Made by a program: the position numbers and the translations under genes. Positions 1-36,077 of a stretch of 36,077 bases of DNA are shown here, piece after piece; position 1 is the stretch's first letter; each line of letters starts with the position of its first letter. The notes beneath the pieces are model-generated. The model was given only the letters and a program-made list of their open reading frames with translations, did no database searches and was not told the DNA's origin. The DNA is from SAR86 cluster bacterium AG-422-O05 (GTDB lineage: Bacteria; Pseudomonadota; Gammaproteobacteria; Magnimaribacterales; D2472). The stretch covers positions 774,104 through 810,180 of the forward strand of contig QCMW01000001.1 in the NCBI GenBank assembly GCA_003213495.1. Direction: 5' to 3'.

Positions 1-1394
1 AGTACTAATGATTTCCTCTGCGCATCAAGCCCAGCATTAATATTTTTTGAAGTATTAACTTTTTGTTTAACATTATTTTCATCTACATAAGGATTATCAA
101 ACAAACCAAGATCAAATTTATTTATCAAAATCCTTCTAACTGAATCATCTATCCTGCTTTCAAGTACTTTGTTTTCATTTACGAGCCTAATTAAATGTGA
201 TGTATCAGTCTCTCCGCCAAATTGATCAATTCCAGCATGTATAGATTTTTCATACCTCTCTATGATTGAGAGATCATTTACACCCCAATGTCTGCCAGTA
301 ATAATTCCCCAATCTGAGCATATCACTCCATTAAACCCAATATCTTCCCTAAGAAGGTCGGAAAGAATATTTTTATTAAACGCCATAGCAACATTTTCTT
401 GAGTTTGATCAACTGGAATTCCGTAATAAGGCATTATTACTCTTAGGTTATTTTTTACTGCTTCTTCAAAAGGAATTAGATGATAATCAAAATTATTGCC
501 AGGATAAATTTGATCTTTTCCACTAAATAGATGTGCATCCAGTCCATCTTTTTGCGGTCCACCTCCTGGAAAGTGCTTAACCATTGTCAAAACACTTTCT
601 TGATTTATTTCTTCTCCTTGAAAGCCATTCATATATGCAACAGTCATTTCGCTAGACATTAGTGCGTCAGAACCAAAGGTTCCAAAGTTTCTAGCCCACC
701 TAGGCTCAGTTGCCAAATCAGACATTGGATGAAGGGCAGTCCTTATTCCTACGGCTAGATATTCTTTTTTTGCTATTTCAGCAAATTTTCTAACGATACT
801 TGTATTATTTGTAGCTGCAAACCCAAGTTGTGATGGCCATTTTGAAAATCCATCAACTGAAAAAGATGCAACTCCGCCACCTTTTGGAATTTCATGAATG
901 GGATCTGAGCTAATTGTTATAGGAATCCCCAGTCTTGTTCTAGATGCTACCTTTTGAAAATTATTAATTTCTCCTGCAAGATTTTCGGGACTTGGATTGC
1001 CATATAAATTAAAGTGAGTAATATTATCAAACAAAATTTGAGATTCAGTTAATTGATTACCTCTTATAGCAACTTCATAGATTAACATCCATATATCTGG
1101 ATTTAATACGAATGGAGGATGGAACATTTGACCTACCTTTTCCTCAATTGTCATCTTGTTAAGTAAATCTTCAGTGCGAACTTTTGAATCCAATCTATGA
1201 TCCTCATAGATATCTAAAATGTTATTTTTATTCAAATCTCTGAATGAATAACCATTAATATCTAGAATTTCAACTTCACTATAAAGCGCTTTTTTTATTT
1301 TAATTTTTTCAACAGGATTAAGGTAATCCAGCCAAATAGAAAGAGTTATTACAAGAAAAATTAGTCCTATAAATTTTAGAGATTTTTTTAACAC
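1..1394 (-). CDS. Glycoside hydrolase family 3 (beta-glucosidase-like), membrane-anchored, 3' end cut by window
   Basis: This is a partial gene of 464 visible codons that runs off the left edge. GH3 enzymes remove terminal beta-linked sugars from oligosaccharides by a retaining mechanism. The N-terminus has a hydrophobic segment (about residues 7-22) that looks like a signal anchor, so the enzyme probably sits outside the inner membrane. Family marks in order are a DLL..MTIEEKVGQM block (about 82-95), an EPRWAR motif (about 225-230), KHFPGGG from Lys273-His274, and ICSDWG with Asp361 as the expected nucleophile. The visible end resembles the start of the family's C-terminal domain. I chose the GTG at 1394-1392 because the in-phase reading begins there and leads straight into the hydrophobic segment. 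The nitronate monooxygenase-like gene lies 32 nt upstream on the same strand, so they may be co-transcribed. Substrate cannot be told from sequence. Confidence 0.88.
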   Translation of the reverse strand, partial: MLKKSLKFIGLIFLVITLSIWLDYLNPVEKIKIKKALYSEVEILDINGYSFRDLNKNNILDIYEDHRLDSKVRTEDLLNKMTIEEKVGQMFHPPFVLNPDIWMLIYEVAIRGNQLTESQILFDNITHFNLYGNPSPENLAGEINNFQKVASRTRLGIPITISSDPIHEIPKGGGVASFSVDGFSKWPSQLGFAATNNTSIVRKFAEIAKKEYLAVGIRTALHPMSDLATEPRWARNFGTFGSDALMSSEMTVAYMNGFQGEEINQESVLTMVKHFPGGGPQKDGLDAHLFSGKDQIYPGNNFDYHLIPFEEAVKNNLRVIMPYYGIPVDQTQENVAMAFNKNILSDLLREDIGFNGVICSDWGIITGRHWGVNDLSIIERYEKSIHAGIDQFGGETDTSHLIRLVNENKVLESRIDDSVRRILINKFDLGLFDNPYVDENNVKQKVNTSKNINAGLDAQRKSLV

Positions 1395-1426
1395 AAAAAC
1401 ATAGTTATAAAATTATTACTCTTTTG

Positions 1427-2581
1427 TTATTCGTCAAAAAAGTTATTTATTCTTTCATATGACTCTATAAATTCTTCTTTAAATTTTTGAACAGTTTGTC
1501 CTGCGCTTATTGTTTCATCTACTAAACCAATACCTTGACCAACCCAATATGTTTCGAGTTGTTTTGCACCTTCATGTCCAATTGCAGCTTGATCTGCTAC
1601 TTTTTTTAGAGCAGGTTCACTAACCATTGTTTGGAGTGGCATTGGAAGAGGTTCTGGTGCATCTTTGTCTTCCCATGCTTCAACCCATGGTGATGTTAGT
1701 TGTCTAGAATGTTTTCCAGTTCTACTTTTTGACCTTACAGTATGGCTCGATGAAGCAGCCACCAATTTTTCTTTAATATTATCTGATGTTTCTGCTTCAG
1801 TAGTTGGAAGAAAAACTGACGCACACCAAACTCCGTCAGCACCCATAGTCATAACACCTGCCATTTGTTCTCCAGTACATATGCCACCTGCAGCAAGTAT
1901 TGGAACATCACCATAAGGTTTAAGAGCTCTTCTCACTTCAGGGACCAATACCATTGTTGAGACGCTTCCACAGTGACCACCACCTTCAGTTCCTGAGACA
2001 ACAATTATATCAACACCAGCTTCAGCTTGTTTTACAGCATGTTGTTTTGCTCCTACAAGTGCAGCTACAGGAACATTGTATTGTTTACCCATTTCCAGCA
2101 TCCATTTAGGAGGAACGCCTAGTGCATTTGCTACAAGTTTAATTGGATGTGAAAATGCTACTTCTAAAACTTCTTTAGCACCATCAAGACCAGCACCTAA
2201 GACCTGATTTGAGCCTTCTTCTGCTTTCAATGATGTTGACCCATTTCTTAAATCGGCCGCATCAATATCGTGCTCTTCAAGAATATTTGCACGAAATTCC
2301 CTATGTTCCTCAGGAATCATAGCTCTTAAATCTTCGGTAGTTAAATTTTCACCTTTTCCAACGTATGAATTTGGCACCAAAACATCAACCCCATATGGTT
2401 TTCCATTTACATTTTCATCGATCCAGTTTAACTCTATTTCTAATTTTTCAGGTGTAAGACCTACAGCACCTAAAACACCCATTCCACCTGCTTTTGATAC
2501 AGCAGCTACAACATCTCTACAATGACTAAATGCTACTAAAGGAAACTCAATATCTAAAATATCGCATATTTGTGATTTCAT
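1427..2581 (-). CDS. Nitronate monooxygenase / 2-nitropropane dioxygenase family flavoprotein
   Basis: This 384-residue protein belongs to the FMN-dependent NPD/NMO TIM-barrel family. Characterised members oxidise alkyl nitronates, though many relatives have unknown substrates. Visible marks are the AGGMGVLGA loop (about 31-39), VVSGTEGGGHCGS with His203 at the usual catalytic position, ILAAGGI in the phosphate-binding strand, and the following MGADGV. Length fits the longer members of the family, with a C-terminal extension after about residue 320. The ATG at 2581 is preceded on its own strand by a GGGAGA ribosome binding site about 5-6 nt away. It diverges from the rraA-like gene and precedes the GH3 gene on the same strand. 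The family call is firm; a role in nitronate detoxification is only inferred. Confidence 0.85.
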   Translation of the reverse strand: MKSQICDILDIEFPLVAFSHCRDVVAAVSKAGGMGVLGAVGLTPEKLEIELNWIDENVNGKPYGVDVLVPNSYVGKGENLTTEDLRAMIPEEHREFRANILEEHDIDAADLRNGSTSLKAEEGSNQVLGAGLDGAKEVLEVAFSHPIKLVANALGVPPKWMLEMGKQYNVPVAALVGAKQHAVKQAEAGVDIIVVSGTEGGGHCGSVSTMVLVPEVRRALKPYGDVPILAAGGICTGEQMAGVMTMGADGVWCASVFLPTTEAETSDNIKEKLVAASSSHTVRSKSRTGKHSRQLTSPWVEAWEDKDAPEPLPMPLQTMVSEPALKKVADQAAIGHEGAKQLETYWVGQGIGLVDETISAGQTVQKFKEEFIESYERINNFFDE

Positions 2582-2642
2582 AATTTCTCCCTGAATAACT
2601 GTAATAATAGTTTATATTACTTACTATAAATATAGAATGAAT

Positions 2643-2648
2643 TAGAAT
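2643..2648 (+). promoter_or_regulatory. Candidate -10 box of the rraA-like gene
   Basis: TAGAAT differs from TATAAT at one base and ends 8 nt before the ATG at 2657. A transcript started at normal spacing would begin at or next to the start codon. A second TAGAAT lies at 2633-2638. No convincing -35 box is visible and the region is AT-rich, so chance remains possible. Confidence 0.35.
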
Positions 2649-2656
2649 AAGTGATT

Positions 2657-3142
2657 ATGAGTAATTTTACAGTTCCTGACATTTGTGATTTAAATGACGA
2701 TATAAGAATAGGCGATTTATTTCTTAATTCATATGGTGCAATAGATAAGTTTTATGGGGAAGTATTTACTGCTAAATGTGAACATTCAAATAGTGTTGTA
2801 AAAGAAATTGTTCAAAAAGATGGTGGAGGTAAGGTTTTATTCATAAACCATACTGGATCAGAATTATGTTCTATGGTAGGAGATCAAATAGCAAAATCAG
2901 CTGCAGATAATAATTGGAGTGGAATCATTACTAACGGATATATAAGAGATATTGAAGTGCTTAAAAGTATTAAGATTGGAGTATTAGCAAAAAATTCTTA
3001 TCCTAAGAAAACTGATAAATCTATTGGTAAGAGTGAAATAGGGGCTCCAATCAGCATTGGAAGTATTAATATTAAGTCAGGGGATTGGGTCTATGTTGAT
3101 TTAAACGGATGGGTTATAAGCGACTCAGAGTTAAAATTTTAG
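2657..3142 (+). CDS. rraA: RraA-like protein (RNase E inhibitor RraA / HMG aldolase family)
   Basis: A 161-residue protein of the RraA/MenG-like fold. RraA in Escherichia coli binds RNase E and dampens RNA decay; other members are metal-dependent 4-hydroxy-4-methyl-2-oxoglutarate aldolases. Family marks include a GDLFLNSYGAID segment (about 19-30), a GGGKVLFINHTGSELCSMVGD block (56-76) and NGYIRD (93-98) with the conserved Arg97-Asp98. The length is that of RraA proper. A GTG six bases upstream (2651) is in frame, but a TAGAAT -10-like box ends only 2 nt before it, so ATG at 2657 is preferred. Its last codons overlap those of the convergent acyltransferase gene by 12 nt. Whether it regulates RNase E or acts as an aldolase cannot be settled here. 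Confidence 0.85.
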   Translation: MSNFTVPDICDLNDDIRIGDLFLNSYGAIDKFYGEVFTAKCEHSNSVVKEIVQKDGGGKVLFINHTGSELCSMVGDQIAKSAADNNWSGIITNGYIRDIEVLKSIKIGVLAKNSYPKKTDKSIGKSEIGAPISIGSINIKSGDWVYVDLNGWVISDSELKF

Positions 3143-4018
3143 ATTTTCAATCTCGTTATCTTTTTCTGTCCAAATAGCTTCAATCCAAATCTTAAATTCT
3201 TCTCTATACTGTTTATCAGTAGAGTAATTTTTATTTTTTAATCTTTCAGGAATATCATATTTTTTTACAACTACCCTAACGTGACGCATCTCACCTGTTA
3301 AAAAATCCCATGCACTTCTTTTGTTGCTTTTATAAATCAAAGAATAATCAATAAGAGTATTTACTTTTGACATAGCTGATAACGCAGTTGCCATGCCGCC
3401 AACCTTTGGTATCAATAAGTTCTTGTATGGTGAATGTTGTTTTTCATGTTTATCTTTTGTAAATCTTGTACCTTCGGCGTAACTAAATATAGTTGAAGGC
3501 GACCTTAAAAAACGTTTGCAAGATTTTATTGTATTTTCATAGTCTTTGGTTCGTAGGCTAGGATTTTTTTTAATTTGTTCTTTGCTATGCCTATTCACAA
3601 AGGGCATGTTTAAGGTTTTGTTGGCTAAGAATATAAAAGGAATCCACCATAACTCTTTTTTCATGAAGAATTTCAATAAAGGAATTTTATAGTTTGCTGA
3701 AACAAGCAAAACGAATATATCTGCCCAAGATTGATGATTGGACATTGCCATATACCACTCATCCATTTTGAAATCTTTTTCATCACCAATTAACTTAATA
3801 TTATTGCCATGCATTAAAATCATAGCCATTTTGACCCAGTAAACAGTGATGTCTCCAATAACATTTGAAACCTTACTCAAGAATATTTTGAATGACTTAA
3901 AAGGAATTATTATTCTTGGTATGTTGATTATTGTTAATGTTCCGAATCCAATTATCAAAACAAAAGTGATTAAAATAAATGTAATTAATCCAATTAAAAA
4001 GGACTTTATTGTTTGCAT
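3131..4018 (-). CDS. Membrane-bound 1-acylglycerol-3-phosphate acyltransferase family protein (PlsC/YihG-like)
   Basis: This 295-residue protein has the lysophospholipid acyltransferase signature NHQSWAD (His95 and Asp100 form the HX4D motif) and AEGTRFT (Glu182-Arg185 for phosphate binding). An N-terminal hydrophobic stretch (about 7-38) anchors it in the inner membrane. The residues after EGTR and the overall length resemble YihG-type acyltransferases more than the shorter PlsC, so the acceptor may be lysophosphatidic acid or another lysolipid. It is the last gene of a minus-strand operon, starting 9 nt after an acyl-CoA dehydrogenase subunit, which suggests shared acyl-CoA metabolism. Its stop codon overlaps the end of the convergent rraA-like gene inside a palindrome. 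Confidence 0.86.
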   Translation of the reverse strand: MQTIKSFLIGLITFILITFVLIIGFGTLTIINIPRIIIPFKSFKIFLSKVSNVIGDITVYWVKMAMILMHGNNIKLIGDEKDFKMDEWYMAMSNHQSWADIFVLLVSANYKIPLLKFFMKKELWWIPFIFLANKTLNMPFVNRHSKEQIKKNPSLRTKDYENTIKSCKRFLRSPSTIFSYAEGTRFTKDKHEKQHSPYKNLLIPKVGGMATALSAMSKVNTLIDYSLIYKSNKRSAWDFLTGEMRHVRVVVKKYDIPERLKNKNYSTDKQYREEFKIWIEAIWTEKDNEIENLKF

Positions 4019-4027
4019 TATTAAATC

Positions 4028-5167
4028 TTAAAAACCACTTAAATTAGCATATCTTTCAGTATGATATTTACTGTTACCAAATATTTGTTCAGCAACTCTA
4101 GCTCTTTTAAGAAAGAACCCTATATCATATTCATCAGTTACGCCAATGCCTCCGTGCATTTGAATTGCTTCATTTGAGACTAAGTGAAGAGTTTCTCCAG
4201 CAACTGTTTTGGCTAGACTTGATAGTCTTTGTAATTCATTTGATTTTTCATCAGCTGCCCTCAATGCAGCCATTACAGATGATTTTGTAAGTTCCAACTC
4301 ACAAAACATTTCAGCAGCTCTGTGTTGAAGAGCTTGGAAAGATCCTATAAGCACGCCAAACTGTTTTCTTTGTTTTAGATAATCAATAGTGGTCTCAAAT
4401 GCAGATTCTGCATTGCCTAGCATTTCCGATGCAATAGCAATTCTTCCTATATCTAAAATATCTTCAGCTATCTCACCGCCAGCTTCAATATCACCAAGAA
4501 TATACGATGCATCAATTTTTACATCGTTAAATGAAATATTTGCATAATTTCTTGAATCAGCCATATCAAGTTTTACTATATCAAGACCAGACGAGCTTAT
4601 ATCAATTAAAAAAAGAGTTAATCCAGTAAGATCTCCTTTTTCTCCAGATGTGCGTGTTAAGACTATTAAAAGGTCAGCACTTGCGCCGTCGACAACAAAT
4701 ATTTTTTTCCCATTAATTATGAAACCATTTTTATCTTTTTTTGCACTTAGATCTGTTTCTGCTGGATTGTGATGACTAGATTCATCTATTGCCAAAGCGG
4801 TAGTAATTTCACCATTTACAATTCTTGGTAAAAAATTATTTTTTTGTTCATCATTTCCATAAGTATTAATTGCGTATGCACCTAATACACCTGTGGCAAA
4901 TAAAGGAGAGGGAGTTAAAGTTTTTGCACATTCTTGAAGAATCACTCCCATACCAGTTAAGCTAAAATTAGAACCTCCATACTCCTCAGGAATTAAAATA
5001 CCTGGCCATCCAAGTTTTACCATTTCAGACCAAATATCTTTATCCCATAAAATCGGATCATTAGTATCTCTGAGATTCCTAAAATGTGAGATGGGAGACC
5101 TTTCAGCAGCAAAGTTTTTTGCAGTATCTTGTAAAAATTGTTCCTCTTCAGTTAAGACTAATTTCAT
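4028..5167 (-). CDS. Acyl-CoA dehydrogenase family protein, probable non-catalytic subunit (PimD/FadE-like)
   Basis: A 379-residue acyl-CoA dehydrogenase fold that would bind FAD. The middle has the LKQRKQFGVLIGSFQALQH segment and the end has MHGGIGVTDEYDIGFFLKRA, both typical of the family. At the usual catalytic position the sequence is IFGNS, with Phe363 where most family members have Glu. The alternative glutamate site used by isovaleryl-CoA dehydrogenase is also lost (DIGR around the helix-G position). This fits the beta partner of heteromeric dehydrogenases such as PimCD or the mycobacterial FadE pairs. It starts 2 nt after the 397-residue partner gene. Start ATG 5167 gives a normal N-terminus for the small subunit. 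The exact acyl-CoA substrate is unknown. Confidence 0.86.
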   Translation of the reverse strand: MKLVLTEEEQFLQDTAKNFAAERSPISHFRNLRDTNDPILWDKDIWSEMVKLGWPGILIPEEYGGSNFSLTGMGVILQECAKTLTPSPLFATGVLGAYAINTYGNDEQKNNFLPRIVNGEITTALAIDESSHHNPAETDLSAKKDKNGFIINGKKIFVVDGASADLLIVLTRTSGEKGDLTGLTLFLIDISSSGLDIVKLDMADSRNYANISFNDVKIDASYILGDIEAGGEIAEDILDIGRIAIASEMLGNAESAFETTIDYLKQRKQFGVLIGSFQALQHRAAEMFCELELTKSSVMAALRAADEKSNELQRLSSLAKTVAGETLHLVSNEAIQMHGGIGVTDEYDIGFFLKRARVAEQIFGNSKYHTERYANLSGF

Positions 5168-5169
5168 AA

Positions 5170-6363
5170 TTATTGAGAAGGAAGACCTAATACTCTTTTG
5201 GAGATAACATTTAGTTGAACCTCTGAAGTTCCTCCTTCAATTGAGTTTCCTTTTGTTCTCAGCCATGCTCTTGTTAGGTTTTTATCATTGTCTTCAAACT
5301 CATCACCGTCCCATGCGACTCCATTAATACCAGATGCAGCAACCATAAGTTCATGTCTTTTTTTATTATGCTCAGTTCCATAAAGTTTAAACATCGAAGC
5401 AGTTGCACTAGCTTTACCGCCTTCATCATTTGCTCTTTTAAGAGTAAGCCCAAAAGCATGTTCTTTTATTTTATGAGATGATATTTCCGATCTGTAAAAC
5501 CCATTTTTTATTTTGCCGTTTTCTTCTCCAAGATGTTTTTTTGCAATTGAAACTATATCTCTTTTGCTACCCATTCCAGCTGCTAAACCAAAATTAGAAA
5601 TAAATTTTCTTTCATGTTGTAAAAGTTTTTTTGCGATTGTCCATCCAGCATTTAGCTCTCCAATTAAGTTTGTTTTTGGAACTTCAACATTATCAAAAAA
5701 GGTTTCACAGAAAGGAGATTTGCCTGAAATTAAAGTAATAGGCTTTGTGCTGACCCCTTTTGTTTGCATGTCAATTAGTAAAAAACTAATTCCATCATGT
5801 TTAGGCTCCTTAGCACCTGTTCTAACTAAAGCAAAAATCCAGTCTGCTTTGTCAGCGTAAGAAGTCCATACTTTTTGTCCATTGACTAAATAATTTTTTC
5901 CAATGTCTTCGGCTTTAGTAGAAAGACTTGCAAGATCAGAGCCTGAACCAGGCTCAGAATAACCCTGACACCATCTTATTTCACCTTTGATAATTTTGGG
6001 AATATGCTCTTTTTTCTGCTTTTCAGATCCATACTCCAGTAAAACAGGAGCAAGCATCCATATACCAAAACTCAACAGAGGTTGTTTAGCGCCAATGAAG
6101 AACATTTCTTCATTTAGAATTTTAACCTCTTCTTTAGTTAAGCCACCACCACCATATTCTTTTGGTACCGTAGGCATCGTCCAACCTTTTTCACCCATCC
6201 TATCAAGCCAAATTTTAGATTCTGGATTTTTATACTCTGCATTTCTTCCACCCCAAACCTCGTCTACAGGAATTTTAGGATCAGCTCCATTTCTCATAGA
6301 TGGCGGACAATTTTTATCTAACCAGTCTCGTGTATCTTCTCTAAATTTATCTAAATTATTCAT
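5170..6363 (-). CDS. Acyl-CoA dehydrogenase, probable catalytic subunit (PimC/FadE-like)
   Basis: A 397-residue flavoprotein catalysing alpha,beta-desaturation of an acyl-CoA and passing electrons to electron-transfer flavoprotein. Marks include WTMPTVPKEYGGGG (61-74), the FAD/substrate loop CQGYSEPGSGSDLASL (132-147), and near the C-terminus SIEGGTSEVQ with Glu376 in the catalytic position. A second glutamate, Glu251 in QHERK, falls where isovaleryl-type enzymes keep their base. Length and motifs match large subunits of the PimC type. It is the first gene of a three-gene minus operon (this gene, the beta-like subunit, an acyltransferase), and diverges from nadK across 118 bp. A perfect TATAAT lies about 33 nt upstream. 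Substrate could be a dicarboxyl-, branched or steroid side-chain CoA. Confidence 0.9.
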   Translation of the reverse strand: MNNLDKFREDTRDWLDKNCPPSMRNGADPKIPVDEVWGGRNAEYKNPESKIWLDRMGEKGWTMPTVPKEYGGGGLTKEEVKILNEEMFFIGAKQPLLSFGIWMLAPVLLEYGSEKQKKEHIPKIIKGEIRWCQGYSEPGSGSDLASLSTKAEDIGKNYLVNGQKVWTSYADKADWIFALVRTGAKEPKHDGISFLLIDMQTKGVSTKPITLISGKSPFCETFFDNVEVPKTNLIGELNAGWTIAKKLLQHERKFISNFGLAAGMGSKRDIVSIAKKHLGEENGKIKNGFYRSEISSHKIKEHAFGLTLKRANDEGGKASATASMFKLYGTEHNKKRHELMVAASGINGVAWDGDEFEDNDKNLTRAWLRTKGNSIEGGTSEVQLNVISKRVLGLPSQ

Positions 6364-6395
6364 ATTTAAAATTTATTTAAGTTAATTTCACCATT

Positions 6396-6401
6396 ATTAT
6401 A
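6396..6401 (-). promoter_or_regulatory. Candidate -10 box for the acyl-CoA dehydrogenase operon
   Basis: On the minus strand these bases read TATAAT, a perfect -10 match, 32 nt before the ATG at 6363. Normal spacing would give a leader of about 25 nt. No clear -35 box or Shine-Dalgarno sequence is visible. Confidence 0.35.
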
Positions 6402-6468
6402 TTCTCAAAAAATTATTTTTCGAGTTTTGAAAAGATAAAATCTATTCATACTATTTTTTCTTTAGGAG

Positions 6469-6474
6469 TATAAT
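6469..6474 (+). promoter_or_regulatory. Candidate -10 box of nadK, leaderless spacing
   Basis: A perfect TATAAT ends 7 nt before the nadK ATG at 6482, so transcription at normal spacing would start at the A of the start codon. A weak -35-like TTCATA lies at 6445-6450 with an 18-nt spacer. The AGGAG just upstream overlaps the -10 region and is too far from the ATG to act as a ribosome binding site. Confidence 0.5.
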
Positions 6475-6481
6475 TCTTCAC

Positions 6482-7345
6482 ATGTTTAAAAAAATTGGAA
6501 TTTTTGTAAAAGAAAACTCTTCAAAAAGTGTTGATGAAAATGCATTAGATTCTATGCTTGGCTTATTCATAAATAAAAATATCAAATTGTATATAGATGA
6601 ATCTGCTAACTATAAGAATGACAAGGCAGAATATCTTTCACATAAAGAATTTTCAGAAAACATTGATCTTTTGGTTGTATTTGGTGGAGATGGAACTTTA
6701 CTAAATTCAGCAAGACAATATTTAGAATATGAGATACCAATTTTGGGTATAAATATGGGCAATGTTGGATTTTTAACTGATATAAAAGTTGAAAATTTCC
6801 ATATATCAATGCAAGAAATACTTGATGGAAGTTATCAAATTGAGGAGAGAAACTTAGTTTCTGCTAATTTCAATGATAATCATTTATATGGCTTAAATGA
6901 GGTTGTAGTTCATTCTGGTGCATACGCTCAACTTATGAGGTATAGATTAAACGTCAATGATAAAGTTGTATATGAACAAAGATCAGATGGATTAATTATT
7001 GCGACGCCAACTGGCTCTACTGCTTATTCTCTTTCAGCAGGTGGACCGATCATTCATCCTAGTTTAGATGTTTGGACAATCATACCTATGTTACCGCAAA
7101 GCATTTCATCAAGACCTTTTGTCATTTCTTCAAATGAGAAGGTAGAAATGGAACTTTTTGAAGGCCCTGGTAAAAATGCAAAAATTTGTGTTGACGGACA
7201 GAATGATATAGACGTTCCTTATGGTGTAAATATTTCAATTTCAAAAACTAAAAAAACTTTAAAGCTTGTTCATCCAAAAGATAATGATTTTTTTGAAGCT
7301 TGCCGTGAAAAGCTTGGCTGGAGCTTAAATATTTCCAAGAATTAG
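6482..7345 (+). CDS. nadK: NAD kinase
   Basis: A 287-residue ATP-NAD kinase that phosphorylates NAD to NADP in the cytoplasm. The diagnostic GGDGT motif is at 68-72, the NE dyad of GLNEVVVHSG at 139-140, and the glycine-rich TPTGSTAYSLSAGGP at 176-190. Length is standard for gammaproteobacterial NadK. It is the first gene of a plus-strand run: the rhomboid gene starts 1 nt after its stop. A TATAAT lies 7 nt before the ATG, which fits a leaderless transcript. Confidence 0.95.
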   Translation: MFKKIGIFVKENSSKSVDENALDSMLGLFINKNIKLYIDESANYKNDKAEYLSHKEFSENIDLLVVFGGDGTLLNSARQYLEYEIPILGINMGNVGFLTDIKVENFHISMQEILDGSYQIEERNLVSANFNDNHLYGLNEVVVHSGAYAQLMRYRLNVNDKVVYEQRSDGLIIATPTGSTAYSLSAGGPIIHPSLDVWTIIPMLPQSISSRPFVISSNEKVEMELFEGPGKNAKICVDGQNDIDVPYGVNISISKTKKTLKLVHPKDNDFFEACREKLGWSLNISKN

Positions 7346-7346
7346 T

Positions 7347-7970
7347 TTGAAAATATTAAATAATATATTTCTGCCTGTGATAGTTATTGCAGTTGTTATA
7401 TCCTTGTTGTCTAACTTTGGTTCTTTGATAGCAATGATTGAACCTTTCACTTTCACAAAAATTTCAATTTCAAATCAAGGATTTTTATCATTTAGTTCTG
7501 CAGAGCAAACCTATCTTATTGAAAATCAGTGGTGGAGATTAATAACGCCAATGTTTCTTCATTTTTCATTTGCCCATTTAGCTTTTAATTGCCTATGGAT
7601 ATATGTTCTTGGTGAAAAAATCGAAAGAGTAGATGGTAAATTAATTTTTATATTAATAATTATATTGACAGGAGTTTTTAGCAATTTGTTACAGTATTTT
7701 TGGACGAGTTCAAGCCTTTTTGGAGGTCTCTCAGGAGTAATATATGGTATGTTGGGGTATTGTCTTGTCATGGAGATGGAATCAAATTATGACAAATATG
7801 GTCTACCGCCAGGACTTTATTTATTTATGATTGCTTGGTTAATTTTAGGCTTTTTAGGCGTCTTGGATCTATTTGGCTTTGGCTCTGTCGCAAATTTTGC
7901 TCATTTAGGCGGAATGTTATCAGGATTAATGTTTGCTATGATATACAAAACATTGAATAGGAGAATCTAG
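7347..7970 (+). CDS. Rhomboid family intramembrane serine protease
   Basis: A 207-residue polytopic membrane protein with about six hydrophobic segments. It has the rhomboid marks: HLAFN in the second helix region (His77, Asn81), the catalytic serine motif GLSGVIYG (Ser129), and the catalytic histidine in NFAHLGGMLSG (His186). Such proteases cut transmembrane substrates inside the inner membrane. The start is a TTG 1 nt after the nadK stop; the next in-frame Met (residue 30) would remove the first transmembrane helix, so TTG is preferred. It is packed between nadK and galU. The physiological substrate cannot be inferred. Confidence 0.9.
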   Translation: MKILNNIFLPVIVIAVVISLLSNFGSLIAMIEPFTFTKISISNQGFLSFSSAEQTYLIENQWWRLITPMFLHFSFAHLAFNCLWIYVLGEKIERVDGKLIFILIIILTGVFSNLLQYFWTSSSLFGGLSGVIYGMLGYCLVMEMESNYDKYGLPPGLYLFMIAWLILGFLGVLDLFGFGSVANFAHLGGMLSGLMFAMIYKTLNRRI

Positions 7971-7971
7971 G

Positions 7972-8832
7972 TTGATAAAAAAAGCAGTTTTACCGGCTGC
8001 TGGTTTAGGAACAAGATTTCTACCAGCATCTAAGGCGACCCCAAAAGAGATGCTACCTATAATTGATAAACCATTAATTCAATATGCTGTTGAAGAAGCA
8101 GTCAGTATAGGAATTAATGAGATAATATTTATAACTAGCTCAGAAAAATACTCTATAAAGAAACATTTTGATAAAAATATTGAATTAGAGTCTAAGTTAA
8201 AAAAAATAGGTAAAGAAGATATAATTCAAAAGGTAAATCCAAATAAATTTTTTGATGTTCAATTTCATTATTTAAATCAAGCTGAACAAAACGGTCTTGG
8301 ACATGCAATATTAGAAGCTGAAGGTTTAATTAACAATGAACCATTTGCTGTTCTCCTTCCTGATGATTTATTTTTTTCAGAAAAATCATGCTTACATCAA
8401 TTACTAGATATTTATATTGAAACAAAATCCTCTGTTATTGCTGTCAATAAGATTGATAAGGACAACATTCACAAATATGGAGTAATTAAACCAGGAAATG
8501 ATGATTTACAAAAAATATTGATTGATGACATAGTTGAGAAACCAAAGGCCGAAGAAGCTCCATCAGATATAGCAGTTTGTGGTAGATATATTTTTAATCC
8601 ATCTATATTTGAATATTTAAAGAAAGTGACTTTTGATAATAGTGGCGAGATTCAACTTACTGATGGAATAAAAAATATGCTGGAAAGTGAAGATGTTTTT
8701 GCATGCTTATATGATGGTGAAAAGTTTGACTGTGGTAGCAAAAAAGGTTTTGTTCATGCTACTATTTCTCTCGCTTTAAGAGACCCCTCAATAAGTGAAG
8801 ACATAAAACAATTAATCAGAGAAATTATTTGA
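7972..8832 (+). CDS. galU: UTP-glucose-1-phosphate uridylyltransferase
   Basis: A 286-residue nucleotidyltransferase making UDP-glucose from UTP and glucose-1-phosphate for envelope polysaccharides. The N-terminal block reads KKAVLPAAGLGTRFLPASKA followed by TPKEMLP, the GalU/RfbA-like nucleotide loop, and later GRYIFNPSIFE and FDCGSKKGF are characteristic. Because GalU proteins begin MIKKAVLP, the TTG at 7972 is very probably the true start, 1 nt after the rhomboid stop. Its TGA stop overlaps the TTG of pyrD (TTGA). Confidence 0.94.
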   Translation: MIKKAVLPAAGLGTRFLPASKATPKEMLPIIDKPLIQYAVEEAVSIGINEIIFITSSEKYSIKKHFDKNIELESKLKKIGKEDIIQKVNPNKFFDVQFHYLNQAEQNGLGHAILEAEGLINNEPFAVLLPDDLFFSEKSCLHQLLDIYIETKSSVIAVNKIDKDNIHKYGVIKPGNDDLQKILIDDIVEKPKAEEAPSDIAVCGRYIFNPSIFEYLKKVTFDNSGEIQLTDGIKNMLESEDVFACLYDGEKFDCGSKKGFVHATISLALRDPSISEDIKQLIREII

Positions 8833-9818
8833 GTTTTTTTCTTAAAATTTTTAAATTACTTCCTCCTGAATCTGCTCATTCGATTTCTTTAAGCTCTTTA
8901 AAATTACTGTATAAATTAAAACTTCTTAAATTTTTTACTAAAAAGGATTTTAAAAATAATGAATATCACTTTGAAGGCATGATCTTTAAAAACCAGCTTG
9001 GCACAGCAGCTGGCTTAGATAAAAATGGTGACTTTATTGATGCTTTGGGGGAGCTTGGATTTGGTTTTCTTGAGGTTGGCACTACAACACCTTTACCACA
9101 AGATGGAAATTCGAAACCAAGAGTTTTTAGAAATTATAATGAGAATTCAATAATTAATAGACTAGGCTTTAATAATAAGGGAGTTGATTATTTAGTAAAT
9201 AATTTAAAAAAAAGAAAATATACAGGCATTGTGGGAGTCAATATAGGAGCAAACAAGACATCCTCAGGCAAACAAAGAATAGATGATTTTTTAATATGTT
9301 TAGAAAAAGTTCATAAGTTTGCTGACTATATTACAATTAATATATCTTCTCCTAATACTCCAAATTTAAGAGAGTTACACAATGAAGAAAATCTAAAAAT
9401 TTTGATTTCTGCTCTTGAGAAGAAATCAAATGAAATTAATTTAAATATACCGATATTTATAAAAATTTCTCCTGACGAATCTGAGCAAGTTCTTGATAAT
9501 ATAATTACGGCCGTGTCTGAGTCATTCATCACAGGAATAATTGCAACAAACACCACCACTAGTAAATTAAAAATAAAAGATGACGAATTTAAACTAATTG
9601 AAGGTGGTTTATCAGGACAATATTTAATGGATGAGTCTACTAAAAAACTGTCCTACATTCGAAATAAATCTAATAATATGCCATTGATTGGTGTTGGAGG
9701 AGTCATGAGTAAGAATGACTTTTTTGAAAAAATTGACGCTGGTGCTAACCTTGTTCAACTATACACAGGCTTTATCATTAAAGGCCCCAGTTTAATCATT
9801 CAAATCTTGAAAGATTAG
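8829..9818 (+). CDS. pyrD: Dihydroorotate dehydrogenase (quinone), class 2
   Basis: A 329-residue flavoprotein oxidising dihydroorotate to orotate with quinone at the inner membrane, the fourth step of pyrimidine synthesis. The amphipathic N-terminus (LLPPESAHSISLSSLKLL) is the class 2 quinone-tunnel extension. LGTAAGLDKNG and the catalytic-serine block INISSPNTPNLREL follow, and IGVGGVMS is the FMN phosphate loop. The TTG start overlaps the galU stop by 4 nt; the N-terminus lines up with class 2 enzymes, which supports it. The last base of its stop is the first base of the next gene's GTG. Confidence 0.94.
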   Translation: MSFFLKIFKLLPPESAHSISLSSLKLLYKLKLLKFFTKKDFKNNEYHFEGMIFKNQLGTAAGLDKNGDFIDALGELGFGFLEVGTTTPLPQDGNSKPRVFRNYNENSIINRLGFNNKGVDYLVNNLKKRKYTGIVGVNIGANKTSSGKQRIDDFLICLEKVHKFADYITINISSPNTPNLRELHNEENLKILISALEKKSNEINLNIPIFIKISPDESEQVLDNIITAVSESFITGIIATNTTTSKLKIKDDEFKLIEGGLSGQYLMDESTKKLSYIRNKSNNMPLIGVGGVMSKNDFFEKIDAGANLVQLYTGFIIKGPSLIIQILKD

Positions 9819-10261
9819 TGGACCATATAGTAATTATATTAGCAGCGCTTCTATTAATCGGCTCTATTTCAATCGCAATCCCATCAAGGTCATCAAGAGA
9901 AATATCTAAAATTAGAATGGAAGCAAAATTATTTGGATGTAAGATCACATCTAATTTATATGGTGAAAATCAATTTAAAAATTATTCAAAATATAGTGTC
10001 AGTTACAGAATTAAGAATAAAACTAATTTAAAAGAAGGCCATTTTATTAGAGACAAAGATAAATTAATCTTGTATTCTCCTGTCAAATTAAAGTATTCAG
10101 ATAGTTTTGATTACCTAAATGAGGAATTACAAAATATATCTAATAGCCTTGAAGAGGTAATTTTTACAAGTGTATCTATATCTTTTTTATGGAAAGAACT
10201 AGATGGTCTTGATGAGCTTAAAGAAATAATAAAAAATTTTGATAAATTAAAAAAATTTTAA
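9818..10261 (+). CDS. Hypothetical small membrane-anchored protein
   Basis: I do not recognise a named family. The 147-residue product has one N-terminal transmembrane helix (about residues 3-22), followed by a basic juxtamembrane segment with several Arg/Lys and then a soluble domain of about 115 residues ending in a Lys-rich tail. The likely topology places the soluble part in the cytoplasm. The GTG start overlaps the pyrD stop in a TAGTG junction, which argues for a real, coupled gene. topA follows after 58 nt. The pattern of one helix plus a proline/arginine stretch resembles uncharacterised gammaproteobacterial membrane proteins, but no function can be given. Confidence 0.65.
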   Translation: MDHIVIILAALLLIGSISIAIPSRSSREISKIRMEAKLFGCKITSNLYGENQFKNYSKYSVSYRIKNKTNLKEGHFIRDKDKLILYSPVKLKYSDSFDYLNEELQNISNSLEEVIFTSVSISFLWKELDGLDELKEIIKNFDKLKKF

Positions 10262-10305
10262 AATTCACTTGCCAAAAACACTCTTTTGATGATATTCATA
10301 AAAAA

Positions 10306-10310
10306 GGAAG
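10306..10310 (+). promoter_or_regulatory. Ribosome binding site of topA
   Basis: GGAAG within AAGGAAG lies 9 nt before the topA ATG at 10320. It is one of the few clear Shine-Dalgarno sequences here and supports that start. Confidence 0.55.
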
Positions 10311-10319
10311 AATTAAATT

Positions 10320-12938
10320 ATGTCAAAATCTTTAGTAATAGTTGAGTCACCAGCAAAGGCTAAGACCATATCAAAATATCTTGGTTCAGAATATATTGTT
10401 CAATCAAGTGTTGGTCACATAAGAGATTTACCAAAAAAAGGTACTGGCATAACTAAGAGATCTTCAATACCTAAAAATATTAGTCCTGAGGAAAAAGCAA
10501 GGCTAAAAGCAGTAAACGATAGAAATAGATTAATCAGAAGAATGGGTATTGATCCAGATAATGGATGGAAAGCCGATTGGCAGATAATTCCAGAAAAAGA
10601 GAAAGTTCTAAAGAGTTTAAAAAAGGCTGCAAAAAATGTTGATAATATCTATTTGGCTACTGACTTAGATAGAGAAGGAGAGGCAATTGCATGGCATTTA
10701 AAAGAAGCTCTTGGTTCAAACAAATATAATTATTCCAGGGTGAGATTTAATCAAATAACTAAGGATGCCATTCTAGAATCTTTCTCAGATCCAAAAGAAA
10801 TAGATTTAAACCTCGTTAAAGCTTATAGAGCTAGAAGATTTCTAGATAAGGTAATTGGGTTTGAGTTATCTCCTTTATTGTGGAAAAAAATTGCAAGAGG
10901 ACTTTCTGCAGGCAGAGTTCAATCAGTTGCTTTAAGGTTACTTGATGAAAAAGAGAGATTAATTCAGGAGTTCATTCCTGAAGAATTTTGGGAAATTTAT
11001 CTTTATGCATCAACAGATAAAAATGAAAAGATTAAATTCAATCTTTTAACCAAGAAAAACGATCCTCTGCTTAAAAAGAGTGAAGTTGAAGAAATAAAAA
11101 GAAAAATTGAATCCTCTGAATTAGTTATAAATGAGATTGTAAAAAAACCTGTAAAAATTAAACCAAAAGCACCGTTTATTACTTCAACACTCCAACAGTC
11201 AGCAAGTACGCGTCTTGGATTTAATGTTAAAAGAACAATGAGGGTTGCACAAAAACTCTATGAAGGAGGTCTTATTACGTACATGAGAACTGACGCACCT
11301 AGCTTAAGTAAAGAATCGATTAATGAAGCAAGAAAATTTGTAAATGAAAATCTTGGTGACAATTACCTAACTAATTCTCCAAGAATATATGCAGGTTCTG
11401 AAAATGCTCAAGAGGCTCATGAAGCGATTAGACCAACTAATTCATTCCTAACGCCTAAAGATGTAATGAATCTTTCTGAAGAAGAATCTCGACTTTATAG
11501 TTTAATATGGGAAAGATTTATTGCCTCACAACTTCCTGATGCTGAATATTTATCCACATCTGCAAAAGTTTATGTTGGTGAAAAAATATTTGTTGCTAAA
11601 GGTAGAGAGTTAGTCTTTGATGGTTTTACAAGAGTGCTCAAGACTTCCTCTAAGGAAGAGGATATTTTACCTTCACTACAAGAGGACCAATTAATTAGTA
11701 TGGATAGTGTTGAGCTGGAACAAAAATTTACAAAACCTCCAGCAAGATATTCAGAGGCTGCTTTAGTTCGTGAGCTTGAGAAAAAGGGCATTGGAAGACC
11801 TTCTACTTATGCAAACATAATTTCAACAATTCAAGACAGAGGGTATGTTCAAATTGAAAATAAGAGATTTTTTGTAAAAAAAATTGGGCATATTGTAGCT
11901 GAAAGACTAATTGAAAGTTTTCATGACATTATGGATTATGATTTTACTGCAAATCTTGAAAACAATTTAGATGAGGTAGCAAATGGAGAAGCAGATTGGA
12001 GAGATGTATTAGATAATTTTTATAAATCTTTTCAAAACGATCTTATATCAGCATCAGATGAAGATTCCGGAATGAGACCTGGAAATATTCCAACAACAAC
12101 AGACATAGTTTGCCCATGTGGAAAAACTAACATGGTAATTAGAAATTCATCAAATGGAGTTTTCCTTGGTTGTTCAGGTTATCAAAATGAAGGCAATGAC
12201 AAATGCAAGGAAACATTAAATTTAATTTCTGGTGATGAAGCTGTCAGTGTTGACGACTCTGAAGAAGCAGAAAATCTTCTCATTAAAAAGAGGTGCCCAA
12301 AATGTGATACCAGCATGGATAATTATTTAATTGATGAGTTAAGAAAATTACATGTTTGCGGAAAAAATCCAGACTGTAACGGATACATAGTTGAGGATGG
12401 AAAATTCAAAATAAAAGGATACGATGGTCCTACCTTAGAGTGTCATAAATGTGGATCTGAAATGCAGTTAAAGACTGGTAGATTTGGAAAGTATTTTGGG
12501 TGTTTAAATGATAATTGTGGGGCAACAAGAGCACTTCAAAGAAATGGTGAACCTAAACCAATAACAATGGAGCCTATAGAAATACCTGATCTAAAATGCA
12601 TCAAATGTGAAGATCATTATTTATTGAGGGATAGCATGAAAGGCTTATTTTTAGCAGCTAGCCAATATCCAAAAAACAGAGAAACAAGAGCTCCTAAAGT
12701 TTCTGAAATTAATAAACTTCATAACGAAATTATTGAGGCTTGTAGATTTTTACCTAACAAGGAAAAACATATGTATTTATTAGAAGCACCCGAAAAAGAT
12801 GTTGATGGCAATCCTTATATTATTAGATATAACAGAACAGATGATGTTCATTATTTAGCATCAGAAAAAGATGGAAAAAAAACAAAATGGACAGCCACAT
12901 ACTCTGATGGAGAATGGATTCAAAATCTAAAGTCCTAG
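10320..12938 (+). CDS. topA: DNA topoisomerase I (type IA)
   Basis: An 872-residue enzyme that relaxes negative supercoils. The TOPRIM domain opens with SLVIVESPAKAKTISKYLG and has the acidic triad DLDRE (Asp115, Asp117, Glu119). LSAGRVQSVALRLL is the type IA core motif, and the catalytic tyrosine is Tyr321 in GGLITYMRTDAPSLS. The C-terminal third carries zinc-ribbon repeats: CPCG with a distal Cys, CPKC with CGKNPDC, and CHKC with CLNDNC, then a degenerate CIKC repeat. Length matches gammaproteobacterial TopA. A GGAAG ribosome binding site precedes the ATG. It leads a short run that ends against lexA. Confidence 0.97.
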   Translation: MSKSLVIVESPAKAKTISKYLGSEYIVQSSVGHIRDLPKKGTGITKRSSIPKNISPEEKARLKAVNDRNRLIRRMGIDPDNGWKADWQIIPEKEKVLKSLKKAAKNVDNIYLATDLDREGEAIAWHLKEALGSNKYNYSRVRFNQITKDAILESFSDPKEIDLNLVKAYRARRFLDKVIGFELSPLLWKKIARGLSAGRVQSVALRLLDEKERLIQEFIPEEFWEIYLYASTDKNEKIKFNLLTKKNDPLLKKSEVEEIKRKIESSELVINEIVKKPVKIKPKAPFITSTLQQSASTRLGFNVKRTMRVAQKLYEGGLITYMRTDAPSLSKESINEARKFVNENLGDNYLTNSPRIYAGSENAQEAHEAIRPTNSFLTPKDVMNLSEEESRLYSLIWERFIASQLPDAEYLSTSAKVYVGEKIFVAKGRELVFDGFTRVLKTSSKEEDILPSLQEDQLISMDSVELEQKFTKPPARYSEAALVRELEKKGIGRPSTYANIISTIQDRGYVQIENKRFFVKKIGHIVAERLIESFHDIMDYDFTANLENNLDEVANGEADWRDVLDNFYKSFQNDLISASDEDSGMRPGNIPTTTDIVCPCGKTNMVIRNSSNGVFLGCSGYQNEGNDKCKETLNLISGDEAVSVDDSEEAENLLIKKRCPKCDTSMDNYLIDELRKLHVCGKNPDCNGYIVEDGKFKIKGYDGPTLECHKCGSEMQLKTGRFGKYFGCLNDNCGATRALQRNGEPKPITMEPIEIPDLKCIKCEDHYLLRDSMKGLFLAASQYPKNRETRAPKVSEINKLHNEIIEACRFLPNKEKHMYLLEAPEKDVDGNPYIIRYNRTDDVHYLASEKDGKKTKWTATYSDGEWIQNLKS

Positions 12939-13375
12939 TGCAAAATTCAGAGTTATCAAATTTGTATGAAGATATTGCAAAGGATATTTTAAAAAATCTT
13001 GTATTTGACTCTTCTCACGAGAATCAAATAAATCAATTGTTATTTATTTCTATGTTAGAAAATGCTTTATCACATCTTGCTGATGATACCCTTGATTTAT
13101 TTAATAAGCCTAAAGATGAAATTAGCAAACTTAATTACATTTATAAATGGCATTCACTTAAACAATATGAATCTATCAAAAATATAATTGAAAAAGAGTT
13201 TAAAAGTGACGGACTTCTGAGTATTGTTGAAGATGCAAAAGAAAAACTTTTCAAAGAGGTTGAAACAAATTTAATTTTATCAAATGAAGCAAACAGCTTG
13301 AAAAAATTTAATTTAATATTAAATAAATATAAAACATTTAAAGACTTGCTTCGCAAAGTACTTGAGGAGTGTTAA
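12938..13375 (+). CDS. Hypothetical protein downstream of topA (possibly DUF6586-like)
   Basis: A predicted all-helical, charged protein of 145 residues without membrane segments. I do not recognise a catalytic motif. Pseudomonas and relatives carry a small helical protein of similar size (DUF6586) directly after topA and before lexA, so this may be its ortholog; that rests on position and a weak N-terminal likeness. GTG at 12938 uses the last base of the topA stop (TAGTG), as at the pyrD junction. An in-frame ATG at 12914 would add eight residues and overlap topA by 25 nt; its GGAGA abuts the ATG, too close to serve as a ribosome binding site. Confidence 0.6.
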   Translation: MQNSELSNLYEDIAKDILKNLVFDSSHENQINQLLFISMLENALSHLADDTLDLFNKPKDEISKLNYIYKWHSLKQYESIKNIIEKEFKSDGLLSIVEDAKEKLFKEVETNLILSNEANSLKKFNLILNKYKTFKDLLRKVLEEC

Positions 13376-13397
13376 GCTAAATCAATTAAGGAAAATA

Positions 13398-13655
13398 ATG
13401 ACGAACTATTTAGAACTAGCGCAATTACCAGATGGATCGATTGTTTTGAGAAGATCAGATGACAAAGAAAATCCTATTGTTAAAATTGAATTTTCAAAGG
13501 AATCTAAAGATTTTTTAAAAGGGCAAGAGCTAGATGTGGCCAAAGAAATGATCAGGGCAGGTATTGAAAGTGTTAGCGGGAATGTAAGCGATTTAGATGA
13601 ATTTTTCGAAAAACAAAGAGATAAGTTTTCAAAAAAACAAACTATAGTTCATTAA
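13398..13655 (+). CDS. Small conserved-looking hypothetical protein between topA and lexA
   Basis: An 85-residue soluble protein that I cannot assign. It has a short beta-rich N-terminal half (ELAQLPDGSIVLRRSDD, then PIVKIEFSKES) and an acidic/basic helical second half. The same frame is open back to 13362, but the ATG at 13398 has an AAGGAAA ribosome binding site about 5 nt upstream and gives a compact protein, so it is preferred. The gene starts 22 nt after its upstream neighbour. Its stop shares bases with the lexA stop on the other strand. Confidence 0.62.
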   Translation: MTNYLELAQLPDGSIVLRRSDDKENPIVKIEFSKESKDFLKGQELDVAKEMIRAGIESVSGNVSDLDEFFEKQRDKFSKKQTIVH

Positions 13656-14272
13656 TTTTTTCTAAGTAATCCCACACTTTTACCTTCAATGTGAAAATCT
13701 TGGTGTTCTAGATCTACAACAATATTTTCATAATCTTCATTTGCCGGCTCAAGTTCAACTATTTTTGGAGATTTCCTCTGAAAAAACTTAACAGTAACTT
13801 CATCCTCAAGTCTTGCAATAACTATATCTCCATTCCTAACCTCATTAGTTTTTTTAACAGCTATGAGATCATCTTCCATGATACCTACATCTTTCATGCT
13901 CAAACCTTTAACTTTTAAAAAATAATCAAAATCTGAGTCAAAAAATTTATTTGGACAGTTTATTGTTTGTTCTATATTTTCCTGGGCAAGAGTAGGAGAA
14001 CCTGCTGCAACAAGACCGACTACAGGGTATTCATCGTCAGCTTGAGTAAGTTTGTTGTCATTATTAATAATAGAGATGCCTCTTGATGTTCCACTTTCAA
14101 TTGAGATGAAGCCTTTCTTTTCAAGAGCTCTCAAGTGAGTTTCAGCAGAGTTTGGGGACTTAAAACCCAATTCTTTGCAAATATCTGCTCTTGTTGGCGG
14201 AAAACCTGTTTTATTTAAGTAAATTTGAATACAATCTAATACTCTTTGTTGTTGTGATGTAATTTTTTTCAT
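13652..14272 (-). CDS. lexA: LexA repressor, SOS regulator
   Basis: A 206-residue LexA. The winged-helix DNA-binding domain covers about 1-70, with the recognition region PNSAETHLRALEKKGFI. The self-cleavage site VAAGSP places the bond at Ala90-Gly91, and the serine-lysine dyad is Ser125 (KGLSMKD) and Lys162 (EVTVKFF). These are offset by six residues from E. coli Ala84-Gly85, Ser119 and Lys156. The start is ATG 14272, giving MKKITSQQQRVLD; the frame stays open to 14329, but that extension would cross the LexA box and is not LexA-like. The operator at 14286-14301 implies autoregulation. The gene is convergent with the small unknown and divergent from the nucleotidase. Confidence 0.96.
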   Translation of the reverse strand: MKKITSQQQRVLDCIQIYLNKTGFPPTRADICKELGFKSPNSAETHLRALEKKGFISIESGTSRGISIINNDNKLTQADDEYPVVGLVAAGSPTLAQENIEQTINCPNKFFDSDFDYFLKVKGLSMKDVGIMEDDLIAVKKTNEVRNGDIVIARLEDEVTVKFFQRKSPKIVELEPANEDYENIVVDLEHQDFHIEGKSVGLLRKN

Positions 14273-14285
14273 AATAATAAAAATA

Positions 14286-14301
14286 CTGAATATATGTACA
14301 G
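14286..14301. promoter_or_regulatory. LexA box (SOS operator)
   Basis: CTGAATATATGTACAG matches the gammaproteobacterial consensus CTGTATATATATACAG at 14 of 16 positions and keeps both invariant CTG and CAG arms. It lies 14 bp upstream of the lexA start codon. It also directly abuts a TATAAT (14302-14307) facing the divergent nucleotidase gene, so one operator could control both directions. Confidence 0.85.
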
Positions 14302-14319
14302 TATAATACGAAATATAAT
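14302..14319 (+). promoter_or_regulatory. Candidate -10 boxes for the nucleotidase-thrH-queH-prpBCD run
   Basis: Two perfect TATAAT hexamers lie at 14302-14307 and 14314-14319. The second would start transcription near 14326, about 9 nt before the ATG at 14335. Both sit immediately beside the LexA box. No clear -35 box is seen. Confidence 0.45.
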
Positions 14320-14334
14320 ATATTTCCAATATTT

Positions 14335-15237
14335 ATGAGTAACGAAAAATCTAAATTAATAATTGGTATATCATCTAGAGCTCTTTTTAATCTTGACGAA
14401 AGTCATGAAATATATGAAAAGCAAGGTTTGAAATCTTATCAAGATTATCAAATTGAAAATGAGGACAATACTCTTGCTCCCGGTGAAGCTTTCAACCTGG
14501 TAGAAAAAATTTTAAAAATAAACGATCTTTATGAGAGTCCAGAGCGAGTAGAGGTTATTCTTTTGTCAAGAAACACATCTGATACTGGATTAAGGATAAG
14601 AAACTCAATAGAGGATCATAACTTAAATATTTCTAGGGCCGCATTTTGTGGTGGAGAAAGCCCTCACAGATATGTAAAAGACTTTGGCGTACATTTATTT
14701 TTATCTAGTAGCATTGAAGATGTAAAGCTTGCAATTGAAAGTAACGTTGCTGCTGCGACAATTATTCCAAGATCTGCTGAAAATCATAAAGAATCAAAGT
14801 CAGATATATTAAAAATAGCTTTCGATGGAGATGCTGTAATATTTTCGGATGACTCCGAAAAGATTTATCATGAAAAGGGACTTGAGGCATTTATTGAAAA
14901 CGAAGCCAATGCAGAGACAAATCTCAAAGAAGGACCTTTTAAATCATTTTTAGTTGAATTAAATAAAATTCAAAATGATTTTGAGATCAATGAGTGTCCT
15001 ATAAGAACAGCGCTTGTGACTGCAAGATCAGCCCCATCAGATAAAAGAGTTATAAAAACATTAAGAAATTGGGGTGTAAGAATTGATGAATCATTATTTT
15101 TAGGTGGAATGTCTAAAAGTAAGTTCCTTGATTCTTTTGATGCGGATATTTTCTTTGACGATCAAAAAAAGCATATTATGAGCGCAATCGATAACACCAC
15201 ATCTGGTCATGTTCCATATGGAATTAAAAACGAGTAA
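14335..15237 (+). CDS. 5'-nucleotidase (cytosolic NT5C1-like family)
   Basis: A 300-residue protein of the bacterial 5'-nucleotidase family related to animal cN-I, expected to dephosphorylate nucleoside monophosphates in the cytoplasm. Typical segments are ISSRALFNLDESHEIYEKQG near the N-terminus, the DGDAVIFSDDSE acidic motif (about residues 162-173), TARSAPSDKRVIKTLRNWGV, and LGGMSKSKFLDSFDADIFFDDQ near the C-terminus. It is the first gene after the divergent lexA promoter region and is followed 3 nt later by thrH. The shared LexA box raises the possibility of SOS control, which would make sense for nucleotide pool turnover during DNA damage; this is inference. Confidence 0.85.
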   Translation: MSNEKSKLIIGISSRALFNLDESHEIYEKQGLKSYQDYQIENEDNTLAPGEAFNLVEKILKINDLYESPERVEVILLSRNTSDTGLRIRNSIEDHNLNISRAAFCGGESPHRYVKDFGVHLFLSSSIEDVKLAIESNVAAATIIPRSAENHKESKSDILKIAFDGDAVIFSDDSEKIYHEKGLEAFIENEANAETNLKEGPFKSFLVELNKIQNDFEINECPIRTALVTARSAPSDKRVIKTLRNWGVRIDESLFLGGMSKSKFLDSFDADIFFDDQKKHIMSAIDNTTSGHVPYGIKNE

Positions 15238-15240
15238 ATT

Positions 15241-15855
15241 ATGGAAATAGTATGTTTAGACATGGAAGGAACTTTAACGCCAGAAATTTGGGAAAGAGTC
15301 GCTTTAAATACTGGTATTGAAGAACTAGGCCAAACAACTAGAGATATACCTAGTTATGAAAAACTTATGGATATGAGGTTACAAATAATGTCTGAAAAAG
15401 GGATTATGCTATCTGATGTTCAAGACGCAGCAGCATCGCTTGAATTATTACCAGGTGCTTTTGACTTTGTTTCCAATTTACGAAAAAACTTTCAAGTAGT
15501 AATACTATCAGATACATTTCATGACATAGCGAAACCTTTGATGAAGAAGCTGGGGTTTCCTTTTTTGCTTTGTCATAATTTAGAAATAAATAATGATCAA
15601 ATTATTTCCTACAAACTAAGACATCCAAAGGCAAAGCATCAAGCAATTTCATATTTTAAACAAATGGGCTATAAATGTTTTGCAGCAGGCGATTCACATA
15701 ATGATATTCAGATGTTTGAGATAGCTGACAAAGGATTTTTTATAAATGCTCCAACAAAAATATCTTCATTGCATCCTGAAATTGAATCTTTTGATAGTTA
15801 TAATGATCTCGAAGAGGCAATAATTAAATATTCAATTTACGTTGATCATGAGTGA
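15241..15855 (+). CDS. thrH: Phosphoserine phosphatase / homoserine phosphotransferase ThrH
   Basis: A 204-residue HAD-superfamily phosphatase. The N-terminus [17 protein letters not shown] matches ThrH of Pseudomonas, with nucleophile Asp7 and Glu9 in place of the usual second Asp, a ThrH feature. [22 protein letters not shown] is HAD motif II with its surroundings, and [11 protein letters not shown] is motif III/IV. ThrH hydrolyses phosphoserine and can pass the phosphate to homoserine, linking serine and threonine synthesis. Full length. The queH start codon lies inside its last codons, in an 8-nt overlap. Confidence 0.92.
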
Positions 15856-16507
15856 AAAGTATAAATTAGATAACTATAAACGACCTGAACTTCAGCTGCC
15901 AAATAATGAAGATAAGCTTTTATTGCATAGTTGTTGTGCTCCATGCTCAGGAGAAATCATAGAGGCAATTGCTGCATCAAATATCAAGACTACAGTGTAT
16001 TTTTATAATCCAAATATTCATCCAATAGATGAGTATGAAATAAGAAAAGATGAAAACAGAAGGTTTTGTGAAAAGGTTGATTTTGAGTGTATTGATGGAG
16101 ATTATGATAAAGATGATTGGTTTGAGAGAGTCAAAGGTTTAGAAGATGAACCAGAAAGAGGTGAGAGATGCACAAAATGCTTTGATATGAGATTTGAAAG
16201 ATCAGCTTTATTTGCTTATGAAAATGGATTTAATGTATTTGCTACTACGCTGGGAATCTCCAGATGGAAAGACATGAAACAAATTAATGATTCAGGCCAT
16301 AGATCTGCAGCAAGATATAAAAATATTAGTTTTTGGGATTTTAATTGGCGAAAAGAGGGTGGGTCCTCACGAATGATTGAAATTTCAAAAAGAGAGCATT
16401 TTTATCAGCAGGAATATTGTGGATGTGTTTACAGTTTAAGAGATACTAATAGATGGAGAAGAAAAAATAACAAAGATAGAATCATTAGAGGAGTTAAATT
16501 TTATTAA
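15848..16507 (+). CDS. queH: Epoxyqueuosine reductase QueH
   Basis: A 219-residue protein that carries out the last step of queuosine synthesis in tRNA by reducing epoxyqueuosine. The cysteine pattern is diagnostic: SCCAPC (Cys29, Cys30, Cys33), a central CTKC, and a C-terminal YCGC. QueH is not homologous to the cobalamin-dependent QueG. ATG 15848 begins MSEKYK; a TTG two codons earlier is possible but the ATGAGTGA overlap with the thrH stop repeats a junction seen at leuD-leuB and leuB-asd. prpB starts 1 nt after the stop. Confidence 0.92.
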
Positions 16508-16508
16508 A

Positions 16509-17378
16509 ATGCAGGCAGGCCAAAAATTTAGAGATGCTCTTAACAAAAACAAACCTTTAATAATACCTGGAACTATAAATGCATATTCTGCAAAACTAGC
16601 TGAAAAATCTGGGCATAGTGCTATTTATTTATCAGGTAGTGGAGTTGCGGCTGCTTCATATGGCTTACCTGATTTAGGCATCACCACTATGCAAGACGTT
16701 TTAATTGATGTTAAAAGAATTACCTCTGCGACTTCATTACCTTTACTTGTAGATATTGATACTGGTTGGGGCGAGTCTGATCAGATTGCAGAAACTATTA
16801 TTGAGATGGGTAAAGCTGGTTGTGCAGCGGTGCATATTGAAGATCAAGTTTTTGATAAAAGATGCGGACATAGACCCAATAAAAAATTAGTCACTATAGA
16901 AGAGATGAGAAGCAGATTGAGAGTTGCGATTAATTCAAAAGTAGATGATTCTTTTTTTGTTATGGCAAGAACTGATGCAATTGCATCTGAGGGTATTGAT
17001 GGAGCAATCAAAAGATGTGAATCTTATATAGAAGAAGGTGTGGATGGCATATTTTTAGAGGCTGTAACATCAATAGATCAATATAAAGAACTCAAAAATC
17101 ATTGTTCAGTTCCAGTTTTAGCAAATATTACAGAGTTTGGAAAAACGCCTTTATTTACTCAAGAACAATTAAAAGAAGTTGGTGTTGATATGGTTCTTTA
17201 TCCACTTACAGCTTTTAGAGCTATGAGCCAATCTGCAGAAAAAATATATAATTCAATAATTAAAGACGGGACACAAGAAGCTCTCTTAGATATAATGCAG
17301 ACCCGTGAGGAGTTGTATGAGGTTTTAGATTATTACAACTTTGAAAAACAGCTTGACGATAAATTGTCAAAAAATTAA
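16509..17378 (+). CDS. prpB: 2-methylisocitrate lyase
   Basis: A 289-residue member of the isocitrate lyase/PEP mutase superfamily. It splits 2-methylisocitrate into pyruvate and succinate, the last step of the methylcitrate cycle for propionyl-CoA. The catalytic loop KRCGH has Cys119, the PrpB form of the motif, and VDIDTGWG holds metal-binding acids. Length is that of PrpB and much shorter than isocitrate lyase. It sits 9 nt before prpC and next but one to prpD, which fixes the assignment. No prpR-type regulator is nearby. Confidence 0.95.
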   Translation: MQAGQKFRDALNKNKPLIIPGTINAYSAKLAEKSGHSAIYLSGSGVAAASYGLPDLGITTMQDVLIDVKRITSATSLPLLVDIDTGWGESDQIAETIIEMGKAGCAAVHIEDQVFDKRCGHRPNKKLVTIEEMRSRLRVAINSKVDDSFFVMARTDAIASEGIDGAIKRCESYIEEGVDGIFLEAVTSIDQYKELKNHCSVPVLANITEFGKTPLFTQEQLKEVGVDMVLYPLTAFRAMSQSAEKIYNSIIKDGTQEALLDIMQTREELYEVLDYYNFEKQLDDKLSKN

Positions 17379-17387
17379 GGGGCATAA

Positions 17388-18509
17388 ATGACAAAAAAAT
17401 TAGAAGGAGCGGGCCTAAGAGGACAAGTAGCTGGAGAGACATCTCTATCTACGGTTGGTCAAATAGAAGGACTTGCTTACAGGGGCCATAAAATTGAATT
17501 ACTAGCAGAAAAAGCAACATTTGAAGAAGTGGCTTATCTTTTACTTTATGACAAACTACCCAATCAAGAAGAATTAAATAACTACAAGATATTGCTAAGA
17601 AGCCACAGAGATATCCCTGACTCACTAAAAGAAGTGCTTCAAAAAATACCTGCTACTGCTCACCCAATGGATGTGATGAGAACTGGAACATCTATGTTGG
17701 GAAATCTAGAGCCTGAAGGTGACTTTTCAAATCAATTAGATTCAATTAATAGAATGATAGCAACGATGCCATCCATTGTTACTTACTGGTATAAGTTTTC
17801 ACACGAAGGACTGGATATTGATTTGGTCAATGATGAAGATTCCATGGCTGGACATTTTTTACACATTCTGCATGGCAAAAAACCATCTGATCTTCATAAG
17901 AAAGTTATGGATGTATCTTTAATTTTATATGCTGAACATGAGTTTAATGCTTCTACGTTTACAGCAAGAGTTTGTGCTTCAACAATGTCGGATATACATT
18001 CCTGTGTTGTTGCTGCGATTGGTTCCTTAAGAGGTCCATTGCATGGAGGTGCCAATGAAAAAGCTATGGAATTAATAGAAAACTGGACCTCAAAAGAAGA
18101 AGCTAAATCTAACATTATTGAAATGCTAAATAATAAAGAAAAAATAATGGGTTTTGGCCACGCTGTATATTCAGTTCGAGATCCAAGAAATGCAGTTATC
18201 AAAGAATACGCCAAACAATTATCTGAGCTTGCTGATACGGATACTCTATATCAAGTAGCTGAAGAAGTTGAAAAAGTTATGGCGGATGAAAAGAAGATGT
18301 TTGCAAATGCAGACTTTTTCCATGCTCCTGCATATTTTTACATGGGTATCCCAACAAAATTGTTTACTCCAATATTTGTTATGTCTAGAGTTTCTGGTTG
18401 GGCGGCGCATTGCATGGAGCAAAGAGCGAACAATAGAATTATTAGACCAAGTGCTGAATACATCGGAGTTGAATCTTCAGACTGGGTTGAAATAGCAGAT
18501 AGGCCCTAA
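17388..18509 (+). CDS. prpC: 2-methylcitrate synthase
   Basis: A 373-residue citrate synthase-family enzyme condensing propionyl-CoA with oxaloacetate. Visible active-site elements are AEHEFNAST (His184), RGPLHGGANE (His219), MGFGHAVY (His258) and NADFFHAPAY (Asp309), followed by the PrpC-type GIPTKLFTPIFVMSRVSGWAAH segment. The short length and that segment favour PrpC over the longer TCA citrate synthase. AAGGGG starting at 17377 gives a strong ribosome binding site for ATG 17388. prpD follows after 3 nt. Confidence 0.95.
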   Translation: MTKKLEGAGLRGQVAGETSLSTVGQIEGLAYRGHKIELLAEKATFEEVAYLLLYDKLPNQEELNNYKILLRSHRDIPDSLKEVLQKIPATAHPMDVMRTGTSMLGNLEPEGDFSNQLDSINRMIATMPSIVTYWYKFSHEGLDIDLVNDEDSMAGHFLHILHGKKPSDLHKKVMDVSLILYAEHEFNASTFTARVCASTMSDIHSCVVAAIGSLRGPLHGGANEKAMELIENWTSKEEAKSNIIEMLNNKEKIMGFGHAVYSVRDPRNAVIKEYAKQLSELADTDTLYQVAEEVEKVMADEKKMFANADFFHAPAYFYMGIPTKLFTPIFVMSRVSGWAAHCMEQRANNRIIRPSAEYIGVESSDWVEIADRP

Positions 18510-18512
18510 AAT

Positions 18513-19964
18513 ATGTCATCAAATGTTGATCTGAATGTCAGGCCTGGCTTTGATGGACTTATTTCTGAGATAGCTAACTATGTTTCAAATTACGAAATTA
18601 AATCTGATTTAGCTTTAGATACTGCAAGAAACTGTCTAATGGATACCATTGGATGTGGTCTTTTAGCACTGCAGTTTCCTGCCTGTACAAAGATGCTTGG
18701 CCCAATTGTAAAAGATACTAAAGTTCCTTTTGGTGTGAGAGTTCCTGGTACAGATTATGAATTAGATCCTGTAAAAGGAGCTTTTGATATTGGCTGTATT
18801 GTTAGATGGCTTGATTATAACGATACTTGGCTTGCAGCAGAATGGGGTCATCCTTCAGATAACTTAGGCGCAATTTTGTCGGTATGTGATTTTGTTTCAC
18901 AACAAAATGTTGCTAATGGAAAAGATCCATTGACCATGAGAACTGTTCTTGAATCTATGATTATGGCGCATGAGATTCAAGGTGTTTTAGCTCTTGAAAA
19001 CAGTTTTAATAAAGTTGGTCTTGATCACGTTATATTAGTTAAAGTTGCATCAACAGCAGTTGCTACGAAATTATTGGGCGGGTCTGTAGATCAAATTAAA
19101 GACGCTGTCAGCCAAGCTTGGGTAGATGGTCAAAGTTTAAGAACATATAGACATGCTCCAAATGCAGGCTCTAGAAAAAGTTGGGCAGCTGGAGATGCTA
19201 CTAGCAGAGCAGTAAGACTAGCTATGATTACTATGTCAGGAGAGATGGGATATCCAGGAGTTTTATCTGCACCTGTATGGGGGTTTGAGGATGTTTCATT
19301 TGATGGAGAAAAACTTTCGTTGCCTCAAGCTTTTGAAACGTATGTCATGGAAAATATACTTTTTAAAATTAGCTTTCCAGCAGAATTTCATGCTCAAACT
19401 GCAGTAGAGGCAGCAGTAAAATTACATGACGAAATCAAAGACAAAATCGATGATATAAAATCTGTTGAGATTACTACGCACAAATCTGCAATTAGAATAA
19501 TCTCAAAAGTCGGCGAGTTAAATAATCCTGCTGATAGAGATCATTGTTTGCAATACATGGTTGCCATCGGTCTTTTGAAAGGCAATTTAGTTGCAGAAGA
19601 TTACGAAGATGATGTAGCACAAGACTCAAAAATTGATGCTCTTAGAGAAAAAATGATTATCAACGAAGATAAAAGATATTCAAAGGAGTATCTAGAGGCA
19701 GATAAGCGTTCAATTGCAAATAGAATTCAAATTCATTTCAATGATGGTACATCAACTGAAGAAGTTGAAGTTGAATATCCTATTGGACACAAAAGAAGAA
19801 GAGAGGAAGGGATTCCAGTTTTAGAAAAGAAATTTAAAGACAATTTGGCCATCACATATGATGAAGAAGTTTCCAATAAGATATTCAATCTTTGCATGGA
19901 TCAAAAGGAACTCGAAGAAACTTCTGTTATTGACTTTCAATCATTATTTTCAAAAATCCCATAA
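18513..19964 (+). CDS. prpD: 2-methylcitrate dehydratase PrpD (MmgE/PrpD family)
   Basis: A 483-residue MmgE/PrpD family protein without an iron-sulfur cluster, dehydrating 2-methylcitrate to 2-methyl-cis-aconitate. CLMDTIGCGLLAL near residue 50 and WLDYNDTWLAAEWGHPSDNLGAIL (about 106-129) are family landmarks. Length fits E. coli-type PrpD. Rehydration to 2-methylisocitrate needs an aconitase; no acnD/prpF lies here, so AcnB is a likely partner. It is the last gene of the run, followed by a weak hairpin and the aroC promoter. Confidence 0.94.
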   Translation: MSSNVDLNVRPGFDGLISEIANYVSNYEIKSDLALDTARNCLMDTIGCGLLALQFPACTKMLGPIVKDTKVPFGVRVPGTDYELDPVKGAFDIGCIVRWLDYNDTWLAAEWGHPSDNLGAILSVCDFVSQQNVANGKDPLTMRTVLESMIMAHEIQGVLALENSFNKVGLDHVILVKVASTAVATKLLGGSVDQIKDAVSQAWVDGQSLRTYRHAPNAGSRKSWAAGDATSRAVRLAMITMSGEMGYPGVLSAPVWGFEDVSFDGEKLSLPQAFETYVMENILFKISFPAEFHAQTAVEAAVKLHDEIKDKIDDIKSVEITTHKSAIRIISKVGELNNPADRDHCLQYMVAIGLLKGNLVAEDYEDDVAQDSKIDALREKMIINEDKRYSKEYLEADKRSIANRIQIHFNDGTSTEEVEVEYPIGHKRRREEGIPVLEKKFKDNLAITYDEEVSNKIFNLCMDQKELEETSVIDFQSLFSKIP

Positions 19965-19967
19965 AAT

Positions 19968-19984
19968 AAAGCTTTTTTAGCTTT
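19968..19984 (+). terminator. Weak hairpin after prpD
   Basis: AAAGC (19968-19972) can pair with GCTTT (19980-19984) across a seven-base T-rich loop, then two more T. A five-base-pair stem is marginal for intrinsic termination. It lies between the prpD stop and the aroC -10 box. Confidence 0.25.
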
Positions 19985-19990
19985 TTGGAC

Positions 19991-19996
19991 TATAAT
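19991..19996 (+). promoter_or_regulatory. Candidate -10 box for the aroC-to-purF operon, leaderless spacing
   Basis: A perfect TATAAT ends 7 nt before the aroC ATG at 20004, putting the expected transcript start on the start codon. No Shine-Dalgarno sequence is visible and no good -35 box was found. It is the only evident promoter before the long gene run. Confidence 0.5.
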
Positions 19997-20003
19997 TATC
20001 GCC

Positions 20004-21086
20004 ATGTCAGGCAATACGTTTGGAAAAATATTTAAAATTACGACTTTTGGTGAGAGTCACGGCACTGCTATGGGCTGTATTTTAGATGGCTGTCCACCCC
20101 AAATAGAGTTAACAAAAGAAGATATTCAGCACGAATTAGATAAAAGGAAGCCTGGTCAATCAGATGTAACTACACAAAGAAAAGAGGATGATGCTGTAGA
20201 GATTTTATCTGGAGTTTTTGAAGGAAAAACTCTAGGTACACCTATTGGAATGATTATTTATAACAAAGATCAGAAATCTAAGGATTATTCAAATATAAAA
20301 GACGTTTTTAGGCCAAATCATGCTGACATTACTTATCAAGCAAAATATGGAAACAGAGATTATAGAGGTGGTGGAAGAGCAAGTGCGAGAGAAACTGTAA
20401 ATTGGGTAGCTGCCGGCGCGATTGCAAAGAAAATACTTAAAAAGGAAGGAGTTTCAGTTAATGGTTTTGTTTCTGAAATAGGAAAAGTTAAGGCTGATTC
20501 GATTAATCATAAAGATATTAATAATAAATATTTTTTTTGTGATGAATCAAAATTATCTGATTTAGATTCAATGTTTAATGATTTAATAGAAGAGGGTAAT
20601 TCAGTTGGTGCAAAATTGGGCGTCGTTGTTGAAAATTGTCCTGTAGGACTTGGTGATCCAGTCTTTGAGAAGTTAGATGCTAATCTTGCCAAAGCAATTA
20701 TGACAATTAATGCTGTTAAATCTGTATCGATTGGAAATGCAGATGATCTTTTAAATTTTAAAGGTTCTGAAGTAAGGGATGAAATGACCTCATCAGGATA
20801 TGCTTCAAATAACTCAGGTGGAATTTTGGGCGGCATTTCAAACGGAGATGATATAAGCCTAAGTTTTATTATCAAGCCTACTTCAAGCATTAAATCAAAA
20901 GGGAAAACAGTAAATAAAGATGGTGAAGAAGTTGATATTGAAGTAACTGGAAGACATGACCCATGTGTAGGTATAAGAGCTGTTCCTATCGCCGAAGCTA
21001 TGGTTAGTCTCGTGCTGGTCGATCATTTGTTGATTAATCAAGCTCAATGTTCGGAAGTTAAGCAGGAATTACCTTTTAGTGAATAA
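20004..21086 (+). CDS. aroC: Chorismate synthase
   Basis: A 360-residue enzyme converting EPSP to chorismate with reduced FMN, the last step of the shikimate pathway. FGESHG at 15-20 is the first family signature, and [21 protein letters not shown] and the late [18 protein letters not shown] block are the other two. Length is standard. It heads the long plus-strand operon that also holds trpFBA, which use chorismate downstream. leuC starts 5 nt after its stop. Confidence 0.96.
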
Positions 21087-21091
21087 AGACA

Positions 21092-22489
21092 ATGAAGACC
21101 TTATACGACAAACTCTGGGAAGAGCATCACGTTACCCAACTGGATTCGGGTGAGTCATTACTATATATAGATAGACACTATTTACATGAAGTAACTTCAC
21201 CTCAAGCTTTCGAGGGACTCTCAAAGAAAAACTTAAAACCATGGAGACTTGAAGCAAATATTGCTACACCAGATCACAATGTTCCAACTACAAGAGGAGA
21301 TGACTTTGATTCTGAAAAAATTAAGGATGAGATATCAAAAATTCAAGTTGTTGAGTTAGATAAAAACTGTAATACCTTTGGAATTAAACAGTTTGATATC
21401 AAATCAACCAAACAAGGTATTGTCCATGTTATAGGCCCAGAGCTTGGATATACATTACCTGGAATGACAATTGTTTGTGGTGATTCTCATACATCAACAC
21501 ACGGTGCTCTTGGTTGCCTAGCTATGGGAATAGGCACTTCAGAAGTTGAACATGTGCTAGCAACTCAATGTCTTAAAGTATCCAAACTTAAAAACATGCT
21601 AGTTAAATTTGAAGGTACGCCAGCTGAAAATGTTTCATCCAAAGATATAGTCCTATTTTTTATTGGTCAGATCGGGACTGCAGGTGGTACAGGATACGCA
21701 ATAGAATTTGCTGGAAGTTATATTGAGCAAATATCAATTGAGAGTAGAATGACTATTTGTAATATGGCTATTGAAGCTGGTGCAAAGGTTGGTTTAGTAG
21801 CTCCAGATGATAAGACTATTAATTATGTTAGAAAAAATTCTTTTATAGATAAAGAGATATTATTTAAAGCTGAAGAATATTGGTCTGACTTGAAATCAGA
21901 CAAAAATGCATATTTTGAAAAGGAGTTAACAATAGATATTTCTAAGATTAAACCTCAAGTAACTTGGGGTACATCCCCAGAAATGGTTGTTAATTTTGAT
22001 GATGATATTCCAAGAACTTCAGATTACTCTGAAAAAAATAAAAAAAATATAGAGCTCGCAAGACATTATATGGGCATTAAAGATGAGTCTAAGCTTTCTG
22101 ATTTAGTATTTGATAAGGTTTTTATAGGCTCATGTACTAATTCCAGAATTGAAGACCTAAGACAAGCTGCTGAAATAGTTAAAGGAAAATCTGTAGCTGA
22201 TAATATCAGTGAGGCTATAGTGGTGCCTGGATCAGGCATGGTCAAAGAGCAAGCTGAACTAGAGGGTTTAGATAAAATTTTTACCGAAGCAGGATTTATT
22301 TGGAGAGACCCAGGTTGTTCCATGTGCCTTGGCATGAATCCAGATCAATTAAAGCCTTATGAAAGATGTGCTTCAACTTCTAACAGAAACTTTGAGGGTA
22401 GGCAGGGATATCTTGGAAGAACTCATCTAATGAGTCCTGTTATGGCTGCATTTACTGCAATTAATGGAACAATAGGAGAGCCATTATGA
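21092..22489 (+). CDS. leuC: 3-isopropylmalate dehydratase large subunit
   Basis: A 465-residue aconitase-family subunit that, with LeuD, isomerises 2- to 3-isopropylmalate in leucine synthesis. The 4Fe-4S cluster cysteines appear as GSCTNSR and [26 protein letters not shown] and [10 protein letters not shown] are typical active-site segments. The stop overlaps the leuD ATG by 4 nt (ATGA), as expected for subunits made together. leuA is not in the window. Confidence 0.96.
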
Positions 22490-23133
22490 AATCAAATAGT
22501 GATGGATTAATGATTGATGGAATCGTAGGTTATATTGATCGAGACAATATTGATACTGACCAAATCATTCCAACAGAGTACCTAAAATCAATTAAAAAAT
22601 TTGGTTTCGAGGATTATTTATTTGATGGCTGGAGATATCATGACGATGGAAGATTAGGAGTAAAAAAAGAAGAAAGAGAAATCAACGAAGACTTTATTTT
22701 AAACAAAGTACCATTTAACGAATCTAAAATACTTTTGGCCAGAGATAATTTTGGTTGTGGTTCTTCAAGAGAGCATGCAGTTTGGGCCCTAAGAGATTTT
22801 GGTATAAAAGCAGTTATTGCATCTTCTTTTGGAGATATCTTTTATAACAATTGTTTTAAAAATGGCGTTCTACCAATCCATCTTCAAAAAGATCAAATTG
22901 AGGAACTATTTCAAACAATTAAAGATGAAATTTTGGAACTTTCAGTAGATCTTCAAAAAAGAATTATTACTATTGGCGATAAAGAAGTAAGTTTTGATGT
23001 AGAAGATCATCTTATTGATAGAATAATATATGGACTAGATGATGTTGATATTACTTTGAAATCAAAAGATAAGATTTTTAATTTTGAGAAGAATAGAAAA
23101 GAAACTATGCCTTGGATTTTTATAAATGAGTAA
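22486..23133 (+). CDS. leuD: 3-isopropylmalate dehydratase small subunit
   Basis: A 215-residue small subunit carrying the swivelling aconitase domain. [23 protein letters not shown] near the N-terminus and [23 protein letters not shown] (about 84-106) are diagnostic, the latter holding substrate-binding residues. It partners with LeuC, whose stop it overlaps. Its own last codons contain the leuB start in an ATGAGTAA overlap of 8 nt. Confidence 0.96.
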
Positions 23134-24202
23134 AAGTATCCTAATTTTACCTGGTGACGGTATTGGGCAAGAAGTCACTACTTCTATGGTTGAGGTTCTA
23201 AATTTTTTGATTGAAAAATATTGTCTTGATTTTGTTGTTAATACCATGAGTGTCGGTGGTACAGCATATAATGAATACGGAACACCACTACCAATTAAGG
23301 TTTTAGAAAAAGCAAAAGAATCAGATGCTATTTTATTTGGAGCAGTTGGTGGAACAGAATGGGATCATTTAGATTGGGATGATCGACCTGAAAATGCTTT
23401 GTTGTCCCTAAGAAAAGAATTAAATCTCTTTGCGAATCTTCGACCAGCATTTTTATTCAATGAATTATCAGAAGCATCTCCTCTAAAAAAAGAAATAATA
23501 AATGATTTAGATATATTAATAGTTAGAGAGCTAACCGGAGGTATTTATTTTGGCGAGCCTAGAGGCATCATTTCAAATGAAAGCCCTAAGTATGCTTTTA
23601 ATACTATGATATACAACGAAGATGAAATAAGGAGAATAGCTAAGGTTGCATTTGAGTCAGCGCAAAAAAGAAATGGGAGATTGTGTTCAGTTGAAAAAGC
23701 TAACGTGCTTGAAGTTTCAAAATTTTGGAGGTCAATTCTAACTGAAATATCTAAAGATTATCCAGATGTAGAGCTTTCCCATCAATTGGCAGACAATGCA
23801 GCAATGCAGTTAGTTTTAGATCCAAATCAATTTGACGTAATTGTTGCCAGTAACCTTTTTGGAGATATATTGTCAGATATTGCAGCAACACTTACTGGCT
23901 CCATAGGCATGTTACCGTCTGCATCGTTAGATAGTTCACTTAAAGGCATGTATGAGCCATGTCATGGAAGTGCCCCTGATATAGCAGGGCAAGATTTAGC
24001 CAACCCAATTGCAATGATTGCATCACTTTCTATGGCATTAAAATACTCGTTAGGACAGGAGCATGTATCTGATAAGATTGATATGGCTATTAGTAGCTTC
24101 ATCAAAAAAGGTTATAGAACAAAAGATATAGCTATTGATGAAAATTACCTAAAGACATCTGAAGTAGCAAATAAACTAATTACAACAATTGAAAATGAGT
24201 AA
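23126..24202 (+). CDS. leuB: 3-isopropylmalate dehydrogenase
   Basis: A 358-residue NAD-dependent decarboxylating dehydrogenase, the third leucine pathway step. [11 protein letters not shown] opens the protein, [15 protein letters not shown] is the LeuB loop, and [26 protein letters not shown] carries metal-binding Asp residues, followed by [19 protein letters not shown]. The N-terminus [12 protein letters not shown] supports ATG 23126 within the end of leuD. The same junction form joins it to asd. Confidence 0.96.
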
Positions 24203-25211
24203 AAGCATAAATTTAGCCTTGGTGGGTGCTTCTGGAGTTGTAGGAAGTAAGATAATTTCAATTTTTGAGAAAAAAAATATAGCAATTAATAATTTTTATC
24301 CCTTAGGCTCATCTTCAGTTGGCAATAAAATTATTTTTAATGGTCGTAAATATCAAATTGAAGAGCTTGCAACATTTGATAGTAGTCTTGCTGATGTAGC
24401 AATTTTTTCAGCAGGATCAAAAGTTGCTAAACAATATGCAGAAAGTTTTGTAGATAAAGGTACATATGTAATCGATCTCTCATCAGAATTTCGATACAAG
24501 GATGAGGTGCCTCTTGTGATTCCTGAAATTAATGGAAATATTTTAAGCGAACTAAATGGACCAACTTTAATCGCTAATCCTAATTGTTCAGTATCACAAT
24601 TGTTGGTTGCACTTGAGCCTATTCATAGAAATTTTAAGGTTGATATTTTAAATATCGCAACATATCAGGCAGTATCAGGAACTGGGAAAGAGGCTGTTGA
24701 AGAACTTACAAACCAAATAAAATATGATAAATATGATGTAAATGTTTATCCAAAACAAATCGCTTTCAATGTAATTCCTCAATGTGATATTTTTCTAGAA
24801 AATGATTTTACAAAGGAAGAGATGAAAGTGGCATGGGAGACAAAGAAAATCTTAGACCCATCAATTGAAGTTCAAGCAACTTGTGTAAGAGTTCCAGTGA
24901 TAAATGGTCATTCTGAAGCAGTTTTTTTTAGAACTGAAAAAAAAGCATCAAAGCTAGAGATATTAAAGCTTTTAGAGTCTTCTGTTGGCATAAAAGTTCT
25001 TGATAATCCTGCCTTGTTGGAATATCCAACGCCTTTAGAAAATGCAAATGATACTGAAGATGTTTATGTTGGTAGGGTGAGATGCCAATCTCTTAAAGAT
25101 GAAAATTGGATAAGCATGTGGATTGTAGCGGATAATGTTTACGGGAAGGGCGCGGCGCTTAATACAGTTCAAATATTACAGAATTTAATTGAGTATAATA
25201 AGTTGTGTTGA
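24195..25211 (+). CDS. asd: Aspartate-semialdehyde dehydrogenase
   Basis: A 338-residue enzyme reducing aspartyl phosphate to aspartate semialdehyde, feeding lysine, threonine, methionine and cell-wall diaminopimelate. The Rossmann loop [12 protein letters not shown] is at 9-20 and the active-site cysteine is Cys131 in [20 protein letters not shown] holds the catalytic His. ATG 24195 gives [12 protein letters not shown]; a TTG two codons upstream is less likely. The position after leuB and before fimV is typical of gammaproteobacteria. Confidence 0.95.
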
Positions 25212-26527
25212 GATATATTTATCTATTAGCTATCTCTTTTTCCCTTCAAATAAATTCAGATATTTTTGTATCGTCACCAAAGATTAAATTAAATACTGAT
25301 CAACAAAGGCTTATTGAGCTTAAAATTGAAAATACAAAAATCAGTGACTCAGACGTAACTTTATTCAAATATAAAACTAATGAACTTATAGATAAAAATG
25401 ATATTACGTATACATTAATTCAAGATTATGAAGATTACTATACTTTTACTATAGCCTTGTCTGAAAGTTATTTACAAGACTACTTCAGTTTTAAAATAAA
25501 TATTAAAGATGAGTATATTAAAGATATTTTTATATTTTTACCCTCTAAAATAAGAAATATATATCAAACAGAATCCCCAAACACATACAAACAGAAACCT
25601 TTGATTTCTAATCAACAAGAATTGGTACAAACTAATTCAGCAACTTTGATTGAAATAGAAGAACCATACATAGATATTCAGGAAGAAGAGCAAATAATAA
25701 TCAAAGGTTCTGAAATTACAACTATATGGTCAATGGCAAAAGAAATAAAAGGAAAAAATGATGATGTATCTATTTATCAAATAATGTGGTCACTTTATTT
25801 AGGCAATAAAGATGCATTTATCAATGAAAATATTAATCTTGTAAGAAAAGACATTGATATTTTAGTGCCAAAAATGACAGACATTAAAGATGTTTCTTAT
25901 CAGATTGCTAAAGATTCTATTAGTACAATGAACGAATCTTTTTCTAATAGCTTTTCAGATGCTGCAAAATCTCTTTTGGTATTAACTGCGCCTCAAACTC
26001 CTGAGATTAAAGAAGACATAGATATTTCTAACATTGACCAAGAAGAACCAACACTCATGAGTTTTGATCAGCCTGAAAACCCTGAGGCTTTCATTGAACA
26101 AAATACCAAACAAATCACTTTGGGAATTGAAGAAGAAGTTCTTGATAAGCTTATTAATGAAAAAGATGATTCAACAACAAATGAAGACGTTACTTTTGAG
26201 ATTTTTGATTTGTTATTTATTGGATTAATTTCTCTTGTTTCAGGCATTTTGCTAGCTTTTATTTTTATTTATCTCAGAAGTATGAAAAATTCTAAAAGCA
26301 TTCAATATGATTTTGAGGAGGCATATGATGATGAATTTAATTCTTCTTCAATGCCATCTGGACTTAGTATAGAAAATAATGCAAATCAACAACAATTAGA
26401 TTTAGCAATCACTTATTTTGAAATGAATGATCTTGATAATGCAAAAAAACTGTTAAAAGATTTATTAAATAGTGAAGATGCAGAAATACAGAAAGCTTCA
26501 AAAAAATTATTAGATAAATTTAATTAA
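25205..26527 (+). CDS. fimV: FimV/HubP-like polar membrane protein (short form)
   Basis: A 440-residue protein with the FimV plan but about half the usual length. It has an N-terminal hydrophobic signal (about 2-17), a periplasmic part ending in a LysM-like segment (ITTIWSMAKEIKGKNDDVSIYQIMWSLY, then KDIDILVPKM), a glutamate-rich linker, one transmembrane helix near 335-358, and a cytoplasmic C-terminal TPR-like cap (LDLAITYFEMNDLDNAKKLLKDLL). FimV and HubP act as landmarks at the cell pole and link to peptidoglycan. Gene order asd-fimV-truA supports the call. GTG 25205 overlaps the asd stop; TTG 25208 is also possible. Confidence 0.85.
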   Translation: MLRYIYLLAISFSLQINSDIFVSSPKIKLNTDQQRLIELKIENTKISDSDVTLFKYKTNELIDKNDITYTLIQDYEDYYTFTIALSESYLQDYFSFKINIKDEYIKDIFIFLPSKIRNIYQTESPNTYKQKPLISNQQELVQTNSATLIEIEEPYIDIQEEEQIIIKGSEITTIWSMAKEIKGKNDDVSIYQIMWSLYLGNKDAFINENINLVRKDIDILVPKMTDIKDVSYQIAKDSISTMNESFSNSFSDAAKSLLVLTAPQTPEIKEDIDISNIDQEEPTLMSFDQPENPEAFIEQNTKQITLGIEEEVLDKLINEKDDSTTNEDVTFEIFDLLFIGLISLVSGILLAFIFIYLRSMKNSKSIQYDFEEAYDDEFNSSSMPSGLSIENNANQQQLDLAITYFEMNDLDNAKKLLKDLLNSEDAEIQKASKKLLDKFN

Positions 26528-26529
26528 TC

Positions 26530-27315
26530 GTGAAGTTAGCTTTTACATTAGAGTATGATGGAACAAGTTTTTCTGGCTTTCAGCGTCAACATAATGCTGA
26601 AACTATTCAAGAACATATAGAAACAGCCTTGGAAGAAATCACGGGTACAAAAATCACTATAAATTATTCTGGAAGAACTGATGCAGGAGTGCATGCGCTT
26701 TCTCAAGTATTTGATTTTGATACTAGTATAGTGAGAAGTGCAGAAAATTGGATAAAAGGCATTAATTCAAATTTACCTAAAACTATTTCTGTTAAAGATG
26801 TATTTGAAATGCCTCAGAATTTTGATTCAAGATTTTCTGCAATTGAACGAAGATACTCATATGTAATATATAACTCAAAAAATAAACCTCTTTTTTTTGA
26901 TGGAGTTTCACATTGGGTAACAAATGAATTAGATACTGACAAAATGGAATTGCAATTAGGAATGTTTTTAGGAGAGCACAATTTCACTTCATTTAGAAGT
27001 TCTGGTTGCAATTCTAAAAACCCAATAAAAAATGTTAGCTATGTTGAATTAAAAACTGTTGAAAATTTTATTATTATTACTGTTTCAGCGAATGCTTTTT
27101 TACAAAATATGGTTAGAATTATGATTGGAACATTATTAGATATCGCTAAGAATGAGATTGATTTAACTATTAGAGAAATCTTAGAAAAGCAAGATAGACA
27201 GTATGCAGGCAAAACTGCTCCAGCAAAAGGGCTATTCTTTTTAGGCCCTAAATATAAAGAAGAAAATACTATCAATAGTTATTTACCAAATTTATTTGAT
27301 AGGTTTAAACATTAA
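26530..27315 (+). CDS. truA: tRNA pseudouridine(38-40) synthase
   Basis: A 261-residue pseudouridine synthase modifying positions 38-40 of tRNA anticodon arms. The catalytic Asp51 lies in YSGRTDAGVHALSQV, and EYDGTSFSGFQRQ at the N-terminus is the family start. FLQNMVRIMIGTLLDI and TAPAKGLFFLG are later TruA motifs. The start is GTG 26530, 2 nt after the fimV stop, and matches the TruA N-terminus. The TAATG at 27313-27317 joins its stop to the trpF start. Confidence 0.95.
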   Translation: MKLAFTLEYDGTSFSGFQRQHNAETIQEHIETALEEITGTKITINYSGRTDAGVHALSQVFDFDTSIVRSAENWIKGINSNLPKTISVKDVFEMPQNFDSRFSAIERRYSYVIYNSKNKPLFFDGVSHWVTNELDTDKMELQLGMFLGEHNFTSFRSSGCNSKNPIKNVSYVELKTVENFIIITVSANAFLQNMVRIMIGTLLDIAKNEIDLTIREILEKQDRQYAGKTAPAKGLFFLGPKYKEENTINSYLPNLFDRFKH

Positions 27316-27926
27316 TGAAACCTTTAATTAAAATATGCGGCGTTGCTGATAGAGACAATCTCATTAAATTAATTAAGATTGAAAAAATTAATTTTTTAGG
27401 CTTCATTTTTTATAAGCAAAGTCCAAGAAATGCGACCAAGGAATTTATTAATTCTATTAGTAATTTAGATTTTAAAAACAAAAGAGCTGTTTGTGTTTAT
27501 GTCAATGCCGACAGGGAATTTATTGAAGAAACTTCATCATATTTTGCAAATCCAATTCTACAGTTTCATGGAGATGAAACAAACGCATTTTGTAAGTCTT
27601 TTAAAAAAGACTTTTGGAAAGTCATAAGAGTTAAAGATGCTGAAAGTATTAAGCTTATAACTAACTATCCAGATGCCTCAGGTATTCTTTTTGAAAACTA
27701 TGAGACAGGTATATATGGAGGTACAGGTAATTCTTTTGATTGGAACTTAATGAATAATATAAAGGATTTAGATATAAAAATTATTCTTTCAGGTGGCATA
27801 AATATTAAAAATGTTGATAATGCTATTGATATAAATCCTTGGTGTATTGATATTAATTCTGGTGTTGAATTATCACCTGGATTAAAAGATATTAATTTAA
27901 CAAATAAACTTATAGAGAAAATTTAA
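27315..27926 (+). CDS. trpF: Phosphoribosylanthranilate isomerase
   Basis: A 203-residue TIM-barrel enzyme performing the Amadori rearrangement in tryptophan synthesis. KICGV holds the catalytic Cys8, QFHGDE is the central motif, GIYGGTGNSFDW is the phosphate region, and DINSGVELSPGLKD contains Asp179, the expected general acid. It stands alone rather than fused to TrpC as in enteric bacteria, as in pseudomonads. trpB starts 3 nt after its stop. Confidence 0.95.
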   Translation: MKPLIKICGVADRDNLIKLIKIEKINFLGFIFYKQSPRNATKEFINSISNLDFKNKRAVCVYVNADREFIEETSSYFANPILQFHGDETNAFCKSFKKDFWKVIRVKDAESIKLITNYPDASGILFENYETGIYGGTGNSFDWNLMNNIKDLDIKIILSGGINIKNVDNAIDINPWCIDINSGVELSPGLKDINLTNKLIEKI

Positions 27927-27929
27927 TAT

Positions 27930-29132
27930 ATGGAATCTAATAATAATTTACCTGATAAAAATGGTTTCTTTGGTGAATACGGGGGTAAATTCGTCCCTGA
28001 GACTCTTATGTATGCTCTTGATGAGCTAGAGAATACTTATAATAAATTGAAAGATAGTAATGAGTTTAAAAAACAATTTTATAAAGATCTATCGGAGTTT
28101 GTAGGTAGACCATCTCCACTCTATTTTGCAGAAAGATTAACCAAACATTACGGAACCGGATCTATTTGGTTGAAAAGGGAAGACCTTAACCATACGGGTG
28201 CTCATAAAATAAATAACACGATTGGGCAAATTCTTCTTGCAAAATACATGGGAAAAAAAAGAATAATTGCTGAAACTGGAGCAGGCCAACATGGTGTAGC
28301 AACAGCAACAGTTGCAGCAAGACTTGGTCTTGAGTGCCATATATATATGGGCGCAGAAGATGTACAAAGACAATCCTTAAATGTATACCGAATTAAGCTT
28401 CTTGGTGCTAAAGTTCATTCTGTAGATTCTGGATCTGCAACGCTGAAAGATGCATTGAATGAGGCTTTAAGAGACTGGGTAACAAATGTAGATGATACTT
28501 ATTATATTATTGGAAGTGTAACTGGACCACACCCTTATCCTATGATTGTTCGAGATTTCAATTCTGTGGTTGGCGAAGAGCTTATAGACCAATCTAAAGA
28601 ATTATTTAATACCATGCCAGATGCCATAGTTGCATGTGTTGGTGGAGGCTCAAATGCTATGGGAGCTTTTTATCCATTTATTAATATCAATCAAACAAGA
28701 TTGATTGGAGTGGAGGCTGCGGGTAACGGCCTTCAGACTGGTGAGCATGCAGCTCCTTTAAATGATGGTTCACCAGGAGTTCTTCATGGAGCTTTAAGTT
28801 ATCTTATGCAGGACGAAGCTGGTCAAGTTAAAGCAACTAAGTCTGTTTCCGCTGGATTAGATTATCCTGGCGTTGGTCCTGAGCATTCATGGTTAAAGGA
28901 TTCTGGTAGGGCTGAATATGTAGCAGTTGATGATGACGAAGCTTTAGAAGCCTTTCATCAAGTATCAGAGTTAGAAGGTATTATCCCCGCGCTTGAAACC
29001 GCACATGCTTTTGCTTATTTAGAAACTCTAATGAAAGAGTTTGATGACAAATCAAATATTATTGTTAATGTTTCAGGAAGAGGAGACAAAGATATAAATA
29101 CTGTTGCTGAAATTGATGGAATTAAGATTTGA
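27930..29132 (+). CDS. trpB: Tryptophan synthase beta subunit
   Basis: A 400-residue PLP enzyme condensing indole with serine. [17 protein letters not shown] opens it, [15 protein letters not shown] carries the PLP-binding Lys93, [12 protein letters not shown] follows, and [10 protein letters not shown] is the phosphate-binding loop. It is full length. Its stop overlaps the trpA TTG start (TTGA), fitting equal production of the two subunits. Confidence 0.97.
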
Positions 29133-29914
29133 ACAGATTAACTAGAAAGCTTTCAGAAATTAAATCAAATAATAAGAAAGCATTGGTAGGTTATCTTGTT
29201 GCAGGAGATCCTGATATTGAAACAACAGTCGAGTTAATGAAACTATTTTCATCCTCTGGCGTGGATATTATTGAAATCGGAGTGCCTTTTACCGATCCTA
29301 TTGCAGAAGGACCGATAATACAAAAAGCACATGATAGAGCTTTAAAAAAAGATACCTCGTTGATATCAATTTTTGAAATGATAGAAAAATACAGAGAGTT
29401 TGACGACGAGACCCCACTGGTTTTAATGGGTTATTTGAATACTTTTATATACCATAAAAAATTGATTGAAAATAATGAGAATAATGCTGTTGATTCAATC
29501 TTGGTAGTTGATATACCTGGAGAGCTAAATTTGGGAGATTATGGAGTAAAAAGTAACAATATCAATACTATTTCGTTAATCTCACCAACAACCAAAAAAG
29601 ATAGAGTTAAATTAATAGCAGAAAATAGCACCGGTTTTGTTTACTATGTTACTTTGAGAGGCGTAACTGGATCATCTAATTTAAATATTGATGAAATCAA
29701 AAAAAATATTAAAGAAATTAAAAGACATGCTTCAGTGCCCACGCTTGCTGGATTTGGTATAAAATCTATTGAGGATGCAAAACTTTTAGCAGATTGCTCA
29801 GATGGAGTAATAATTGGATCATCATTGGTTCAAATGATTGAACAAGGTTCAGAAAAAAAAGAATTTGATAGAATAGGCAAGTATATAAGCGAAATTAAAA
29901 AGGCAATATCATGA
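29129..29914 (+). CDS. trpA: Tryptophan synthase alpha subunit
   Basis: A 261-residue TIM barrel that releases indole from indole-3-glycerol phosphate and channels it to Trp[12 protein letters not shown] includes catalytic Glu49. At the second catalytic position, normally Asp60 in DPxADGP, this protein has Glu60 (DPIAEGP). GVTGSS and GFGIKS are the phosphate-binding loops. The start is TTG 29129, confirmed by the N-terminus [10 protein letters not shown] and overlap with the trpB stop. accD starts inside its end (ATGA). Confidence 0.95.
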
Positions 29915-30756
29915 ATTGGTTAAGAAGGTTAATACCTTCAATCGGAACATTTAAGTCAAAAAGCAAAGTTCCGGACGGTCTATGGGTTTCATGTAAAAAA
30001 TGTGAATCTGTCTTATATGTTCCTGAATTAGAAAAGTCTTTATATGTTTGTCCCAAATGTGGCTATCATATGAGAATTGGTGCAAGAAAAAGATTAGACA
30101 TTTTCTTAGATAACAGCTCCTATGAAGAAATTGCACCAAATTTAACGACAAAAGATCCTTTAAGGTTTAAAGACTCAAAATATTACACATCGAGAGTTAA
30201 AGAAGCTGTTGCTGCTACAGGAGAGAAAGAAGCACTCATTGTGGTAAAAGGTATGCTTAAAGGTGTAAGTATTGTTGTTGCTGCATTTGAATTTAGGTTT
30301 CTTGGTGGTTCAATGGGTAGCGTTGTTGGTGAAAAATTTGTCCAAGGAATAAATACCGCCATCAAAGAAAAGGTTCCTTTTATATGTTTTGCTACTAGTG
30401 GTGGTGCAAGGATGCAGGAATCAATGATTTCATTAATGCAGATGGCGAAGACTTCAGCAGCAATACAAAAATTAAAAAAAGAAAAGCTACCATACATCTC
30501 TGTTTTAATAGATCCAATCTATGGCGGTGTGTCTGCAAGTATTGCGATGCTAGGCGATATAAATATTGCAGAGCCTAATGCATTGAGTGGTTTCACAGGC
30601 CGCCGAGTAATAGAACAAACCGTAAGAATTGAACTGCCTGATAATTTTCAAAAATCAGAATATTTGTTAAGCAATGGTGCGATAGATATGATCATCCATA
30701 GAAAAAATTTAAGGTCAAAAATTAGTAGTATTTTAAATAAAATTTACAAATCATAA
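29911..30756 (+). CDS. accD: Acetyl-CoA carboxylase carboxyltransferase beta subunit
   Basis: A 281-residue subunit that, with AccA, transfers carboxyl from biotin to acetyl-CoA to make malonyl-CoA. The N-terminal zinc ribbon uses Cys28, Cys31, Cys47 and Cys50. The carboxyltransferase core shows VVAAFEFRFLGGSMGSVVGEKF, ATSGGARMQESMISLMQMAKT and DPIYGGVSASIAMLGD. Gene order trpFBA-accD is common in gammaproteobacteria. folC, which usually follows, is missing; the next gene starts 2 nt later. Confidence 0.96.
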   Translation: MNWLRRLIPSIGTFKSKSKVPDGLWVSCKKCESVLYVPELEKSLYVCPKCGYHMRIGARKRLDIFLDNSSYEEIAPNLTTKDPLRFKDSKYYTSRVKEAVAATGEKEALIVVKGMLKGVSIVVAAFEFRFLGGSMGSVVGEKFVQGINTAIKEKVPFICFATSGGARMQESMISLMQMAKTSAAIQKLKKEKLPYISVLIDPIYGGVSASIAMLGDINIAEPNALSGFTGRRVIEQTVRIELPDNFQKSEYLLSNGAIDMIIHRKNLRSKISSILNKIYKS

Positions 30757-30758
30757 CC

Positions 30759-31181
30759 ATGAAACTCGAAAGATTATTAGGCCTCTTAGCTATGACAGGC
30801 ATAGCTCTTTTGGCATTATTTTTTTTCTTTCCATCTAGGCATACAGATGATATATCTACTGTTGACTCGTCAATAAAAACAGATTTAGAGCAACCAATTT
30901 TATCTGTTACAAAAGATTTTAAAATTTTAAGTGAGTCAAATTTTGACTTTTATGTTTATAGAGCTCACGTTCTTTCATCTGAAAATAATGCTCTTAGACT
31001 TACTGAGCAAATCAAAAAGGGTGGGATGCCTTCATTTGTTGAAATATTCAATAAGGAGAAAAATTTATTTGCAGTATATGTTGGGCCTTTTTTGTCAGAA
31101 GATGATATTCTTAACAATATAGATACCATTAAAAAATTGTCTGAATCTAATCAGGGAGAGGTACAGCCATGGAAGCTTTAG
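30759..31181 (+). CDS. SPOR-domain membrane protein, DedD-like
   Basis: A 140-residue protein with one N-terminal transmembrane helix (about 6-24), a short linker, and a C-terminal SPOR-like domain (about 60-137) showing FYVYRAHVLSSENNALRLTEQIKKGG and the end AVYVGPFLSEDDI. SPOR domains bind denuded peptidoglycan at the division septum. The position before cvpA and purF is that of dedD in gammaproteobacteria, but the linker is much shorter. It overlaps cvpA by 13 nt. Confidence 0.82.
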   Translation: MKLERLLGLLAMTGIALLALFFFFPSRHTDDISTVDSSIKTDLEQPILSVTKDFKILSESNFDFYVYRAHVLSSENNALRLTEQIKKGGMPSFVEIFNKEKNLFAVYVGPFLSEDDILNNIDTIKKLSESNQGEVQPWKL

Positions 31182-31756
31182 GATTAAACTTAGTAGACTG
31201 GACGATTATAGTTGTCATTACAGCATCAGTAGTTTTATCAATCACAAGAGGTTTTGTGAAAGAATTTCTCTCATTATTTATATGGGTGCTTGCATTTTTT
31301 GCCGCAGTGAACTTTGAATTCCTTGCAACCCCTAAAATAAACGAGTTTATAGGCAATCCTGATATATCAAAGATAATTTCATATGTTGTTGTTTTTATTA
31401 TTGCCCTGTTTATTGGCGGTTTGATAATAAAATTTTTAAGCGGTCTTATTAAGTGGTCCGGTGCATCTGGATTTGATAGATTGCTTGGTGTTTTATTTGG
31501 ATTCACTAGAGGTTTTTTGATCTTATTTGTAATTTTTTTACTTTTGCCAGCGAGTGCAAAATCGAATGAATCAATGACGAATTCAAAACTTGTTCCAATT
31601 GTTGAAAAATATGCACCACAAATTGAAGCTTTTTTTAGAGAATTGATTAATAATAAGGATGAATTAATTGATCAGGCTATGGATAAAATCGACCCTTTAC
31701 TTGATGATGTTATTCCAGAGCAAGATACGGAAGAGGATGAACTTGGGGACTCATAA
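31169..31756 (+). CDS. cvpA: CvpA family inner-membrane protein
   Basis: A 195-residue protein with four hydrophobic segments in the first 130 residues (about 10-28, 31-48, 67-90, 105-127) and an acidic soluble tail. GLNLVDWTIIVVITASVVLSITRGFVKEFLS and GFDRLLGVLFGFTRGFLI are CvpA landmarks. E. coli CvpA is needed for colicin V production and helps tolerate bile salts; its molecular role is unknown. It is joined to purF by TAATG, the arrangement found in many proteobacteria. Confidence 0.92.
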   Translation: MEALGLNLVDWTIIVVITASVVLSITRGFVKEFLSLFIWVLAFFAAVNFEFLATPKINEFIGNPDISKIISYVVVFIIALFIGGLIIKFLSGLIKWSGASGFDRLLGVLFGFTRGFLILFVIFLLLPASAKSNESMTNSKLVPIVEKYAPQIEAFFRELINNKDELIDQAMDKIDPLLDDVIPEQDTEEDELGDS

Positions 31757-33243
31757 TGTGTGGAATAGTAGGTATTTCTGCTGAATCTAATGTAGCTGCA
31801 GAAATATACGACTCTTTGCTTATGTTGCAGCATAGAGGTCAAGATGCAGCAGGCATGTCTGTTTGTGATCAAAACGATAAATTAACAACAAGAAAATCTA
31901 TGGGTTATGTTCGTGATGTCTTTCAGCAAATGCATATGGATAAACTCATAGGTAATTATGGAATTGGGCATGTTAGATATCCAACAGCTGGAGGAAATGG
32001 TAAAGAGTTTGCTCAGCCAATGTATGTTAATTCTCCTTATGGCATTAGTCTTTCTCATAATGGAAATCTTACAAACTCAAGCCAGCTCTCTAATGAGTTA
32101 TTTCATGCTGAAATGAGACATCTTTTAACTGATTCAGATTCAGAGGTTCTTTTAAATGTTTTTGCTCACGAACTTGGAAAACAAAGAGAAATATATCCTT
32201 CAGCTGAACACATTTTTAAAGCAGTGACAAAAACTCATATAAGATGCGAGGGTGCATATGCGGTTCTTGCACTAATAACAGGGCATGGGATTTTGGCGTT
32301 TCGTGATGAAAATGGAATAAGACCACTCTCCATCGGTATAAGAAAAGGTAAATCAAGAGATGAATATATTATTGCGTCTGAGGACTCATTATTTATACCG
32401 CTTGGTTTTAAAAAGTTTAGAGATATTGAACCAGGCGAAGCGATTTTTATTGATAAGGATGGTAATTTATTTTCAGAACAATGTTCTGAATCGCCCCGGA
32501 AGAGCCCATGCATTTTTGAATATGTTTATTTTTCTAGACCAGATTCCAAGATTGACGAAATATCAGTTTATAAAGCAAGAATGAGAATGGGATCAAAACT
32601 AGCAGATCAAATAAAAGAAATCAGACCAAATCATGACATAGATGTTGTCATACCCATTCCTGATAGCTCCACTACTGCAGCTCATCAACTTGCAGTGGAT
32701 CTTGGTGTGCCATACAGGGAAGGGTTTGTAAAAAATAGATATATAGGTAGAACTTTTATAATGCCATACCAAGAAGAAAGAAAAAAATCAGTACGAAGGA
32801 AACTAAATATCTTAGATTTAGAGTTTCAAGGAAAGAATGTTTTACTTGTTGATGATTCAATTGTAAGAGGCACAACAAGTAAAAAGATAATTGAAATGGC
32901 TAGAGAGGCCGGTGCTAAAAAAGTTTATTTTGCCTCTGCAGCTCCTGCGATTAAGTATCAAAATCTATATGGTATTGATATGGCTGCAACATCAGAACTT
33001 ATTGCTTCAAATAAAACTGATGATGAGGTAGCAAAAGAAATTAATACAGATTGGCTTATTTATCAAAGATTAGAGGATCTTATTGATGCTGCAAAAATAG
33101 GTAATCCTGAAATTGAACATTTCGAAACTTCAATATTTACAGGTAAATATATTACACCGCTTGTTGAAAATTATCTTGAAGAACTTGAAAACTCAAGAAA
33201 GGATGAACTTAAAGTTCAGAGGGAAAAATCTCAAGCTAGTTGA
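31756..33243 (+). CDS. purF: Amidophosphoribosyltransferase
   Basis: A 495-residue enzyme opening purine synthesis by moving the glutamine amide to PRPP. The N-terminal nucleophile is Cys2 in MCGIVGISAES. The glutaminase half shows GIGHVRYPTAGG and SHNGNLTN; the transferase half shows IPIPDSSTTAAH, NRYIGRTFIMP and the PRPP loop LLVDDSIVRGTTS. It is full length. It ends the long operon, its stop 3 nt from the convergent acnB stop, which leaves no room for a terminator outside coding sequence. Confidence 0.97.
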   Translation: MCGIVGISAESNVAAEIYDSLLMLQHRGQDAAGMSVCDQNDKLTTRKSMGYVRDVFQQMHMDKLIGNYGIGHVRYPTAGGNGKEFAQPMYVNSPYGISLSHNGNLTNSSQLSNELFHAEMRHLLTDSDSEVLLNVFAHELGKQREIYPSAEHIFKAVTKTHIRCEGAYAVLALITGHGILAFRDENGIRPLSIGIRKGKSRDEYIIASEDSLFIPLGFKKFRDIEPGEAIFIDKDGNLFSEQCSESPRKSPCIFEYVYFSRPDSKIDEISVYKARMRMGSKLADQIKEIRPNHDIDVVIPIPDSSTTAAHQLAVDLGVPYREGFVKNRYIGRTFIMPYQEERKKSVRRKLNILDLEFQGKNVLLVDDSIVRGTTSKKIIEMAREAGAKKVYFASAAPAIKYQNLYGIDMAATSELIASNKTDDEVAKEINTDWLIYQRLEDLIDAAKIGNPEIEHFETSIFTGKYITPLVENYLEELENSRKDELKVQREKSQAS

Positions 33244-33246
33244 TCC

Positions 33247-35829
33247 TTATAAGGGGTTAACAATATTTATTGCAGGAATCTCTGCAGAATTTGCGCTTTC
33301 AACATAACTATCAATTTCATTAAAATTTAAATATCTGTAAATCTCATCAGAAAGTGGATTAATGTCAGACATATACTTGTGATATTCATCGACTGTTGGC
33401 AATCTTCCGAGAACAGATGATATTGCAGCCAGTTCAGCAGAAGCTAAGAAAACATCTGCCCCATCTCCAAGTCTGTTAGGGAAGTTCCTTGTCGAAGTAG
33501 AAACGACTGTTGAATTTGCAAGCACTCTTGCTTGATTCCCCATACATAAAGAACAGCCTGGAACTTCTGTTCGTGCTCCAGAAACTCCAAATATATTATA
33601 AATGCCTTCTTCGATTAATTGCTTCTCATCCATTTTTGTTGGTGGAACTACCCATAATCTAGCTTTAGTTCCGTTATATTTTTCAAGCAATGTGCCTGCC
33701 GCTCTAAAATGACCAATATTTGTCATACATGAGCCAATGAAGACTTCTTGTATTTCAGTATTTTCTACAGCAGATAGAGGCTTAATATCATCTGGGTCAT
33801 TTGGACAAGCTAACAGAGGTTCTTTTATTTCATTTAAATTAATTTCAATGATTTCTGCATATTCTGCATTTTCATCTGGTTCTAATAATTCTGGTTTTAA
33901 TATCCATTCTTCCATTGCTTGTGCTCTTCTTTCAAGAGTTTTAGCATCACCGTAGCCTGAAGCTATCATCCACCTTAACATAACAATATTTGAATTTAGA
34001 TATTCAATTATGGGCTCTTTATTTAATCGAACTGTACAACCAGATGAAGATCTTTCAGCTGATGCATCAGATAGTTCAAAAGCTTGTTCAACTTTCATAT
34101 CAGGGAGTCCTTCAATTTCAAGACATCTTCCAGAGAAGACATTTTTTTTGCCTTTTTTTTCAACAGTTAAAAGACCTTTTTGAATTGCTGCATATGGGAT
34201 AACATTAACCAAATCTCTCAATGTAATTCCTGGTTGCATTTCTCCATGAAACCTAACAAGAACAGATTCTGGCATATCGAGAGGCATTACACCAAGGGTT
34301 GCAGCAAATGCTACCAGTCCAGACCCAGCAGGAAAGCTTATACCAATTGGGAATCTAGTGTGACTATCACCACCAGTCCCAACAGTATCTGGTAAAAGCA
34401 TTCTATTCATCCATGAATGTATAATTCCATCTCCTGGTCTTAATGAGACACCACCTCTATTCATAATAAAATCAGGAAGACTGTGTTGTGTTTCAATATC
34501 AACTGGTTTTGGATAAGCAGCAGTGTGACAAAAAGACTGCATAACCAAATCAGCTGAAAAACCAAGACATGCTAATTCTTTTAACTCATCTCTAGTCATT
34601 GGTCCTGTAGTATCTTGTGAACCCACAGTTGTCATTCTGGGCTCACAATATGTACCAGGTCTTACTCCTTCGACACCACAAGCTCTTCCAACCATCTTTT
34701 GTGCCAATGTATAACCATAATCTAAGTCATCTTCAGAATCTGGCCTTCTAAAAATATCAGTTGATCCCATTCCAAGAGCTTCTCTCGTCTTATCAGTTAA
34801 TTGTCTGCCAATAATGAGAGGTATTCTTCCATTTGCTCTTACTTCGTCAAGAATCACATCAGTTTTAAGTTTAAACTCTGATATGACTTCATTGGTTTTA
34901 GCGTCCAGAACTCTTCCATTAAAAGGTTCAAGTATGACTTCTTGACCCATAGTCATTGAAGTTACATCCATTTCAATTGGAAGTGCTCCTGAATCTTCTA
35001 ATGTATTAAAAAATATTGGAGCAATTTTTCCTCCAAAACAAAAACCACCTTCTTTTTTGTTTGGAATGCATGGAATATCGTCTCCCATATGCCAAAGAAC
35101 AGAATTGGTAGCAGATTTTCTTGATGACCCAGTTCCAACTACATCACCTACAAACACCAATGGATTTCCTTTCTTTTTAAGTTCTTCAATAGTTTCCAAT
35201 GGCTTTTCTAGCCCTTCTCTTGGCATTTTGAACATAGAAAGTGCATGTAATGGAATATCTGGTCTTGACCACGCATCTGTAGCAGGTGATAAATCATCAG
35301 TATTAATTTCCCCAGTAACCTTAAAAACAGTTAGCTTAATTTGCTCATCGATATCTGGTTTATCAGTAAACCATTTTCCATCAGCCCATGCATTGATAAC
35401 ATTTTTTGCATGATTATTAGTTTTTGAAAGTTCATATATTTCATTAAATGCGTCAAAAATCAAAAGAGTCTTACTTAAAGCCTCTGAAGCCACTTCACCA
35501 AGCTCATCAATTTGTAAACATTTTATTAAGGGTTCAATATTGTAGCCACCGAGCATAGTACCCAATATCTCAACAGCTTCTTTTTTAGATATGTAAGGAC
35601 TTGATGCATCTCCAGAAGCAATATCTGACAAAAACGCAGCTTTGACATATGCTGATTGGTCAACTCCTGCAGGTATTCTTTCATTTAATAGATGAATTAA
35701 GAGTTCTGCTTCAGCATGTTCAGATTTTAATAATTCAACTAATTGCGAGGTTTGATCAGCATCTAAGGGCAGGGGAGGTATATTTTGACTTTTCCTCTCC
35801 TCGACATGTTTTTTGTAACTATCTAACAT
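33247..35829 (-). CDS. acnB: Bifunctional aconitate hydratase 2 / 2-methylisocitrate dehydratase
   Basis: An 860-residue AcnB with a 4Fe-4S cluster, isomerising citrate and isocitrate in the TCA cycle. The N-terminal HEAT-like domain begins [20 protein letters not shown], the swivel domain holds [23 protein letters not shown], and the cluster cysteines occur in [25 protein letters not shown] and [12 protein letters not shown]. The frame is open to an ATG at 35850, but ATG 35829 matches the AcnB N-terminus and has GGAGA about 7 nt upstream. In E. coli AcnB also hydrates 2-methyl-cis-aconitate, which would complete the prpBCD pathway. It is divergent from the DUF1289 gene. Confidence 0.96.
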
Positions 35830-35909
35830 CGTCTGGTCTCCGATGGGCATATTTTACTCTTATAGATAAAGATAGCCACTAAATAAAGCAAATTTATTTA
35901 AAAATAAGT

Positions 35910-35915
35910 TATTAT
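35910..35915 (+). promoter_or_regulatory. Candidate -10 box of the DUF1289 gene, leaderless spacing
   Basis: TATTAT, one base off TATAAT, ends 7 nt before the ATG at 35923, the same spacing as at nadK and aroC. The surroundings are very AT-rich, so this alone is weak. Confidence 0.3.
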
Positions 35916-35922
35916 TTTCATT

Positions 35923-36077
35923 ATGACCAAAATGCATAAAAAACGTTCATCAACTCCATGTTTAGGAATATGCTCTACAACATTTGGTGACGAGGTTTGT
36001 AAAGGCTGTAAACGTTTTGCTCATGAAATCGTTAGTTGGACTAAATATAGTTTAGAGGAAAGAGAAATAATCAACGA
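35923..36077 (+). CDS. DUF1289 family protein, 3' end cut by window
   Basis: The first 51 codons of a small Cys-rich protein. The pattern PCLGICSTTFGDEVCKGCKRFAHEIVSW has four cysteines spaced as in DUF1289 (YdhL-like) proteins, which are thought to bind metal or an iron-sulfur cluster; no biochemical role is established. An in-frame ATG at 35932 is an alternative start. It is divergent from acnB. Confidence 0.82.
   Translation, partial: MTKMHKKRSSTPCLGICSTTFGDEVCKGCKRFAHEIVSWTKYSLEEREIIN

Follow-up and report, generated by a model that had tools for sequence, protein, structure and literature searches.

Introduction

TA-led leaderless genes, in which a TAnnnT box precedes the start codon by about 12 bp, were described by Zheng et al. 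(2011); of 239 gammaproteobacterial genomes in that survey, 15 had them, mostly Xanthomonadales and Legionellales, and in these 15 they made up 3.0-5.7% of genes (PMC3160421). In Deinococcus-Thermus, according to the sections of the report that we used, the -10 motif adjoins the ORFs, and substitution at key sites lowers transcription (PMC12340547). The 5'-terminal AUG mRNAs of E. coli, as presented in an excerpt of the relevant paper, carry an AUG at the 5' end, and a leader with a Shine-Dalgarno sequence is kept for the gene (PMC4965119).

SAR86 is an abundant ocean bacterium that corresponds, in the portion of the source consulted, to the order Magnimaribacterales (PMC11582366). Judged from their sequence, the SAR86 boxes described below appear to match those of TA-led leaderless genes, which are already known from other bacteria; for this lineage itself, we found no report. 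Our literature search, with subscription papers and bioRxiv preprints mostly outside its scope, returned no report of leaderless genes in SAR86, and within the same scope nothing relevant was returned on SAR86 transcription start sites (a rice/Xanthomonas paper only). The window analysed here is a stretch of 36,077 nucleotides at positions 774104-810180 of contig 1 of a SAR86 genome of 1.28 Mb (1,281 kb) in two contigs. SAR86 cluster bacteria provide the nearest named relatives of its nadK, which places the genome in SAR86.

Results

A Pfam search identified the four genes of interest, all on the plus strand, as encoding an NAD kinase, a chorismate synthase, a DUF1289 protein and an RraA-like protein. 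A preliminary description of the window had placed a -10-like hexamer shortly before each of them, and these placements proved exact: TATAAT at 6469-6474 precedes nadK (6482-7345; PF01513 and PF20143), TATAAT at 19991-19996 precedes aroC (20004-21086; PF01264) and TATTAT at 35910-35915 precedes the DUF1289 gene (35923-36077, cut by the window end and 149 aa long in the genome; PF06945), each with a 7-nt spacer before the ATG, and the rraA-like gene (2657-3142; PF03737) has TAGAAT one base further, at 2643-2648, 8 nt before the ATG at 2657. Genes were called with a simple codon-usage caller, blind to the sequence upstream of starts, on 41 separate pieces that total 835,893 bases, or 65% of the genome; a few starts were misplaced, and the DUF1289 gene, which runs past the end of the window, was left uncalled. 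Thirteen leading genes were called in the window, two of them with an exact TATAAT at the identical position. The background of exact TATAAT in this genome is 0.0028 per position per leading gene, and two of 13 at one fixed position, which was picked post hoc, gives P = 0.0006.

The genome-wide positional peak that had been proposed was found before leading genes in this 65% of the genome. Hexamers with at most one mismatch to TATAAT that retained the TA and the final T were counted as TATAAT-like. Among 396 leading genes, the first base of such a hexamer fell at -12 in 26, at -13 in 13 and at -14 in 8; the background was 6.0 for each position and reached 14 at its highest one. Summed over -14 to -12, 47 were observed versus 18.1 expected (P = 1e-8). 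The corresponding sum for 303 operon-internal genes was 10 versus 5.5 (P = 0.054), and, with the called starts, the peak is more prominent at leading than at operon-internal genes. When starts were moved to the 5'-most ATG, which altered 135 of 790, leading genes gave 51 versus 18.1 (n = 341), and internal genes also showed some excess (12 versus 6.2, P = 0.025); the 148 leading genes whose starts align with a relative gave a smaller excess, 16 versus 9.4 (P = 0.03). The excess in the main test amounts to about 29 genes, or about 7% of leading genes.

A count of TATAAT-N7-ATG made regardless of gene starts was unenriched, at 31 versus 40 for the reversed pattern, and was dropped as uninformative; the signal is visible only relative to called gene starts. 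We also dropped the looser TANNNT pattern, which has a high background, though its -12 peak stays in this genome (39 versus 20.2); in relatives its three-position sum is close to expectation (38 versus 28.1 in AAA168-P09, P = 0.043). The unenriched unanchored count, and the fact that about 18 of the 47 matching genes are expected anyway in a genome of 32% G+C, could be taken to favour a chance origin of the whole pattern, but the strength of the peak and the retention of the hexamer in every nadK, aroC and trpS sequence read (see below) make such an origin hardly credible overall. For these three genes chance is very unlikely; an individual gene like the rraA-like one may still owe its box to chance.

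Since the positional peak has its first base at -12, the preferred spacer is 6 nt, with 7 nt second in this genome. With a 6-nt spacer, the A of the ATG falls on the usual +1 for a hexamer at -12 to -7 of sigma-70 promoters. The nadK, aroC and DUF1289 genes, with 7 nt, belong to the second spacer class; the proposal of an exact 7-nt spacing therefore stands for the second peak of this genome, but not for the mode, and a 7-nt spacer is unenriched in five other SAR86 samples.

Pooled, these five samples gave 35 matches versus 11.0 expected at -12 in 763 leading genes (P = 6e-9), contributed by SAR86A, which is of the same genus (15 versus 3.2), G001 (8 versus 1.4), G037 (6 versus 2.2), G007 (3 versus 1.2) and AAA168-P09 (3 versus 3.0). 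Over -14 to -12 the pool gave 53 versus 32.9 (P = 0.0007), with no excess at -13 and -14 together (18 versus 21.9), and AAA168-P09 had none over the three positions (9 versus 8.9). Taken singly, G007 and G037 were non-significant (P = 0.15 and 0.23). The trait is uneven, being clear in the genus of the window and in G001 and invisible genome-wide in AAA168-P09.

Some orthologs across the six samples share the boxes. In a test on 236 pairs, mutually non-independent, with at most 80% protein identity, matching starts and both genes leading, matches coincided in 8 pairs, were one-sided in 10 and 11 and were absent from both members in 207 (P = 1e-5). Nine control offsets were run in the same way, of which -50 to -48 gave P = 0.0014 and two more gave P = 0.02 and 0.042; promoters further upstream could explain these signals. 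An earlier version of the pair test found the matches of this genome kept in 6 of 10 pairs with SAR86A, 4 of 4 with AAA168-P09 and 1 of 1 with G007; among 34 pairs with G001, there was no own match.

At -12/-13, the 1,159 leading genes of the six SAR86 samples contain TATAAT 27 times versus 6.7 expected; none of the 19 alternative orders of its letters exceeds 11, with about 5 to 7.5 expected. An unbiased hexamer scan has Shine-Dalgarno words on top and TATAAT at -12 among the top 20 (16 versus 3.4); in this genome alone, TATAAT at -13 (7 versus 1.1) would lose significance once every hexamer and position was corrected for. No -35 element or TGn extension shared by the matches was visible in the base composition near their aligned boxes. 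A possible role as RPS1 sites has been discussed for A/T-rich stretches at -20 to -10 (PMC5397173), and the hexamers might on such grounds be regarded as a translational element, an A/U-rich S1 or Kozak-like site, rather than as promoters. We consider this most improbable, because letter order matters, TATAAT forming a peak that its 19 rearrangements do not clearly form, and because operon-internal genes, which need translation signals too, show a weak peak or none.

The anti-Shine-Dalgarno of the 16S rRNA is intact (its 3' end retains GGATCACCTCCTT), and Shine-Dalgarno and TATAAT signals coexist. A Shine-Dalgarno sequence was present in 1 of 47 TATAAT-like genes and in 78 of 349 other leading genes, but also in just 2 of 48 composition-matched controls, namely non-matching genes with an A/T-only hexamer at -12 to -7; since the controls are about as poor, the absence of a Shine-Dalgarno sequence has no independent weight, and we discarded it as evidence. 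An AUG start is found in 46 of 47 matching genes and in 312 of 349 others, a contrast that is not strong. The preliminary description had held that none of the four genes has a usable Shine-Dalgarno sequence and that NMO, topA, prpC and acnB do. The first part needs a qualification for nadK, where AGGAG is present 13 nt before the ATG; that distance is outside the usual Shine-Dalgarno range, and among 21 relatives only the nearest shares the word. The second part holds by eye for NMO (GGGAG), prpC (AAGGGG) and topA (AGGAAG, rather distant), and for acnB only with a start at 35829, not 35850. This minus-strand aconitase gene is listed from ATG 35850; ATG 35829, with GGAG at a normal distance, is the likelier start, and the gene caller agrees.

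The nadK hexamer is an exact TATAAT in all 22 SAR86 sequences read (window included; L020 and L022, in which the match starts within the gene, were excluded, and L024, from Thiomicrorhabdus, was kept separate), with a spacer of 7 nt in 14, 6 nt in 7 and 8 nt in 1. The 11 relatives whose flanks have diverged are 100% identical in the hexamer; their spacer (6475-6481 in the window) is unconserved, with a mean identity of 29% over its first 6 nt. In a set of other gammaproteobacterial families, comprising 29 loci, of which 28 had a readable start, with up to two candidate starts each and one family of the same order, just 2 of the 28 nadK loci had a candidate start with a TATAAT-like hexamer 4-10 nt ahead of it; the same-order locus is one of these, and its hexamer precedes a TTG.

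The aroC hexamer was kept in all 30 loci read (own included), taken from 55 genomes with a match and covering 6 of ten genera, with a spacer of 7 nt in 28 and 6 nt in 2. Loci down to about 74% protein identity also largely preserve the flanking TTTTTGGAC and the spacer; the spacer (19997-20003 in the window) is partly conserved. The aroC box is preceded, at 19964-19990 of the window, by a short inverted repeat that is A/T-rich, has a T run and follows the prpD-like gene; the relatives L081 and L086 have a clearer stem and T run that adjoin the TTGGAC-TATAAT of aroC, which gives the impression of a merged terminator and promoter. By eye, three matching genes (L029:3416, L044:18844 and L061:14268) come directly after an apparent terminator hairpin of the upstream gene, an arrangement that resembles the one at aroC. 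A terminator scan of the window returned none directly before the aroC promoter and none in the window at all.

These two genes bear on the possibility that the main promoters lie further upstream and produce ordinary leadered mRNAs, the near hexamer being a minor or silent promoter. Boxes of this kind are common at this G+C, and TATAAT-like hexamers shared by orthologs occur at other upstream offsets too, as the control offsets indicate, but we regard this account as unlikely: a conserved Shine-Dalgarno sequence is absent between box and ATG, the nadK box is invariant in the divergent relatives while the 20 nt upstream of it are just 43% identical, and before aroC just 39 nt remain to the preceding gene.

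The genome scan also picked up a gene that we take, from its protein start, to be trpS. It was looked for in 28 chosen genomes, and in all 26 with a match, from ten genera, TATAAT is kept 6-10 nt before the start, with a spacer of 8 nt in 13, 6 nt in 4, 7 nt in 4, 9 nt in 3 and 10 nt in 2 (6-8 nt in 21). In many of these 26 relatives (L061:690 on the minus strand, L269-L294), TTTCCACA or a near variant lies about 18-20 bases before the trpS TATAAT and may be a -35 element. Further shared cases presumably include coaD and mraZ, which they resemble in their protein starts. A minus-strand gene at 14272 of the window, which on the same grounds we assume to be lexA-like, is divergent from a plus-strand gene at 14335, 62 bp away, and the TATAAT boxes there may overlap operator sites.

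The other two of the four genes are weaker cases. For the DUF1289 gene, 15 of 25 relative rows, in which two genomes are counted twice (L179/L180 and L187/L188), have a spacer of 6-8 nt; nine of the other ten have 10-11 nt, and one has 4 or 12 nt depending on the start chosen. For the rraA-like gene, 29 rows, the window's own among them, were read out of 55 genomes with a match, and locus L123, which is cut, was dropped; in 20 of the 29 a candidate start has a TATAAT-like hexamer 5-10 nt ahead of it, and in 17 the distance is 6-8 nt.

Discussion

The hexamers, their peak relative to gene starts, their concentration at leading genes, their sequence specificity and their conservation in relatives are computational observations, and on this basis we think it likely that, in a minority of SAR86 leading genes that includes nadK and aroC, a sigma-70-type -10 box starts the RNA at or near the AUG and that these genes are leaderless. 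A housekeeping sigma-70-type -10 box would direct RNA polymerase to start on the A of the ATG or no more than 1-3 nt away from it; the resulting mRNA would have no usable leader and no Shine-Dalgarno sequence, and its 5'-terminal AUG would itself be what the ribosome recognises. A working promoter, its exact RNA 5' end and leaderless translation are what we infer from sequence for these genes, and the ATG of nadK is presumed to be the 5' end of its mRNA. The leaderless reading in the preliminary description thus gains from the genome-wide peak and from the retention of the nadK and aroC hexamers, but not from the missing Shine-Dalgarno sequences, and the variable spacer of the DUF1289 gene is a reservation.

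An account that overlaps with this one, which allows 1-3 nt, is a serious if less probable possibility: the -10 box is real, but a very short leader of 1-5 nt remains and the start codon lies close to the exact 5' end without coinciding with it. In its favour, 18 of 26 trpS relatives have an 8-10-nt spacer and 10 of 25 DUF1289 rows have one of 10-12 nt (or 4), and the purine A two bases before the nadK ATG is a possible alternative RNA start. The genome-wide 6-nt mode, by contrast, fits the A of the ATG as +1, and in the window the sole purine at positions 6-9 after the box is the A of the ATG for both aroC and DUF1289. A leader of 1-5 nt is possible chiefly for DUF1289 and trpS.

We also entertain, as a rather doubtful extension of leaderless initiation, that a conserved housekeeping set (nadK, aroC, trpS and probably more) is leaderless throughout the SAR86 family and that, for aroC, the kept spacer and the T-rich stretch at the box would tie promoter, discriminator and translation start together into a single compact unit of regulation, whose genes might respond in common to limiting initiation factors or ribosomes. 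If some core genes of SAR86 are leaderless, start-codon annotation and ribosome-binding-site models there need adjusting. A streamlined gammaproteobacterial lineage would, if this is true, join a trait that, in the part of the survey used, has within the class been found mostly in Xanthomonadales and Legionellales (PMC3160421).

The SAR86 genes resemble the TA-led genes in having a box about 12 bp before the start in a few percent of genes, and they differ in belonging to another gammaproteobacterial order than the taxa named in the portion of that survey drawn on (PMC3160421). A clear peak in SAR86 needs the fuller TATAAT-like definition, plain TANNNT being swamped by background except at -12. 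With D. radiodurans MP1, SAR86 has in common, by the same script, a peak with its first base at -12 (TANNNT, 8 versus 0.5 in 80 leading genes, a small sample of 150 kb), but about one-third of D. radiodurans genes are concerned, according to the sections used (PMC12340547), whereas the SAR86 excess is about 7% of leading genes. Like the 5'-terminal AUG mRNAs of E. coli, as described in the excerpt cited, the SAR86 mRNAs would carry an AUG at the 5' end; the E. coli genes, however, keep a leader and a Shine-Dalgarno sequence (PMC4965119), and in a small sample of 250 kb of E. coli the same script placed a TATAAT-like box at -14 to -12 in 0 of 144 leading genes versus 1.6 expected.
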